DNA from: Fimbriiglobus ruber
GTDB lineage: Bacteria; Planctomycetota; Planctomycetia; Gemmatales; Gemmataceae
Length of the DNA: 64,000 nt
Assembly (NCBI RefSeq): GCF_002197845.1
Contig: NZ_NIDE01000017.1
Span: forward strand, 480,712 to 544,711
Direction of reading: 5' to 3'
In this document: positions 1-64,000 of the stretch, piece by piece
Numbering within the stretch: position 1 is the first letter of the stretch
Layout: each line of letters opens with the position of its first letter
Made by a program: the position numbers and the translations under genes
The notes under the pieces: model-generated
What the model was told of the DNA's origin: nothing
The model's input: only the letters and a program-made list of their open reading frames with translations
Database searches by the model: none

Positions 1-30
1 GCTGGTAGGTTTTTGCCGCAGGCATCATCT

Positions 31-94
31 GTGGGGGCACGTTTCCAACGTGCCCGAGGGGTGGTGGACGGGCACGTTGGAAACGTGCCCCCAC
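31..94. repeat. Perfect 26-bp inverted repeat (intergenic element)
   Basis: Positions 31-56 and 69-94 are exact reverse complements separated by 12 bases. Each arm is itself nearly palindromic, with the core GGGCACGT-TTCCA-ACGTGCCC, so several alternative hairpins can form. It lies about 185 bases upstream of the pyrophosphatase gene. There is no T-run, so a simple intrinsic terminator is unlikely. It looks like one copy of a short interspersed palindromic element, but the copy number cannot be judged from one window. Confidence 0.8.
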
Positions 95-279
95 AATAAT
101 TGTTGGGTTGTTGGGAACGTCACGCCAATCGCTAATCGCAGCACAACCAGAAAAGTCGACGCCGGCTTCTTTCCTCGAACCCCGGGTCTTGTGACCCGGG
201 ATTCGGCGATTTTGTAGAATACGTTTTTGACCCACGGGCTTGGTAGCCGGGTAAGCCAATCGCTACTGAAGGGGAGACG

Positions 280-834
280 ATGTTACAGCGCCGGGACTAC
301 ACTCGCGACTACATGATGATCCCGCCCGGGACCGGAGAGCCGTCCGTCGCGAACGTGATCGTCGAAATCCCGAAGGGCCGGCGGACCAAGTTCGAGGTGG
401 ATAAGATCACCGGCCTGATCAAGATGGACCGGTACCTGTACGGCTCGACCATGTACCCGGGCGACTACGGATTCATCCCCCAGACGCTGGCCGAAGACAA
501 CGACCCCCTCGACATTCTCGTGATGGTCAACGAGCCGACGTTTTCCGGCTGTCTCATCGAAGCCCGTGTCGTCGGCATTTTCCGGATGAAGGACAAAGGC
601 CAAAACGACTTCAAAATCCTTGCCGTGCCGAACCGAGATCCGCTGTTCGGCGACATGAAGACCCTCGAAGACGTGCCCCGCCACTTCCTCCGCGAAGTGG
701 AACACTTCTTCTCGACGTACAAGCAGCTCGAAGGGGTCACGATCGAACCGCTCGGGTGGGCGTCGCACGAAGTCGGGGCGACCGAGGTGCGGGCGTGCAT
801 CGAGCGGTTCCGGCAGACGCTGGGGAACTTCTAA
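280..834 (+). CDS. ppa: Inorganic pyrophosphatase (family I)
   Basis: This cytoplasmic enzyme hydrolyses pyrophosphate to two phosphates, which pulls biosynthetic reactions forward. At 184 residues it matches the usual bacterial family I length of about 175. The signature DNDPLDI, with three metal-binding aspartates, is at about residues 68-74. It is preceded by the YGSTMYPGDYGFIPQT segment typical of the family. The ATG at 280 follows a GGGGAG ribosome-binding site. The gene starts a same-strand run with rfaE2 and rfaE1 after a 75-base gap. The match is clear. Confidence 0.95.
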   Translation: MLQRRDYTRDYMMIPPGTGEPSVANVIVEIPKGRRTKFEVDKITGLIKMDRYLYGSTMYPGDYGFIPQTLAEDNDPLDILVMVNEPTFSGCLIEARVVGIFRMKDKGQNDFKILAVPNRDPLFGDMKTLEDVPRHFLREVEHFFSTYKQLEGVTIEPLGWASHEVGATEVRACIERFRQTLGNF

Positions 835-909
835 GCGCAAATCGGGCCGTGCCATCGGTGGGCGGCCCGCTCGTTCGCGCGGATTCATCGACTCTTCTTT
901 TCGCGAACC

Positions 910-1416
910 ATGTGGCACCCCCGCCGGAAGCTCGTTTCCTGGGACGATCTCCTCGCCGCCCGCGATGACGCCCGCCGGGGCGGGCGGGTCGTCGTCTGGA
1001 CGAACGGGTCGTTCGACCTGCTCCACCCGGGGCACGTCGGCAGCCTGCAATCGGCCCGCGCCCTCGGCGACCTGCTCGTCGTCGGGCTCAACAGCGATGC
1101 CTCGGTCCGCGGGTATAAAGGCCCGACGCGGCCGATTCTGACGCAAGACGAGCGGGCCGCCATGCTCGCGGCTTTAGAGTGCGTGGATTACGTGGTCGTC
1201 TTCGACGAGCCGACCCCGGAAGCCGCACTTGCTCGGCTCAAGCCCGATGTCCACTGTAAAGGCGCCGAGTACGCCCCGCCGCACGGCCGGCCGGTTCCCG
1301 AAGCCCCGCTCGTACTCGGGTACGGCGGACGGATCGAATACCTGCCCCTCGTCCCAGGTTTGTCCACAACCGCGCTACTCGACCGCATCCGCGAAAAGGG
1401 GGGAAGAGACGCGTGA
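910..1416 (+). CDS. rfaE2: D-glycero-beta-D-manno-heptose 1-phosphate adenylyltransferase
   Basis: It transfers AMP from ATP to D-glycero-beta-D-manno-heptose 1-phosphate, giving ADP-heptose for the LPS inner core. The 168 residues correspond to the C-terminal half of fused HldE. The nucleotidyltransferase motif is visible as TNGSFDLLHPGHV (HxGH type) at about residues 31-43, followed by VVGLNSDASVR and a KGAEY segment. The stop codon overlaps the start of the kinase gene by four bases (GTGA), so the two are very likely translationally coupled. Here the transferase gene comes first, the reverse of the domain order in fused HldE. Confidence 0.93.
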   Translation: MWHPRRKLVSWDDLLAARDDARRGGRVVVWTNGSFDLLHPGHVGSLQSARALGDLLVVGLNSDASVRGYKGPTRPILTQDERAAMLAALECVDYVVVFDEPTPEAALARLKPDVHCKGAEYAPPHGRPVPEAPLVLGYGGRIEYLPLVPGLSTTALLDRIREKGGRDA

Positions 1417-2393
1417 CCGGCAATGATCTCCTTTCCCGCTTTCGCGGCTGTCGCGTCCTAGTCGTCGGCGACCTGATGCTCGACGAGTTCGTCTGGGGCC
1501 AGGTCAATCGCATTTCGCCCGAGGCCCCGGTCCCGGTCGTTGAGGTGACGCGACGGAGTTCGACCCCCGGCGGCGCCGCGAACACGGCCGCCAACATCGG
1601 CAGCCTGGGCGGGGAACCGGTCCTCGCGGGCGTCATCGGGGACGACGCGGGCGGGACGCGGGTGTGCGAGTTGTTGCGCGACCTGGGCGTCGAAACGGCC
1701 CCCGTCGTCCGCGACCCGGGCCGCCCGACCACGACCAAGACGCGCGTCATCGCGCACAGCCAGCAGGTGGTACGGATCGATCACGAAGCTCCCGGCCCGG
1801 TCGCGGCCGCGGTCCGGGCCGAACTGCTCGACCGGATCGCAGCTGCCCTGCCCGCCGTCCGCGGGTGCGTCGTCTCGGACTACGGCAAGGGCGTGGTGAC
1901 GCCGGACTTCGTGGGCCAATTGATCGCCCGGGCGCGGGCGGCCGGCGTGCCGATCGTTGTCGACCCCAAGGGCACGGATTACGTCAAGTACCGCGGGGCG
2001 ACGCTGGTCAAGCCGAACCAGCTCGAAGCCGGCAAGGTGCTGAACCGCGACCTGCGCACTGATCCGGACGTTGACACAGCCGGCACCGACCTGCTCGAAC
2101 TCCTCGGCCCGGACACGTCCGTCCTCGTCACTCGGGGCGCGCACGGGATGTCGCTGTTCGAGCACGCCCGCCAGCCGGTCCACATCCCCGCCCAGGCCCG
2201 CGAGGTGTACGACGTGACCGGCGCCGGCGACACCGTCGCGGGTACGCTCGCCCTGTCGCTGGCCGTCGGGGGCGACCTGGAAGCCGCGTGCCGGCTCGCG
2301 AGCCTCGCGGCGGCCATCGTCGTGGGCAAGGTCGGGACCGCGACGTGTTCGTTCGAGGAATTGAAGGCGGCCCAGCAAGTCGTGAAGTGGTAG
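1413..2393 (+). CDS. rfaE1: D-glycero-beta-D-manno-heptose-7-phosphate kinase
   Basis: This PfkB/ribokinase-family enzyme phosphorylates D-glycero-D-manno-heptose 7-phosphate at C1. It equals the N-terminal half of HldE. The 326 residues begin with the RVLVVGDLMLDEFVWG strand and the GGAANTAANI substrate-binding segment. They end with the ATP/anion-hole motif DVTGAGDTVAGT near residue 269, whose aspartate is the catalytic base. It starts with GTG inside the stop of rfaE2. The pair covers two steps of ADP-heptose synthesis. GmhA, GmhB and the epimerase HldD are not in this window. Confidence 0.93.
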   Translation: MTGNDLLSRFRGCRVLVVGDLMLDEFVWGQVNRISPEAPVPVVEVTRRSSTPGGAANTAANIGSLGGEPVLAGVIGDDAGGTRVCELLRDLGVETAPVVRDPGRPTTTKTRVIAHSQQVVRIDHEAPGPVAAAVRAELLDRIAAALPAVRGCVVSDYGKGVVTPDFVGQLIARARAAGVPIVVDPKGTDYVKYRGATLVKPNQLEAGKVLNRDLRTDPDVDTAGTDLLELLGPDTSVLVTRGAHGMSLFEHARQPVHIPAQAREVYDVTGAGDTVAGTLALSLAVGGDLEAACRLASLAAAIVVGKVGTATCSFEELKAAQQVVKW

Positions 2394-2500
2394 CGCGGTG
2401 AACAGGCCGGAGTCCCCCGAGACTCGATGTCCATCCAGGTCCGTCTCGTTCTCGAAACGCGCGATTTCAGCGCAAAAAGCGCAAAAAATCCGACAGGCCG

Positions 2501-2622
2501 CCATTTGGAGTGCGGCGCTTTACCGCCGCTTTTGTTTTTCTGATCTGAAGTGAGGATCAGCCCCACCCGGTGCTGGCTGGTCTAGAAACAAAAAGCGGCG
2601 GTAAAGCGCCGCACTCCAAATG
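2501..2622. repeat. Inverted repeat with 33-bp arms
   Basis: An arm beginning CCATTTGGAGTGCGGCGC at 2501 is repeated in reverse complement at about 2588-2622, with roughly 50 bases between. Both arms also contain the inner palindrome GCGGCGCTTTACCGCCGC and run into T/A tracts. The element fills most of the gap between rfaE1 and the DUF1553 gene. It could fold as a long hairpin and end rfaE transcription, but its size and symmetry suggest a mobile palindromic (MITE-like) unit. Confidence 0.75.
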
Positions 2623-2725
2623 GCCCGCCGCATCGGACGGGAACGCATCCATCCGCTTGCATGCGGGCCGCCGCGCTGGTATTTCTGACTGTGCCAGACA
2701 CTCCCACCCCCAGGCGCTTCCCGGT

Positions 2726-5700
2726 ATGCTCCCGCGCACACTCCTCGCGGCCGTCGCCGCGCTCCTCGTCGGCGGCCCCGTCGTTTCCGCGGAACCCGCC
2801 GTCGAGTTCAACCGCGACGTGCGGCCGATCCTGTCCGACACCTGCTTCAAATGTCACGGGCCGGACGCCCGGCAGCGCAAGGCCAAGCTCCGGCTCGATA
2901 CGGCGGACGGCATCGCGAAGGCGAAGGATCTCGTCGCACGCATCACATCGACCGATCCTGACGAAGTGATGCCGCCGCCGAAGGCCGAGAAAAAGCTGAC
3001 CGCTCAGCAGATCGAAACGCTCAAGAAGTGGACCGCGCAGGGGGCGAAGTACGAAGGCCACTGGTCGTTCGCGCCGGTCCGCCGGCCGACAGCACCAGCC
3101 GGCGCATCCCACCCGATCGACGCCTTCCTCCTCGCCGAGTTACCAAAGCAGGGGCTGAAGCCCGCGGCCGAGGCGGACCGGGTGACACTGATCCGCCGCC
3201 TGTCGTTCGACCTCATCGGCCTTCCGCCGACGCCGGAGGAAGTCGAGGCGTTTGTAAAAGACACGTCGCCCGACGCCTACGAAAAGCTGGTTACGCACCT
3301 GCTCGCGTCCCCGCATTACGGCGAACGGATGGCCATGTTCTGGCTCGATCTGGTCCGGTACGCGGACAGCGTCGGCTACCACGGCGACCAGCCGGTCGGC
3401 GTCACGCCGTTTCGGGATTGGGTCATCCGGGCGTTCAATGACAACATGCGGTTCGACCGGTTCACCACCGAGCAACTCGCGGGCGACTTGTTGCCGCACC
3501 CGACAACCGACCAGAAAGTCGCCGCCGGGTACAACCGGCTCGGCATGATGAGCGCCGAGGGCGGCGGACAAGCAAAAGAATATCTCGCGAAGTACGCCTC
3601 CGAGCGAGTTCGCAACCTGAGCGGGGCGTGGCTAGGGGTCACGATCGGGTGTGCCGAATGTCACGACCACAAGTTCGACCCGTTCAGCGCGAAGGACTTT
3701 TACCGACTCGAAGCCTTCTTCACGGACTTCCAGGAGCAGGGCATTTACGGCGGCGAGAAGTTTGGCCCGATGATGCCCGTGCCCGACGCCGTCGCGGCGA
3801 CGAAGCTCGAACGACTCGACGCCCGTCTTGCGGAACTGAAGAAGACCCTCGCGACCTCGACGCCCACACTGGAACAAGCACAAGCGGCATGGGAGAAAAC
3901 CCTGCCGCCGCCGACCGAGTGGACTGTTCTCAAGCCGAGCGGGGTGAAGTCCGCGCAGGGGGCCAAACTGGCTGTTCAGGCGGACGGGTCGGTCCTCGCC
4001 TCGGGCAAGAACCCGGCCACCGACACGTACACCCTCACCGCGAAGTCCCCGGGCAAGAAGATCACCGCGATCCGCGTCGAAGCCCTCCCGCACGACAGCC
4101 TGCCGGCGAAGGGGCCGGGGCGCGCGGGCAACGGCAACTTCGTCCTCTCCGAACTCGTCGTGACCGTGACGAAGCCGGGCGAGAAGCCCGAGAAGGTCAC
4201 GCTGAAGAACGCGACCGCGACGTTCGAGCAGACCGTGGCCATTGAGGGCAACCCGTACAAGAAGTGGGCGGCCGCCGCCGCGATCGACTGGGACGCGAAG
4301 GGGAAGAAGTGGGGCTGGGCGGTCCTGCCCGAAGTCGGCAAGCCGCAACATGCGGTGTTCGAGACGAGCGTGGACGTGCCGGCGGACGCCATTCTGACCG
4401 TCGAACTCCACCAGAACCTCGACAACCCGAACCACACCCTCGGCCACTTCCGCCTCGCCGTTTCCACCAGCAAGCCCCCGGTCGTGGCAGACGGTGCGGG
4501 GACCGCGACCGAAGTGCGGGCGGTCCTGGCCGTCGCGGCCGAAAAGCGGACCGCGGCGCAAAAGGAGACGCTGGCCGCTCATTACCGCGCACTCGCGCCT
4601 GCTCTGGCTGCCGTCCGGGAAGAGCTGACCAAGGTCGAAGCCGAGCACGACTCGCTCCTGAAGACCGCGCCAGTCATGCTGGTGACCGTGCCCACGTCGC
4701 CGCGGCCGATCCGCGTGCTGCCGCGGGGGAACTGGATGGACGATTCCGGCCCGGTCGTGCAGCCCGGCTTCCCGGAATTCCTGCCCAAGCCGGCGGAAAC
4801 GGCCGCCCGGCTGACGCGGCTCGACCTCGCGAAGTGGGTCGTCGCGCCCGAAAACCCGCTCACCGCCCGCGCCCTGGCGAACCGCCTCTTTAAGGTTTAT
4901 TTCGGCGCCGGGCTGTCGCGCAAGCTCGACGACTTGGGCGCGCAAGGCGAATGGCCCACGCACCCGCTCCTGCTCGATTTCCTCGCCGCGAAATTGGTCG
5001 ATTCCGGGTGGGACGTGAAGGCGTTCGTCCGACTACTCGTCACGTCCGCGGCATACAAGCAATCCTCTGTCGTTACGAAAGAAGTGACGGAGAAAGACCC
5101 GTTTAACAAGTGGCTCGCGCGGCAGGCGCGGTTCCGGCTCGACGCCGAGTTGGTGCGCGACAACGCGCTGGCGGTGAGCGGGCTGCTCGTGCCAAGCGTC
5201 GGCGGGTCGAGCGTGAAGCCGTACCAGCCGCCGGGGTATTGGGCGTACCTGAACTTCCCGACCCGCGAATGGCAGAACGACGCCGGCGACAAGCTCTACC
5301 GCCGTGGCCTGTACACCCACTGGCAGCGGCAGTACCTGCATCCGAGCCTCGCGGCGTTCGACGCCCCGAGCCGGGAGGAGTGTACGGCCGACCGTGTCCG
5401 TTCGAACACGCCCCTCCAGGCGCTGGTCCTGCTCAACGACCCGACGTATGTCGAGGCCGCCCGCGTGTTCGCCGAGCAAGCGGTGAAAGCGGCGAAGGAC
5501 GATAGCGGCCGGCTCGACTGGATGTTCCACCGGGCCGCGTCCCGCGCCCCGCGCTCGGCCGAGCGGGACGTTCTCCTCGCACTCCTCGCCAAGCACCGCG
5601 CGGATTACAAAGCCGACCTGCCCGCGGCCCAAGCTCTCCTCAAGACCGGCGCGAAGCCTGCGGCCAAAGACGTCGACCCCGCGGAACTCGCCGCGTGGAC

Positions 5701-5752
5701 GAGCGTGGCCCGGGCCGTGTTGAACCTGCACGCGGTCGTGACGCGCAACTGA
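2726..5752 (+). CDS. Secreted PSCyt1/DUF1549/DUF1553 cytochrome-type protein
   Basis: This is a 1,008-residue exported protein of a family greatly expanded in Planctomycetes and Verrucomicrobia. The ATG at 2726 opens a clear signal peptide (MLPRTLLAAVAALLVGG, cleavage near VSAEP). An upstream in-frame start at 2570 would read through the inverted repeat and is unlikely. A haem-binding CFKCH motif (PSCyt1, Planctomycete cytochrome C) is at residues 40-44, and the family's second motif GCAECHDHKFDPF is near residues 308-320. DUF1549 covers roughly 145-350 and DUF1553 about 680-960. These proteins are usually paired with a DUF1501 gene, but none follows here. The substrate is unknown; polysaccharide-related oxidation has been suggested for the family. 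Confidence 0.88.
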   Translation: MLPRTLLAAVAALLVGGPVVSAEPAVEFNRDVRPILSDTCFKCHGPDARQRKAKLRLDTADGIAKAKDLVARITSTDPDEVMPPPKAEKKLTAQQIETLKKWTAQGAKYEGHWSFAPVRRPTAPAGASHPIDAFLLAELPKQGLKPAAEADRVTLIRRLSFDLIGLPPTPEEVEAFVKDTSPDAYEKLVTHLLASPHYGERMAMFWLDLVRYADSVGYHGDQPVGVTPFRDWVIRAFNDNMRFDRFTTEQLAGDLLPHPTTDQKVAAGYNRLGMMSAEGGGQAKEYLAKYASERVRNLSGAWLGVTIGCAECHDHKFDPFSAKDFYRLEAFFTDFQEQGIYGGEKFGPMMPVPDAVAATKLERLDARLAELKKTLATSTPTLEQAQAAWEKTLPPPTEWTVLKPSGVKSAQGAKLAVQADGSVLASGKNPATDTYTLTAKSPGKKITAIRVEALPHDSLPAKGPGRAGNGNFVLSELVVTVTKPGEKPEKVTLKNATATFEQTVAIEGNPYKKWAAAAAIDWDAKGKKWGWAVLPEVGKPQHAVFETSVDVPADAILTVELHQNLDNPNHTLGHFRLAVSTSKPPVVADGAGTATEVRAVLAVAAEKRTAAQKETLAAHYRALAPALAAVREELTKVEAEHDSLLKTAPVMLVTVPTSPRPIRVLPRGNWMDDSGPVVQPGFPEFLPKPAETAARLTRLDLAKWVVAPENPLTARALANRLFKVYFGAGLSRKLDDLGAQGEWPTHPLLLDFLAAKLVDSGWDVKAFVRLLVTSAAYKQSSVVTKEVTEKDPFNKWLARQARFRLDAELVRDNALAVSGLLVPSVGGSSVKPYQPPGYWAYLNFPTREWQNDAGDKLYRRGLYTHWQRQYLHPSLAAFDAPSREECTADRVRSNTPLQALVLLNDPTYVEAARVFAEQAVKAAKDDSGRLDWMFHRAASRAPRSAERDVLLALLAKHRADYKADLPAAQALLKTGAKPAAKDVDPAELAAWTSVARAVLNLHAVVTRN

Positions 5753-6011
5753 CGACTCTGTCCGGCAACTCGGGGTGGGTGGATGCACCACCCCGACACT
5801 TCCCCCGCGATAAACACCGCATTTCTTGGGCTTCATCGGCCCTTCTATCAGTGGGCGTTCGTAGACGATCTCTTCTACCCCATCTCCTGTTTCTTTCAGG
5901 TCGTGTTGGCGGACGGAAGATAACTCCACAAAACGGGTGAGAATTTCGCCAGTTGATCCGATTTTTCCGCCTGGGCAGTCGACACTCGATATCCGAAGTG
6001 TCGAGAAAAAG

Positions 6012-6054
6012 TTGACTAAAAATTCCGGCTTCATTAGATTACGCTAATGTAATC
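6012..6054 (+). promoter_or_regulatory. Sigma70-like promoter overlapping an 18-bp palindrome
   Basis: TTGACT (6012-6017) and TAGATT (6035-6040) are separated by 17 bases, a good housekeeping-type promoter. The -10 box overlaps the palindrome GATTAC-GCTAAT-GTAATC (6037-6054), which is placed like an operator. The predicted start would lie about 55 bases upstream of the DUF1559 ATG at 6103. The preceding 5753-6010 shows nothing else recognisable. This is inference from base pattern only. Confidence 0.45.
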
Positions 6055-6102
6055 TTCTCCCGAATTGCCCCCGTTACCCATTCTTGCCCCGCAAGGTCTG
6101 TC

Positions 6103-6984
6103 ATGACGCATCGCTCACGTTCACACCGCGGGTTTACGTTAATCGAGTTGTTAGTCGTGATCGCGATCATCGCGATCCTGATCGGCCTCCTCCTGCCCGC
6201 CGTCCAAAAGGTCCGCGAAGCCGCCGCGCGGTCGAAGTGTTCCAATAACTTGAAGCAAATCGGTCTGGCGATGCACATGCATCACGACACGTATTCCTAT
6301 TTCCCCCCGGCTTTTGCGACTACGACGCCCGGCTCGGGCTGGGGCTGGCAAGTTTTCCTCCTGCCGTACGTCGAACAGACCAACTTGTACAACCTCATTT
6401 CGCCGACGACGACCTCGTTGACTTCGCTAGCGTCGATCCCGGCCAGCGCCAACGTCCAATTGTCAGTTTACCTCTGCCCGTCGGACGCCGGGGGGACGAC
6501 CAATAACTTTTTCAGCGGGATGCCGAAGAGCAACTACCTGGCCAGCGAGCAGGTCAGCGACGGCGGTTCACAGATCGCGATCAAGACGATCACCGACGGC
6601 CTCAGCAACACGATCATGGACGGCGAGCGGGACATGACCAAGCAGGTCGGCGGCGCCTGGCCCGGCAAGGATTTCGCGTCGCCCAGCACCTCGGTCGCGT
6701 CCGTCGTCGCCCGGCCCAACTGGCCGATCAACACGACCTACGTCGGCGGGACGGCCACCCCGACGACGACGGCCGACCCGAACTGCACGCGGTTCCCCTG
6801 GTCGAGTATGCACACGGGTGGCGCGAACTACGTCTTCTGCGACGCGTCGGTTCACTTCCTGTCCAACAGCATCCCGACCTCGTCGATCCAGTCTTGCTCC
6901 CACCCGATCCCCGCCGTGAACGTCGCGTTCATCAACTTGTATCTTTCGAACGACGGGTTCGTGGTGGACGGGACTCTGTTCTAA
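6103..6984 (+). CDS. DUF1559 family pseudopilin-like protein
   Basis: The 293-residue protein starts with a type II/IV prepilin leader, [17 protein letters not shown] at residues 11-27, where cleavage would fall after the glycine. The family-typical [20 protein letters not shown] follows. The C-terminal part has the conserved [19 protein letters not shown] segment that marks DUF1559, a family with very many paralogues in Planctomycetes. It is presumably exported and anchored by the N-terminal helix. The specific role is unknown. It is monocistronic, with its own candidate promoter upstream. Confidence 0.92.
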
Positions 6985-7169
6985 CCAAGCTCAGTCCGAA
7001 TCTGCCAAACTCAACATAAAGGCGGCCGGTCTCGGCAGGAAGCACCGGGACCGACCGCGACGATCTGAGTCCTACTGCGATCACATCTCCCGTTCTGGTC
7101 TTCCGTGAATATTCCCGCGGCTTCACTATCATCACACAAACTTTTCCCTGCGCTCCATCGAGCCAGATT

Positions 7170-8129
7170 ATGAAAATGTTGTGGTGCTTGCCGGCCCTTC
7201 TGGTTCCTCTCGTACTTGCCCCGGGCAACGAGGACGCACCGCCATCCGAGACGGCAGCCGGGTGGGTCAAGTCTCCCAAGAACCCGGTCCTCGGCGGCGA
7301 CCTCGGAACTTGCTTCGACATTTCCGTCCTCAAGGAAGGCGACGCGTACCGCATGTGGTTCTCCTGGCGGCCGAAGAAGAGCATCGCCCTGGTGGAAAGC
7401 CGGGACGGTGTGACGTGGAGCAAGCCGGAAATCGTCATCGGCCCCAACGCCAAGACTGACTGGGAGAACGATCTGAACCGCCCGGTCGTGATCAAAAACG
7501 GCGACCGCTACGAGATGTGGTACACCGGGCAGGCCCGGGGCAAGTCGTGGATCGGGTACGCCACCAACCGGGACGGGAAGTCGTGGACGCGGATGAGCGA
7601 TAAACCCATTCTTACGGCGGACGCGCCGTGGGAAAAGGTGGCCGTGATGTGTCCGCACGTGATTTACGACGACGGAGCCAAGCTCTATCGCATGTGGTAT
7701 TCGGGCGGCGAGCAGTACGAGCCCAACGCCATCGGCTACGCGACCAGTCCGGACGGCTTGAAGTGGACCAAGCACGAGGGCAACCCGGTCTTCAAACCCG
7801 ACCCGAAGACCGTGTGGGAGAAGGACCGGGTGACGGCCTGCCAGGTCGTCCGGCAGAAAGACTGGTACGTGATGTTCTACATCGGCTTCCTGGACCAGAA
7901 TCGCGCCCAGATCGGCATCGCCCGCTCGAAGGACGGCGTCACCGACTGGCACCGCCACCCGGCCAACCCGGTCATCCGCCCGGGACGCGACAAGTGGGAC
8001 CACGACGCCGTTTACAAGCCCTACGCGATCTGCGACGGGAAGCAGTGGCTACTCTGGTACAACGGCCGCAAGGGAGGCGTCGAGCAGATCGGGCTGGCAA
8101 CGCACGCCGGGGAAGACCTGGGCTTTTGA
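7170..8129 (+). CDS. Secreted glycosidase-like beta-propeller protein
   Basis: The 319 residues start with a signal peptide (MKMLWCLPALLVPLVLAPG). They then show repeats with the pattern 'YRMWFSW', 'YEMWYTG', 'YRMWYSGG', 'WLLWYNG', each followed by an 'IGYATSPDGLKW'-like strand. This is the five-bladed propeller arrangement of the GH43/GH32/GH130 glycosidase superfamily. Acidic residues sit at the starts of blades, but I cannot assign catalytic residues with confidence. It is likely periplasmic or extracellular and acts on, or binds, a carbohydrate. It is a single gene between a DUF1559 gene and a rearranged region. Confidence 0.7.
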   Translation: MKMLWCLPALLVPLVLAPGNEDAPPSETAAGWVKSPKNPVLGGDLGTCFDISVLKEGDAYRMWFSWRPKKSIALVESRDGVTWSKPEIVIGPNAKTDWENDLNRPVVIKNGDRYEMWYTGQARGKSWIGYATNRDGKSWTRMSDKPILTADAPWEKVAVMCPHVIYDDGAKLYRMWYSGGEQYEPNAIGYATSPDGLKWTKHEGNPVFKPDPKTVWEKDRVTACQVVRQKDWYVMFYIGFLDQNRAQIGIARSKDGVTDWHRHPANPVIRPGRDKWDHDAVYKPYAICDGKQWLLWYNGRKGGVEQIGLATHAGEDLGF

Positions 8130-8131
8130 TG

Positions 8132-8428
8132 TCAGGCTTCCCCGCGGAACCGCTTGCGGTATTCGGACGGCGTGATGCCGACGTGGCGGCTAAAGGCCCG
8201 GCGCAACACATTCACGTCGGCAAACCCGCACCGCGTTGCTACCTGCTTGGGGGCGTGAGCGGACGTTTCCAACAATCCCCGCGCGGCCTCGACGCGCGAG
8301 GTCTCGACCCAGACCGCGGGCGTGACGCCGGTCTCGGACACGAACAGGCGGGCGAAATGCCGCGCGCTGAGCCCGACCCGCTCGGCGAGCCGGGGCACTG
8401 AATGGTCCTCGGCCGGGTGCGCGGCCAC
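8132..8428 (-). pseudogene. Truncated AraC/GlxA-type regulator (C-terminal HTH only)
   Basis: The 98 residues are a complete AraC-type DNA-binding domain with two helix-turn-helix motifs (SVPRLAERVGLSARHFARLF, then QVATRCGFADVNVLRRAFSRHVGITPSEYRKRF). The 'AAHPAEDHSVPRLAERVG' linker is typical of GlxA-type regulators, which carry an N-terminal DJ-1/PfpI sensor domain of about 200 residues. That domain is absent, and upstream an in-frame stop is met within 20 codons. The GTG at 8428 lacks a clear ribosome-binding site. The gene is convergent with the propeller gene and ends 2 bases from it. It is most likely a remnant, although a stand-alone HTH protein is possible. Confidence 0.65.
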
Positions 8429-8455
8429 CCTGCACGGATTGCTCCGCGCCCTCGT

Positions 8456-8841
8456 TCACCACCAGATCCGCATTCCGGTCCGACTCGCCGGAGGCCCGAG
8501 CCAGGGGCAGTTGGAGTGGCGGTGGCCGAACCGGGCGACGCTGCCGAGTCGGCGGTGCCGTGGGCTCGCACGCTCGGACGCGTCCCGTTCGCCGGTACGA
8601 CCAGCACTCGGACGACCCACGACGGGTCGAACGCCTCCGACCGTTGTGCGGCCGGCGGCACCACGCGGCTGAGGTTGCCGAGCGGCTCACCACCGAGGGT
8701 TTCCATCCGCCGAAGCGGACGACTCGGTTCACGCGGGACATGGTGCTGCGGTTGATCGATCCGCTGGGATTCCACCGCCGAGAGCCGCACGGCCGTCGGA
8801 TCGGACTGGGGCCGAACGAGTATTACCTCGGCATGAAATAA
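8456..8841 (+). pseudogene. Decayed serine-recombinase C-terminal fragment
   Basis: The plus strand encodes pieces resembling the post-catalytic region of large serine recombinases: a HHQIRIPVRLAGG strand in one frame, then PVRRYDQHSDDPRRVERLR and AAEVAERLTTEGFHPPKR with RFTRDMVLRLIDPLGF in another. The second part equals the 'LN-EGF-PP' DNA-binding module of that family. The catalytic resolvase domain is missing and the reading frame changes, so it is not functional. The frame ends at a TAA inside the inverted repeat at 8821-8925. Family assignment is by pattern only. Confidence 0.45.
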
Positions 8842-8925
8842 GCTCAACAATTGAAGCACAAAAGCACGGGGAGCCGCGTTCGTTTCGGATTTAAATTGTT
8901 GAGCTTATTTCATGCCGAGGTAATA
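8821..8925. repeat. Perfect 32-bp inverted repeat at end of recombinase remnant
   Basis: Positions 8821-8852 and 8894-8925 are exact reverse complements, with a 41-base spacer. The left arm encodes the last residues of the recombinase fragment (YYLGMK-stop), and the right arm encodes the same residues on the opposite strand. This is what an inverted duplication or the ends of a small element would leave. The stretch from 8926 to 9126 shows nothing further recognisable. Confidence 0.8.
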
Positions 8926-9126
8926 TCGGCCGAAGAATCCCGACAAGAAACCCCTCGGCGATCCGAAGGTCCGTGCTGTCAACGACAAAGAACGGGAAAA
9001 ATTCGATAAAATGTGCGACTAAAAATCTTTCACGGCGTTGTCCTCCGGGGCGACCGAACGTAGACCCGGGTGGGAGCCCGGGGACACCTGCCTGAACCGT
9101 CCACCCGATCCCACTCGCCGTTGCTA

Positions 9127-10230
9127 CTACACCACACAACCCAACGGATCGCGTTCCCTTCGACTGGCCCAGACCGTCATCCCGGGGAACGCTTCCGCGA
9201 GCCGCGAAGCCAGGTCTTCGACGCCCGGCCGTTCGGTCGCGTAGTGACCCGGCAGCAGTACGCCGACGCCGGCCGCCTCAGCAGTCAGACAGTCGTGGAA
9301 ACGCATTTCGCCGGTGAGGAACATGTCCGCGCGGGCCTTTATCGCGTCCTTCAGGAATTCGCCCGCCGCTCCACACGCGATGGCGACACGAGTGATCGGT
9401 TTACCCACGTCGCCGACGACTTGCACGGCTGCCGCGGAGAGTTGCGACTTTGCGAGTTTAGCTAATTCGCCGAGCGCGACGGGCTGCGCCAGTTCGCCGA
9501 CCCGTCCCTCACCGCCACTCGAAGAGGGTCGCAGTGGGTAAACGTCGAACGCCGGCTCCTCGTAGCTGTGGGCGGCCCGCATGGCGGCCACCACCGAATC
9601 GACTTTGCCCTCGGGTACCGCGACTTCCAACCGCCACTCGCTCACGTCTTCGCGGCGGCCCTTCTGCCCGACGGTGGGATTGGTCGCGTCGGTGCCGAAG
9701 AACGTACCGGTCCCGGCGAGACGATAGCTACATTGCTCGTATTGTCCGATGATGCCCGCGCCGGCCGCGAAAACGGCGTCGGAAACGTTCGCCAGGTCCG
9801 CATCCGGCACGAACACCACGAGTTTGCATTCGCGCTTGCCGCCGCGCGGGCGGAGCGGCCGAACGTGGGTGAGACCGAGTCGACGGGCGAGGCCGTCGTT
9901 AATTCCACCTACGCAGTTGTCGAACGCCGAGTGCGGCGAGTAGACTGCGATGCCTGCTCGCAAAAGCGGTAGGAGTATCCGTCCGTCTGGAGTGGATGGA
10001 GTGAGAGCTTTTGCACCGCGAAAGAGCACGGGGTGGTGCGAGACGATTATGTCCGCTCGTTCAGCGACCGCTTCCGCGGCCACGTCCGGCGTGACCGTCA
10101 GGCAGGTCATCACGTGGTCGGCCGGCACGGCGGGGTCGCCGGCCAGCAGGCCGACGTTATCCCAGTCGGCCGCCAGGGAAGAGGGCGCGAAGCGGTCCAT
10201 GTACGCAATGACATCGACGACGGTCGGCAT
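9127..10230 (-). CDS. Nif3-like dinuclear metal centre protein (YbgI/DUF34)
   Basis: The 367-residue protein matches the NIF3/YqfO family, which form hexameric toroids with a dinuclear metal site. The N-terminal part has WDNVGLLAGD, the metal-ligand pair in IIVSHHPVLF and the YSPHSAFDNCVGGIN segment. The C-terminal part has an SHYATERPGVEDLA-type ligand region (here GHYATERPGVE). The length fits the long form, which carries an extra domain of about 120 residues between the halves. The exact biochemical role is unsettled in the literature. It is a single gene with no operon partner. Confidence 0.9.
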   Translation of the reverse strand: MPTVVDVIAYMDRFAPSSLAADWDNVGLLAGDPAVPADHVMTCLTVTPDVAAEAVAERADIIVSHHPVLFRGAKALTPSTPDGRILLPLLRAGIAVYSPHSAFDNCVGGINDGLARRLGLTHVRPLRPRGGKRECKLVVFVPDADLANVSDAVFAAGAGIIGQYEQCSYRLAGTGTFFGTDATNPTVGQKGRREDVSEWRLEVAVPEGKVDSVVAAMRAAHSYEEPAFDVYPLRPSSSGGEGRVGELAQPVALGELAKLAKSQLSAAAVQVVGDVGKPITRVAIACGAAGEFLKDAIKARADMFLTGEMRFHDCLTAEAAGVGVLLPGHYATERPGVEDLASRLAEAFPGMTVWASRRERDPLGCVV

Positions 10231-10586
10231 ACGCGGCTTCCAGTACGGGGTACGGCAACGGTAACGCCGTTTTAGCCGCCATGTTCTTCAGACAACAGGG
10301 GTCGGCCCAATGTGCGGAAGCCAACGGAGTGGGTTACCGTTATCGACTTGAGTAAGACGGTTTGCGTTGCGAGTTTTGAATGGATTTCCCGCATGATTGT
10401 TCGGCCTGCGGAATCCGGGTCGGCTTCGCCCGATGTACGGCCCCGAATGGTTTCTGGAACCAGCTGCTTGGTGGTTACTGAGTTGGCGAAGCCGATCGGT
10501 GAGATACATTAGGCTGAACAGAATCGGGCCTCGCCCGGGGTTTCGATCCTTTCCCGTTTGAACCGTAAAGATTATTGGAGCGATTC
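10231..10586. other. Intergenic region between divergent genes
   Basis: This 356-base gap separates the Nif3-like gene (minus) from the DUF3467 gene (plus), so both promoters should lie here. I saw no clear -35/-10 pair, repeat or small ORF worth calling. Confidence 0.4.
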
Positions 10587-10940
10587 ATGCCTGACGAACA
10601 CAAGACACCTGAGGTTTCGGTCGGAGCCCAATCTCAGGCCGTAGCCGGCCCGCCCGCATCGGTTCAGGTGCAGGTGGACGTGTCCAAGATGGAAACGATC
10701 TACAGCAACTTCGTCCGGCTCAGCCTCAGCAGCAGCACCGAAGAAGTGGTCATGGACGTCGGCCTGCACACCGGCATCCAAACCCCCGCCGGCATGGAGC
10801 CGATCCAACTCACGCACCGGCTCGTTTTGAACCCCTACGTCGCAAAACGGCTGCTCCAGTCGCTGTCACAAATCGTTCAACGGCACGAGCAAGCGTTCGG
10901 GGCGCTCGAAGTCGATCCGCAGCGTCGCCTCCGCCGCTAA
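10587..10940 (+). CDS. DUF3467 domain protein
   Basis: This is a small 117-residue protein. After a variable Pro/Gln-rich N-terminus, the segment METIYSNFVRLSLSSSTEEV and a C-terminal HRLVLNPYVAKRLLQSLSQ match DUF3467, a widespread family of about 100 residues with unknown function. The ATG at 10587 is preferred over a TTG 12 bases upstream because TTGGAG sits just before it. It is followed by a strong bidirectional terminator. It is probably cytoplasmic, with no signal sequence. Confidence 0.82.
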   Translation: MPDEHKTPEVSVGAQSQAVAGPPASVQVQVDVSKMETIYSNFVRLSLSSSTEEVVMDVGLHTGIQTPAGMEPIQLTHRLVLNPYVAKRLLQSLSQIVQRHEQAFGALEVDPQRRLRR

Positions 10941-10995
10941 CGGGTGAAGTACGCGGGGCCGGTTGTGTCGAATAAGGCGAACGTAGCGTTAGGAA

Positions 10996-11061
10996 AAAAG
11001 CCTCGGGGGGCGTGTCCGGCGACCTACATTAGGTCGCCGGACACGCCCCCCGAGGCTTTTT
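10996..11061. terminator. Strong bidirectional intrinsic terminator
   Basis: Two perfect 30-base arms (10996-11025 and 11031-11060) enclose a 5-base loop. The stem is flanked by an A-run on the left and a T-run on the right, so it works in both directions. It sits between the convergent DUF3467 gene and the HEAT/TPR gene. Confidence 0.9.
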
Positions 11062-11080
11062 GGTACACCATCGAACAAAC

Positions 11081-11779
11081 CTATTCGCCGCCTTCGCGGG
11101 CCGCGTCGTCGAGTGCCGTTTCGAGCCCCCGGATTGTGTCGCGCAGGTTCTCGATCGAGGGATTGATCTCCAGAGCCTGGCGAAATGCCCGCAGCGCCGC
11201 CCGGGGGCGATTCATCCGCAGATAGCTTTGGCCCATTCCGGACGCGGCACCGTAGTGGTACGGATTGAGCCGTAATGTTGTTTCACAGTCGGCGACCGAC
11301 CGGGCGTATTCGCCCCGGCGAAAGTACAACGTCGCGCGCTGATTGTACGCTTCGGCGAAGTCGGGGGCCGTCCGCACGAGGTCGTCGAGCGCGGCCAGTG
11401 TTTGGGCGATGTCCGGGAGGCGGATGGCTTGCTGAAGTTGGCCATTCTGATCGGGTGTTCCCCCGCGGAACCAAATCTCCCACAGCGACTCGACGGCGAA
11501 CTTGCGCACGAGCGTGTCGGTGTCGCGGAGGACGCCGGAAAGGTGCGGGTTCGACCGCATGGTGCCGATCAACCCGGTCGCGAGGGCTGCGGCCCGGCGG
11601 ATCGACGTTTCGGACGACGTGAGGAGGCGCTGGAGCGTCCCCTCGGTGTATTTGGCCCCGACCGCGTCGCGGAACGCATTCATGGATTCCCGCATCCCGG
11701 CCTGGAGCAAGTCCGGGTCGTCCCCGATTTGGGGTTGGGGGAGCTTCAGATAGAACTCGACAAGCAGCGGCGCGGACAC
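11081..11779 (-). CDS. HEAT-like/TPR repeat protein
   Basis: The 232 residues have an N-terminal helical part resembling HEAT repeats (SIRRAAALATGLIGTM, LVRKFAVESLWEIWF). A C-terminal pair of TPRs follows (AEAYNQRATLYFRRGEYARS, HYGAASGMGQSYLRMNRPRA). No signal peptide or membrane helix is visible, so it is likely a cytoplasmic scaffold. I chose the GTG at 11779 because GAGGAAC lies 4 bases upstream; another GTG is at 11794. The partner is unknown. It lies downstream of, and on the same strand as, the tricorn-like protease after a 130-base gap. Confidence 0.75.
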   Translation of the reverse strand: MSAPLLVEFYLKLPQPQIGDDPDLLQAGMRESMNAFRDAVGAKYTEGTLQRLLTSSETSIRRAAALATGLIGTMRSNPHLSGVLRDTDTLVRKFAVESLWEIWFRGGTPDQNGQLQQAIRLPDIAQTLAALDDLVRTAPDFAEAYNQRATLYFRRGEYARSVADCETTLRLNPYHYGAASGMGQSYLRMNRPRAALRAFRQALEINPSIENLRDTIRGLETALDDAAREGGE

Positions 11780-11908
11780 GGGGGTTCCTCGCACAAACGG
11801 TTTATCAGTGGCTCGCGGCCGGGGGGTCTCCGCCCACTGTTTCTTAATCTAGCTCACGCCCCGGCCGCGGCGCGAGATCCGGTGCACTTCCTTGCGGACT
11901 CGTATGCT

Positions 11909-14900
11909 TTAAGGTTTGGCTGTAGCGCCGGCAGGGGTCATCGGTTTCGTGCCCGCGTCGGCGGGCGCGGCCGTCGGTTGCGCCGCGGCCGTCGTCTTGG
12001 TCGGCGGGGTGGCGGGGTCGGGTGTGCCCGGGAGCCCGCGAGCTTTCTTCCACGCGACCACGTCCGCCTCCAGCACGCCGACCGCCTTGCCGAGTTGGGT
12101 GTCCGTTCCCTTCGCCCAATCGGCCGGATCGATCTCGACGGCCACGTCCGGGACGACGCCTTCCTTGTCCATGTTCACGCCGCGGACGGTAAACACGCCC
12201 GTCCGTGGGACGCGGAAGAATGAGCCGTCAATCAACGTCACTTGATTCGTGCCGATCACCTGTCCGCCCGTCGCCTGCCCGACCACCTTGCCCAACCCGG
12301 CCGCGCGGAACGCGTGCGGGAAGATCTCGGCGTCCGAGAACGATTGGTTGTTGGTGACGACCACGCAAGGTTTGGTCCACTTGCGGTCGTAATTCCGGAG
12401 GACCATTCCTTCACCCCCGTTCCGCTGGCGGAAAAACGTGTGCTCCTTGCCCGCCAGGTAGTTGAGCACCTGGTCGTGGGTGAACCCGCCGCCGTTGTAT
12501 CTTACGTCGAGGACGATGGCTTCTTTGTCGAAATTGTCCGAATACAGGGCCCGCATGAACCCCTCCAACCCGTCGTCGTCCATCGACGGGATGTGGATGT
12601 AGCCGAGCTTCCCGCCGCTGAGCTTGGTGATCTGGGCGGCGTTGTTTTCGACCCAGCGCTCGTACATCAGGTGTGCGACCTTGGGCCGCGGGACGGCGAC
12701 GATCTCGACCCGCCGCCGGGCCTTGGGGTCGGCCGGGTCGGAGGTCACGTCGAGGGGCACGGCTTCGCCGGCTTTGTTGTTGAGCAACTTGCTCAGATTC
12801 GTCTTCTCCGTTAACTCGACCCGGTCCGCGGCCAGGACGATGTCCCCTGTCTTCAAGCCCGCGCCCCGGCGGTCGGCCGGCCCGCGCTTGAGAACCTCGC
12901 GGATTTTGAACCCGGGGCCGCGGTACGTTTCGTCGAACACCAGCCCGAGGTCGGCTGTCAACTCGTCGGGGTTGGGAAGCTTGCCGCTGATCCCGAGGTG
13001 TGACGCGTTCAACTCACCGAGCATCAGGCTGACTAGTGTGTACAGGTCTTCCTTCTGGGCTACGTGGTCGACCAGGGGGCGGTATTTCTCGCGGAGGGCG
13101 TTCCAGTCCGCGCCGTGGTACTGGGGATCGTAGAACGAATCCGACAGCACCCGCCAACTCTGGGCGAACATCTCGGCGAATTCTTCCTCCCGGCGAACCG
13201 TCATTTTCGCCGCGAAGCTTATCTTCAACGGGTCGCCGCTCGGACCGGACGGGCCGGTGAACCCGCCAAGGCTCGCGCGGGCCGCCCGGAGTTCGCCTTG
13301 TTTGTTCAGGAAGTAAATCAGCCCCGTCGATTTTTTCGACCAGCGGATGGCCCGCGGGGACTGATCGCCGGACGTGACCCGGCCGGTGGAGCCGCCGTCC
13401 GCACTGGCGACCCACAGGTCGTCGCTGCCGTTGTAAACCGACCGGAAGGCGACCTGGGTGCCGTCCGGCGAGATCGTGCCCGTCTCGGCCGGCATGGCCG
13501 CCGGGCGGGTCACGCGGAGGTGGAGGTCGTCCCAGTCGATGTCGCTGCCGCCGCTCGCGCCCGGCTTTTGGAGGGATAGCACGTGCATCGAAAACGTCCC
13601 GCGCCGCTGGCTGACGAACCCGATCTTCCCGCCAGTCGCGCTCCAGGTCACGTCCGCGTTGTAGGTGGCGTACCGGCTCACGTTCCGCGGCTTCTCCGGC
13701 CCGTCCGTCGGGACGATGTAGAGTTCGCTCGCGAACGACCCGTCCCGCCGCGAGTACGCGATCCACGCGCCGTCCGGCGACCACTCGTAATCGACCACGT
13801 GCGGGGTATCCACCAGGACTTTTTCGCCCGTGCCGTCTGGGCTCATCGTCCAGAGCCGGCCCGCCCGGATGAACGCGATCTTGTTCCCCTTGGGCGAGAA
13901 GCTGCCCCCGGCTTCTTCGTCCCGGCTGTGGGTCAGTTGTTTCGTTTTGAACTTGTGCGCGCGGGTGAATTCGGAGTGTTCGGGGTCGTCCGGTTCGAGC
14001 AGGTAAAGTTCCTCGACGCCGGTCCGGTCGGACGCGAAGAGGAGCTTTTTGCCGTCCGGCGACCACGCCGGGCTGTGGTCGAAGGCGGGGTGGTCGGTCA
14101 GCCGGGTGGCTTTGCCGGTCGGACTCGCGATCTTGGTCAGGAAGAGTTCGCCGTGGACGACGACGACGGCGTGCGATTCGTCCGGCGAGAGGGCGTAGTC
14201 GGTCGCACCGCCGGTCAAGGTGACGGTCCGCTCGGTGTTCGACTTGTCGTCCGCGTGGACTTCGATCGCGAGTTTGCGAGGCGACCCGCCCGCCGTCGCG
14301 ACGATCCAGAGGTCGCCGCCGCATTCGTAAACGATCCGTTCGCCGTTGCCGCTGATTCGGGCGCGGCGGACGGCATCGTCCTGGTGGCTCGTCACAGCCC
14401 GGGGCGGCCCGCTCGTCGGGGGCGACGCGGTCCCGGTCGCGAGATCCTGGCAGACGATGTTCGCGCACCCGCGCTGGCTGAGTTGTTCGGTGACGTAGTA
14501 GAGCTTTTTGCCGTCCGGCGACCACATCGGCGACGTGTCCTGACCGTTAAACGTGGTCACCCGCCGCGGGTTCGAGCCGTCCGCCGCGGCGACCCAGACG
14601 TCGTCGTTGCTCGACCCGCGGTAGCCTTTGCGGTACCACACGCCCGGCCCGCGCACGAACGCCAGTTGCCCGCCGGCCGGCGAGAAGTGGGCTTCCTTCC
14701 CTTCAAACAGCGGGATCTTCCGTTCCTGGCCGCCTTCGACCGGGACCGTGTAGACGTCGAGCGTGAACGGGTACGCCGTGGACCGGGTCGACGTGAAAAC
14801 GACGTTTTTGCCGTCCGGGGTCCAGCCGTTGACGACATCGTGGCCGGAATCGAACGTCAACCGCCGCGGTTTGCCGCCTTCCGTGGGAACTACGAAGACG

Positions 14901-15175
14901 TCGTAACTCCCATATCGATTGGAGCTAAAGGCGATGTGCCGGCCGTCGGGGCTGAACACAGGTAAGTAATCGTGGGCCTCGTGCATGGTGACCGGACGAG
15001 CTACGCCACCGATGGCTTCGACGGTCCAGATGTCGCCCAGGTAGCTGAAGGCGACGAGTTTGCCGTCCGGCGAGATGTCCGGCGTCCGGGCGAACCGGAT
15101 CGGTTCCTGGGCACCAGCGACACTCGCGGTGAAAATGCCCAACGCGATCGTGAGTGCGGCAGTACGTATCGTCAT
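11909..15175 (-). CDS. Tricorn-like protease (TolB/WD40 propellers, PDZ, S41)
   Basis: The 1,088-residue exported protein starts with a signal peptide (MTIRTAALTIALGIFTASVAGA). The first 600 or so residues are many 'SPDGKLVAFSS' propeller repeats like TolB and tricorn. Next come the S41 helical region with ELNASHLGISG (tricorn-type catalytic His), a PDZ segment (GPADRRGAGLKTGDIVLAAD), and the catalytic core with the nucleophile serine in NNQSFSDAEIFPH and a late acidic residue in NMDKEGVVPD. The tail is Pro/Ala/Thr-rich. Tricorn cleaves peptides made by other proteases; this version is presumably periplasmic. The ATG at 15175 is chosen because it gives the signal peptide; the frame stays open upstream to 15289. 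Confidence 0.9.
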   Translation of the reverse strand: MTIRTAALTIALGIFTASVAGAQEPIRFARTPDISPDGKLVAFSYLGDIWTVEAIGGVARPVTMHEAHDYLPVFSPDGRHIAFSSNRYGSYDVFVVPTEGGKPRRLTFDSGHDVVNGWTPDGKNVVFTSTRSTAYPFTLDVYTVPVEGGQERKIPLFEGKEAHFSPAGGQLAFVRGPGVWYRKGYRGSSNDDVWVAAADGSNPRRVTTFNGQDTSPMWSPDGKKLYYVTEQLSQRGCANIVCQDLATGTASPPTSGPPRAVTSHQDDAVRRARISGNGERIVYECGGDLWIVATAGGSPRKLAIEVHADDKSNTERTVTLTGGATDYALSPDESHAVVVVHGELFLTKIASPTGKATRLTDHPAFDHSPAWSPDGKKLLFASDRTGVEELYLLEPDDPEHSEFTRAHKFKTKQLTHSRDEEAGGSFSPKGNKIAFIRAGRLWTMSPDGTGEKVLVDTPHVVDYEWSPDGAWIAYSRRDGSFASELYIVPTDGPEKPRNVSRYATYNADVTWSATGGKIGFVSQRRGTFSMHVLSLQKPGASGGSDIDWDDLHLRVTRPAAMPAETGTISPDGTQVAFRSVYNGSDDLWVASADGGSTGRVTSGDQSPRAIRWSKKSTGLIYFLNKQGELRAARASLGGFTGPSGPSGDPLKISFAAKMTVRREEEFAEMFAQSWRVLSDSFYDPQYHGADWNALREKYRPLVDHVAQKEDLYTLVSLMLGELNASHLGISGKLPNPDELTADLGLVFDETYRGPGFKIREVLKRGPADRRGAGLKTGDIVLAADRVELTEKTNLSKLLNNKAGEAVPLDVTSDPADPKARRRVEIVAVPRPKVAHLMYERWVENNAAQITKLSGGKLGYIHIPSMDDDGLEGFMRALYSDNFDKEAIVLDVRYNGGGFTHDQVLNYLAGKEHTFFRQRNGGEGMVLRNYDRKWTKPCVVVTNNQSFSDAEIFPHAFRAAGLGKVVGQATGGQVIGTNQVTLIDGSFFRVPRTGVFTVRGVNMDKEGVVPDVAVEIDPADWAKGTDTQLGKAVGVLEADVVAWKKARGLPGTPDPATPPTKTTAAAQPTAAPADAGTKPMTPAGATAKP

Positions 15176-15540
15176 GGCGGAACGGCCTTTCAAAACGGCG
15201 CGGAAAGGGCGTCGGCACGCGTGAGGATCATTAGTCGGCAATGGGAGAGAATTCTTTCCCAAATTACCGGACCGGCTCATTAAATGCAAAACGCACTTCC
15301 CTTACGATTGCCCAACTTTCTCATCAGACGACCGGGGTGCGCGGATTAAACCGCGCGCGACGGCCGCCAGCTCTCAATACTCGCTCAAAACCCACTCGGA
15401 TGCGCGCAAATCCCGCGTGAGCGGTTGCGTAAGTCGCCTCGCGCATGAAAGCGGGATGAGACTTTATGAGAGTGTGCGTGACCAAGGGGCATGAAAGTGT
15501 TTATTATTGAAAAAGAGTCAAGGTACGCGAGGGGGGCGTT

Positions 15541-16842
15541 ATGTCGCTGAACAAACGGATCATTATACCGAGCGTCGTTTTCGCGGTCTTATCTCTTGCT
15601 CTGGCCGACTCCTCGGGCCAGGGTCCGGGCGGTCCGGGTGGAGGTGGAGGCGGTCCGGGCGGGGGTGGCCGCCGTGGTCGTGGCGGTCCGGGCGGATTCG
15701 GCGGTGGACCGGGCGGATCTGATGGCGGCAACGCCCCGGCGATGACGCCCCCCGGTAGCTCTGGCCCCGGTCAAGGTGGCCCCGGAATGGGTGGTCCTGG
15801 CGGAATGGGCGGCCCCGGAATGGGTGGTCGTGGCATGGGCGGCCCGGGAGGTGGACGCGGCGGCAATCCCCCGGACCCGGAAATGGTCTGGAACATGATG
15901 GCCCAGGGGCAACCGGCAATCGACCTCAACCAACGCACGGACATTCGCGATAAGATGATTTCTCGCGGCCAAGCGGTTCCGCCCAATGGAATCCTGTCTA
16001 AGGAGCAATTTGTTGCCGACTTCCAGCAACGGATGGCACAGCGCGCTGCTGGCGGTGGCGGTCCTGGTGGTCCCGGTGGCGGCCGGGGTGGACCTGGCGG
16101 GTTCGGCGGTGGCGGCCCGGGGATGAACATGGGTCAGTCCCAGGACAACAACGGTCAAGGGTGGCAGGGCCAACAGCAATGGAACAACGGCAACCAGTGG
16201 AATAACAATGGCGGCAATAACGGCGGCAACAATAATGGCGGCAACCAAGGCTTTAACCGCGACGACCGCCGGGACAACGAGGATGAAGTCACTCGCCCGG
16301 TCGTTTTCCGGGCCGGGAAATTGCCCAAGGAACTGCCGAGTTGGTTCTCGCAACTGGACGAGGATAACGACGGGCAGGTCGGGCTTTACGAATGGCGTAG
16401 GGCCGGGAAGTCGATCAAAGACTTCGTCAAAATGGACCTGAACGGCGACGGCTACCTGACGGCCGAAGAGTGGCTTCGGTATCAGAAGGGATTGATCGAT
16501 AAGAAACCGGGCAGTGGCGACAGCGAGGACGAAGAATCCGACCCCGACGCGGCGCCCACTGGCGGGCGTAACAATGGCGGCAGCCGCGGGGGCGATCAAT
16601 ACGGCGGCCCGGGTGGCGGTGTGCGGGGCAACAATGGTGGTGGACCGGGTGGCAGTATGCGGGGCAACAATGGCGGTGGTGGACCGGGTGGCGGTTCGTG
16701 GGGCGGCAATGGTGGTGGCAAGGGCGGCAATGGTAACAATGGTGGTGGAAAAGGTGGTGGGAAGGGTGGTGGAAAAGGCGGCAAGGGTGGTGGAAAGGGC
16801 GGGAACCCGTTCACCGGCGGTGGCGGTAACAGCGACAATTGA
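15541..16842 (+). CDS. Secreted Gly/Asn-rich protein with EF-hand pair
   Basis: The 433 residues begin with a signal peptide (cleavage probably after ALADSSGQ). Most of the protein is low-complexity Gly-Pro-Gly-Gly and Asn-Gly-Gly runs. In the middle lie two EF-hand loops, DEDNDGQVGLYEW from residue 273 and DLNGDGYLTAEEW from residue 299, the latter with all canonical calcium ligands. The final 70 residues are Gly/Lys-rich and basic. It may be a calcium-dependent extracellular matrix or cell-surface protein, but that is inference. A GAGGGGGG ribosome-binding site precedes the ATG. It is a single gene with its own terminator. Confidence 0.8.
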   Translation: MSLNKRIIIPSVVFAVLSLALADSSGQGPGGPGGGGGGPGGGGRRGRGGPGGFGGGPGGSDGGNAPAMTPPGSSGPGQGGPGMGGPGGMGGPGMGGRGMGGPGGGRGGNPPDPEMVWNMMAQGQPAIDLNQRTDIRDKMISRGQAVPPNGILSKEQFVADFQQRMAQRAAGGGGPGGPGGGRGGPGGFGGGGPGMNMGQSQDNNGQGWQGQQQWNNGNQWNNNGGNNGGNNNGGNQGFNRDDRRDNEDEVTRPVVFRAGKLPKELPSWFSQLDEDNDGQVGLYEWRRAGKSIKDFVKMDLNGDGYLTAEEWLRYQKGLIDKKPGSGDSEDEESDPDAAPTGGRNNGGSRGGDQYGGPGGGVRGNNGGGPGGSMRGNNGGGGPGGGSWGGNGGGKGGNGNNGGGKGGGKGGGKGGKGGGKGGNPFTGGGGNSDN

Positions 16843-16866
16843 TAGTCAACTAACGCTGATCGGAAT

Positions 16867-16910
16867 AAAAACCGCGGCCGCGCGAGATTGCTCGCGCGGC
16901 CGCGGTTTTT
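16867..16910. terminator. Bidirectional intrinsic terminator
   Basis: Perfect 20-base arms at 16867-16886 and 16891-16910 surround the loop ATTG. An A-run starts the left arm and a T-run ends the right arm. It lies between the convergent EF-hand protein and Hsp70-like genes. Confidence 0.9.
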
Positions 16911-16958
16911 GGCGAATCAGCCCGTGGTCATCCAGAGCCGGATGATACCGCCCTTTCT

Positions 16959-18500
16959 CTACTGAATCTGCAACTGTTTAACCCACTCAGCTTCTTTCGC
17001 GATATCCTCTACGCTCAGCCCGCCCGACCGGTGGATTTCAGCCCGGGCCATGCGGCCGCTCGTCATGTCCAGAGCCATCACTTCGATCAATCCGTTCGCC
17101 GCCACCCCGCACCGGACCTGGACCGGCGCCCCTTTCGGCAAGTCCGGTGGCAGCCCGTCGATCCAGCACTCGCCGACCGGAATGCATGCCACGGCCTGGT
17201 GCGCCTCGCCTTGAAGAACGCGGACGCGGACCTTCGACTGGTAATCCTTAGCGGTGAAGTACACTCGACTCACGGCCGCCGGGAGTTGCGTGTTTTTCGG
17301 CACGAGCTTGTTGTTCACGCGCTCGTCACCCGTCCGGATTTCGACCCCCAGGCTGTGGGCGTTGACGCTGATTTCCACCACGTCGTTCAGGATCTCGGCC
17401 CCACCCGGCAGACCCTTTTCTTTCGCCTGCCGGGCCGCCGCGATGCCGGCGTGAACGGCCGCTCCGCGGGCCACCACCTCGCTCACAGCCAGGGACCGGT
17501 CGGCCTCCTTGCCGGTCAGGTCGCGGAGCATCTTGTGACACATCAGCATGTGCGTCGACCCGCCGACCAACAGCACCTTGTCCACCTGCTCCCAGGTCAA
17601 CTTGGCTTCGTCCACGACTTGTTGCGCCGTCAGCCGGGTGCGAAGGAGAAGGTCGCGGGTGAGGTTATCGAACTCGTTCCGGGTCACGGGGACGGACAGT
17701 TTGTACCCGCCGTGGGCACAGGTGACGGTAGTCTGCTCAACCTTACTTAGCGTCCGCTTGGCCCGCTCGGCCGCCGACTGGAGCATGGCGATCGACTGGG
17801 CATCTTCCCGCGGGTCGGTGCCGAATTGCTTTTGGAACTGGTCCGCGACGTGGTTGACCAACCGGTCGTCCCAGTCTTTCCCGCCAAGCCGGACATCACC
17901 TTCGATGCCGAGAACCTGGAACCGCTTCCGCCCGAGTTTCACGAGCGTCACGTCGAACGTCCCCCCGCCGAGGTCGTAGACGAGGACGGTTCGCGGCGTA
18001 TCCGCCAACACGTCTGCGCCGGGCGAGACTTGGAAGGTGTACGCCAGGGCAGCCGCGGAGGGTTCGTCGATGATGTCGAGGACGTCTAACCCCGCGATCC
18101 GGCCCGCGTCCTGGGTCGCCTTGCGGCGGGTATCGTCGAAGTAAGCTGGTACGGTGATAACGGCTTGCGTGATCGGGCCGACCTGGGCTTCGGCGTCCAT
18201 CACGAGCTTGCGAAGGATCACGGCCGAGAGCGTTTCCGGCCGGAAGACGCGGCCGGCGACCAGCCGCCCGTAATCCGGCAGGCCCATCCGCCGCTTAATG
18301 AGCATGGCGACCCGGTCCGGTTGTTCGAGGGCCATGTCGAGGGCCGGTTGCCCCACCACGGCCTGCTCGTCATTAGCCAGGTAGATCGCGCTGGGGGTGA
18401 GGATTTCGCCGTCCCGGTTCGGGATCGTGACCGGGCGGCCCCGTTCGTCCAGGTGCGAAACCGCGCAGTACGTCGTGCCGAGGTCGATGCCGACGATCAT
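16959..18500 (-). CDS. Short Hsp70/DnaK-like chaperone
   Basis: The 513 residues contain a full actin-like ATPase domain: phosphate-1 IDLGTTYCAVSHL at 4-16, VPAYFDDTRRKATQDAGRIA, phosphate-2 VYDLGGGTFDVTLVKL and the adenosine motif LLVGGSTHMLM. The beta-sandwich substrate-binding domain follows (AHSLGVEIRTG onward). The protein stops just after the start of the helical lid, about 125 residues short of E. coli DnaK. It is therefore a lidless paralogue and probably not the main DnaK. No grpE or dnaJ gene is adjacent. Lidless Hsp70s may hold or signal rather than refold clients; that is inference. Confidence 0.9.
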   Translation of the reverse strand: MIVGIDLGTTYCAVSHLDERGRPVTIPNRDGEILTPSAIYLANDEQAVVGQPALDMALEQPDRVAMLIKRRMGLPDYGRLVAGRVFRPETLSAVILRKLVMDAEAQVGPITQAVITVPAYFDDTRRKATQDAGRIAGLDVLDIIDEPSAAALAYTFQVSPGADVLADTPRTVLVYDLGGGTFDVTLVKLGRKRFQVLGIEGDVRLGGKDWDDRLVNHVADQFQKQFGTDPREDAQSIAMLQSAAERAKRTLSKVEQTTVTCAHGGYKLSVPVTRNEFDNLTRDLLLRTRLTAQQVVDEAKLTWEQVDKVLLVGGSTHMLMCHKMLRDLTGKEADRSLAVSEVVARGAAVHAGIAAARQAKEKGLPGGAEILNDVVEISVNAHSLGVEIRTGDERVNNKLVPKNTQLPAAVSRVYFTAKDYQSKVRVRVLQGEAHQAVACIPVGECWIDGLPPDLPKGAPVQVRCGVAANGLIEVMALDMTSGRMARAEIHRSGGLSVEDIAKEAEWVKQLQIQ

Positions 18501-18606
18501 GAGTGTGGCAGTGTCAACGAGGGGGAAAAAGAACCCTTATCGCCGCAAACATCTGATTAACAGAATCATACGCGGTATCCTCGTCCGAAGCGAGTCGAGC
18601 GACGAA

Positions 18607-19398
18607 TCAACCTGGCTGGCGATCGGCTTTCACGGCTTCGTACCACTCCAACCCTCCCGGCAGGTCAAGGGCGGCATATTCGACGTGAATCACCCGGCGA
18701 CGGTCCGGTAGGGCGGCAGCGGACGATGCGTGAAGGAGAAGGGGCCGCATGACCAGCACGTCGCCGGCGCGGGCGTGACACGCGACTTCGGGCACCCGCG
18801 ATTTCCAGGCGTCGATGGCTTCGTCCGAGAGAACGCCCGTTCGGTGGGAGCCCGGCAAGACCCGGAGTGGCCCGTTCTCCGGGCCACAATCGTCCAGGTG
18901 AACGCGCAAAGCCACCACCCGCTCGACGACGGCTGCGGGCGGCCAGACGTGTGGAACGCCCGCCTTTTCCCACCACGGGCCGAACCCCGGCAGGTCGATC
19001 CGGCGGCGAAACCGGACGGTGACGTCCTGGTGGTAAGGAACCTTCCAGTTCCGCCCGTCGGCCTTGTCGAACAGCAGCGCGTTGACTGCCACACAATCGG
19101 GGCCGAGGATCGCTTCCGCCCACCGGCGGGCACCCGAAGACGCAGCCCATTCCCTGACCGCCGGTACTCGCGCCAGCACGTCGCGGACGCCGCCTTGCAC
19201 GCGGGTCAACTCCGCCAGTAACGGCTCGACCGCGGACCGCAGACGGTCGATGGCGTCCAGCGGAACCGCGTTCGGCTCGATGGCGTAACCGTTGACTTCG
19301 ATCGCCCGCAGGAAGTCTTCCACAGTAAACACCAGGTTCGTTCGACGGTCAGGTCGCCAGAACTCTTCCCCTATCGTGTCATCGCCGTCACTCGTCAC
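18607..19398 (-). CDS. Phytanoyl-CoA dioxygenase (PhyH) family protein
   Basis: This predicted Fe(II)/2-oxoglutarate-dependent oxygenase has 263 residues. The HxD iron ligands are visible in VPYHQDVTVRFRR, the distal histidine in LLLHASS, and the 2-oxoglutarate arginine in RRRVIHVEY. The segment PENGPLRVLPGSHRTG is typical of PhyH. The substrate is unknown, since planctomycete members are very diverse. The GTG start at 19398 lies inside a 74-bp sequence also found upstream of rplC, so the start may be a consequence of that duplication. It is a single gene. Confidence 0.85.
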   Translation of the reverse strand: MTSDGDDTIGEEFWRPDRRTNLVFTVEDFLRAIEVNGYAIEPNAVPLDAIDRLRSAVEPLLAELTRVQGGVRDVLARVPAVREWAASSGARRWAEAILGPDCVAVNALLFDKADGRNWKVPYHQDVTVRFRRRIDLPGFGPWWEKAGVPHVWPPAAVVERVVALRVHLDDCGPENGPLRVLPGSHRTGVLSDEAIDAWKSRVPEVACHARAGDVLVMRPLLLHASSAAALPDRRRVIHVEYAALDLPGGLEWYEAVKADRQPG

Positions 19399-19456
19399 CG
19401 GCGGGGTGTTGCCACGGCACGGTCGGACCTGGCGCGTTAAGTGAAGCTATTGATCT
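19383..19456 (-). repeat. 74-bp repeat copy 1 (5' end of PhyH gene)
   Basis: This 74-base stretch matches 22437-22510 at 66 of 74 positions with no gaps. On the minus strand it ends inside the first codons of the PhyH gene, while the second copy sits upstream of rplC. The most conserved part is GGTCGGACCTGGCGCGTTAA on the plus strand. It is probably a duplicated leader or promoter segment. Confidence 0.8.
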
Positions 19457-19867
19457 CGCCCCGGCGGCGGGATCGTCTAGGTCGCGGAATGAATAATGTA
19501 TGGTGCGAAACAGGATAAGTATTGAGCTCTAAATATTATTATATTTAATAATTATTTTGATTTATATTGTCAGAAAATACAGAGATTTATCTTCGGCTAT
19601 TCACGATTTAATTAGTAAACAATCAAAATTCCAGACAGTTGACAAAGTAGAAAATCCATCGCAAATCGTTAATTGAAAATAATTTACGACACGAAAATAA
19701 TTTATCGCTAATAGCTACTTGACAAAGCAGGCACAGAATATCCTCACAACTCCCGCACTCGTCTTGAAATCATTACTTCATTTGTAACAATAGTAAAAAT
19801 TCGTCCGCCTTCCTGGCCCTTTGGCCAATTGATGTGGCTTCGTGGTGATTCCTCGAGACTTCACGGG
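19457..19867. other. AT-rich intergenic island
   Basis: From about 19490 to 19800 the sequence is strikingly AT-rich (runs such as TAAATATTATTATATTTAAT) in an otherwise GC-rich window, and it has no coding frame. TTGACAAAG occurs twice, at 19639 and 19719, exactly 80 bases apart and both on the plus strand, like -35 boxes or binding sites for the DUF1559 gene that follows. No good -10 box at 17 bases was seen for either. Confidence 0.6.
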
Positions 19868-20860
19868 ATGATGGAAATGAAGCTTTCGCTCCGTTCGATT
19901 CGCTCACAGGCGTCCGTTCGCCCGGGGTTTACGTTGATCGAGTTGCTGGTGGTGATCGCCATCATTGCCATCCTGATCGGATTGCTGCTCCCGGCGGTTC
20001 AAAAGGTCCGCGAAGCTGCGTCACGTGCCCGGTGTCAGAACAATCTGAAGCAGATCGGCGTTGCCGAACACAACTTCAACTCCGCGATCGGCGGGTTCAC
20101 GATGATGCCGTACAATCCGAGTTTTACGTGGCTGACGAACAAACCTTACTCGCAAGCGCACGGATGGTGCGTGGAACTTTTGCCGTACATCGAACAGCAA
20201 AACCTCTACAACCAGTACAGCCTTAACGTGGCGTGGAACAGCGGCACCAACGCCACCCTCGTGCAGACGCCGATTAACACCTACGTCTGCCCCTCCACGG
20301 CGACAGACGCCAACCGGCCCACCACCGGCAACCTGGGGAACGGCAACGGCGCTTTGGACTACGTTGGGTTCTTCAACCTCGATTCCAGCGCGTGGAATCA
20401 AGCCAATGTGGCCAACTATTCCGCCGCCACTCAAGACGGAAACACCGGCAGCGGCTTCATGGGTCGGGGCGTCAACCGCCGCGTGGAAGACATCACCGAC
20501 GGCACCTCGAACACCCTGCTGCTCGCCGAAGACGCCGGGCGCAACGCCACGTGGATTATGGGGAAGAACGCCGGTCAAGGGGCCGACAGCACCGCATCGC
20601 CCGCCGGTGCGTGGGGGAACTTCAGTGTGGGGGCGAGTTTCGATTACCTCCACTTCTGGAATCCTTCCACCATGCTTTACGGCGGTCCGGTGGCGGTGAA
20701 CGGCGACAACGCCGGAGACATTTACTCCTTCCACACCGGTGGCGCGAACATCCTGTTGGGCGATGGGTCGGTGCGGTTCCTCTCCCAGTCCGTGGACGTC
20801 AACACCGTTGCGGCCCTCTTCACGCGAAGCGGTGGGGAAGTCGTATCGATCAACCAGTGA
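19868..20860 (+). CDS. DUF1559 family pseudopilin-like protein (second copy)
   Basis: The protein has about 330 residues, with the prepilin-type segment [19 protein letters not shown] at about residues 20-38, followed by [20 protein letters not shown]. The C-terminus holds the DUF1559 hallmark [20 protein letters not shown]. In-frame ATGs lie at 19868, 19871 and 19877, and no ribosome-binding site decides between them. The first 40 residues of the hydrophobic segment are almost identical to the paralogue at 6103, while the rest diverges. A small lipoprotein gene follows 65 bases downstream, a common planctomycete pairing. Confidence 0.9.
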
Positions 20861-20925
20861 TGCGAATGGGTTTTCCCCTGGTGAACCCGACATGCGTCCG
20901 GTTCACCACTGTTCGGAGGGTTTCG

Positions 20926-21375
20926 ATGCGACGAGTGGGATTGTTGGTACTCTGGCTGATACTTCCGGCGTCTGTAGGTTGCTCGGGTTCCAGCGTGAAG
21001 TGCGTTCCCGTCACCGGAAGTCTCAAGGTCAGCAATAAAGCGCCCGAAGGGTTGCTCGTGACGCTCGTGCCGACGAGCGGGAGCGACGACCCGAGTTCCC
21101 GGCCGAGTGGTATTGTGGACGCGGACGGAACGTACAAGCTTTCGACCTACAACGCCGCCAGCCGAACCGGCATCAAGGGCGCGCCGCCGGGGAAATACAA
21201 GGTTATCCTCTGCTGGCTCCCCCAGAGGCGACCGGGGGATCCCGTCGATCCCAACCCGACTGGGAAGCCCCCCGTGGACAAACTCGGCGGACGGTATCTC
21301 AACCCAGAGCGTTCTACTTACGAAGTTACGGTCAAGGACGAAGCGACCGAACTGGCCCCGATCAACTTGAGATGA
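20926..21375 (+). CDS. Small lipoprotein with transthyretin/CarboxypepD_reg-like fold
   Basis: The 149 residues start with a lipoprotein-type signal (MRRVGLLVLWLILPASVGC), with the lipobox cysteine at residue 19. The mature part has KVSNKAPEGLLVTLVP, then GIVDADGTYKLST and GAPPGKYKVILCW. That is the beta-sandwich pattern of carboxypeptidase-regulatory-like domains. GGAGGG lies 6 bases before the ATG. It follows a DUF1559 gene closely and is probably co-transcribed. The function is unknown and the location is likely membrane-anchored in the periplasm. Confidence 0.78.
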   Translation: MRRVGLLVLWLILPASVGCSGSSVKCVPVTGSLKVSNKAPEGLLVTLVPTSGSDDPSSRPSGIVDADGTYKLSTYNAASRTGIKGAPPGKYKVILCWLPQRRPGDPVDPNPTGKPPVDKLGGRYLNPERSTYEVTVKDEATELAPINLR

Positions 21376-21560
21376 GGCAGACGTCATCAATCGATGTACG
21401 GGATCCTGCTTCGACCGCTCATGCCGCCGGCCCTTCTCATCTGCTTGGTCTTCCGAGACCATCGCGTAGCCGCCGCAGGTCAGACCCGGTGCCAAGCGGT
21501 CCCGTGTCCTGGTCATCACCACCACCGATGATCTGGGCTGAGACGCTCCCGTGGGTTACG

Positions 21561-21596
21561 AAAAAACGCGACGGGGACCGATCGGCCCCCGTCGCG
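21561..21596 (-). terminator. Intrinsic terminator of rplC
   Basis: CGCGACGGGG (21567-21576) pairs with CCCCGTCGCG (21587-21596) around a loop that itself contains CCGATCGG. Read on the minus strand, the stem is followed by a run of six or more Ts (21561-21566). It lies just after the rplC stop. Confidence 0.85.
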
Positions 21597-21623
21597 CGTG
21601 TGACCCGAAGGTATTGACCCGCG

Positions 21624-22400
21624 TTACTTCTTGCCCTTCTGGATGACCACCTTGGTCTTGGTCGGGGCTTCCGGCGCGACTTTGCCGTGGACCGAGCCGT
21701 ACACGTTGGTCGGGCGGACCATGACGACCGCGTTGTTGTGACCCGGGACCGCGCCGCGGACCATGATCAGGTTGTTCGCGGCGTCCACGCGGACGACCTT
21801 CAGGTTCCGGATCGTGACCCGGGTGTTCCCGTACTGGCCGGCCCTCTTGAGACCCTTCTTCGGCCGACCGCTACCCCGGTTGCTCGCGAGGGACGAGGTC
21901 GACCCGGCTTGCCGGTGGACCTTCTTGGCACCGTGGGCGGCGGGGAGGCCGTCGAAGTTGTGCCGCTTCATGACCCCCTGGTAGCCGCGGCCCTTCGAGG
22001 TGCCGATCACGTCGACGGCCTTCACGGTGTCCGGGAAGACGTCCGCCACGCCGAGCTTTTGCCCGATGGTCACGCTCGTGGCGTCGACCCGAAACTCACG
22101 CACGACCCGCTGCGGTTCGCAGTCCGCCTTGGCCGGGAGCTGGACGCCGGCCTTGAGCCGCGATTCCTTGCGCTTGGACTCCAGGCTCGTGGCGACGTGA
22201 CCGCGCTCGGCGCGGGTGGCGTTCTTCCGCGGCTTGTCCTGGAAGCCGAGCTGGACGGCCGCGTACCCGTCCTTGTCCTTCGTGCGGATTTGCAGGACCG
22301 GACACGGCCCGACCTGGATGACCGTCACCGGCTCGATCGACCCGTCGGCGTTGAACACCTGGGTCATCCCGACTTTGTACCCGATTAGCCCAAGAGACAT
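21624..22400 (-). CDS. rplC: 50S ribosomal protein L3
   Basis: L3 binds near the 3' end of 23S rRNA and helps start assembly of the large subunit. The ATG at 22400 gives the standard start MSLGLIGYKVGMTQVF. An upstream GTG frame from 22445 belongs to the 74-bp repeat. The family core GRGYQGVMKRHNFDGLPAAHG is clear. The protein has 258 residues against about 210 in E. coli, with a Lys-rich tail (ending KTKVVIQKGKK). No rpsJ, rplD or other S10-operon gene is adjacent, so it is a solitary gene. Confidence 0.93.
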   Translation of the reverse strand: MSLGLIGYKVGMTQVFNADGSIEPVTVIQVGPCPVLQIRTKDKDGYAAVQLGFQDKPRKNATRAERGHVATSLESKRKESRLKAGVQLPAKADCEPQRVVREFRVDATSVTIGQKLGVADVFPDTVKAVDVIGTSKGRGYQGVMKRHNFDGLPAAHGAKKVHRQAGSTSSLASNRGSGRPKKGLKRAGQYGNTRVTIRNLKVVRVDAANNLIMVRGAVPGHNNAVVMVRPTNVYGSVHGKVAPEAPTKTKVVIQKGKK

Positions 22401-22436
22401 CAGGAACCTCGCGTGCAAGCGGTTCGTGCGGGGAAG

Positions 22437-22510
22437 CGCCGTCACTCAACACCGGCGGGCGATTGCCACAGCACGGTCGGACCTGGCGCGTTAAGAGAAG
22501 CTATTAATCT
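22437..22510 (-). repeat. 74-bp repeat copy 2 (rplC leader)
   Basis: This ungapped partner of 19383-19456 differs at 8 of 74 positions. It lies 37 bases upstream of the rplC ATG on the minus strand, where a 5' leader would be. It is therefore the likelier original, with the PhyH copy derived from it. Confidence 0.8.
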
Positions 22511-22576
22511 AGCGGCAGCGAACCCGCCGTCCAGACCGCAAAGTGATCCCGAACGAAAGCCAAGTATGACCACCAT

Positions 22577-22671
22577 AAAGAGGCACAAAAAAGCACAATG
22601 ATTATGAGAACCGAAACAGCCTGGCAATCGTTTTCGACGTCGCGTCTGATTTTTGTGTCTTTTTGTGCCTC
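22577..22671. repeat. Imperfect inverted repeat (GGCACAAAAA type)
   Basis: AAAGAGGCACAAAAAAGCAC at 22577 is mirrored imperfectly by TTTTGTGTCTTTTTGTGCCT near 22651-22669. Related CACAAAAGCAC strings occur at 8856 and 2475. It looks like a degraded interspersed palindromic unit rather than a terminator. Confidence 0.55.
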
Positions 22672-22734
22672 TGTTGTAGCATTCTGCTTTTCACCGCTTC
22701 AGACGGAAGGTGATGGACACCCGGGCGTATGTCC

Positions 22735-23220
22735 TCACGGCGATGCCGTCTGACTCTTCGGGTGGAGTCGCTCTCGAAGTGCTTCCCCGTCTACTTCAAC
22801 TGCCACTTCGCTGCGGAAAACCCGTCCGCTCAGGTGGCGTTCCGAAACGCTCGATAGTTCCCGCCAGCCGCGGAGGATGCCGTTGCCGTTGCGACGAAGT
22901 AATGCGAGGTAGGTTTGACCGTGCCGGCTCCAGTCGGCCGCGCTAACTTCCGCGGCAATCGCCTGTTGCATGGCCGCGTCGATGGCGTTTTGAAACGCGG
23001 CTTCGGCGTTCGGCCCGCTACCGCGAGCCACGATGCGGGTTGTCGAGGGATTCAGTTCTTCAGATGTGACAACCGAGGTCGCGATGGGGACGGGCTCGGA
23101 CAAGGGCACAGGCGTTTCGTGTCCTCCGTCATCGAGTTGGCGGATGCACAACGGAGCGAGGATGCTTGTGAACACGACGCCGAAGGCTTTCCAGTAGGCA
23201 CGCGGGATTGTGAATAACAC
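22735..23220 (-). CDS. Hypothetical protein with N-terminal signal/anchor
   Basis: The 161 residues start from a GTG at 23220, chosen because GGAGGAG lies 5 bases upstream. The hydrophobic segment FGVVFTSILAPLCI resembles a signal or anchor. The body carries ARGSGPNAEAAFQNAIDAAM and QQAIAAEV, a pattern seen in LPP20/FlgT-N-type small domains where a 'G-G-N-A--A-NAI--A' helix packs on strands. I do not recognise a precise family. It may be exported. There is no obvious operon partner. Confidence 0.55.
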   Translation of the reverse strand: MLFTIPRAYWKAFGVVFTSILAPLCIRQLDDGGHETPVPLSEPVPIATSVVTSEELNPSTTRIVARGSGPNAEAAFQNAIDAAMQQAIAAEVSAADWSRHGQTYLALLRRNGNGILRGWRELSSVSERHLSGRVFRSEVAVEVDGEALRERLHPKSQTASP

Positions 23221-23398
23221 GTCAACTCCTCCATGAGTAGAACGGGCGACGGCCGCACTACTTACGTTGGCAAGCAACGTGCCGTACGACGATAAAACAA
23301 CGTGAAAGGCGGATTTTGTAACTTTTGGTATGCCAACCTCTTGGATTACGGTAAACTACGAATACTCAGCAACGTCATCGACGGAAGAGGGTGTTCGG

Positions 23399-23755
23399 AT
23401 GGCCAAATCGCTTGATATCCCCGGTACCTGCGACCGGGTCGGCCGGCGGTTACAGGTCGAGTACGGCAACAAGCCAATCCCGGCGGCCGTGCTAATCGAG
23501 ACCATAGCGGCCGAGTGCGGTTGTCCGCCGGACAGCGTGTTTCTCACGGACCATTGTTACAACCGCATCACTAACAGCGTTCGGCTCGGGCACTCGCCGG
23601 TGTTCATCTACGAGGGGCCGGGGCTCTTCCGGCACGTCGGCCTCGGATACCCGTACACCGGTCCCCTTCATCACAAACCGAAGGGCAAGGGCGAACCGAA
23701 ACGTGTGGTCGGCCAGTGGACCACGGGACAGCTCAAGTACACGTACTCCGGCTGA
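23399..23755 (+). CDS. Conserved-looking small hypothetical protein
   Basis: The 118 residues start at the ATG at 23399 (MAKSLDIPGTCDRVG), with GAGGGTG upstream. A short helical N-terminal half (AAVLIETIAAECGCPPDSVF) resembles a small helix-turn-helix. The C-terminal half is aromatic and basic (SPVFIYEGPGLFRHVGLGY, KPKGKGEPKRVVGQW). The region looks real from its GC-rich third positions, but I do not recognise the family. It is divergent from the unknown gene at 22735. Confidence 0.6.
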   Translation: MAKSLDIPGTCDRVGRRLQVEYGNKPIPAAVLIETIAAECGCPPDSVFLTDHCYNRITNSVRLGHSPVFIYEGPGLFRHVGLGYPYTGPLHHKPKGKGEPKRVVGQWTTGQLKYTYSG

Positions 23756-23877
23756 CAGGACAAAGGACTGGACGCGGTTCTCGATGAGAGGCCGCGTCGT
23801 TTAATTCCCGGATGTGATGTGAAGTCGACCGACCAACCGGGAACCACTGCATTTCCTCACCGCAGTTCGGTCTGCGT

Positions 23878-25086
23878 TCAATAAGCCGCTTTGTAAATCT
23901 CCAGGATCTCGTCCGCCGAGGCGGGCATGCGCGGGTTTACGCGCATCAGCCGCTTGATCGCGAACGCCTTCTCCGCGAACCCGTGCAACATGGCTTCCGT
24001 GACACCAATCTCCCGCAGGCGGGTCGGGATGCCGATGTCGGCACGTAGGTGTTCGATCTTCTCGATGACACCTTCGGCTGCGGCCAGGTGATCCGTTCCG
24101 TGGAACGGCTTGCCGAACGGCTCGGACAGAGCCGCAATCGTTTTGGCACGTGCCGGCAGGTTGTATCGCATCACATAAGGAAGTAACAACCCGTTGCCCG
24201 CGCCGTGCGAGACGTGGACCGCGCCGCCTACCGGGTATTCCATCGCGTGGACCAAGGCGACCCCGGCGTTGGCAAACGCGAGCCCGCCGAGCGTCGCCGC
24301 CTGGGCCATTGCCTCGCGGGCTTCCAAGTCATTCCCGTCCGCGACGGCCCGGCGGAGGAAGCGAGCGACGAGCCCGATACAGGTGGTGGCCATCACGTCG
24401 GCTATCGGGTTCTTGCCCTGATACACCGTTTCCCCGCCTGGCGGCCGGTCAAGAAATTCGTCCTGGTCGACGGCCGTGAACGCCTCGATCGCGTGCGTGA
24501 GGGCGTCGATCCCGCTGTCGGCCGTCACCGTCTTCGGGCACCCGACCGTCAGGAGCGGGTCGACGACGGCCGCCGCGGGCCGGAGGTAGGGGCTGAGGCA
24601 GCTCACCTTGATCTTCTTCGCCGTGTCCGTGAACACGGCCGCGGCCGAGACTTCGGAACCGGTCCCCGCCGTGGTCGGCACGCAGATGAGCGGGTAAATC
24701 GGCCCGGGCACCCGGCAGTCGCCTACGTAATCGGTCGGGTCGCCGCCGTGCGCGAGGATCAGGGCGACGAGCTTCGACACGTCCATGTTGCTGCCGCCGC
24801 CCAACCCCAGCACCACATCCGGGGCAAACGCCCGTGCCGCGGCGACGGCGGCCCGCACCACCTCAACCGGCGGTTCGGGCGCGCAGCCGGTGAATACGTT
24901 GATCGTCAGCCCGGCGGCGGCCAGTGGTTCGGTCACGCGGGCCGCGACCCCGACCCGCACCAGTACCTCGTCCGTCACCACGAACACCCGCTTGGCCTTC
25001 AAGCGGCTCGCCACCGTCCCGAGCTGGTGAACGGCGTCCCGGCCGAAGAGGAGAGTGCCGGCCGAATGGAAGGTCCAGGGACGCAT
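23878..25086 (-). CDS. Iron-containing alcohol dehydrogenase
   Basis: The 402-residue protein belongs to the Fe-ADH family (type III; NAD(P)-dependent oxidation of alcohols or reduction of aldehydes). It shows the nucleotide-binding GGGSNMDVSKL near residue 98 and the PTTAGTGSEVS motif. The metal ligands are in DSGIDALTHAIEAF and in HAMEYPVGGAVHVSHGAGN, two histidines about 14 residues apart. The ATG at 25086 (MRPWTFHSAGTLLFG) starts at the usual position. It is divergent from mog. The substrate cannot be told from sequence. Confidence 0.92.
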   Translation of the reverse strand: MRPWTFHSAGTLLFGRDAVHQLGTVASRLKAKRVFVVTDEVLVRVGVAARVTEPLAAAGLTINVFTGCAPEPPVEVVRAAVAAARAFAPDVVLGLGGGSNMDVSKLVALILAHGGDPTDYVGDCRVPGPIYPLICVPTTAGTGSEVSAAAVFTDTAKKIKVSCLSPYLRPAAAVVDPLLTVGCPKTVTADSGIDALTHAIEAFTAVDQDEFLDRPPGGETVYQGKNPIADVMATTCIGLVARFLRRAVADGNDLEAREAMAQAATLGGLAFANAGVALVHAMEYPVGGAVHVSHGAGNGLLLPYVMRYNLPARAKTIAALSEPFGKPFHGTDHLAAAEGVIEKIEHLRADIGIPTRLREIGVTEAMLHGFAEKAFAIKRLMRVNPRMPASADEILEIYKAAY

Positions 25087-25193
25087 GTGTTTGCCGTGGT
25101 GAGAGGGTGAGGGAACGCGCCGGTGTCCCGCGACGCCCGGGCAGATTATACTGTCCCTCGCCCCAAAACGACCCCCGCACCGACTCACCACCC

Positions 25194-25715
25194 ATGAAGA
25201 TCGGCATCGTCACCATCTCCGACCGCGCGAGCCGTGGGATTTACGAGGACAAAAGCGGTCCAGCCATCGCCGCGTGCTTGCAAGAAATCCTGACCTGCGT
25301 CTGGGAACCGGTCGTGCGCGTGATCCCGGACGACCGCCCGGGAATCGACGACGTTCTCAAGGAACTGTGTGACCGGGAGGGATGTTCGCTCGTCGTCACC
25401 ACGGGCGGGACCGGCCCGGCGAAGCGCGACGTGACGCCGGAAGCGACCGAGGCGGTGTGTGAAAAGATGATGCCGGGGTTCGGCGAGTTGATGCGCGCCG
25501 TGTCGCTCAAGTCTGTGCCCACGGCTATCCTGTCGCGGCAGACCGCCGGCATCCGCGGGAGTACGCTGATTATCAACTTGCCGGGCAAGCCGACCGCCAT
25601 CCGCGAATGCCTCCTCGCCGTGTTCCCCGCGGTCCCGTACTGCGTAGACTTGATCGGCGGAGCCTACCTGACCACGAACGAGGCTGTTGTGAAAGCCTTC
25701 CGGCCCAAAGGCTGA
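25194..25715 (+). CDS. mog: Molybdopterin adenylyltransferase Mog/MoaB family
   Basis: It activates molybdopterin with ATP before molybdate insertion. The 173 residues show the family start MKIGIVTISDRASRGIYEDK, the substrate loop TTGGTGPAKRDVTPEAT and the C-terminal STLIINLPGKPTAIRECL. The extended C-terminus fits Mog better than MoaB. It is followed 37 bases later by a secreted-protein gene on the same strand. No other molybdenum cofactor gene is in the window. Confidence 0.88.
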   Translation: MKIGIVTISDRASRGIYEDKSGPAIAACLQEILTCVWEPVVRVIPDDRPGIDDVLKELCDREGCSLVVTTGGTGPAKRDVTPEATEAVCEKMMPGFGELMRAVSLKSVPTAILSRQTAGIRGSTLIINLPGKPTAIRECLLAVFPAVPYCVDLIGGAYLTTNEAVVKAFRPKG

Positions 25716-25752
25716 GTGTTGAACCTTTCCCCTTTCAACCCAGGAGTTTCCC

Positions 25753-26643
25753 GTGCGTTTACCGTTCGCCGCCCTGTTGCTATTCGTCCCGGCCGTCGCC
25801 ACCGCTCAAACGCCCGAGATCGATGCGGCCGTTAAAGCGAAGCTCGTGGCCCTGAAATACGTTGGTTCGCTTCAAGACGCCGAGACCGGCGCGTTCAAGG
25901 CGGACGCCAAGGCCAAGCCGGGCCTCCGGGCCACGTCGGCTGCCGTTCGCGCGACGAAGTACCTCGGCGGGCAGGTGGCCCACAAGGATAAAATCGCCGA
26001 GTTCGTGATGAAGTGCTACGACCCGTCGACCGGCGCCTTCGCGGACACACCGGGGGGCAAAGCCGATGTCCCGCTCACGAGCGTCGGCGTGATGGCCGCG
26101 GTCGAACTCGACGTGCCGAAAACGAAGTTCGCGAAGGCACTGACCTATCTGAAAGACAACGCGAAGACCTTTGAAGACGTGCGGATTGGGGCGGCCGCGG
26201 TCGAGGCCTGGTGCGTGAAAGACTGCCCGTTCGACCTGGCCCCCTGGATCAAAATCGCCGACGACTTCGCCGCGAAGGAACTCCCGGACCCGAAAGACGG
26301 CGGTGCCCGCGAAACCGGGTCGGTCGTGGCGTTTTATTTACGTCTCGGGAAAGCCCTTCCCGCGGGCCACACGGCCGAACTGGTGTTGAATGAAGGACAG
26401 CGGGCGGACGGCGGGTGGGGCAAAGCCGGTGAGAAAGCCTCGGACCTGGAAACGACGTACCGCGTCATGCGGGCCTTTTACCTGCTGAAAACCAAGCCCA
26501 AAAACGTCGCCGGGCTGCGAGACTTCCTGACGGCATGTCACAACACGGACGGCGGGACCGGCGCCAAAGCCGGCGACCTGTCATCCACCGGTGGCGTGTA
26601 CTATTCGGCCATCATTCAAAAATGGTTGTCCGAGATTAAATAA
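25753..26643 (+). CDS. Secreted prenyltransferase/terpene-cyclase-fold repeat protein
   Basis: The 296 residues start at GTG with AGGAG upstream. There is a signal peptide (MRLPFAALLLFVPAVATAQ). The mature part has repeated alpha-hairpin units with 'GAFKADAKAKPGLRATSAAVRATKYLGG' spacing, ending in QRADGGWGKAG, SDLETTYRVMRAFYLL and NTDGGTGAK. This is the alpha/alpha toroid pattern of prenyltransferase beta subunits and squalene cyclases. The DxDD catalytic motif is not visible, so it is probably a binding scaffold in the periplasm, not an enzyme. Confidence 0.72.
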   Translation: MRLPFAALLLFVPAVATAQTPEIDAAVKAKLVALKYVGSLQDAETGAFKADAKAKPGLRATSAAVRATKYLGGQVAHKDKIAEFVMKCYDPSTGAFADTPGGKADVPLTSVGVMAAVELDVPKTKFAKALTYLKDNAKTFEDVRIGAAAVEAWCVKDCPFDLAPWIKIADDFAAKELPDPKDGGARETGSVVAFYLRLGKALPAGHTAELVLNEGQRADGGWGKAGEKASDLETTYRVMRAFYLLKTKPKNVAGLRDFLTACHNTDGGTGAKAGDLSSTGGVYYSAIIQKWLSEIK

Positions 26644-26757
26644 GGACGAGCTGTTATCGAATCTTAACGTGCCGGTCGATTTTTACACGGTCTGGCACTG
26701 TGTTGTTGCCAAATCACAAAGTCCTTTCCGTTCATGTACCGCGGAAAAATGTGGTAA

Positions 26758-26806
26758 ACGACAGCGGGCGGCGGTGGGAGTAAATCCCGCCGCCGCCCGC
26801 TGTCGT
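26758..26806. repeat. Long GC-rich hairpin downstream of 26643
   Basis: 21-base arms (26758-26778 and 26786-26806) pair with one mismatch around a 7-base loop. It lies 114 bases after the toroid gene. There is no T-run on either side, so it may be a Rho-type or mRNA-stabilising hairpin, or a palindromic repeat. Confidence 0.6.
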
Positions 26807-26943
26807 AACGTCGAAATACCCTGTTCAGCGACCAGATGAACTTCCGGCTGACCGACCCGCATCGACCGATCGTTCACTAACCCGTGGCTTTCGGTCGACG
26901 GGCAAGAATTACGAGGTTCTGACAGCCGTCGTAAAAATCGAGT

Positions 26944-27099
26944 TTAGTGAATTCGCTGGGCAGCCATCCAGAGCATGTAAGCGACGCGATCGTTGAGTAC
27001 CGCTTGACGGCGCGAACGCGCGATGTACCCGTCCCGCCATGCGTAAAAGATCATGGCAATCGTCAGGACAGCCAAATCGCAAGCAATCATTTGAAACAT
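26944..27099 (-). CDS. Small single-span membrane protein
   Basis: The 51 residues start at the ATG at 27099 (MFQMIACDLAVLTIAMIFYAW), giving one transmembrane helix at the N-terminus. A basic stretch (RDGYIARSRR) and the ending DRVAYMLWMAAQRI follow. From memory, the 'RVAYMLW' ending recurs in small planctomycete proteins, but I cannot verify that here. The coding frame could extend upstream to 27180. There is no strong ribosome-binding site, so confidence is limited. Confidence 0.45.
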   Translation of the reverse strand: MFQMIACDLAVLTIAMIFYAWRDGYIARSRRQAVLNDRVAYMLWMAAQRIH

Positions 27100-27610
27100 G
27101 GTGAGGTGGCCCCCCGATAAGGATCCGGGAACGGCGTAGGGTTTACACGGCTCAGGTGACCAACGAGCCGCGTTGGGCATCCGCCGTTCGACCGAATCCT
27201 AACCCACTCATAGGGGGCCGGCAAATTACAGGGGTAGCGATTCTAACGAATTTATCGGGGGATGGGGTTTGGCCAAATTATCCAAGGATTTCGTGTCGGA
27301 AATGTGGACAAATCAAAAATTAAGCTCGAGCCATATTCAGGTGCCGCATAGAGCCAAAGTCATACCTTCAGAATAATTCTGTTATGGATTCACTCGGAAG
27401 TCATTCTGTTTTTTGCGGGATTACCATGTGGCGAAAAATCCGGCGCGAGTGAGAAAAGAATTTCGTTCTCAAACCCGAACAGTGGACCCGAGCGGTGTCA
27501 AAAGTGCTTGAAACAACCGAACTTCGGACTATTGATTCGCGCAACAATTGAAAAATCAATTCGGCTCGGAATACATGGCAGAAGTTTGCCACGTTTCGTT
27601 CGCCAAGTCT
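27100..27610. other. Intergenic region, no feature recognised
   Basis: About 510 bases, moderately AT-rich from 27240 to 27600, lie between two minus-strand genes. Short frames here lack ribosome-binding sites and recognisable motifs. I see nothing to call. Confidence 0.4.
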
Positions 27611-29974
27611 TTATTTCCGGCTCAGCTCCGCGTCAGTCGGCGGGTCCGCTATTTCATCCATCTGAAAGGCGGCGATGAAAAACGCGAGTCGGCGGGATTC
27701 ATGCGGGACGTATGAGCGGGGCATGCGACATCGGAAGTGAACCGCGTGGCGTCCCGGCGGGACCACCCATGTGTATTTCGAAATCGTGCAATTGTCTTTG
27801 TTGACTGGCAGTCGGTCGGTCCAGACGTCGCCTTCGATCTTGAGGTCGGCACAGTCCTCGGTCGTCGTGCGGAACAACATGCTGGCCCGAAACGTCCGGG
27901 GGCGGTCGGACGGGTTCACGATGATGGCGAGCCCGGACTGCCCGCACCACCGATGCTCGTTCTCGTGTCCGGGCGGCAGAAAGTCGTGAAACCCGTTCAA
28001 CCACAAGATGCTCACGCGGTCCGTTTCTCGTTCGGCCTCGGCGTCGAAACTCGTGCCAAGGTTCGCGCGGAGCCGGTCACGGTACGGGCGCAGGTCGTAG
28101 AAGACCTGGGTGTGGTTCGGGTGGACCAACTTCGTCGCGTCCGGGCCGAGTTCCTTTTCCACGGCGGTGAGTAACGCGGCGGCATCATCCGCCTGGTAGC
28201 CGCGGGAATCGATGAATAGGCCGTCGAAGCCGCGGAGTACGATCCGCCGGAGCATGTCCGGTGGCGCCGCGAGGGACGCCGACCGTTGCCACAAGTCGGT
28301 CTCGCGGCCCTTCATCGCCCCGTAACTCCACCGCACGGTTTGCGTGTGGAGGAAGCCGCGAGCGTGGTTGTACTGGTATCGCGAGTGGGTCGGCCAGGGA
28401 GTTTCCGGGAACGGAACATACGGAAGTGTGAACACCATTCCGCCGGGGATCGCTCGCTCGATCCCCGCGAAAAAGTCGGCGTCCGCGTGGAAGCGAGCGG
28501 CCGTCTCCGGGGTCGGGACGCCGCGGGCGAGGTCGGTGAAGTATCCCGCGGGCGTCTGGAACCGCTCGTCTTCAACGGTCGCGGGTGATGGTCCAAACCA
28601 CCGGGCGTCCGTCTGATCCCAGACCCCGACTGCCGCGACGAGGATCGCGGCCGGCCACCGAAATTCCCGGACCCAGCTCAACCGCGTGTCGAAGAACCGG
28701 TCGAATAGGTAACACGCGGCGAAGACGCCGAAAAACGCGACGTAGATACTGATCCGGTTGTAGCCTCGGATCTGCGGATCGATGAACTGGTTGTACAGCG
28801 TGCCGAAGCCCCCGATCGTCCCGAGCGAGATCGCGGCGATGGCCAGCGCGGACAGTGGACCGAGTGGCCAGCTGCGGCGGAGCAGCCAGACGCGCTGGAC
28901 CGGGGCCACGGTAAGAGCCAACAGGGCCAGCGTCCCGGCCCCCACGATCAAACCGAGGGTGGCGGTCGTGTTCTCGTTCTGAATCGGGCGGATGGCGGAA
29001 TCGTAAGTACTCCGAACCGCGGCCAGTTCCCGGCTGTGGTGTGAGGCGACCGGAAGAAAGAGGTGGGTCAGCTTGAGCCCGTAGATTTCCGCCTCTTCCG
29101 GTTGCCGGGCGGTGACTTCGGTGTTCGCCCCGTTCCGCATTTGGTAAGCGATCGCCGGCGAGAGGTTCGCGACCGCGGCCAAAACCGTCACCGCCGTCAC
29201 CGCCCCCGCGCTCGCCGCCGCCCGCCACGTCCCGAGGGCGATCCACGCGTAGAGCCCGGCCACGACCAAAAGAGCGCAGGCGAAAAATGCGTAGTAGGCC
29301 CCGGCCGACGCGGTCGCAACGGCGATCGCGACGGCGGCCAGTGTGTCCCCGGATCGAATCGCCACCCGGTAACGTCCGGAATCGTCCTGTCGGAAAAACG
29401 GCAACCGCCCCCGGCAGACCCAGAGGATGACCATGACCGTCAAAGGGATGACGAAGTAAGCCGCCAGAAAGAGGTGGCTCATCCCGCGTAAATAATGGTA
29501 AGGCTGAAATGCGTAAAGCAATCCGCCGACTCCCGCGAACGGCCTGGAGAGTCCGAAGTGTCGGAGGACGAACATCGTCGTCAAGACGGTCAGCGGGTAC
29601 GTAAGCAGGTAGAACAAGTTACTCGCGGCAACCACATCGCCATCGACCAATTGCCCGAGAGCCCAAATGCAGGCGAGTTGAAGGTGGTCGATGATCGGGA
29701 AGTCGTACAACTCCTGAGTCCCGGGCGCCCCGAGCCGTTCCGTTTGCCAGTGGCTCCCCCGCTCGATGGCGGACTTCGCGATCGGTAGAATCAAGAGGGC
29801 GTCGCCTTCGTACTCCAGCGGCACACCCAAAGTTGCCCGATCCAACCTCAAACCGACGATTAACACGACGACCGCAGTCAGCGCGAACAGCAAGTACGCT
29901 CCGGCTTCGAGGGCGAACCGGTGGAAACTTGTGTGGGAAGTTGGAGCGTCGGACACTGTTAGACCTCGACTCAC
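27611..29974 (-). CDS. Polytopic membrane protein, GT-C glycosyltransferase-like
   Basis: The 787 residues have an N-terminal part with about ten hydrophobic helices (such as YLLFALTAVVVLIVGLRL and LFLAAYFVIPLTVMVILWV). The first large loop carries an acidic EGDALLILPIAKSAIERG segment, where GT-C enzymes place catalytic acids. The C-terminal 330 residues are soluble with a beta-rich end. This layout resembles lipid-linked-sugar mannosyl- or arabinosyltransferases, but no family can be fixed by eye. The start is GTG at 29974 or 29956. It is divergent from the ABC ATPase. Confidence 0.65.
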   Translation of the reverse strand: MSRGLTVSDAPTSHTSFHRFALEAGAYLLFALTAVVVLIVGLRLDRATLGVPLEYEGDALLILPIAKSAIERGSHWQTERLGAPGTQELYDFPIIDHLQLACIWALGQLVDGDVVAASNLFYLLTYPLTVLTTMFVLRHFGLSRPFAGVGGLLYAFQPYHYLRGMSHLFLAAYFVIPLTVMVILWVCRGRLPFFRQDDSGRYRVAIRSGDTLAAVAIAVATASAGAYYAFFACALLVVAGLYAWIALGTWRAAASAGAVTAVTVLAAVANLSPAIAYQMRNGANTEVTARQPEEAEIYGLKLTHLFLPVASHHSRELAAVRSTYDSAIRPIQNENTTATLGLIVGAGTLALLALTVAPVQRVWLLRRSWPLGPLSALAIAAISLGTIGGFGTLYNQFIDPQIRGYNRISIYVAFFGVFAACYLFDRFFDTRLSWVREFRWPAAILVAAVGVWDQTDARWFGPSPATVEDERFQTPAGYFTDLARGVPTPETAARFHADADFFAGIERAIPGGMVFTLPYVPFPETPWPTHSRYQYNHARGFLHTQTVRWSYGAMKGRETDLWQRSASLAAPPDMLRRIVLRGFDGLFIDSRGYQADDAAALLTAVEKELGPDATKLVHPNHTQVFYDLRPYRDRLRANLGTSFDAEAERETDRVSILWLNGFHDFLPPGHENEHRWCGQSGLAIIVNPSDRPRTFRASMLFRTTTEDCADLKIEGDVWTDRLPVNKDNCTISKYTWVVPPGRHAVHFRCRMPRSYVPHESRRLAFFIAAFQMDEIADPPTDAELSRK

Positions 29975-30120
29975 ACCGCGGACGTCGCAGAGGTCTTACC
30001 GGGCGCCGTTTGCGACGGTGACGTATACCACAAACACGTGGTTCGCTCCCACACCAATCGCGGCGGCGGCGGATCATCAATCGGTCAAACGATTTATCGT
30101 CGTCCCCTCTTCTCCCCATC

Positions 30121-31275
30121 ATGCCATCGTTATCCCTCACTCGCGTCGCAAAAACTTACTCCGGCAACACGATCGGACTCCACCCGACTGACCTGGAAGT
30201 CGAGTCGGGTGAGCGGGTCGCCTTGCTCGGGCCGAGCGGGTCCGGAAAATCCACGCTATTACGATTGATCTCGGGACTGGAAGAACTGAGCGAAGGGACG
30301 ATCACGATCAACGGAGAGCGGGTGGACCGCTTGCCGCCGCATCGAAGAAGTGTGGGCTTTCTGTCGCAGCGCCCGGCGCTGTATCCTCATCTGACTGTTG
30401 AACAGAATCTTCTCGCGAGCGGCACACAATCTCCGCGGAAACACACCCCGCCGACCCACCACATCTCGTTGGCCGAGACCGTCGAACTCCTTCGCATCTC
30501 TCCGCTTTTATCTCGTTTACCGCACGAACTTTCGGGCGGGGAGCGACAACGTGTGGCGCTGGGGAAGTTGTTAATCCGGCAAGCCGGGGTGTGGTTGCTG
30601 GACGAACCGTTCGGTGCACTCGATCCGGTTTTCCGCACCGAATTCCGGGCCGATCTGCACTTGCTACTCGAACGTACTGGCGCCACAATGATTATCGTTA
30701 CCCATGACCCGATCGACGCTTCGGCCCTGGGCCGCCGCATCGGGGTGCTCGGGGACGGTCGTCTGCAACAAATCGGCTCGCCCGACGAGTTGCGAACCCG
30801 CCCGGGCAACCGATTTGTGGCGTTTTGTCTGGGGCGTTTGAGTTTGATCGATGGTCGTGTGAACAGAGGTGATCCTTCGGGGCGGACTTTCGTCTCGGAG
30901 TGCGGGTCGGTCGTCGTGCCGTTGCCGGATTGGCTCGACTCCAACCTGGCGAATCGGCTCGGAATGGCAACAGGCGGCAGCCTGACGCTCGGCATCCGAC
31001 CCGAAGCCGTCGCCGCGGTTCAGGCCGATGGTTCGGACGCGACGAGACCCGGCGTGATCCTGGCCGGGTGGTCCGTTGTCGCGGTCGAGCCGGCCGGGAG
31101 TCGATGGGTTCTGACCGCCGCCCGCGGTCGTACCCGGATTCGGGTCGAGTGGTCGTCCGGGTCGCCGCCGTTGGTCGGTTCGCTCGCGGATTGGTTCCTG
31201 CCCGCTGACCACTGTGTCTGGTTCGATGGCCAAACCGGCCGCCGAATAGGTGATTCGGAACAACCTGTTGGCTGA
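30121..31275 (+). CDS. ABC transporter ATP-binding protein (sugar/CUT1-like)
   Basis: The 384 residues carry Walker A LLGPSGSGKST at about 36-46, a Q-loop in GFLSQRPALYPHLTVEQN, the signature LSGGERQRVALGKLL, Walker B VWLLDEPFGALDP and the H-loop IIVTHDPIDA. About 130 further residues resemble the TOBE regulatory domains of MalK/UgpC-type ATPases. No permease or binding-protein gene is adjacent, so it is an orphan subunit, perhaps shared between importers. It precedes nusA by 55 bases on the same strand and may be co-transcribed with it. Confidence 0.88.
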   Translation: MPSLSLTRVAKTYSGNTIGLHPTDLEVESGERVALLGPSGSGKSTLLRLISGLEELSEGTITINGERVDRLPPHRRSVGFLSQRPALYPHLTVEQNLLASGTQSPRKHTPPTHHISLAETVELLRISPLLSRLPHELSGGERQRVALGKLLIRQAGVWLLDEPFGALDPVFRTEFRADLHLLLERTGATMIIVTHDPIDASALGRRIGVLGDGRLQQIGSPDELRTRPGNRFVAFCLGRLSLIDGRVNRGDPSGRTFVSECGSVVVPLPDWLDSNLANRLGMATGGSLTLGIRPEAVAAVQADGSDATRPGVILAGWSVVAVEPAGSRWVLTAARGRTRIRVEWSSGSPPLVGSLADWFLPADHCVWFDGQTGRRIGDSEQPVG

Positions 31276-31330
31276 TCGGAGCCTGGGTCCGAACTGAATT
31301 GTTGGTAGATCTGCACCCGGAGAAGCAGTC

Positions 31331-32881
31331 ATGGCCGTCGCCAAGAAAGAACCGCCGAAAGAGCAACTGCCGAGCAAGGCGGACATCGGCAAAGAGGTTC
31401 TCAAGCTCGTCGACTTGATGCACGAGGAGAAGAAAATCTCCCGGGACGTCATTTTCGGCGGGATCGAGGCGGCCATCCAGCTCGCGGCCGAGCGGCACTT
31501 CGGGGTCGAAGAAGGGATTCACGTCCAAATCGACCGGGCGACCGGTGAGATCAGTGCCCGCAAGGGGACGGAAGAGCTGAACCCGGTCGTCCTCGGGCGG
31601 ATCGCCGCCCAGTCCGCCAAGCAGGTGATGATCCAGAAGATCCGCGAGGCGGAGTCGGACACCGTATTCAACGAGTTCACGGCCAAGAAGGGCGAGTTGG
31701 TCGTCGGGGTGGTTCAACGGGTCGACGCCGGGACGGCGATCGTTTCGCTCGGGAAGAGCGAAGCCCTACTGCCGCGGAGCGAGCAAATCCCCGGGGAAAG
31801 TCACCACGTCGGCGAGCGCGTGAAATCGGTCATCTTTGAAGTGCGAAAGACCGGGCACCGGGTCAAGATCGTACTCTCCCGCGCCCACCCGGACTTCGTA
31901 AAGGCGTTATTCGAGGAAGAAATTCCGGAAATCGACGACCGGACGATCGACATCCGGGCGGTCGCCCGCGAGGCCGGCTATCGGTCCAAGGTGGCGGTCT
32001 CGAGCATCGACCTCAAGGTCGACTGCGTCGGGGCGTGCGTCGGGGTTCGCGGCAGCCGGATCAAGAACATCATTGAAGAACTCAACGGCGAGCGGATCGA
32101 CATCGTCCGCTGGAACGACTCGCTGCAAGTGCTGGTACCAAACGCACTTCAGCCGGCCCAGATCAGCGACGTGTTCACGTACCCGCGGCTCGGCCGCGCG
32201 ATCGTCCTCGTCACCGAAGACCAGCTGTCGCTGGCGATCGGCCGCCGCGGGCAGAACGTCCGGCTCGCGAGCAAACTCGTCGGCATGGACATCGAAATCA
32301 TGACGCACGACGAACTCGGCGAGGCACTCGAACGGGCCGAGCGGTGGTTCGGGCAGCTGCCGCACTCCACCCCCGAAACCGTCCAGACGATGATCGAGGA
32401 AGGCTTCCTTTCGTACAATGAATTGACGTTCATTGATGCCGAAGAACTCATAAAATTCACCGGCCTCAACGAGGAACAGGCGGCCGAGGTCATCGACTAC
32501 GCCGAAGAGTACGCCGATACGATGGACCGCAGCGCCGAAGAAGAGCGGGCGGCGGCGGCCGAAGCGGTAGCCGCGGCCGAGGCGGCCGCTGAAGCGGCGG
32601 AGGCCGGCGGAGAAGCGTCCGAATCCGGGGACGAGGGTGCGAACTCCGAAGGCGTGGTTGTGTCCAATACCAGTACGGAAAGCGAAGGCGGGGAGCTAAA
32701 GTCCGAGGCCGAAGCCTCGGGCGAGAGCGAACACCACCCCGACACCACTTACCACGAAGGGATGCCGACCGACACTCAGGCGATCGAAGAAGCGCGGGTC
32801 CACGAAACAGAACGGACCGGTGAGGACGGGGAAGAAACCACACCCAGTCCCGACGAAACCACCCAGGGGCCGACGGCATGA
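31331..32881 (+). CDS. nusA: Transcription termination/antitermination factor NusA
   Basis: NusA binds RNA polymerase and nascent RNA and modulates pausing, termination and antitermination. The 516 residues comprise an N-terminal polymerase-binding domain, an S1 domain (GELVVGVVQRVDAGTAIVSL, about residues 120-190), two KH domains (GVRGSRIKNIIEELNGERID and LSLAIGRRGQNVRLASKLVG) and a C-terminal helix-hairpin-helix-like segment around IDAEELIKFTGLNEEQAAEV. The last 120 residues are an acidic Ala/Glu/Ser-rich tail not found in E. coli. The gene heads the conserved nusA-infB cluster. RimP, usually upstream, is absent here. Confidence 0.95.
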   Translation: MAVAKKEPPKEQLPSKADIGKEVLKLVDLMHEEKKISRDVIFGGIEAAIQLAAERHFGVEEGIHVQIDRATGEISARKGTEELNPVVLGRIAAQSAKQVMIQKIREAESDTVFNEFTAKKGELVVGVVQRVDAGTAIVSLGKSEALLPRSEQIPGESHHVGERVKSVIFEVRKTGHRVKIVLSRAHPDFVKALFEEEIPEIDDRTIDIRAVAREAGYRSKVAVSSIDLKVDCVGACVGVRGSRIKNIIEELNGERIDIVRWNDSLQVLVPNALQPAQISDVFTYPRLGRAIVLVTEDQLSLAIGRRGQNVRLASKLVGMDIEIMTHDELGEALERAERWFGQLPHSTPETVQTMIEEGFLSYNELTFIDAEELIKFTGLNEEQAAEVIDYAEEYADTMDRSAEEERAAAAEAVAAAEAAAEAAEAGGEASESGDEGANSEGVVVSNTSTESEGGELKSEAEASGESEHHPDTTYHEGMPTDTQAIEEARVHETERTGEDGEETTPSPDETTQGPTA

Positions 32882-33001
32882 TCGCCGTACCCCCTCTTTC
32901 CAGAATTTTTGCCGGGCTTAGAATAATTTACACGTCCGCCACGACCGGTCCCCCGGTGGCGGAGAACAGGGGGTGTCCGGGCGCCCCCTAAGGAGCCGCG
33001 C

Positions 33002-36000
33002 TTGTCGAAGACGCAAGAGAGTCCGAAAGATTCCAAAGATCCCAAGGGCGGCGGAAAAATCCGCGTGTTCGCCCTTGCGGCCGAACTGAATGTGGACACC
33101 AAAGCCGTTCTGGAGTTCTGCAAGGAACTCGGGTACGGGACCATCAAAAACCAACTCAGTGGACTGGAACACGAACAAGTCGATGCCATTCGCGACCGCG
33201 TGAAGAAGGGCGCCCGCCCCTCTCATGCCGGCCCGGCTCACGCGCCCACACCTCCGAAGCCCGTCGCGCCGCCCAAACTCGACTCGAAAATCCCGACGCT
33301 GAGCAAACCCAAGACGTTGCCATCGAAGCCGACCGCGCCGCCGGTCGCCGAGGCTCCCGTCGCTCCCCCGGCGATTCCCGCCGCGGTGCCGGCGGCCGCC
33401 GCACCAGAAAAAGCCCCGCCCAAACCCGTCACCGCCCCGGTCGCCGAATCGACGCCCGTGGTGCCTCCCGCCGTCAAACCGGCAGACATAGAGGTCGCGA
33501 AACCCGAAGTGCCGACACACGCCCCGATCGCTCCTCCCGAACCGGCGCACGTCGCCCACGCCGCGGCTCCCGCGGCCGCCAAACCGACCGAACCGGTCAC
33601 ACCGCCGGCCGTAACCGTTACCCATCATGAAGTAGCCGCCCTGGCTGCCGTAACGCACGAGCCGGCTGCCGCGGTCGAGCCCAAGACGGTCGCCCCGACC
33701 GCCCCGCGAGAGCCGGTTCACGAACCGGCGGCCGTCGTCGCCGAGGCTGCCGCGCCGACGACCCAGCCCGCTTCGGCCCGGCCGAATCCGCAGATGCCCC
33801 CGCCCCTCGCCCCGCGCGGCGTGCCGAACTTGAACGCCCGCGGGCCGGTTCCGGGCAACAAGCCGCCGGTTCTCGGCGGGAACCGCCCGCCGGTCGTTCT
33901 CCCACCGAAACCACCAGGCGCCCCGCAAACCAGTGGTGGCCCGCCGAAGCCGCCCGTGCAAGCAGGGCCGCCGGCCGGTCACACGCCCCCGGTCCGCCCT
34001 CAACCCGCTTTCGGCCCCGCTGGCGCGATTCCACCGCGCTCCGGTCCGTCGGCCCCTCCGCCGTTCGGTGGCGCGAGACCGGGCGCGCCCGGTCAAGGTC
34101 AAGGGCACGCTGGTAGCGGCGGTGCCCGTCCGCCTTTTGGACCCGGTGGCCCGCCCCGTCAGGGTGGTCCCGGTATGGGCGGCGGTGGTGGCTCGACACG
34201 AGCGGGTGGACTTCCCCACCGGACAGGCGGCCCGGGTGGCCCCCGCGGCGGCCCCGGTCCTGCTGCGTCCGGTCCTCGTCCCGCCGCGGGTGCCGGCGGT
34301 CCCCCCGGTGCGGCGAAGACGGTGAAACTCTCGCCCGAACAAATCGAGCGTCTTCGACTGCTCGAACGGAAACGCGGCGAAAAGATTTCGATCCAAGACA
34401 TCCCGAAGGCGACCGCCGCGCCGGCCGCGCCGGCCGGCGAAGGCGCGAAGCCGGGCGGTTTGGCGCCGGGCGGCCCGGCCCGGCCCGGTCGCCCTATGGG
34501 TGAGGGTGGCGAGGCCGACGACGGGAAGGGCGGCAAGCGGCCGGGCGAAGTCGCCGGCCGGGACCAGCGGCACAAGACCCGCCAGGACAAGGGCCGCCAG
34601 CACCGCCCGCTGACCGACCGCAGCGCGATCATCATCGGCACCGGCGGCCGCGTCGACATGATCGAGACCCAGCACGGGTCGCGGATCAAGAAGCACCGTG
34701 GCAAGCAGCACGTCAAGCCGCCCAAGGTCGTCACCGGTGGGCGCATCGAAATCGCCTTGCCGATCACCGTCCGGACCCTGTCCGAGACGATCGGGATGAA
34801 GGTCGGGGAACTGATCCTCAAGCTCAAGAACCTGACCAACTCGCTGTTCACGATCAACTCGGGCGTCGAATTCGAAGTGGCGGAAATGATCGCCATCGAG
34901 AAGAAGATCGAGCTGGTCGCAAAGAAGCAGGTGACGGCCGAAAGTTCGCTGGAGGCGACGATCACCGAGCGGAAGGCGTCCGCCAACCAGCTGCCGCGGC
35001 CCCCGATCGTCACGATCATGGGCCACGTCGACCACGGGAAAACGTCGCTCCTGGACCGGATTCGGCAGCAGTACGGCCTCTCGTCCGACGTCGTCTCGAC
35101 CGAGGCCGGCGGGATCACCCAGGTGCTCCGCGCGTGGCGGGTCGAGAAGGGCGGGAAGTCGACCACGTTCCTCGACACTCCGGGCCACGAGGCGTTCACC
35201 AAGATGCGGGCCCGCGGGGCCAACGTCACGGACATCGCCGTGATCGTCGTCTCCGCGTCCGACGGCGTGATGCCGCAGACCGAAGAGGCGATCGCCCACG
35301 CCCGGGCGGCCGACGTGGACATCATCGTCGCCATCAACAAGGTAGACCTGCCGGACGCGAACATCGACAAGACGCGGCGGCAGTTGTACCAGCTTAACCT
35401 GCTCCCGGACACGATGGGCGGGGACGTCCCGTTCGTCGAGTGTTCGGCCAAGACCGGCAAGGGCATCGACGAGCTGCTCGACTCCGTCGCCGTCCTCGCC
35501 GAACTGGCCGAACTCACGGCCGACCCGACCCAGGCCGGGTCCGGGACGTGTCTGGAAGCGTACCTCGAAGGCGACCGCGGGGTCATCGCCACGCTGCTCG
35601 TCCAGAACGGGACGCTCTCCAAGGGCGACGTGGTCCTCTGCGGGGCGACCTTCGGCCGCGTCCGCGCGATGTACGACGACCTCGGCCGGCCGATCGAGGA
35701 GGCCGGCCCGAGTACGCCGGTCAAGTTCATCGGCCTGGACGAGGTGCCGGACGCCGACGACCCGTTCTACGTGGTCGACAACATCGCCACCGCGCGCGAG
35801 ATCGCCGGCAAGCGGCGGGAGCGCCGGTCCGAGACCGACCGCTTCAAGTTCCAGGCGGTCAACCTGGACAAGCTGAAGGAGCAGAACGCCAAGATCAAGA
35901 TCACCGAACTCAAGGTGATCCTGAAGGCCGAGGCCCGCGGGTCGGTCGAGGCGATCAAGAAGGAACTCGAAAAGCTCGTCCACGAGGAGGTCCGCGTCCG

Positions 36001-36535
36001 CGTCCTCCACGCCGCGATCGGGGCGATCAGCGAGTCCGACATCACCCTCGCGCTCACGTCGCCCGAGAACACGATGATCGTCGGGTTCAACGTGACGGCC
36101 GACGACGCCGCGCTGAAACTGGCCGAGCAGCGCGGGATCAGTCTCCGCGAGTACCAGATCATTTATAACCTCGTCGACGACGTGAAGGCGGCCCTCGAAG
36201 GGCGCCTCAAGCCGGTCGAGGAGGTGGTCCACCTGGGCCGGGCGATCGTCCGCGAGACGTTCAAAATCTCGAAGACCGGGACCATCGCCGGCTGTTACGT
36301 CACCAGCGGGACGATCGAGCGGAACGCCAAGGTCCGGGTCATCCGGGACGGCACCGTGCTGTACCCGCCGGCCGAAAAGACGGCCAGCCTGGACTCGCTC
36401 AAGCGGTTCAAGGACGACGCCAAGGAGGTCCGCGAGGGGTTCGAGTGCGGGATGAAGATCGCGGGGTTCGACGACATCAAGGTCGGCGATGTGATCGAGG
36501 CCTACCGCATCGAAATCCGCCAGCGGACGCTGTAA
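33002..36535 (+). CDS. infB: Translation initiation factor IF-2
   Basis: IF-2 is a GTPase that places fMet-tRNA on the 30S subunit and promotes subunit joining. At 1,177 residues it is longer than E. coli IF-2 (890). The N-terminal IF2_N domain (IRVFALAAELNVDTKAVLEF) is at about 20-70. About 350 residues of Pro/Ala/Gly-rich linker follow. The G domain has GHVDHGKTSL near residue 674, DTPGHEAF near 726 and NKVDLPDA near 779, then domains II-IV. The start is TTG at 33002 with AAGGAG nine bases upstream. It is followed by DUF503 and rbfA. Confidence 0.96.
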   Translation: MSKTQESPKDSKDPKGGGKIRVFALAAELNVDTKAVLEFCKELGYGTIKNQLSGLEHEQVDAIRDRVKKGARPSHAGPAHAPTPPKPVAPPKLDSKIPTLSKPKTLPSKPTAPPVAEAPVAPPAIPAAVPAAAAPEKAPPKPVTAPVAESTPVVPPAVKPADIEVAKPEVPTHAPIAPPEPAHVAHAAAPAAAKPTEPVTPPAVTVTHHEVAALAAVTHEPAAAVEPKTVAPTAPREPVHEPAAVVAEAAAPTTQPASARPNPQMPPPLAPRGVPNLNARGPVPGNKPPVLGGNRPPVVLPPKPPGAPQTSGGPPKPPVQAGPPAGHTPPVRPQPAFGPAGAIPPRSGPSAPPPFGGARPGAPGQGQGHAGSGGARPPFGPGGPPRQGGPGMGGGGGSTRAGGLPHRTGGPGGPRGGPGPAASGPRPAAGAGGPPGAAKTVKLSPEQIERLRLLERKRGEKISIQDIPKATAAPAAPAGEGAKPGGLAPGGPARPGRPMGEGGEADDGKGGKRPGEVAGRDQRHKTRQDKGRQHRPLTDRSAIIIGTGGRVDMIETQHGSRIKKHRGKQHVKPPKVVTGGRIEIALPITVRTLSETIGMKVGELILKLKNLTNSLFTINSGVEFEVAEMIAIEKKIELVAKKQVTAESSLEATITERKASANQLPRPPIVTIMGHVDHGKTSLLDRIRQQYGLSSDVVSTEAGGITQVLRAWRVEKGGKSTTFLDTPGHEAFTKMRARGANVTDIAVIVVSASDGVMPQTEEAIAHARAADVDIIVAINKVDLPDANIDKTRRQLYQLNLLPDTMGGDVPFVECSAKTGKGIDELLDSVAVLAELAELTADPTQAGSGTCLEAYLEGDRGVIATLLVQNGTLSKGDVVLCGATFGRVRAMYDDLGRPIEEAGPSTPVKFIGLDEVPDADDPFYVVDNIATAREIAGKRRERRSETDRFKFQAVNLDKLKEQNAKIKITELKVILKAEARGSVEAIKKELEKLVHEEVRVRVLHAAIGAISESDITLALTSPENTMIVGFNVTADDAALKLAEQRGISLREYQIIYNLVDDVKAALEGRLKPVEEVVHLGRAIVRETFKISKTGTIAGCYVTSGTIERNAKVRVIRDGTVLYPPAEKTASLDSLKRFKDDAKEVREGFECGMKIAGFDDIKVGDVIEAYRIEIRQRTL

Positions 36536-36573
36536 CGCGGCGGCATTCGGGGTCGGGCGTCGGGGCAGTGTTT

Positions 36574-36597
36574 CGCGAACCCGGGACCGGGTTCGCG
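36574..36597 (+). terminator. Hairpin after infB (possible attenuator/terminator)
   Basis: CGCGAACCCGG (36574-36584) pairs with CCGGGTTCGCG (36587-36597) around a 2-base loop, followed by GGTCTTTCC. The T-run is short, so it may only partly end infB transcription before DUF503. Confidence 0.5.
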
Positions 36598-36652
36598 GGT
36601 CTTTCCTCGATCCCCGACCTCTTTCCACGAGCGGTTTCGCCCGTCTACCCAA

Positions 36653-36937
36653 ATGATCGTTGGCACCGTGAAGGCCCGTCTTCTCGTCCGCGAGTCGCGG
36701 TCCCTGAAAGACAAGCGGCAGGTGGTCCGGAGTATTCTGGACCGCCTGCGCAACCAGTTTAATGTTTCCGCCGCCGAGGTCGACGCGCTGGACGATTACC
36801 GGCTCGTCGTCCTCGGTATTGCGGCGGTCGGCCCCGAGGCCGCCCACGTTAAAGGCGTACTCCAGACGATTACCGAGGCGCTGCGGGCCCACCCGATCGC
36901 CGAATTTCTCGGGAGCGAGATCGAAGTCGGAAGTTGA
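36653..36937 (+). CDS. DUF503 family protein (YlxP-like)
   Basis: This 94-residue protein of the DUF503 family is commonly encoded between infB and rbfA in bacteria. Family features are the start MIVGTVKARLLVRESRSLKDKR and the QVVRSILDRLRNQFNVSAAEVD segment. It is probably cytoplasmic and may relate to ribosome maturation by context only. It sits 117 bases after infB and 135 bases before rbfA on the same strand. Confidence 0.9.
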   Translation: MIVGTVKARLLVRESRSLKDKRQVVRSILDRLRNQFNVSAAEVDALDDYRLVVLGIAAVGPEAAHVKGVLQTITEALRAHPIAEFLGSEIEVGS

Positions 36938-37072
36938 CGCCCGCGGGCGTCATCGGGCCAGGCGGCGGGGTCGATGTCCACACCTTCCGGTGTCGGCTCA
37001 CGTCCCGCCGACCGACCCAGTGGAAATAGCGACAGAAACTGCCAGGCAATTGTTTTACCGAGAACACACGGA

Positions 37073-37597
37073 ATGAAGTCTCACAGGGTAGCGCGGGTGT
37101 CGGAAGTGATCCGGGAGGTGGCGGCGTCCACGATCCTGTTTGATCTCCGGGATCCGCGCGTCAAAAGCGTCACGGTCACCCGCGCCGAAGTCTCCGCGGA
37201 CCTCCAACACGCCAAGGTACACGTGTCCATCATGGGCACGGAACGGGAGCAACTGCGTACGATGCAGGGGTTGCAGAACGCGGCCGGGTTCGTGCAGTCG
37301 AAGCTGGCCAAGCGGCTGACCACCCGGTTCATCCCGCGCATCCTGTTCGTGCTGGACGAGGGGGTCAAGAAGAGCATCGAAATCGCCCGCCTGCTCCGCG
37401 AGGCTCAGGGGGAATCCCCCGAATCGGCGACTGCCGGTGAGACCGATGCCGAAACCGAGGACTTTGACGATAATGAAGAGCTGACCGACGGGGAACACGA
37501 CCACCCGGCCGCGGCCGGTGTCGAGAACGTCCCCGAGGGGCACCCGAGTCCCGCCCCGCCGGTCGCCGGGCCCGACCATGTGCCCCCGACCCCGTGA
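37073..37597 (+). CDS. rbfA: Ribosome-binding factor A
   Basis: RbfA binds the 30S subunit near helix 1 of 16S rRNA and is needed for late 30S maturation and cold adaptation. The ATG at 37073 (MKSHRVARVSEVIREVAAS) gives the normal start. The KH-like core includes RDPRVKSVTVTRAEVSADL and the family's C-terminal PRILFVLDEGVKKSIEIARLL. The protein has 174 residues against about 130 in E. coli, because of an acidic then Pro-rich tail of about 55 residues. It is the last member of the nusA-infB cluster; truB does not follow. Confidence 0.93.
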   Translation: MKSHRVARVSEVIREVAASTILFDLRDPRVKSVTVTRAEVSADLQHAKVHVSIMGTEREQLRTMQGLQNAAGFVQSKLAKRLTTRFIPRILFVLDEGVKKSIEIARLLREAQGESPESATAGETDAETEDFDDNEELTDGEHDHPAAAGVENVPEGHPSPAPPVAGPDHVPPTP

Positions 37598-37719
37598 CGT
37601 CTGACGTGTCGCCCGCACGCCCCCCGTGCGGCGCGGCGCCGGCCCCGCCGACGGATCGGCGGACACCCTAAAGACAGCCCGGGCCGCCGCCGGCCCGTTT
37701 GCCCGGAGAGCGACCCGAC

Positions 37720-38451
37720 ATGCCGGCAACCATGAACAAACAACAACTCTTAAATCAGACGCTGACCCTTCTCAAGAAGAAATTCCCCGCCCCGCCCGAG
37801 CCCGACAAGCGGCCGGTGCTGGAAGAGGTCGTGTACGCGATCTGCCGCGAGGGCGTGCCGTCCGCCAAGGCCGACGCCGCATACGCCCGAATGCGGTCCG
37901 AGTTCTTCGACTGGAACGAGGTCCGCGTCAGCACGATTCAGGAAGTCGCCAACGTCTTCGAAGGACTCCCGGACGCCGGGGACCGGGCCAAACGGGTCGT
38001 CGAATTCCTCCAGGAACATTTCGAGCGGACCTACTCGTTCGAGCTGGACGACTTGGAGAAGAAGGGTCTCAAGCAGGCGGCCAAGCAGCTCGCGCGGTAC
38101 AAGGACAAGGGCGTGAGCGACTTCGTGGTCGCGTGGGTGACGCAGCGGTCGCTCGGCGGGCACGCCGTCCCGCTCGACGAACCGACGCTCCGCGTCCTCC
38201 GTCGCTTGAACGTGATCGAGGAAGGCGAGATCGACGACCTGGAAGCCGTCCGCGGCAGCATTGAACACTTCATCCCGAAGGCCAAAGGCTTCGAGTTTAC
38301 GGAAGAAATGATCCAACTCGCCGACGCCGTCTGCGTGGCCGACACCCCGCACTGCCCGCACTGCCCGCTCAAGGCCGATTGCCCCACCGGCATCGAGAAC
38401 CTGTCCAAGCCCAAGGCGGCGGCCGACAAACCGAAGCCGAAGTCGCGGTAG
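37720..38451 (+). CDS. Endonuclease III-like HhH-GPD protein with Fe-S loop
   Basis: The 243 residues are related to base-excision repair glycosylases. The C-terminal iron-sulphur loop is perfect, with cysteines spaced C-x6-C-x2-C-x5-C in VCVADTPHCPHCPLKADCP. The catalytic aspartate of the family appears in PLDEPTLRVLRRL. The position of the catalytic lysine of E. coli Nth (in GRKTANVVL) seems occupied by KGVSDFVVA, so the lysine is missing or shifted. It may be a monofunctional glycosylase or a divergent binding protein. A basic Lys/Pro tail follows. The ATG at 37732 is an alternative start. It lies downstream of rbfA. Confidence 0.82.
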   Translation: MPATMNKQQLLNQTLTLLKKKFPAPPEPDKRPVLEEVVYAICREGVPSAKADAAYARMRSEFFDWNEVRVSTIQEVANVFEGLPDAGDRAKRVVEFLQEHFERTYSFELDDLEKKGLKQAAKQLARYKDKGVSDFVVAWVTQRSLGGHAVPLDEPTLRVLRRLNVIEEGEIDDLEAVRGSIEHFIPKAKGFEFTEEMIQLADAVCVADTPHCPHCPLKADCPTGIENLSKPKAAADKPKPKSR

Positions 38452-38471
38452 CTCCGAGGGGAGAGCATACG

Positions 38472-38933
38472 GTGAAGTCTGCTCAGCCCGATACACTCCT
38501 TTGCCCCTGCTGCGGCAAGCGTCGCTCGAATGTTGACACCCGGCTACTCGAAGCCGAGGCTGCTTGGCTCGCAACTGGGGCAACGGACAGCCGCCGACCA
38601 CCTGGCTGGTCGGTTGAGGCGGCCAGGAGCGGCGAACTCCAGTGGGCCTGTGTATTCTGTTTTAAAGCGGGTCGGGCATTGGAAGGGCACCCGGCCGTAC
38701 AAACCTGGTGCGACTCCAATCCCTATTTCGCCTTCGTTGACGTGAATAGCACATGCGAAGACTGTAAACAGCCTTTCGTCTTCACGGCTTCTGAGCAGCA
38801 GTTCTGGTACGAGACGCTTAAATTCTGGGTGCAATCGCACCCAAAACAGTGTATCTCATGCCGACGCGTCCGCCGGGCCAAGCGCAGCACCGCGCGGGAC
38901 GAACAAGTCTACCGGCAACGAGGGGGCACCTGA
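38472..38933 (+). CDS. Zinc-ribbon protein
   Basis: The 153 residues start at GTG 38472 with GGGGAGAG upstream. Four CxxC pairs are visible: CPCC and CVFC in the N-terminal half, and CEDC and CISC in the C-terminal half. The C-terminal stretch CEDCKQPFVFTASEQQFWY, ending in CISCRRVRRAKR, matches the 'probable zinc-ribbon' (zf-trcl type) family. It probably binds one or two zinc ions and nucleic acid. It follows the HhH gene by 20 bases and may be co-transcribed. The role is unknown. Confidence 0.75.
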   Translation: MKSAQPDTLLCPCCGKRRSNVDTRLLEAEAAWLATGATDSRRPPGWSVEAARSGELQWACVFCFKAGRALEGHPAVQTWCDSNPYFAFVDVNSTCEDCKQPFVFTASEQQFWYETLKFWVQSHPKQCISCRRVRRAKRSTARDEQVYRQRGGT

Positions 38934-39092
38934 TTCACGATGACGCCCGGCATGTCGCCACAGAGATTATTTGACAGATTTGACTCGTATATCGCTGAGC
39001 TTGTTCGTCCCGGATGTTCGTCTCGGCTCGCCAGATCCCAGAAATCTCGTTAAAATCCGCGCCACGCGATTTCCGTGCGCGGAGGCCGGCCG

Positions 39093-41363
39093 ATGTTCAG
39101 ATCCGTGTTGCTCGGGCTACTCTTTCCCGCGATCGCCGGTGCCGCGGACTCGGTGCCCGAGCGCGTCCCCGCGGCGCCCCTGACGGACGCGGAAGCGGCC
39201 CGGCGGGACGCCCTGACTCGATACGGGGTCGGCGTACTCCGCGGCCGCAATGACCTGCCCGTGCGGGCGATGAAGGAATTCGAGGCCGCGGCCAAGGCCG
39301 ACCCGACGGCCGCCGCCCCCCCTCGCGAACTCGTGAAGCTGTACGCCAACTTCGGCCGGGATGCCGCGGCCATCCGGGCTGCCCGGACGGTTCTTGACCT
39401 CGACCCGACCGACGCCGATACCGGGCAAACACTCGGCCGCTTGCTGTTTGAAGCCAAGAAGTTTGCCGAGGCGGCAGCCGTACTCGGCCGGGCGGCCGAC
39501 AGTCCCCGCCTCGCCACGGCGCCGGCTCGCCGGCTCGGCATCCTGCAAGACCAGGCCCGTGCGCTCGAAAAGGCCGCGGACTGGGCCGGGGCCGAGACCA
39601 CCCTCCGCGCCGCGGTCCAACTCGCGAGCGGCCAGCGCGACGAGCTACTCAAGTCGACGACCTTCCCGACCCCCGCCGACCTCGGCAGGGAAATCGGGGC
39701 GACCCAGGAACACCTCGGCCAGTCGCTCGTCGAACAAAAGAAGTTTCCCCAGGCGGTCGAGGCGTTCATGACCGCGGCCCGGACGTTCGCCGAGAACGGC
39801 GACGCGACCGGGGCGGCCCGGGTCCACTGGAATCTGTCCGGCGCGCTGGCCGCGAACGGAAACCCGTCGGACGCGCTGGCGTCCCTGGAAAAATTCATCG
39901 CCTTCAAGCCGTCCGGACCGCGGGCCTACGAGCGGTACGCGGAGCTGATGCGGGAAATCGGCCGCGGCGCAGTCATCTCCGACAGTCTTACGCGTCTCGC
40001 GACCGAGAACTCGAAGAACGAGGCGATCCGGTGGGTGATGGCCGCCGAACTCGGCAAAGACAACCCCGCGGCCGGCGCCCGCTCGTTCCGCGAACTGGCC
40101 GATACGACCGCCGACCCGCAGTTCTACCGCATCATGGCGGGATTTTACAAAACGGCGAACCGCCCGGACATCCTACTCTCCCTCGCGGACCACATGTATC
40201 AGGCGGCCCGCGGCGGTCATTCCGATAACAAGCCCCCGCCCACCCGCACCCCGACCGGCCTCCGGGCCACGGAACGAGCCCGGGCGTTCACCGCGGCAGT
40301 GCGGGCCGAACCGGGACTTTCCGCCCAAATCATCCGGCAGGCCACGGCGGACCTCGGTGCCCAGGTCGCCCGCTCCGCCGATTCCTGGGAACTCGTCGCG
40401 TCCCTGGCCGAGCGGGACGGCCGGCTCGATACCGCCGAGGCGGCCCTCTGGCGGGCGATCCGCGGCGGCGTACTCGAACTCCCGGGCTCAAAGGACGGCG
40501 AGAGCGACCTCTTCAGTCGACTCTACGGCATTTTGTACCGTCAGCGGAAATGGAACCAGATTATCGAACTGTGTCTCGCCGCCGAATCGGTCGCGGCCAA
40601 CCCGCGGAAGCAGGCCGGCGGGGGCCAACGAAGCTACGAATACTACCGCATCATGCCGCTGGCGGAACTGAACCGGGGCACCGAGGCGCTCGCGACCATC
40701 GAACGGTTCATCCCCAACGCGGTCAACTCCCGCGCCGCCCAACTTCAGAAGGCCCGCGTGCTGATCGTCCTCGACCGCCACGCGGAAGCCATCGCTCTGG
40801 CCGAAGGCCTGCTGGCCGATGCCCTGAAGCAAGGCCCCGCGAGCGAGGCCCACGACATTCGCTTCGTGTTGTCCGAAGCGCACCTGGGGCTGAAGGAATT
40901 CACCAAAGCCGAAGCTGAACTGCGGGCCATCCTCGACGACGACCCGGACGACGTGCAGGCGTTGAACAACCTGGGGTACAACCTCGCGGACCAAGGGCGC
41001 AACCTCGCCGAGGCCGAGGAAATGATCCGCCGGGCGATCGACCTGAACCGGGACGAACGGGTCCGCGCCGGGAACCCCGAGGCGGACTACGGGACGTACC
41101 TCGACAGCCTCGGCTGGGTGTTGTTCCGGCGGGGCCGCGTGGCGGACGCGCGGACCGTCATGGAAAAGGTGGTTCGCCTGCCGGACTCGTCCGCGGACGC
41201 GACCGTGTGGGACCACCTCGGCGACGTCCGGTTCCGCGCCGGGGACCGGGCCGCGGCCCGGCAGGCCTGGGAGAAGGCGGCGGTGTTGTACGAAAACTCC
41301 CACGTCGGACGGCAAAACGACCGCCGCGTCGAAGTGCTTCGGAAATTAAAATCGGCCGAGTAA
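39093..41363 (+). CDS. Exported TPR repeat protein
   Basis: The 756 residues start at ATG 39093 with GGAGG upstream and have a short signal peptide (MFRSVLLGLLFPAIAGAAD). TPR units run through most of the length, such as RAMKEFEAAAKADPTAAAPP, AIRAARTVLDLDPTDADTGQ and a C-terminal ELRAILDDDPDDVQALNNLG with DSLGWVLFRRGRVADARTVM. The C-terminal repeats resemble those of large tetratricopeptide scaffolds in the periplasm. The partners are unknown. It is a single gene. Confidence 0.82.
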   Translation: MFRSVLLGLLFPAIAGAADSVPERVPAAPLTDAEAARRDALTRYGVGVLRGRNDLPVRAMKEFEAAAKADPTAAAPPRELVKLYANFGRDAAAIRAARTVLDLDPTDADTGQTLGRLLFEAKKFAEAAAVLGRAADSPRLATAPARRLGILQDQARALEKAADWAGAETTLRAAVQLASGQRDELLKSTTFPTPADLGREIGATQEHLGQSLVEQKKFPQAVEAFMTAARTFAENGDATGAARVHWNLSGALAANGNPSDALASLEKFIAFKPSGPRAYERYAELMREIGRGAVISDSLTRLATENSKNEAIRWVMAAELGKDNPAAGARSFRELADTTADPQFYRIMAGFYKTANRPDILLSLADHMYQAARGGHSDNKPPPTRTPTGLRATERARAFTAAVRAEPGLSAQIIRQATADLGAQVARSADSWELVASLAERDGRLDTAEAALWRAIRGGVLELPGSKDGESDLFSRLYGILYRQRKWNQIIELCLAAESVAANPRKQAGGGQRSYEYYRIMPLAELNRGTEALATIERFIPNAVNSRAAQLQKARVLIVLDRHAEAIALAEGLLADALKQGPASEAHDIRFVLSEAHLGLKEFTKAEAELRAILDDDPDDVQALNNLGYNLADQGRNLAEAEEMIRRAIDLNRDERVRAGNPEADYGTYLDSLGWVLFRRGRVADARTVMEKVVRLPDSSADATVWDHLGDVRFRAGDRAAARQAWEKAAVLYENSHVGRQNDRRVEVLRKLKSAE

Positions 41364-41418
41364 CGCGGGAGAGAGGGGCTCGCGTTGAGCCTACCAACGA
41401 CCCGGGCAACGACCCGGG

Positions 41419-41928
41419 CTATTTCGCGGCGGCGGGTGTCGTCGCCGGGCGGACGACCGCCCCGATCAAATAGTCGGCGAGCGGCGCCCCCGGCCGGCCG
41501 CGATACCCGCCGACCCGGTAGACGAGTCGCGAGTCCCGCCCGAAAGTCGCCAGCCGGGCGGCCCCGAAGGCGGCGGCCAGTTTCCCCGGGTCCGCGATGT
41601 CGGACTCGAGTGCCGCGGCGTACTCGGTCAGGTGCTTCGCGTCCATCGCGGGGAGGTCGGCGGCCGCGGGAAGAACGTGTTCGAGAAAGTGGCGACCGAT
41701 CTCGGCGTACACGTGCTTGGCCGACTCGGCCGAGGTTCCCGGCAGGAGCACGTCGGCCGGGCGGAGGTCGAGTTGATCCAGGACGGCCATCCCGAACGAC
41801 GTCAGGAGCGTCGGGTCTTCGGGCAGGTGGCTGAGGTAGCGAGCGCGGAGGAGAGAGAGTCGGTCGAGAACCCGGCTAATCTGCGCGCCCGGCGGCGGCG
41901 TTTTCTGCGGATCGAATGGCGGTGGCAC
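41419..41928 (-). CDS. Hypothetical protein
   Basis: The 169 residues are helical in appearance, with no signal peptide. The GTG at 41928 is favoured because GAAAGGG lies nine bases upstream; the frame is open to a TTG at 41979. Visible segments are QISRVLDRLSLLRARYLSHL and YAEIGRHFLEHVLPAAADLP. I do not recognise the family. It is convergent with the TPR gene, and coding-like third-position GC supports a real gene. Confidence 0.5.
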   Translation of the reverse strand: MPPPFDPQKTPPPGAQISRVLDRLSLLRARYLSHLPEDPTLLTSFGMAVLDQLDLRPADVLLPGTSAESAKHVYAEIGRHFLEHVLPAAADLPAMDAKHLTEYAAALESDIADPGKLAAAFGAARLATFGRDSRLVYRVGGYRGRPGAPLADYLIGAVVRPATTPAAAK

Positions 41929-42214
41929 GGCGATGACCCTTTCAACAAACGGATACCCCCCGGTTGTTGACTGCGGCAATTCCGACTCGGTCGCGGCCAG
42001 GGTCGGTCCGCCCCAAGGTGATCGTCGGGACGGACCGGGCTGCGATCATTCACTTCCTATATTCGACTACGGCCGTTCGCGAAGCCAGCGTTTTTCCCGC
42101 GATGAAAGCGACCGCGCGAAAATGAGATCGCCGCGGTCGTTACATTCCGCCCTCGAGATCCGCCGAGATCGGGAATCGTGCGGATCGTCGTTTTTTCGTC
42201 TGCACTTCCCGCAA
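41929..42214. other. Intergenic region, no feature recognised
   Basis: About 285 bases lie between the hypothetical gene and the stop of the RND pump. There is no clear terminator for the pump gene and no repeat. Confidence 0.4.
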
Positions 42215-45200
42215 TTAGTGCGCCATGCTCCCCGACCCGGCCGGCGGTTCCCGGTGGCCGTAGAAGCTGTACAGCACCGGCATGAGGTACTGGGTCAGGA
42301 GCAGTGAGGTAATCATCCCGCCGACGACCACGATCGCCAGCGGTCGTTGGGTCTGGACGCCGATCGGCTCGATCAACCGGAAGTGCCCGGTCACGTCCGT
42401 CTCGGGGCGGAGGGCCAGGGCCGCCGGGAGCAGGCCGAGGATCGCCGTCATCCCGGTCATCACCACCGGGCGGACTCGCTTCTCGGCCCCCTGACGGATC
42501 GCCTCGTCCAGCGATAGTCCCTGGGCGCGGAGGGCGTTGAAGTACGACACCATGAGCAACCCGCCCATGATCGCCACCCCGAAGAGGGAGACGAACCCGA
42601 CCGCCGCCGAGGTGCTGAAGTTGGTCCCGGTAATCAGCAGTGCCCAGATCCCGCCGACGGACAACGCGACCACGTTCGACAAGACCACGAGCGCGTCCAG
42701 GAGCGACCCGAAGGCCAGGTAGAGCAGCACGAAAATCAGCGCGAGGGCGATCGGGATGATGAGCAGCAGCCGGGCTTCCGAGTCTTTCATCTGCTCGAAC
42801 TCCCCGCCCCACTCGGTCTTGTACGGCAGCGGGATCAGGTCGGCGGTCGCCTTCTTCGCGTCCTCGACGGCGCCGGCCAGGTCGCGGCCGCGGACGCTGA
42901 ACTTGACGGCGATCATCCGCCGGCCCTGCTCGCGGAAGATCATCGACGCCCCGGGCCGGACGAACGACCCGTCGGCCGTCTGCTTGCCGTCCGGGCCGTA
43001 AGGTGTGATCAGGTCGCCCAGGCGCCGCCGGGGGGTGCCGCCGAGGTAATTCCCGACCGCGTTGAACTGGCTCCCCCAGAGCGACGGCATGGCGTTCGTC
43101 GACCCGTAGGTCGTCAGCCCGACCGCCCCGCCCGTCGTCCGGGTCGGGCCGGTGCCCGCCTGGTAGCCGCCGGAGACCTGGTGGTTCAGGATGTCGACCG
43201 GGATGTCCAGGATCGCCCGCTCGTTGTCCCGCAGCGCCTGCGGCCACCGGAGGGTGACGTCGAAGATCTTCTCACCCTCCCGCATCTGGGTCGCGGCCTG
43301 CCCGCCCACGGCGGTCTGGATCACGTTCTGGAGGTCGGCGACACTGACGCCCCACCGCTTGCATTTTTCCGGATCCCAGGGGAGTTCCAGGTTCGGCTGG
43401 CCCATCACGTCCAACACCCCGACGTCCTCGACGCCGGGGACCTTGTGTAGCCGCGCTTCCACCAACTCGGCGAGTCGCTGGAGTTCGTTCAGGTCCGGCC
43501 CGTAAATCTTGACCGAGTTATCTCCCTTGACCCCGGAGATCGACTCCATCACGTTGTCGCGGATGTTTTGGGAGAAGTTCCAGTCCACCCCCGGGGTCGC
43601 CGTCCGGAGGTCGGCCGTCATTTCGGCAACCAATTCCTGCTTGGTCCGCGGCCGCATGTCCCCGAGCCACTTGTACCACCCGGTCGCGGGCTTGGTCGCG
43701 GGCCACTGGCCGCGGGGCTTGAGCGGGACGAAGAACTCGGACTTGTAGAACCCCTCGGGGTCGGTCCCGTCGTCCGGGCGGCCCATCTGGTTCGCGATCG
43801 CGTCGATCTCGGGGTACTTCCGCATCACCGCCCGGGCCGCCCGCGAGCCCTCGGCCACGTTGTCCAGCGAGGCGTTCCGCGGGTACATCCCGCGGACCCA
43901 CAGGTTGCCTTCCTCCAACTCCGGCATGAATTCCCGGCCCAACCCGCCCAACGCGAGCCCGGTGACGGCCAGCAGGCTGAGCATGAACGCCACGAACAGC
44001 CACCGGAACCGCAGGCAGTAGCCCAGGGCCCAGAGGTACTGGTGTTTCATTCCGCGGACCAGGAAGTTGTCCCGCGTCGGGCGGACGTTGCCCAACAACA
44101 GCTTGCACAGGACCGGCGTCAGGACGACGGCCAGCATCAGCCCGCCGGCGAGCGCGAAGGCGTAGGTGTCGGCCATCGGCCCGAAGAGTTGGCCCTCGGC
44201 CCCCTTCATGGCGAACAGCGGGATGAACGCGCACACCATGATCGCGGTCGAGAACAACAGGGCCCGCTGGATTTCTCCGCTAGAGTGCAGGATGCGGTCC
44301 CGCAGCGACTCCTCCGTGTCTTCCCCGGACGTCAGCTTGCGGTAAATGTTCTCGGCCATGATGACGGACGAGTCGACGATGATCCCGAAGTCGACCGCCC
44401 CGATCGACAGTAGGTTCGCCGACCGCCCGCGGACGTACAGGACGGCGAACGCGAACAGCAGGGCGAGCGGGATGTTGATCGCGACGATCATCGCGACCCG
44501 GACGTTCCCCAGGAACACGAGCAGGATCAACGACACCAGCGCGATCCCGACCACGAGGTTCTCGCGGACCGTTTCGGTGGTGAGGTTGATCAGATCGGTC
44601 CGGTCGTAGTACGGCTCGATCTTGACGCCGGGGAGCAACCGCCCGCCGTTCGCGTCGTTCAACTCGTCGACCTTGGTGTGGACCCCGGCGAGGGCCGGCA
44701 GCGAGTCCTCCCCCTTGCGGAGCAGGACGATGCACTGGACCTTTTCTTCCTCGTCGTTCCAAAGGACGTTCCCGTCCGCGTCTTTCAAGACATTCCCGTG
44801 TCCGTCTTTCTTGGGCGTACTCAGGCTCACCCGGCCCAGCCGGGTTTGGTTGCCGACCACGACCCCGCGGGCCCCGAGTTCCATCTCGTACGTGAGCGGC
44901 CCGCCCTCGACGAGGTCTTCGACCCGGACCGGCGTGTTGTTGATCGTGGTCACGACGGTGTCGCGGAGCGCGCGGAGCCGGCGATCGTCTTCAGACCGCA
45001 ACTTGGCGGCGGCCGCGGCCGGGTCGGTCGCGCCGAGGACTTCCTTCGATTGCATCGGGTCGAGCCCGCCGCCGTAGAGGCCGATCCCCCGGACGTTGAC
45101 GGCGTTCCCGCCCTGGGCCAGCACGTCGCCGCCGGTGTTCTGGTTGGCGGACGCCAGGGCCGACTGGAACTGGCCGAGGGTGACACCGTACCGTCGCAGC

Positions 45201-45793
45201 CGGTCCGGGTCCGGGCGGATCTCGTACCGCTTCACGGTCCCGCCCGCGCTGGTCACGTCGATGATGCGGGGCACCCGCCGGAACTCGCGCTCGAGACTCC
45301 AGTCCTGGAGGGCTTTAATGTCGTTCAGCGTGTAAATGTCGGCCCCGGACGCGTCTTTCGGGACGGACAACGTGTACCGGTAAATCTCGCCCGTCGGGCT
45401 CGTGGGGGAAAGGACCGGGATGACGCCGGACGGGAGGGCCTGCGTGAACTGGAGCCGGTTGATGACCGTCTGTTGGGCTTTCTCGTAAGGGACGTCGTAC
45501 TCGAACTGACACCGCAGGTTGGACAACCCGAACAAGGACCGGGTCCGCGTGGTCTTCAGCCCCGGCATCCCGGCGAGGGTGACTTCCAGTGGGATGGTGA
45601 CCTGCCGCTCGATTTCCTCGGCCGACGCGCCGGGGTACTGGGCGATCACCTCGACGATGGCCGGAGCCGGGTCCGGGTACGCCTCCACGTTGACGCGGAC
45701 GAAGGCCAACCCGCCGAACCCCCCGAGCATGATTCCCATGAGGATGACAATGAGGGGGTTGTCGACGGCCCAACCGATGACGCGCTGAAGCAT
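42215..45793 (-). CDS. RND efflux pump, heavy-metal (CusA/CzcA) type
   Basis: This inner-membrane proton-driven exporter has 1,192 residues. The ATG at 45793 starts MLQRVIGWAVDNPLIVILMG, as in the HME-RND family. The helix-4 motif GAVDFGIIVDSSVIMAENIY holds the proton-relay aspartates, and porter-domain segments such as YPGASAEEIERQVTIPLE are typical. It is about 145 residues longer than CusA. The extra residues lie mainly in two periplasmic inserts, one KDGHGNVLKDADGNVLWN and one around LTTYGSTNAMPSLWGSQF. It is encoded after its adaptor. No outer-membrane factor is adjacent. Copper or silver export is possible, but the metal is not proven. Confidence 0.88.
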   Translation of the reverse strand: MLQRVIGWAVDNPLIVILMGIMLGGFGGLAFVRVNVEAYPDPAPAIVEVIAQYPGASAEEIERQVTIPLEVTLAGMPGLKTTRTRSLFGLSNLRCQFEYDVPYEKAQQTVINRLQFTQALPSGVIPVLSPTSPTGEIYRYTLSVPKDASGADIYTLNDIKALQDWSLEREFRRVPRIIDVTSAGGTVKRYEIRPDPDRLRRYGVTLGQFQSALASANQNTGGDVLAQGGNAVNVRGIGLYGGGLDPMQSKEVLGATDPAAAAAKLRSEDDRRLRALRDTVVTTINNTPVRVEDLVEGGPLTYEMELGARGVVVGNQTRLGRVSLSTPKKDGHGNVLKDADGNVLWNDEEEKVQCIVLLRKGEDSLPALAGVHTKVDELNDANGGRLLPGVKIEPYYDRTDLINLTTETVRENLVVGIALVSLILLVFLGNVRVAMIVAINIPLALLFAFAVLYVRGRSANLLSIGAVDFGIIVDSSVIMAENIYRKLTSGEDTEESLRDRILHSSGEIQRALLFSTAIMVCAFIPLFAMKGAEGQLFGPMADTYAFALAGGLMLAVVLTPVLCKLLLGNVRPTRDNFLVRGMKHQYLWALGYCLRFRWLFVAFMLSLLAVTGLALGGLGREFMPELEEGNLWVRGMYPRNASLDNVAEGSRAARAVMRKYPEIDAIANQMGRPDDGTDPEGFYKSEFFVPLKPRGQWPATKPATGWYKWLGDMRPRTKQELVAEMTADLRTATPGVDWNFSQNIRDNVMESISGVKGDNSVKIYGPDLNELQRLAELVEARLHKVPGVEDVGVLDVMGQPNLELPWDPEKCKRWGVSVADLQNVIQTAVGGQAATQMREGEKIFDVTLRWPQALRDNERAILDIPVDILNHQVSGGYQAGTGPTRTTGGAVGLTTYGSTNAMPSLWGSQFNAVGNYLGGTPRRRLGDLITPYGPDGKQTADGSFVRPGASMIFREQGRRMIAVKFSVRGRDLAGAVEDAKKATADLIPLPYKTEWGGEFEQMKDSEARLLLIIPIALALIFVLLYLAFGSLLDALVVLSNVVALSVGGIWALLITGTNFSTSAAVGFVSLFGVAIMGGLLMVSYFNALRAQGLSLDEAIRQGAEKRVRPVVMTGMTAILGLLPAALALRPETDVTGHFRLIEPIGVQTQRPLAIVVVGGMITSLLLTQYLMPVLYSFYGHREPPAGSGSMAH

Positions 45794-45919
45794 AGGCTCG
45801 AATCGGGGCAAAGGAGGAGGGGCATTAAAACGGGCGTGCCCGGGACAAAGTCCCGGGCGTTCCGACACGATGCGACCGCGGCGGAGACTGCCGTTCGCGG
45901 GCAGCCTGATGGGGGTGGG

Positions 45920-47413
45920 TTATTTCTTCCCGCCGTGCAGGATCGTGAATTCGTTGGCGAGGTCGATCGCGCCGCGGGAAACCACCGTTTCGCTCGGCAG
46001 GACCGGCTTGGCGCCGCGGGCGGTCTCGGCGTCGGTCGGGGTTTTGCGGAGGAAGATCGTCTCGCGCCCGCGGACCGCGACGGCGACCTTCCGCCGCTCG
46101 AACTTCCGGGCGGCCGGGTCGGTCGCGACCAGAACCGAAGACCCGTCCATGTCTTCGATCACGGCGCCGGTCGGGACGGCCACGAGGCTCGGGTCCGGCC
46201 GCAGGGCCACGGTGGCGGTCACGAACTGGCCGATGAACAACTTGCCCTGCTTGTTCTCGACCCACCCGGTGACCGTGCCGGTGTGCTGCATCGGGTCGAT
46301 CAGCACGCCGAGGCGGTCGAAGTACCCGGCCTCGGTCGCCCCGGTCCCTTCCGCCTGGAAGTTGATCGTCCACGCCCGCAGGCTTTCGGACTTGTGCCGG
46401 AGTTCGTCGGCCGCGCCGTCGCTGCCCGTCTCCGCGGCGGCGGTCGACCGGCCGGTGGCGGCGTCGGCCGCGCGGGCCAGTCGCTGGAGTTTGGGGAGGT
46501 CTTCTTCGTAGACGTTCACGAGAACCTGGAGGCGGTCGAGTTTGGCGACCTTGTACAGGTCCGTGGTCGGATCAACGACGTCGCCGACCGTCACGTTCTT
46601 CTCGACGATAACCCCATCGAACGTCGCCCGGATCGGGTACTCGGCCCACGTCCGTTCGAGGTCCAGGTCGCGCGGGGCGGTCGGTTCCTTCAGTTTTTCC
46701 GCCTCCCGCTTCACGATTTCGATCTCTTCCTCGGTGAACTGGGCCGACCGGAGGTTCCGTTCCGCGTTCCGGACCATGACCAAGTCATTTTCGTATGCAC
46801 GGCGGGTGGTCGTCATTTGGGTCTGGGTGATGATGCCAGGGTCGACCGACAGGTATCGGTCGAGTTGGTTCTTATCCGCGCGGAGCTGGGAGACCTGGTT
46901 GACCAGGTCGGTTTTCATCGCACCGACGTCCTTCGACCAGACGGTGGCAAGAATTTGGCCCCGCTTCACCTCGTCCCCCGGCCGCAACCCCTTCTCCGGC
47001 GTATTCGACAGGCGGTCGGAGGTGGGCGACATGTCGCCGCGGATACCAACCTTGGCGACCTGCCCCGAGAACAGACTGTGGACCCGCGAGTAACGGTTCG
47101 GGTCGAGGACGACCGACCCGGGCAGGCGGAGCGGTTCCGGCGGCGGCGCGTCCGCGACTTTGGCCGTCGCGAACCGGTGCGAATCGAACAGCTCCTGGGG
47201 AACCACGAACACGTCCGGGCTGCCGGAATCCGCCTCGATCCGAGCCCCGGCGTCCGGAGTCACCGAAGGAACCGGAACGACCGCGGCGCGAACGGACGCC
47301 CACTTGCCAACGAGTTCCGGGCGGTACAGCCAAACAAGGCCGACCGCAACCAGAACAACAGACAGGACAATTCCCCGGGTGATAGCACGGCGGGAAATGG
47401 AAAACAAAGACAT
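45920..47413 (-). CDS. RND periplasmic adaptor (membrane fusion protein)
   Basis: This CusB/HlyD-type adaptor links the inner-membrane pump to an outer-membrane channel. The roughly 497 residues begin with a membrane anchor (AITRGIVLSVVLVAVGLVWLY). They show a barrel-sandwich half (GSVVLDPNRYSRVHSLFSGQ), a long coiled-coil hairpin, and a second half with GVIVEKNVTVGDVVDPTTDL. The start is ATG 47413, or GTG 47425. The pump gene follows after 126 bases on the same strand, so the two form an operon. Confidence 0.88.
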   Translation of the reverse strand: MSLFSISRRAITRGIVLSVVLVAVGLVWLYRPELVGKWASVRAAVVPVPSVTPDAGARIEADSGSPDVFVVPQELFDSHRFATAKVADAPPPEPLRLPGSVVLDPNRYSRVHSLFSGQVAKVGIRGDMSPTSDRLSNTPEKGLRPGDEVKRGQILATVWSKDVGAMKTDLVNQVSQLRADKNQLDRYLSVDPGIITQTQMTTTRRAYENDLVMVRNAERNLRSAQFTEEEIEIVKREAEKLKEPTAPRDLDLERTWAEYPIRATFDGVIVEKNVTVGDVVDPTTDLYKVAKLDRLQVLVNVYEEDLPKLQRLARAADAATGRSTAAAETGSDGAADELRHKSESLRAWTINFQAEGTGATEAGYFDRLGVLIDPMQHTGTVTGWVENKQGKLFIGQFVTATVALRPDPSLVAVPTGAVIEDMDGSSVLVATDPAARKFERRKVAVAVRGRETIFLRKTPTDAETARGAKPVLPSETVVSRGAIDLANEFTILHGGKK

Positions 47414-48469
47414 GTTGCCACTCACGGGTGTGTGGGGAGAGGTCCGGGAGCAGGAAGTACGGTTTCTAACAATTTACTGAGCGAGCAACCGCGGTGCCAA
47501 CGCCGCAATACCGCCGAACTACGTCCGTTTTTACGCCTTGTTGCGGAAAAGGGTTCGCCGCGGTCACGCGGTGTGCTGACTGCTGGCAGGGGGGCTTTCA
47601 AAGTGAGCGCGTGCCGACCAATAACAACCCTACGAATCGCGGAAGTTCCTCATTTTTTCGGCGAGAGCCCAGTCAAATGTAAGCAGACCGATCGCGCCAT
47701 CCCGAATAAAACGCTGGAGGCAAAGACCCTTTGTGAGAAGGCGGTGAGAAAGAGTACACCGACGCGACCCGGAGACTTCGCGTCGGGAGCATGCTGGCGA
47801 TCAGTTCGCCGTTCAACGGGTCGAGCGTCGCCCTGCGTCGATCTTGAAACGATACGACCGAGCGAAAAAATGAAAAGGCTTTCCGGTATCGACAGGGCGT
47901 ACACGCCAGGCGGCGAATAGATGCCAAATATCATATCGCAATAACGTCATTAACAGCATATTTGTAACATTTATAACATCTGCTGCAAAGTGAAAGAATC
48001 CTACATTCTCACTTTCACACCGGACCTTCGCGTTCGGGATTAGCCATGTCGGATAGAACCGTAATCCATTACTTCGGCTGCCCCTCCGCACGAAACCGAC
48101 AGTGGACACCCGTCTATCGACTGAGATTCGACGAAAATTGGCGGCTTCTTTCCCCAGGTTTGGTGCTTAGGGGGATATGCCCGTCTGCCGAGAGGACTCC
48201 GGCGACGTAATTCGACCGATGCTCGGTGAAGGAACTGTCACCTCATCGGCGGGAGTTGTTGCCCGGCGCCGCCGCGCCCTCCTGCAAGCCGCCAGCAGTA
48301 CCGATCATACGGTCTTAACAACGGCAGATCGACGACGATGACCGTTAACCTGAATGCCCCACCAGCGTCGGTCCCACGGACCCGCGGCTAACATCCTGAA
48401 GATCATCACTCGGCCATCGCATAGTTCGAATGATTACTTGAATGATATCCTGGACATCGGAGATCGGTT
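47414..48469. other. 1-kb non-coding region
   Basis: No convincing gene lies here. Short frames in both directions lack ribosome-binding sites and look like shadows. The stretch 47925-48010 is AT-rich and may carry promoters for the divergent adaptor and giant genes. No repeat or RNA gene was recognised. Confidence 0.4.
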
Positions 48470-51400
48470 GTGATCACGCCCTTCGTCTGGCGAAAGTGGT
48501 TGGCCCAATTAAACACCCGCCATCGGCCACTCGCCCGGCTGCGGCTGGAAATGACGCCTCTGGAAGACCGCGTGGTGCCGAACGGCACAGTGGCATTCAC
48601 TTCCGGCGGTGAGACGATCAACGCGGCCGCCGGGACGTTCAGCATTCCGGTCACGCTCACGGGCCGCACGCCAAACTCCAGCACCTTCGCCTCCGGGTTC
48701 GATGGTGCCGCGGGCACGGCGGTCGACGCGACCGGCAACGTCTTCGTCAGCAACACCAACAGCGACACGGTGAGCGAGGTCACGCTCGCGGGGAACGTCA
48801 GCACCTTCGCCACTGGGTTCGATGCGCCCGAGGGCCTGGCGTTCGACGCGACCGGCAACCTGTTTGTCGCCAACTTCGCCAATAACACGGTGAGCGAGGT
48901 GACGCCCGCGGGCGTCGTCAGCACGTTCGCCACCGGGCTCGACGCACCCGCCGGTCTGACGTTCGACGCGGCCGGCAACCTGTTCGTCACCAACGACAAC
49001 GACGGCACGGTAAGCGAAGTCACGCCCGCGGGCGTCGTCAGCACCTTCGCTTCCGGATTCAACTCGCCTTTTGGTCTGGCGTTCGATGCGGCCGGCAACC
49101 TGTTCGTCGCCAACGCCGCCGGCAACACGGTGAGCGAGGTCACGCCCGCGGGCGTCGCCAGCACTTTCGCCACCGGGTTCGACGATCCCACCGGCCTGGC
49201 GTTCGACACGGCCGGCAACCTATTCGTCGGCAGCTACAGCAATAACGTGGTGAGCGAAGTGGCGCCTGGGGGGAGCGTCAGTACCTTTGCCTCCGGGCTC
49301 GACGCACCCGCCGGTCTGGAGTTCGACGCGGCCGGCAACCTGCTCGTCGCCAACTTCGCCGGCAACACGGTGACTCAGTTTTCCGTTCCCAGTGTGAGCG
49401 TGCCGTTCATACTGGGCGGAAGCGCGATCGGCGGTGGGGTCGATTACAGCGGGGTGACGAACGGGCCGCTGGTGTTCGCCTTCGGGCAGACGACGGCCGA
49501 CATCACCGGAACCCTGAACGGCAACCTCGGTGGCAGCCGGACGTTGGAGGTCGACCTGGGCACGCCCACGAACGCGACCCTCGGCACCCCGCGGTCAACG
49601 ACCTGATAATCACGACGCCCGCGACGGTGCAGTTCGAGTCCGGCAGCGAGTCGGTCGATGCGACCGCCGGGACGTTCAGCATCCCGGTCACACTCGCGGG
49701 CGTTACATCCGATCCCAGCACCTTCGCCGCCGGGTTCGTAGGTTCCGTGGACGTGGCGTTCGACGCGGCCGGCAACCTGTTCGTCGCCAACAAATTCGGC
49801 GACACGGTGAGCGAGGTCACGCCCGCGGGGTCGTCAGCACCTTCGCCGCCGGGTTCGAGGCGCCCGTGGGTCTGGCGTTCGACGCGGCCGGCAACCTGTT
49901 CGTCGCCAACCAAACCAATGGCACGGTGAGCGAGGTCACGCCCGCGGGCGTCGTCAGCACCTTCGCTTCCGGATTCAACTCGCCTTTTGGTCTGGCGTTC
50001 GATGCGGCCGGCAACCTGTTCGTCGCCAACCAAACCAATGGCACGGTGAGCGAGGTCACGCCCGCGGGCGTCGCCAGCACTTTCGCCACCGGGTTCGACG
50101 ATCCCGTGGGTCTGGCGTTCGACACGGCCGGCAACCTGTTCGTCGCCAACTCCAACGGCAACACGGTGAGCGAGGTCACGCCCGCGGGCGTCGTCAGCAC
50201 CTTCGCCCCCGGGTTCGACGATCCCACCGGCCTGGCGTTCGACGCGGCCGGCAACCTGTTCGTCGCCAACTCCAACGGCAACACGGTGAGCGAGGTCACG
50301 CCCGCGGGCGTCGTCAGTACCTTCGCCGCCGGGTTCGATGCGCCCGTGGGTCTGGCGTTCGACGCGGCCGGCAACCTGTTCGTTGCCAACGAATTTGCTA
50401 ATTCGGTGGGCGAGGTCACGCCCGCGGGCGTCGTCAGTACGTTCGCCCCCGGGTTCGACAATCCCACGGGCCTGGCGGTGGGCACGGCCGACAACCTGTT
50501 CGTCGCCAACCAAACCAATGGCACGGTGAGCGAGGTCACACCCGCGGGCGTCGTCAGCACCTTCGCTTCCGGATTCAACTCGCCTTTTGGTCTAGCGTTC
50601 GATGCGGCCGGCAACCTGTTCGTCGCCAACGCCGCCGGCAACACGGTGAGCGAGGTGACGCCCGCGGGCGTCGTCAGCACCTTCGCCTCCGGGCTCGACG
50701 ATCCCGTGGGTCTAGCGTTCGACGCGGCCGGCAACCTGTTCGTCGCCAACGCCTTCGGCGACACGGTGAGCGAGGTGACGCCCGCGGGCGTCGTCAGCAC
50801 GTTCGCCGCCGGGTTCGACGAGCCCGGCGGTCTGACGTTCGACGCGGCCGGCAACCTGTTCGTCGCCAACGACGGCGACAACACGGTGAGCGAGGTGACG
50901 CCCGCGGGCGTCGTCAGCACCTTCGCCACCGGGTTCAGCGCGCCTACGGATCTGGCATTCGACGCGGCCGGCAACCTGTTCGTCGCCAACAACGGCGACA
51001 ACACGGTGAGTGAGGTCACGCCCGCGAACGTCACCAGCACGTTCGCCTCCGGGTTCGACGATCCCGTGGGTCTGGCGTTCGACGCGGCCGGCAACCTATT
51101 CATCGCCAACAACGGCGACAACACGGTGGGTAAGGTTTCTATATTTAGTGTGACCGTGCCGTTCACGCTGGGCGGGACCGCGGTCGGCGGGGTTGATTAT
51201 AGCGGGGTGACGAGCGGCCCGCTGGTGTTCGCCTTCGGGCAGACGACGGCCGACATCACCGGAACCCTGATCCCCGGCACCGGCGGCGTCAAGACGCTCA
51301 GCATCACGCTCGGCACTCCAACTAATGCCGCTCTCGGCATTCCCGAGACCAACACCCTCTCGATCGTCAAATCTGCGACGGTACAATTCGCCACCGGCAG

Positions 51401-54400
51401 CGAATCGGTCGACGCGGCCGCCGGGACGTTCAGCATCCCGGTCACACTCGCGGGCACTCCCGCTGCCATCGCCACACCCTTCGCCTCCGGGCTCGACGGG
51501 CCCGAGGATCTGGCGTTCGACGCGGCCGGCAACCTGTTCGTCACCAACTATGACAATTTCTACGTGAGCGAGGTGACGCCCGCGGGGGTCGTCAGCACGT
51601 TCGCCACCGGGTTCGACGGCCCTGTGGGTCTGGCGTTCGACGCGGCCGGCAACCTGTTCGTCGCCAACTCCGTAAACGACACGGTGAGCGAGGTGACGCC
51701 CGCGGGCGTCGTCAGCACGTTCGCCACCGGGTTCGACGATCCCGAGGGTCTGGCGTTCGACGCGGCCGGCAACCTGTTCGTCGCCAACGACAACACGGTG
51801 AGCGAGGTGACGCCCGCGGGCGTCGTCAGCACGTTCGCCACCGGGTTCGCCGATCTCAGTGAGCTAGCGTTCGACGCGGCCGGCAACCTGTTCGTCGCCA
51901 ACAATTTCAGTAACACGGTGAGCGAGGTGACGCCCGCGGGCGTCGTCAGCACGTTCGCCACCGGGTTCAACGAGCCCAACGGTCTGGCGTTCGACGCGGC
52001 CGGCAACCTGTTCGTCACCAACGATTTCGATTACACGGTGAGCGAAGTGACGCCCGCGGGGGTCGTTAGCACGTTCGCCACCGGGTTCGATAATCCCAAA
52101 GGCCTGACGTTCGACGCGGCCGATAACCTGTTCGTCGTCAACTTCCCCGTCAGCACGGTGAACGAAGTCCGCGCTCCCAGCGTGAGTGTGCCGTTCACCC
52201 TGGGTGGCACGGCCGTCGGCGGGACGGACTACAACGGAGTGGCGGCCAGTCCGCTGGTGTTCGCCCCCGGGCAGACGACGGCCGACATCACCGGAACCCT
52301 GATCCCCGGCACCGGCAGCCCGCGGACCCTGACCGTCACCCTCGGATCACCGATCAATGCCGTCGCCGGGACGCCCACAACCAACACTCTGACGATCACC
52401 GAACCTGTCCCGACGCTGACCGGCATCAGCCCGGGCACGGTGGCGGCTGGCTCTCCGGATACCCTCCTCACCCTGATTGGTACGAATTTCCTCAGTGGGT
52501 CCACGGCCGACTTCAACGGAACCCCACTGACGACGGCCTTCGTCAGTTCCACCCAGCTGACGGCTATCGTCCCGGCCGCTGACCTGACCACCGCGGGAGC
52601 CGACCAGATCACGGTCGTGACCCCCGGCCGGCCGACCACGGCCGCCCTGACGTTGACCGTAACGTCGATCGTGACCGGCTCGGTCCCGACGCTCACCAGC
52701 CTGAGCCCGTCGACCGGACCGGCGGTCGGCGGGACGACGGTGACTCTCCTCGGCACCAATCTGGGTGGGGCGACCGCCGTCGACTTCGGCGGCGTTCCGG
52801 CCGCGATTGTGAGCGACACCCCAACCCAGATCGTCGCCACCGCGCCCGCCGGAACGGACGGCGCCGTCGATGTCACCGTCACGACTCCGGGCGGTACGTC
52901 GCCCACCACGTCCGCCGACCAATTCACCTACCTCGACCTCCCGACCGTCACGGCCGTCAGCCCGTCAACCGGGTCGACGATTGGGGGACAACGGTCACGC
53001 TCACCGGGACCAACCTGGGCGGCGCCACGACCGTTGACTTCGGCGGGATCCCCGCCGTGATCGTGAGCGACACGGACACTCAGATCGTGGTCACCAGTCC
53101 AGCCGGGGTGGCCGGACTCGCGGCGGTCACGGTCACGACCGCGAGCGGCACGTCGACCGCCACGCCCGCCGACCAGTTCACGTATGTAGCCGCGTCCCCG
53201 ACCACACCACCCACTACGCCGCCAACGACCCCACCCACGGTGCCGCCGACCACGCCACCTACGGTGCCGCCGACCACGCCACCCACCGTACCGCCGCCGC
53301 CGACCATGCCGCCCACCGTACCGCCGCCGCCAGGTGCGCCACCCACTGTGCCCCCGCCACCCACTACGCCGCCTACGGTACCGCCGACGACTCCGCCCAC
53401 CGTACCACCTGCATCGCTAATCGGGTACGCCCAGTTCGCTGTCGGTGCGGACACGGGGGGAACAGTAACCGTGTACAACCCGGACCACTCGGTCGCTTAT
53501 ACGGCTACCCCATTCGGCCCGTCGTTCACCGCCGGCGTCCGGGTCTTCCTGGCCGACGTGAACGGCGACGGCGTACCCGACCTGATTGCCGGGTCCGGAC
53601 CCGGTGTCACCAATCAGGTCGTCGTCCTCGACGGCAAGACCCACCAGCAACTGGTGTCGTTTACCCCCTTCGAATCGTCGTTTACCGGCGGGGTGTTCGT
53701 GACCGCCGGGGACATCAACGGGGACGGCGTGCCCGACATCGTTGTCACCCCGGACCAGGGCGGCGGACCGGTCGTCGTCGTGTACGACGGGGCCGCGGTG
53801 GGTCGGGGGGACGAAGTCCAGGTGGCCCGATTCCTGGGCATCCGCGATCCGGACTTCCGGGGCGGCGCCCGGGCGGCAGTCGGGGACGTGAACGGGGATG
53901 GGATCGCCGACCTGATCGTCTCCGCCGGGGTCGGTGGCGGCCCGCGGGTGTCCATCTACGACGGGACGACGGTCGCGTCGGACACTCCGCGGAATCTGGT
54001 CCCGGACTTCTTCGTGTTTGAAAGCTCGTTGCGGAATGGGGCGTACGTAACCGTCGGTGACGTGACCGGGAAGGGGTACGCGGACCTCATTTTCGGGGCC
54101 GGTCCCGGCGGCAGCGGGCGCGTCCGGATCGTCGACAGCGCCCCCCTGTTGGCGGCCGGCGGGCGTTTCCAGTCACTGGACGACCCGGCGGTGGCGGGGG
54201 CCGAGTTGGCCGATTTCCTGGTCGGAAGTTCGAGCGACCGGGGTGGTGCGCCGGTCGCCGTCGCGAACCTGGACGGAGACAACAAAGCCGACGTGGTGGT
54301 CGGGTCGGGGTCCGGGGGAACGGTGACGGCATACACGGGGGTAGCGATCGCGGCCAACCCCCGCTCCCCGGCGGCCGACCTGGATTTCGACGCCCTGCCC

Positions 54401-54430
54401 GGATTCACCGGCGGGATCTTCGTCGGGTAA
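48470..54430 (+). CDS. Giant extracellular protein: Calx-beta with inserted propellers, IPT/TIG, FG-GAP (3 frameshifts)
   Basis: This is one gene of about 1,987 residues, read in three frames because of single-base deletions near 49592, 49829 and 52986; correcting them restores one frame to the stop at 54430. The N-terminus has the planctomycete surface-protein motif LRLEMTPLEDRVVPN. Three Calx-beta modules follow (first half like GTFSIPVTLAG, second half VPFTLGGTAVGG with DYSG), and each is split by an array of 40-residue NHL/Vgb-like propeller repeats (6, 12 and 6 copies). Then come two or three IPT/TIG domains (52411-53190), a Pro/Thr linker (53200-53410) and five FG-GAP/VCBS repeats such as ADVNGDGVPDLIAGSG. 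It is probably a cell-surface adhesin or matrix protein. The start is GTG. No sorting tail is visible. Confidence 0.85.
48679..49380 (+). repeat. 120-bp tandem repeat array A (6 copies)
   Basis: Six tandem units of 120 bases encode 'STFATGFDAPEGLAFDATGN' followed by 'LFVANFANNTVSEVTPAG'-type blades. The core GGCAACCTGTTCGTCGCCAA is nearly invariant in each unit. The last unit exits into the second half of the first Calx-beta domain at about 49390. Confidence 0.9.
49712..51140 (+). repeat. 120-bp tandem repeat array B (12 copies)
   Basis: Twelve units of the same blade lie between the halves of the second Calx-beta domain. Units 3 and 8 carry the rare NSPFGL variant also present in unit 4 of array A, and unit 4 (VASTFATGFDDP) matches unit 5 of array A. 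That is a sign of block duplication or recombination. A frameshift lies between units 1 and 2. Confidence 0.9.
51475..52170 (+). repeat. 120-bp tandem repeat array C (6 copies)
   Basis: Six units lie inside the third Calx-beta domain. Unit 3 is two codons shorter (FVANDNTVSEV). Unit 6 is degenerate (FDAADNLFVVN) and leads into the second Calx-beta half at about 52170. Confidence 0.9.
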
Positions 54431-54436
54431 CGGCCG

Positions 54437-55249
54437 TCATTCGTACCACTTGAGCAGGATTCGCTCGATCAGCCAGCCGAGTACATTCAAGGTGGCATCC
54501 CGGGCGTCGCGTCCGGGATCGAACTCGCTGACGGACACCCCAACAACCTTGTCCGACCAGATCGCACCGAGCAACGCCAAAACGATCGGCGGCGCGAGGC
54601 CGAACGGCGACGGGTTGTGAACGGCGGGGGCAAACGCGGGGTCGAACACGTCGACGTCAATGTCGATCCACACCCGCGCGGCTTTTGTCGCCCGCTTGCG
54701 GAGGTCGGCCACCACTTTGGCAAAGTCCGCGGCGATCACTTCGGCCGGAAACGACGCACTGAATACCCGCTTCACGTCTTCGGGTAGCAGAAACAAATCG
54801 CGATTCCCAACGTTCACAATTTTGGGCAGCGGTCCCTCTGCGTGGAGCAGAAAGTTGCCGTGGGACAGGTCTTCGGTGCAATCGTGTAGGTCGTAACAGT
54901 CCAGGTGGGCGTCGAGCTGGATGACGAGCGTGCCCGGTCCGAGTTCCTCGTATACCGGCAGCACGCCGAGGTGGTTTCCGGCCAGCCACAAAATGCGATC
55001 GCCGGCCGCGAGCAAACGCTTCACCGCCTCGCGGCCGGTCGCCCGCCACGCCGCCAGCTGGTCCAGTGTCTCGAACGGGTGTTCCTCCACGCGGAGGGAT
55101 TCCGCGTACAGGTGGGGCCGCGTCGGGAGGTCTTCGGCGGCCGTATCTTCAAGGATTTCGCGGACCGCGTCGCCCAGGAGCTGGGCCCCGGCCCCGGTCC
55201 CGGCCGCGCCGAAATTGTCGAACGGAAAGACGACGGCAGTTGTATTCAT
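54437..55249 (-). CDS. Arginase/agmatinase (ureohydrolase) family protein
   Basis: The 270 residues belong to the dimanganese ureohydrolase family, which hydrolyses guanidino groups. Metal-ligand motifs are present: GNHLG (in place of the usual GGDH), DAHLDCYD, DIDVDVFDPAFAP and the late acidic SEFDPGRD. The set suggests a catalytic enzyme, but substrate specificity (arginine, agmatine, formiminoglutamate) is not clear. The gene ends 7 bases from the stop of the giant gene, convergent with it. The start is ATG 55249 (MNTTAVVFPFDNFGAAG). Confidence 0.88.
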   Translation of the reverse strand: MNTTAVVFPFDNFGAAGTGAGAQLLGDAVREILEDTAAEDLPTRPHLYAESLRVEEHPFETLDQLAAWRATGREAVKRLLAAGDRILWLAGNHLGVLPVYEELGPGTLVIQLDAHLDCYDLHDCTEDLSHGNFLLHAEGPLPKIVNVGNRDLFLLPEDVKRVFSASFPAEVIAADFAKVVADLRKRATKAARVWIDIDVDVFDPAFAPAVHNPSPFGLAPPIVLALLGAIWSDKVVGVSVSEFDPGRDARDATLNVLGWLIERILLKWYE

Positions 55250-55425
55250 GGGCTACAAGAGGTTGCGGCGTGTGGAGACAGGGGTAGGATAGCGAAAGCG
55301 GGGAACGTGCGGTCCGTTCGTGAGCCGCGAGTTCGCTGCCGGCATGTCGGGTCGGTTCAACATAGTGGCCCAGCACCAAAAGCTTGAGGCTTTCCCCGTC
55401 TTGCGACAACGAGGAGTGATTGCCC

Positions 55426-55943
55426 ATGCGGCGAGTCGGTGACGTGTACCTCGCCTGCAACGCGGTCGTGACCGGCGACGTGATCCTCGGCCGCGACGTG
55501 AACCTGTGGTACGGGGCCGTCGTCCGCGGGGACGTGGCCCGGATCACGCTCGCCGACACCGTGAACATCCAGGACGGGGCGATCGTTCACTGCGACTTCG
55601 GCGTGCCGCAAGTGGTCGAACCCGGCGTGGTGGTCGGCCACGCGGCGGTCTTGCACGGCGCCCGGGTCGGGGCCGGTACGCTGGTCGGGATCGGGGCCAA
55701 ACTGTTGTCGAGTAGTGACATCGGGCGGAGTGCGTGATCGCGGCGGGGGCGGTCGTGCCCCCGGGCGCCGTGATCCCGCCCCGGTCGCTCGTGATGGGTG
55801 TGCCCGGAAGAGTGGTTCGTCCGGTCACGGAGGACGAGATCGCCCGGACCGTTGCGATTTCCGCGCGGTACCGCGACCTGGCGGCGAAGTACGCCGCCGG
55901 CGCGATCCCTTGGCCGCTCGGGCGGCCGGACTCCGACAGGTAA
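55426..55943 (+). CDS. Gamma-carbonic-anhydrase-like hexapeptide protein (frameshifted)
   Basis: About 172 residues of a left-handed beta-helix protein. The first frame covers 55426-55737 and the second 55734-55943, joined by one missing base near 55725. Family residues are VVRGDVARI, the histidines in IVHCDFG, VVVGHAAVLHGARV, and the ending GVPGRVVRPVTEDEI with the usual C-terminal helix. These match gamma-CA/YrdA proteins, which bind zinc in a trimer. GAGGAG precedes the ATG at 55426. It is followed 6 bases later by the M24-like gene, so it is an operon partner. Confidence 0.82.
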
Positions 55944-55949
55944 CCGGCT

Positions 55950-57254
55950 ATGAACGACGATTCGGCCGAATTCACCATTCACCCGGACGACCCGGAGGCC
56001 ACCGGGCCGCTCGAGCCCGCGTCCCTTGCGGCGGACGATCCGGTGGTGAGTGAGCCTGCCGTGGACGACGCCACGGTCGACCTCGGTGCCCTGCCGGTAT
56101 CCGAGTTGATGGCCGATGATGCGGCGGTGCCCGCGGAAGTCACCGACCCGATCGCCCGCCGGCGGGCCGAGATCGACGAGCGACAGGCGACCGTCGCCCG
56201 CGTGCTGGCGGCCATGGGTTGCGAGGCGGCCATCCTGTTCGTGCCGGCGCACGTCGCCTGGTTTACCAGTGGCATTAACGTCCGCGGACTCCTGTCCGAT
56301 ACCGAGCGGCCCGGCGTCTACACCAACGGCCGGCAGCGGTGGCTGGTGTGCAGCAACGTCGACTCCCAGCGCCTGTTCGATGAGGAACTCGACCAACTCG
56401 GCTTCCAGTTGAAGGAGTGGCAGTGGGGGACCGGGCGGGCCGTCCTGCTCGGCGAACTGGTCACCGGGAAGAAGATCGCTGCCGACCGCCCCTTCCCGAG
56501 TTTGCAACTTATTAACGACAGATTGCGAACGGAGATCCGGCCACTCGGCGCCTACGCCCGGGATCTCTACCGCGAGTTGGGCGAACTCGTGGCCCATGCG
56601 CTGGAAGCGACCGGGCGGACCATTTCCCCGGGGCTCACCGAGCGGGAGATCGCCGGCCAGATCGCCCACCGGATGTACCACCACGGGGTCGACGTGGCCG
56701 GGATCACCGTGACCGCCGACGGCCGCGGGGACAAGTTCCGGCGGGCCGGGTTCACCGACGCGACGGCCGATCACGCGTGCGTGATCCAGGCGACTGGAAC
56801 GATGAACGGGATGTTCGCGACCGCTAGCCGCACGGTTTGCTTCGGACCGCCGGATCTGGCGTTCAAGGCGGCGTACAACGCGGCGGCCCGTCTGAGCGCG
56901 GTCTACCGAGCGATGACGGCCCCGGGCGAATCGGTCGGGACGGCGGGCGAGGCGGGCCGCGCGATGGTCGCGAACACGGCCCACGAATTCGAGTGGCGGC
57001 ACAGCCAGCCCGGGTACGGGACCGGGTGGATGGCGGCCGAAGAACTCCGGCGGATGGGCCAGGACGAGCGGTTCGCGGCGGGTCAGGCGCTCGTCTGGCA
57101 GGCGCGGGTCGGGCCGGCCGCGGTCGTCGACACCGTCCTCGTGGGTGAAACCGAGCCCGTGATGATAACCCCGCCCGCGGACTGGCCGTACAAGCGTGCG
57201 AAGTTGCTCGGCCGCTCGTTCCCCGTGCCGGATTTATTTGTTCATACCCACTGA
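55950..57254 (+). CDS. M24 (pita-bread) peptidase-like protein, probably inactive
   Basis: The 434 residues have an acidic N-terminal extension of about 65, a creatinase-N-like domain and a C-terminal pita-bread domain of the M24 aminopeptidase P family (ELGELVAHALEATGRTISPG). Where active enzymes have two metal-binding aspartates ('VDxG...DxTRT'), this protein reads VIQATGTMNGMFATASRTVC, with Gln and Thr instead. The later histidine region reads HSQPGYGTG. It is therefore likely a non-enzymatic paralogue. It is translated just after the hexapeptide gene. Confidence 0.8.
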   Translation: MNDDSAEFTIHPDDPEATGPLEPASLAADDPVVSEPAVDDATVDLGALPVSELMADDAAVPAEVTDPIARRRAEIDERQATVARVLAAMGCEAAILFVPAHVAWFTSGINVRGLLSDTERPGVYTNGRQRWLVCSNVDSQRLFDEELDQLGFQLKEWQWGTGRAVLLGELVTGKKIAADRPFPSLQLINDRLRTEIRPLGAYARDLYRELGELVAHALEATGRTISPGLTEREIAGQIAHRMYHHGVDVAGITVTADGRGDKFRRAGFTDATADHACVIQATGTMNGMFATASRTVCFGPPDLAFKAAYNAAARLSAVYRAMTAPGESVGTAGEAGRAMVANTAHEFEWRHSQPGYGTGWMAAEELRRMGQDERFAAGQALVWQARVGPAAVVDTVLVGETEPVMITPPADWPYKRAKLLGRSFPVPDLFVHTH

Positions 57255-57437
57255 TCGTGGCGGCGCGGAATCTCCGCGCTCGGGGCGTCCGTGAGGCCTT
57301 CGCTCATCTTTTAAAATTCCCCCCATTCTTCGCAAAACTGCTCTCGGCGCGGGTCGATGCCGTTGGTATCGTCCCGCCGCCGTATCATGCCGGGCGAGGG
57401 AACGATCCCGGCGGAGATTTCAGGGAGGAAGTATCCG

Positions 57438-58634
57438 ATGCGCTCGTTCACCCGCCGCGCGGCCGCCGTGATTCTGGGGGCCGCGCTCGTTGCCCCGGCA
57501 TTCGCCCAGACGCCCGCCCCGGTCCCCGGTGCCGCTCCGGCCGCCCCGGCTGCCGGTGCCCCCGCCGGCCCGCTGCAACCCGCGACGCCCGCCCCGGGCT
57601 CGCTGCCCGCCCCGACCGGCAAGCCGGTCGAACGGCCGACCGGCGTGGCCGCCACGGTCACGGGTCAACCGATCCCGGAAGTGGCCGTATGGCGCGCGCT
57701 CCGGCAGTTTCCGGAAGCCGAGCACCCGATCGCCCGGAAAGAGATTCTCAACCACCTGATCGAAAACTTGCTCATCGACCAGTACCTCAACGCCCTCAAG
57801 ATCGCGGCCGAACCTGCCGAAGTCGACAAGCTGATTGAAGAACTGAAGGCCGAGCTCAAGAAGTCGATGAAGGACTACGCGAAGGAACTCGAATCGATGA
57901 TGTTGACCGAGGCCGAGTTCCGGGCCGAAGTCACCGCGCAAATGAAATGGGACAAGTTCCTCAAGCAGCAGGGCACCGACCAGGCCCTGCAGGGGTTCTT
58001 CGTCAAGCGGCCCGACATCTTCGACGGCACCCTGGTCCGCGCGCGGCACATCCTGCTCACGCCGGGCACGGACCCGGCCAAGATGGCTGAAGCGAAGCAA
58101 ACCCTGGCGGCCATCAAGTCCGACATCGCCGTGAAGGCCCAGGAAGCCGCCACCGCCGCGCCCGGCGACGCACTGGCGAAGGAAACGGCCCGCGGCAAGA
58201 AAGTCGACGAGTTGTTTGCCGAAGCGGCCAAAAAGCACTCGCTCTGCCCGTCCAAGGCGGCCGGCGGCGACCTGCAGTTCTTCCCCCGCGTCGGGGCGAT
58301 GGTCGAGCCGTTCGCGGAAGCCGCGTTCAAGTTGAACCTGTACGAAATGAGCGACGTGGTCGAAACCGAGTTCGGCATGCACCTGATCCTTCTGACTGCC
58401 AAGAACCCGGGCAAGGCTCGCAAGTTCGAGGAAGTGAAGGAAGACGTCCGGGCCGTTTACGCGATGCAACTCCGCCAGGCGGTCGTCGGCCAAATGAAAC
58501 CGCGGGCGCAGATCACCATCAACCCGGCCCCGGCGACCACGCCGGCCGCCGCCCCGCCCGCGAACGCCGTTCCCACGACCCCGCCGCCGCCGCCGGGCAG
58601 CCCCGCTTCGGTCACGCCGCCGACCGGGAAGTAG
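57438..58634 (+). CDS. Exported peptidyl-prolyl isomerase (parvulin/SurA-like)
   Basis: The 398 residues start at ATG 57438 with GGGAGG upstream. There is a signal peptide (VILGAALVAPAFAQ), then a Pro/Ala-rich linker, an SurA-N-like helical domain (LIENLLIDQYLNALKIAAEP) and a parvulin domain. The parvulin domain shows VRARHILLTPGTDPAKMAE, then HSLCPSKAAGGDLQFFPR and FGMHLILLTAKNPGK. The C-terminus is Pro/Ala/Thr-rich. It probably helps fold outer-membrane or secreted proteins in the periplasm. Confidence 0.9.
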   Translation: MRSFTRRAAAVILGAALVAPAFAQTPAPVPGAAPAAPAAGAPAGPLQPATPAPGSLPAPTGKPVERPTGVAATVTGQPIPEVAVWRALRQFPEAEHPIARKEILNHLIENLLIDQYLNALKIAAEPAEVDKLIEELKAELKKSMKDYAKELESMMLTEAEFRAEVTAQMKWDKFLKQQGTDQALQGFFVKRPDIFDGTLVRARHILLTPGTDPAKMAEAKQTLAAIKSDIAVKAQEAATAAPGDALAKETARGKKVDELFAEAAKKHSLCPSKAAGGDLQFFPRVGAMVEPFAEAAFKLNLYEMSDVVETEFGMHLILLTAKNPGKARKFEEVKEDVRAVYAMQLRQAVVGQMKPRAQITINPAPATTPAAAPPANAVPTTPPPPPGSPASVTPPTGK

Positions 58635-58663
58635 TCCTGAAGATTGTCGGTGGGAGAGAAATG

Positions 58664-58695
58664 ACACGGCCCACGGTTTTTGCCGTGGGCCGTGT
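58664..58695. terminator. Intrinsic terminator after the parvulin gene
   Basis: ACACGGCCCACGG (58664-58676) pairs with CCGTGGGCCGTGT (58683-58695) around a T-rich loop. A short T/G tail follows. It separates the parvulin gene from the convergent LRR gene. Confidence 0.75.
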
Positions 58696-58725
58696 TGTTG
58701 CGTACATGCCTGCAACGAAGTCACA

Positions 58726-59709
58726 TCAGCGAAAAACTCTCACTTTCGGCCGTGCCGACTCGAACGCCTTTACGTCCGCATCAGTGACCGCCGTTTTGCC
58801 AAGAGTCAAGGTGTCCAGGTTCTTGAGTCCTTTCAGCTCGCTCAGACCTTTGCCGGTGATTTTCGTTCCTTCGAGGTGAAGTACCGACAGTCTTTGCATG
58901 TTCATCAAGTACGGTAAGCCGGCATCAGTAACGGCCGTATATTTTAGGTACAGTCCGTACAGTTGGTCGAGATCCTTAATCTCTTTAAGCCCTGCGTTGG
59001 TGATCTTGGTATCATTCAACTCTAAAGTGTAGAGTTTTGTAAACCTTTTGATGTCTTTCAAAGCAGCGTCTGTAATTTTTGTCTCGGCGACACTGATCGA
59101 CGTCACATTTTCGAGCCCTTGAATTTCCTTTACACCAGCATCCGTGATGGCCGTGCCGCTCAGATTCAGGTTTCGCAGTTTTCTGAGTTCTTTGACCTCT
59201 TTCATCCCCGCGTTCCCTATCTTCGACCCGTTAAGATACAATTTTTCTAAGTTGGAAAACTCTTTGAGCCCCGCGCCGGTTCCCCCAAACTCCATTAACA
59301 ATAGCTCCTTTAAACTCTTGACGGATTTGAGCTCTTTTAGACCCTTGTCAGAAATGCCGCGCACGAATGAGAGATTTAAACTTTCTAGGGCCGGCAACTC
59401 CTTTAGCTCCTTGAGCCCGGCGTCCGTAATCTTGGTGGAAGAAAGGCTAAGTTCTTTCATCTGCTGAAACGACCTGAGTAATTTCAGATCTGCGTCCGTG
59501 ATGGCTTTGGAATCAAGTCGGACTTCGATGACCGGCTGACCGGGGCGTTTCGCATCCCGTTCGATCTTTCCGCCCAATTTCTCGATGGCTTTTATCGCCG
59601 TAGCCTGATCGACAGGGCTTTCCGCCGGCTTCTCATCTCCGGCGGCCGGCTGAATCGCAAAAAGTGTTCCGAGTAAAACGGCCAAGACACTCACAATGTT
59701 ACCCGTCAC
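58726..59709 (-). CDS. Secreted leucine-rich-repeat protein
   Basis: The 327 residues start at GTG 59709 with GAGAGGG upstream and have a signal peptide (VSVLAVLLGTLFAIQPAAG). About ten LRRs of 23-24 residues follow, of the type ITDAGLKELKELPALESLNL, common in planctomycetes. The DNA is visibly lower in GC and uses more A/T-ending codons than its neighbours, which may mean recent transfer. It is probably a surface or periplasmic binding protein. Confidence 0.88.
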   Translation of the reverse strand: MTGNIVSVLAVLLGTLFAIQPAAGDEKPAESPVDQATAIKAIEKLGGKIERDAKRPGQPVIEVRLDSKAITDADLKLLRSFQQMKELSLSSTKITDAGLKELKELPALESLNLSFVRGISDKGLKELKSVKSLKELLLMEFGGTGAGLKEFSNLEKLYLNGSKIGNAGMKEVKELRKLRNLNLSGTAITDAGVKEIQGLENVTSISVAETKITDAALKDIKRFTKLYTLELNDTKITNAGLKEIKDLDQLYGLYLKYTAVTDAGLPYLMNMQRLSVLHLEGTKITGKGLSELKGLKNLDTLTLGKTAVTDADVKAFESARPKVRVFR

Positions 59710-59930
59710 GTCGCCCTCTCAAAAATTGCGGTAAGCCGATGGAAGCAGGTGCCTCGGAAGCTTTCTTCACGAGGCACTTACTTTGTCAAGTTCGTTATAG
59801 TTTGCCCAAAGCGGGCGGCCTGCGGAATCCGAAAAGGTTGAGGGGTTCGACAATTTGGATGCGATGGACTCGCACGTCGCTCGCCCAAGTTTTCGTCGGA
59901 ATTGCGTAAAAACATTCAAGTAGGGCCGCC

Positions 59931-61742
59931 ATGTCAGTGCGACTGATCGCCTCCGGTCGTGAATGGAGTCGTTGGGTTTTCGTCGGGTTCCTGGCATTAG
60001 CCGTCGAGTCGGTCGGCCGGGCCCAGACGGCAACGCCCGTCATAGTCGCAACGCAGGCACCCGCTCCCGTCATCGAAATACCACCGGTCGCCCCGGGAAC
60101 GGCACTCGCTCCCGGGGTCACTACGGCACCCGCCGAGAATAGTGTTGCGCCACCGACCGCAGGTGGCACAGCCGCACCGTCGGGCGGGGATGGCGGCGGC
60201 CAGAGGGCGTATTCCGGGCCGGCACAGAAGCCGGAGAGCGAAAAGACGTTCTGGGAAAAGGTGCCGCCGATCCAACCGTTCCCGCGGCAAGGGAATTTCT
60301 ACATCGCCCCGTCCGGGCCAGGGTATTACACCCTGTTCGACTTCATCCGTGGGCGGGAATTGCCCGACCGGCCGAAGAATCCGTATCTCCAGTGGGGCCA
60401 AAACGCGAATTCGTCGTTCAACGCGGACTTCCGCTATTTAGACGACCCCAAGAACACCCAGTTCGACTTCTTCGACCCGCTCAAACGCATCCACGTTGGC
60501 GACGACTGGCTGTTTTCTACCGGCGGCGAGATCCGCGACCGCTACGCCTCCATCCAGAACGCGGCTCTTTACAACAAGAAGCCGCAAGCAGGGGCGGACG
60601 ACACGTACAACCTGTTCCGGGCTCGCGTTTACGGCGATTTATGGTACCGCGACGAGTTCCGCTTCTTTGTCGAATTCATCACCGCCGATTCGTCACACCA
60701 GGCGATCCCGGCCTCGTCGTCGGACGTCGAACAGAACGACTTCCTGAACCTGTTCGTCGAACTCAAGCTGTTCTCGCTCGACGACCACGGGGTTTACGCC
60801 CGCATCGGCCGGCAGGAATTGCTGTTCGGCTCCCAGCGGGCGATCTCGCCGTCCGACTGGTCGAACACCCGGCGGACGTTCCAGGGCGTCCGCGGGTCGT
60901 GGCACGACGACGACATCGAGGAAGACATCTTCGTCGTGAATCCGGTCATTCCGGACCCGTCCAAGATTTCCAGCATCGATGACAAGCAGGTCTTCACCGG
61001 GAACTGGTTCAAGTACCGGTTCAACAAGGACTCCAGCATCGACCTGTATTACCTGTACCTGGAAAACAACAACCTAAACGTGGCGACAGGGTTGTACGGG
61101 GCGAAGGGCGAGTACCACATCAACACGGTCGGCAGCCGGCTCGTCGGCGAGCAGAACCAGTTCCTGTGGGACTTCGAGGGGGCGATGCAGTTCGGGGGGT
61201 GGGCCAACCAGTCGGTGTTCGCCGGGTTCGGCGTGGCCGGCGTGGGGTATTACTTCAAAGACCTGCCGACCACCCCGACCCTCTGGCTCTACTACGACTA
61301 CGCCTCGGGCGACCCGAACCCGAACAGCACCAACGTCCACCGGACGTACACGACGCTGTTCCCGTTCGGTCACTCGTACTTCGCCGGCCTGGACGCCATC
61401 GGTCGCCAGAACATCAACGACATTCACCTGGAACTCGGCACGTTCCCGGTGGACTGGGTCCGGTGTACACTGGGCTACCACGTCCTGTCATTGGATAGCG
61501 CCAAGGACGCCCTCTACAACCCGCAGGGCAGCGTCGTCCGCCAGGACCCGACTGGCAAAGCGGGCACGGACGTCGGCGACGCGATCAGCAGCACCGTCCA
61601 GTTCCACCTGGACAACCACCAGATTTTCCTCGTCGGGTACAGCCACCTATTCTCGGGCCAGTTCATCAAAATGACCGCCACGACGCCCGGAGCCGCAAAA
61701 GACCTCGACGCGGTGTGGGTGCAGTACACGTACAAATGGTGA
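59931..61742 (+). CDS. Outer-membrane beta-barrel, alginate-export (AlgE-like) domain
   Basis: The 603 residues have an N-terminal signal, a Pro/Ala/Thr-rich region, then a long C-terminal barrel domain with alternating aromatic strands. GGEIRDRYASIQNAALYN, FRFFVEFITADSSHQAIPAS and YARIGRQELLFGSQRAISPS match the alginate-export family. The protein ends with an aromatic strand, as outer-membrane proteins do (WVQYTYKW). It probably forms a channel for a polysaccharide or other solute. It is a single gene. Confidence 0.82.
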   Translation: MSVRLIASGREWSRWVFVGFLALAVESVGRAQTATPVIVATQAPAPVIEIPPVAPGTALAPGVTTAPAENSVAPPTAGGTAAPSGGDGGGQRAYSGPAQKPESEKTFWEKVPPIQPFPRQGNFYIAPSGPGYYTLFDFIRGRELPDRPKNPYLQWGQNANSSFNADFRYLDDPKNTQFDFFDPLKRIHVGDDWLFSTGGEIRDRYASIQNAALYNKKPQAGADDTYNLFRARVYGDLWYRDEFRFFVEFITADSSHQAIPASSSDVEQNDFLNLFVELKLFSLDDHGVYARIGRQELLFGSQRAISPSDWSNTRRTFQGVRGSWHDDDIEEDIFVVNPVIPDPSKISSIDDKQVFTGNWFKYRFNKDSSIDLYYLYLENNNLNVATGLYGAKGEYHINTVGSRLVGEQNQFLWDFEGAMQFGGWANQSVFAGFGVAGVGYYFKDLPTTPTLWLYYDYASGDPNPNSTNVHRTYTTLFPFGHSYFAGLDAIGRQNINDIHLELGTFPVDWVRCTLGYHVLSLDSAKDALYNPQGSVVRQDPTGKAGTDVGDAISSTVQFHLDNHQIFLVGYSHLFSGQFIKMTATTPGAAKDLDAVWVQYTYKW

Positions 61743-62134
61743 GATGAGTCGGGCGGGGTGAGCAGGTGCGACAGGTCGTCCGGAGAGGGGTGATTCTCCC
61801 CGCTGTTTCCGACGGTGATGGTTCCCTCACCCGAACCCATCACCTCTTGCTCACAGTTCACCGCTTAGCCGACTCCGAAGGTGGCGGGGGAGGCTCGTCG
61901 GGCAAAGGCAGTTCAATCATGTGGAAACGGCCCATCGCGATCGGCCAAGGCTCGTGGGTGAACCGGCCCGACGAGAGGAGCCTTTTCCACTCGTCCGAGA
62001 TCGTCCTTCAGGGTGACATAAAGACCGGAGGTTGTCACCGGGCGTTCTGACACCGGACGTACTTCCCAAGTTGTATTAACACTGCTTCGTCGATTTTCCC
62101 CCGGATCACCTCCGTGGGGTCGTTTCGGGGTGAT
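61743..62134. other. Intergenic region, no feature recognised
   Basis: About 390 bases lie between the barrel gene and the methyltransferase. A short frame here has no ribosome-binding site. No hairpin terminator is obvious. Confidence 0.35.
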
Positions 62135-62914
62135 ATGTTGGAAGAAACTGAACCCGACGTTCGTTTCCTACCCGCACCGATGTCACACCAGTCCGACCCG
62201 CCGGCCACCGAGCCGCGAATCCATTCGACCCCGATGGCGGCCGTCAAAGAGCGCGAACGCGAGCTGGTCATCGTCGAAGGCACGACATTCAAGCTCGACC
62301 GCCCGGGCGGCCACGACCTGCTCTTCGACCACCCGGCTGTCCGCGCTGCTTACGCCGCCGACTCTTACATCCCGTACTGGTCCGAGTTGTGGCCGGCGGC
62401 GCGGATGCTGGCGAAAGCCATCCTCCGCGAGCCGTGGGACGAGTACCCGAAGCCGTCGGACGGCAAGCTCGAAGCGCTCGAAGTCGGCTGCGGCCTGGGC
62501 CTGGCCGGGATCGCGGCGCTCAAGCGCGGGCTGCGCGTCACGTTCTCCGACATCGACCAACTCGCCGTCCGGTTCGCGACCGAGAACGCCCGCCTGAACG
62601 GGTTTCGCGACTTCACCACGATGGCCATCGACCTCCGCTGCCCGCCGCCCGACGTCCGCTTCCCGGTCATCATCGGGTCGGACCTGCTTTACGAACCGCG
62701 GATGGTCGACCCGGTGGTGAACTTCATCTCGACCACGCTCGCGCCGGGCGGCGTCTGCCTGATCGCCGACCCGGACCGCGAATCCGCCCGCCCCTTCCGC
62801 TGGGCGATCCAAAACGCCGGGTTGACGACCGAGTGCGCCTTCGCCCGCGCCGGCGAACCCGGCGGAGAACGCACCAAAGGCACCGTCTACCGCATCACGC
62901 ACTGCACCACGTAA
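62135..62914 (+). CDS. Class I SAM methyltransferase (METTL21/23-like)
   Basis: The 259 residues resemble the lysine-methyltransferase 16 family. YIPYWSELWPAARMLAKAIL precedes motif I EVGCGLGLAGIAAL, then come VTFSDIDQLAVRFATENARL (acidic ribose-binding residue) and IIGSDLLYEPRMVDPVV (post II). The substrate is unknown and could be a protein. The ATG at 62135 follows CGGGGTG; a GTG at 62114 and an ATG at 62180 are alternatives. Convergent with the oxidoreductase across a palindromic repeat. Confidence 0.85.
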   Translation: MLEETEPDVRFLPAPMSHQSDPPATEPRIHSTPMAAVKERERELVIVEGTTFKLDRPGGHDLLFDHPAVRAAYAADSYIPYWSELWPAARMLAKAILREPWDEYPKPSDGKLEALEVGCGLGLAGIAALKRGLRVTFSDIDQLAVRFATENARLNGFRDFTTMAIDLRCPPPDVRFPVIIGSDLLYEPRMVDPVVNFISTTLAPGGVCLIADPDRESARPFRWAIQNAGLTTECAFARAGEPGGERTKGTVYRITHCTT

Positions 62915-62920
62915 AAAGAC

Positions 62921-63003
62921 ATTAGCCACGGATGGACACGGATCAGAACTATTCAAGAAGTTCTTTTCTGATCCGTGTTTATCCGTGTTCATCCGTGGCT
63001 AAT
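62921..63003. repeat. Interspersed palindromic repeat (CCACGGATGAACACGGAT type)
   Basis: ATTAGCCACGGAT at 62921 is mirrored by ATCCGTGGCTAAT ending at 63003, with further inner pairing (GGATCAGAA and TTCTTTTCTGATCC). Strings of CACGGATGAACACGGATAAA occur in very many bacterial genomes as an interspersed repeat. The right arm overlaps the end of the minus-strand oxidoreductase. Confidence 0.85.
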
Positions 63004-64000
63004 TTTACTGTTTTTCCCGTTGCGTTCGATTCGTAGATTGCCTGGATGAGCGCCACCGCTTTTCGGCCTTCACGGCCGTCGACGGCGGGCGTGCCGTTGG
63101 TCTGGATCGCCTGGACGAAGTCGGCCAGTTGGCGCCGGTGGCCTTCGTGGCTGATCGCCTTCGGGTCGGCCGCCCCGCCGCTCGCGCCAACCTTCGCCGC
63201 GAACCGCGTCCGCACGGCCTTGTCGTCTTCCGTCTCCGGGCTGAAGTCCCACCGCAGCACGTCTTCCTGCTCGATCACGGCCGAGCCCTTGTCGCCGTGA
63301 ACTGCTATCGTCTTCGGGTACCCGGGGTGGATGCTGGTGGTCGCCTGGATGACGCCCAGCGCGCCGCTCTTGAAGCGGATGACCGCGGCGGCCGTGTCCT
63401 CGACTTCGATCTGTTCGTGCGCGAGTGTGGCGGTGAACCCGGTCACGGCTACCGCGTCGCCCATCATCCAGAGGAGCAGGTCGACGTTGTGGATCGCCTG
63501 GTTCATGAGCGCCCCGCCGCCGTCGAGCGCTTGCGTGCCCTTCCACCCGCCCTCGTCGTAATAGGCCTGGCTCCGCCACCACTTGCAGGTCGTTTCGCCG
63601 AGTGTGAGTCGGCCGAACTTGCCCGCGGCCACGGCCGCCTTGAGCGTCTGGCTGGAGTCGGCGAACCGGCTCGGGAAGATGGTGCAGAGCTTGACGCCGT
63701 GCTGGTCGCAGGCGCCGATGATCCGATCGCACCGCTCGGCGGTGATCTCCAGCGGTTTCTCGACGACGACGTGTTTCCCGGCCGCGGCCGCGATCATCGC
63801 CGGGTCGGCGTGCGCGCCGCTCGGGGTGGTGATGACGATTGCATCCACCCCTGGCGCACGCACCGCCTCCTGAACCGTGCCGAACACCGCGCAAGCCGGC
63901 GTGCCAGTCTCCTGGAGCAGTTTTTCCCCGGCCCCCGGCGTCCGACTGACGAGCGCGGCGACGCGGGCGCCGGGAATCTCCGCGATGGCTCGGGCGTGAA
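62979..64000 (-). CDS. Gfo/Idh/MocA oxidoreductase (5' end outside window)
   Basis: At least 340 residues are visible; the frame stays open to the window edge, so the N-terminal dinucleotide-binding GxGxxG lies beyond it. Family features are DAIVITTPSGAHADPAMIAA, the substrate/nucleotide lysine in VVVEKPLEIT and GGGALMNQAIHNVDLLLWM, with the catalytic-region histidine. It probably oxidises or reduces a sugar or inositol derivative with NAD(P). The last seven codons (LATDEHG-stop) come from the palindromic repeat. Confidence 0.9.
   Translation of the reverse strand, partial: HARAIAEIPGARVAALVSRTPGAGEKLLQETGTPACAVFGTVQEAVRAPGVDAIVITTPSGAHADPAMIAAAAGKHVVVEKPLEITAERCDRIIGACDQHGVKLCTIFPSRFADSSQTLKAAVAAGKFGRLTLGETTCKWWRSQAYYDEGGWKGTQALDGGGALMNQAIHNVDLLLWMMGDAVAVTGFTATLAHEQIEVEDTAAAVIRFKSGALGVIQATTSIHPGYPKTIAVHGDKGSAVIEQEDVLRWDFSPETEDDKAVRTRFAAKVGASGGAADPKAISHEGHRRQLADFVQAIQTNGTPAVDGREGRKAVALIQAIYESNATGKTVKLATDEHG

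Follow-up and report, generated by a model that had tools for sequence, protein, structure and literature searches.

The window analysed here is a 64,000-nucleotide stretch of the Fimbriiglobus ruber genome, and all positions below are counted from its first base unless another locus is named. A propeller gene lies at 48470–54430 on the + strand and can be read from end to end if three changes of frame are allowed. Its translation contains three modules, each made of an array of NHL-type blades between two flanks, which we describe as the opening and closing halves of a Calx-beta domain. The original prediction had recognised the Calx-beta pieces and the blades, and both are there; to these must be added domains of the TIG type, a linker rich in P and T, and FG-GAP/VCBS repeats at the C terminus. 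The parts of the gene are as follows, with the evidence for each in brackets:

48470–48583, + strand: N-terminal region with the LEDRVVP motif (translation)
48584–48664, + strand: module 1, opening half of Calx-beta, strands A and B (HMM, 51 bits; alignment)
48680–49390, + strand: module 1, six NHL-type blades (translation; tandem repeats; HMM; Pfam NHL, SGL and Vgb_lyase)
49391–49591, + strand: module 1, closing half of Calx-beta (HMM, 112 bits; alignment)
49592–49607, + strand: frame break 1, frame 2 to 1, adjoining a short C run (translation)
49621–49701, + strand: module 2, opening half of Calx-beta (alignment)
49717–51146, + strand: module 2, twelve NHL-type blades (tandem repeats; translation; HMM), probably two rings by analogy with paralogue L042
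49826–49836, + strand: frame break 2, frame 1 to 0, in a G run at the end of blade 1 of the 12-blade array (translation)
51147–51365, + strand: module 2, closing half of Calx-beta (HMM, 125 bits; joined halves against Pfam)
51375–51455, + strand: module 3, opening half of Calx-beta (HMM; AlphaFold2 residues 1–27)
51474–52178, + strand: module 3, six NHL-type blades, predicted to form one closed ring (AlphaFold2 residues 30–268, pLDDT mostly >90)
52179–52397, + strand: module 3, closing half of Calx-beta (HMM, 122 bits; AlphaFold2 residues 274–341)
52404–52661, + strand: choice-of-anchor Z / TIG-like repeat domain (NCBIfam NF058597, 103 bits)
52686–52931, + strand: IPT/TIG domain (Pfam PF01833)
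52935–53185, + strand: second IPT/TIG domain, with frame break 3 inside it (Pfam PF01833)
near 52985, + strand: frame break 3, frame 0 to 2, in a G run (translation)
53198–53386, + strand: P/T-rich linker with 24- and 30-bp tandem repeats (repeat search)
53400–54430, + strand: C-terminal FG-GAP/VCBS repeats (Pfam FG-GAP_3, 72.7 bits)

The LEDRVVP motif, which we take to be typical of planctomycete exported proteins, and the choice-of-anchor Z repeat only suggest a surface location. Adjoining the propeller gene, on the - strand at 42215–47425, are genes for an RND-type efflux pump (1217 aa) and a membrane-fusion-like protein (501 aa), whose frames are intact, unlike that of the propeller gene.

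The blades repeat in 40-residue steps with the translated consensus STFATGFDxPxGLAFDAAGNLFVANxxxNTVSEVTPAGVV, except for a single 38-residue blade in module 3. The hand counts of the original prediction, 6, 12 and 6 blades, proved exact, with the arrays starting at 48680, 49717 and 51474. Tandem Repeats Finder, which is independent of translation, reports 120-bp arrays with 77–86% matches. On the window blades, the NHL repeat (PF01436) scores 49.6 and 116 bits against a cut-off of 20 and Vgb_lyase (PF24684) scores 55.3 and 152.6 bits against a cut-off of 50; SGL is also above its cut-off, and NCBIfam adds matches to the ScyD/ScyE family.

The assembly does contain the three frameshifts that the original prediction reported; they fall near 49595, 49830 and 52985. 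Each leaves the sequence one base short at or beside a homopolymer run, and a fourth break of the same kind occurs in L042, an 18-blade paralogue. Breaks linked to homopolymers resemble sequencing errors and may be nothing else, with gene decay as the alternative. In the survey of Pereira and Lupas, many repetitive propellers were frame-disrupted (PMC9218822). We left the breaks as they stand in the assembly and based our analyses on modules and paralogues that are intact as sequenced.

In the alignment, each array is preceded by a two-strand opening, xTVxFxxGxExxxAxxGTFSIPVTLxG, and followed by VPFxLGGxAxGGxDYxG...PLVFAxGQTTADITGTL...TLxVxLGxPxNA. With the full window sequence, the Pfam Calx-beta profile (PF03160, cut-off 27) matches part of the closing half only, at 23.4 bits. 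Joining the halves gives window matches of 21.8 and 23.1 bits, and module 1 gives none; the module 2 match (21.8 bits) covers profile positions 7–96 of 119 and is colinear across the junction. The HMM search that had been proposed as a check on the Calx-beta assignment gave a divided answer: joined halves from the homologues L088 (32.3 bits) and L089_2 (27.1 bits) pass the cut-off, and the window pieces stay just below it, as does an uninterrupted Calx-beta unit from elsewhere in the same genome (24.6 bits). A profile built from the joined halves finds the Calx-beta chains of NCX1 and integrin beta-4, again colinear.

The uninterrupted unit belongs to a protein, L045, that carries six of them in the same genome (a 12.36 Mb assembly). 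Aligned end to end with the joined halves from the nested modules of F. ruber, these units are 47–70% identical, and the main difference is a 4-residue hairpin tip at the place where the propeller sits in the nested modules. Judged by this alignment, the insertion point is the counterpart of the B-C hairpin. The L045 protein itself (L045:2656–8469, 1938 codons) consists of a long VCBS/FG-GAP-like region, the six Calx-beta units and further FG-GAP repeats. We also compared the window modules with NCX1 CBD1. Its acidic E-F loop has no counterpart in the aligned window sequence, and an NCX-type calcium site is probably absent from these modules; not every Calx-beta domain binds calcium.

Module 3 (51375–52397) was modelled with AlphaFold2 using an alignment with eight homologous modules. 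The model has a mean pLDDT of 94.3 and a pTM of 0.83, and it places a closed six-bladed ring at residues 30–268 between well-ordered sandwich halves. The ring matches the TRIM2 NHL domain (7b2r) with a Z of 34.5 and an rmsd of 1.9 over 237 residues, and NHL domains and Pizza6 as a group with Z of 32–35 over about 235–240 residues. A chain of Deinococcus Cu/Zn superoxide dismutase (PDB 9m58/9m59) also matches the six-bladed ring, at a Z of about 31–32. The structural matches listed for the module 3 model are all propellers, and the list has no bearing on the Calx-beta fold of the flanks. For the flanks, the strand order, read from the DSSP assignment of the module 3 model, is compatible with a seven-stranded Calx-beta sandwich.

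A second model covered blades 7–18 and the closing half of L042, without its opening half. It contains a well-predicted ring at 243–482, whose edge falls precisely where blade 12 gives way to blade 13, and a closing half with a pLDDT of ~39. Because the closing half drops to this value when the opening half is missing, it seems to need its partner, and the two flanks probably belong to a single, divided domain. The case for a sandwich shared by both flanks is strong but indirect, since it draws on pLDDT, DSSP and the truncated control, and the two models were made from different alignments. The picture in the original prediction, in which a six-bladed ring sits in a loop of a single sandwich, agrees with the module 3 model and with the disorder of the unpartnered closing half. 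Its further suggestion of one, two and one complete propellers agrees with the ring modelled for module 3; the twelve blades of module 2 would be two rings by extension from blades 7–18 of L042.

The flanks could instead be independent small domains or linkers, with the propellers strung between them like beads. The Pfam match of the full window sequence, confined to part of the closing half and below the cut-off, speaks for this reading. However, the Calx-beta profile runs through the junction once the halves are joined, the models show an ordered closing half only in company with its opening half, and L045 contains copies in which the same two halves are directly joined, so we regard beads on a string as very unlikely.

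A different question is whether the propellers are virginiamycin B lyase or SMP-30/lactonase enzymes, to which the above-cut-off Vgb_lyase and SGL matches and the ScyD/ScyE matches would point. The Vgb propeller has seven blades, whereas the modelled ring has six. There is also no histidine in module 3, which means that it has neither the seven blades (model) nor the catalytic histidine (sequence) of Vgb, an enzyme that needs a histidine in its active site. According to the title of PDB 2z2p, Vgb H270A is inactive. Furthermore, the blades are near-identical save for their loop patches, unlike what one specialised active site would produce. A Vgb-type enzyme is unlikely despite the Pfam name, and an enzymatic role of either kind seems to us highly improbable.

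We searched about 1,330 genomes with differing queries. A profile of the last blade plus the closing half was far more specific than a protein search, which in near relatives returned mostly generic NHL proteins. Nested modules occur in the F. ruber genome, a Gemmataceae genome (UBA4732), a further Gemmataceae MAG, Chthoniobacter flavus and a Spartobacteria MAG. The nested design is rare, yet it spans two phyla, including Verrucomicrobiota. A scan of viral contigs did not find the nested module.

In the F. ruber genome, the nested arrays have 6, 12 and 6 blades (window), 18 (L042), 6 and 6 (L043), and 6 and 6 (L044). Elsewhere they have 6, 6 and 6 (C. flavus, L089) and 6 each in L071 and L088, the arrays of a Spartobacteria MAG and a Gemmataceae MAG. 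The second array of L043 was counted even though it is split by an IS630-type element, L044 was counted partly by hand (its blades are diverged and its first closing half is frame-broken), and L087 was left out because it contains a run of N. The L043 insertion, at L043:5990–7150 on contig 9 of the same genome, is an IS630-type transposase that interrupts the second blade of one nested propeller and splits this paralogue. In C. flavus, by contrast, all three nested modules of the homologue lie in one unbroken reading frame of 1564 codons, and the frame of L088 is unbroken too.

Multiples of six (6, 12 or 18), for which the original prediction proposed to check homologues, account for 13 of the 14 countable nested arrays. 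The exception is a two-blade nested array (L059 / L142, G076:C127) from a MAG with a completeness of 68%, where either an assembly collapse of near-identical repeats or a genuine short array is possible. Three copies of such a short array might together form a ring. The F. ruber genome also has NHL arrays outside any nesting, with 6 (L046) and 12 (L048) blades, so the number six is a property of the fold and would be expected without nesting. Another Gemmataceae genome encodes a 3069-codon protein with the same blade type (L139:2292–11498) and arrays of 6, 6, 6 and 12, between which the host apparently consists of repeats with a different, beta-helix-like sequence.

The similarity of blade DNA within the 12- and 18-blade arrays has no six-blade period, and the same is true of the 12-blade array of L139. 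Blades at offset 6 fall below shuffles (P 0.96 and 0.98 in the 12- and 18-blade arrays), and blades at offset 1 are above them (P 0.03 in each of these arrays and <0.001 in L139). The most similar pairs of blades are separated by 1 or 5 positions (blades 4/5 at 99% and blades 11/16 at 100%) or belong to different arrays (W1_4/W2_8 at 98%). Given that a six-blade DNA period is missing, the arrays probably did not grow by the copying of whole rings.

This bears on the idea that multiples of six are a mechanical result of whole-propeller duplication, with no selection for complete rings. Both 12 and 18 are simple multiples, and the PAPV ending of blade 12 in the 18-blade array bears some resemblance to that of a terminal blade, as if a former ring had stopped there; an old ring duplication may also have been erased later by conversion. 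However, blades six apart are no more alike than others in any of the three arrays, and the spacing of the most similar pairs, 1 or 5 blades or across arrays, does not fit it either. We consider whole-propeller duplication unlikely as the explanation. The simplest, though unproven, interpretation of the blade sequences is that arrays grow in small steps and that those with complete rings survive.

Among 19 window blades, variation is concentrated at positions 8, 9 and 11 (the D-A loop, which leads from an outermost strand to the innermost one that follows) and 26–29 (the B-C turn, joining strands two and three), and the D-A and B-C loops of a propeller lie on one face. Mean entropy is 2.25 bits in the D-A loop and 2.44 bits in the B-C turn, compared with 0.34 in A-B, 0.36 in C-D and 0.31–0.36 over the strands and those last two loops. 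L042, L088 and L139 have the same pattern. Within the window blades, dN/dS is about 0.9–1.0 in the variable patch and 0.24–0.39 elsewhere. Diversification of the loop patch is suggested by these values, not shown; a dN/dS of about 1, not clearly >1, fits relaxed constraint as well.

One could also read the locus as a decaying gene without present function, whose repeat number and loop variation are leftovers. The breaks (three here, one in L042 and one in L044) and the IS630-type insertion in L043 are what one would cite for it. Against this, the breaks coincide with or adjoin homopolymer runs, where sequencing errors tend to fall; the homologues in C. flavus and L088 are intact; and a constant scaffold with variable loops implies selection, past or present. 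Decay therefore strikes us as quite improbable.

The reading that we prefer, with a probability of roughly 0.7, is a large planctomycete protein of the surface type, in which the B-C loops of three Calx-beta-like sandwiches carry NHL rings and so display variable discs. Each sandwich would fold from two halves that are distant in sequence, which structure prediction strongly supports, and each B-C loop would hold a closed six-bladed NHL-type ring, with two in series in module 2. Only complete rings would return the chain to the start of strand C, so 6, 12 and 18 would be the only blade numbers to persist, even with blades being gained and shuffled singly. In sequence, the D-A/B-C face is hypervariable and the rest of the blade nearly constant. 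A hypervariable face on a constant scaffold would make the protein a stalk that displays variable binding discs, and adhesion or recognition at the cell surface is the most likely role, judging from domain content and the variable face.

A bolder version, which we offer tentatively and think has less than an even chance by some way, is that these are recognition proteins in which the host domain serves as a folding checkpoint for whole rings as the blades shuffle, i.e., a bacterial extracellular counterpart of the fungal allorecognition propellers. The arrays also offer a bacterial example in which the scaffold stays constant and two loops on the same side vary, of use for the study of recognition repertoires and for loop-grafted propeller engineering.

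The folds involved are known, and it is the nesting of a propeller within Calx-beta that appears undescribed. This accords with the novelty claimed in the original prediction: we did not find such nesting in the papers searched, which is weak evidence. Prolyl oligopeptidase and the DPP-IV family also have a propeller within the sequence of another domain, but their host is an alpha/beta hydrolase and their propeller a single, non-repetitive ring, unlike the window modules. NHL propellers (the NHL domains of TRIM2/TRIM71, the sensor domain of M. tuberculosis PknD and the designed Pizza6) share the kind of blade consensus and match the ring. The window ring differs from them in sitting in a sandwich loop, in having near-identical blades and in occurring as one, two or three rings per array. 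The Calx-beta domains of NCX1 (CBD1/CBD2) and integrin beta-4 are colinear with the joined halves, but in the window the tip of the B-C hairpin is replaced by a propeller.

Recently amplified propellers (PMC9218822; WRAP, PMC6805158) likewise have near-identical blades, ongoing amplification and frequent frame disruption. On the current view, repetitive propellers add and drop blades without a counting mechanism, and many arrays are larger or smaller than the preferred number, as expected of amplification without counting (Pereira and Lupas 2022, PMC9218822). In contrast to the arrays of that survey, the nested ones described here almost always make up whole rings, even though their blades seem to be copied singly or in small groups, and a host domain that folds only on ring closure would be a natural counting device.

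The BapP adhesin of Pseudoalteromonas tunicata combines a propeller and Calx-beta-matching sandwiches in one surface protein with a role in biofilms, but its propeller is five-bladed and forms a separate, un-nested N-terminal domain (PMC12153261). In fungi, the WD40 allorecognition propellers of HET-D/HET-E (HNWD) exchange blades between arrays, as happens here, and they have a variable pair in the d-a loop and another in the b-c turn on one face, which the window blades resemble (PMC1805685). In these repeats, codons 7, 9, 25 and 27 are under positive selection and form an interaction surface (PMC1805685). HET-D/HET-E are intracellular NLR proteins with WD40 blades and demonstrated positive selection, whereas the window encodes NHL blades in a surface-type bacterial protein with a dN/dS of about 1.
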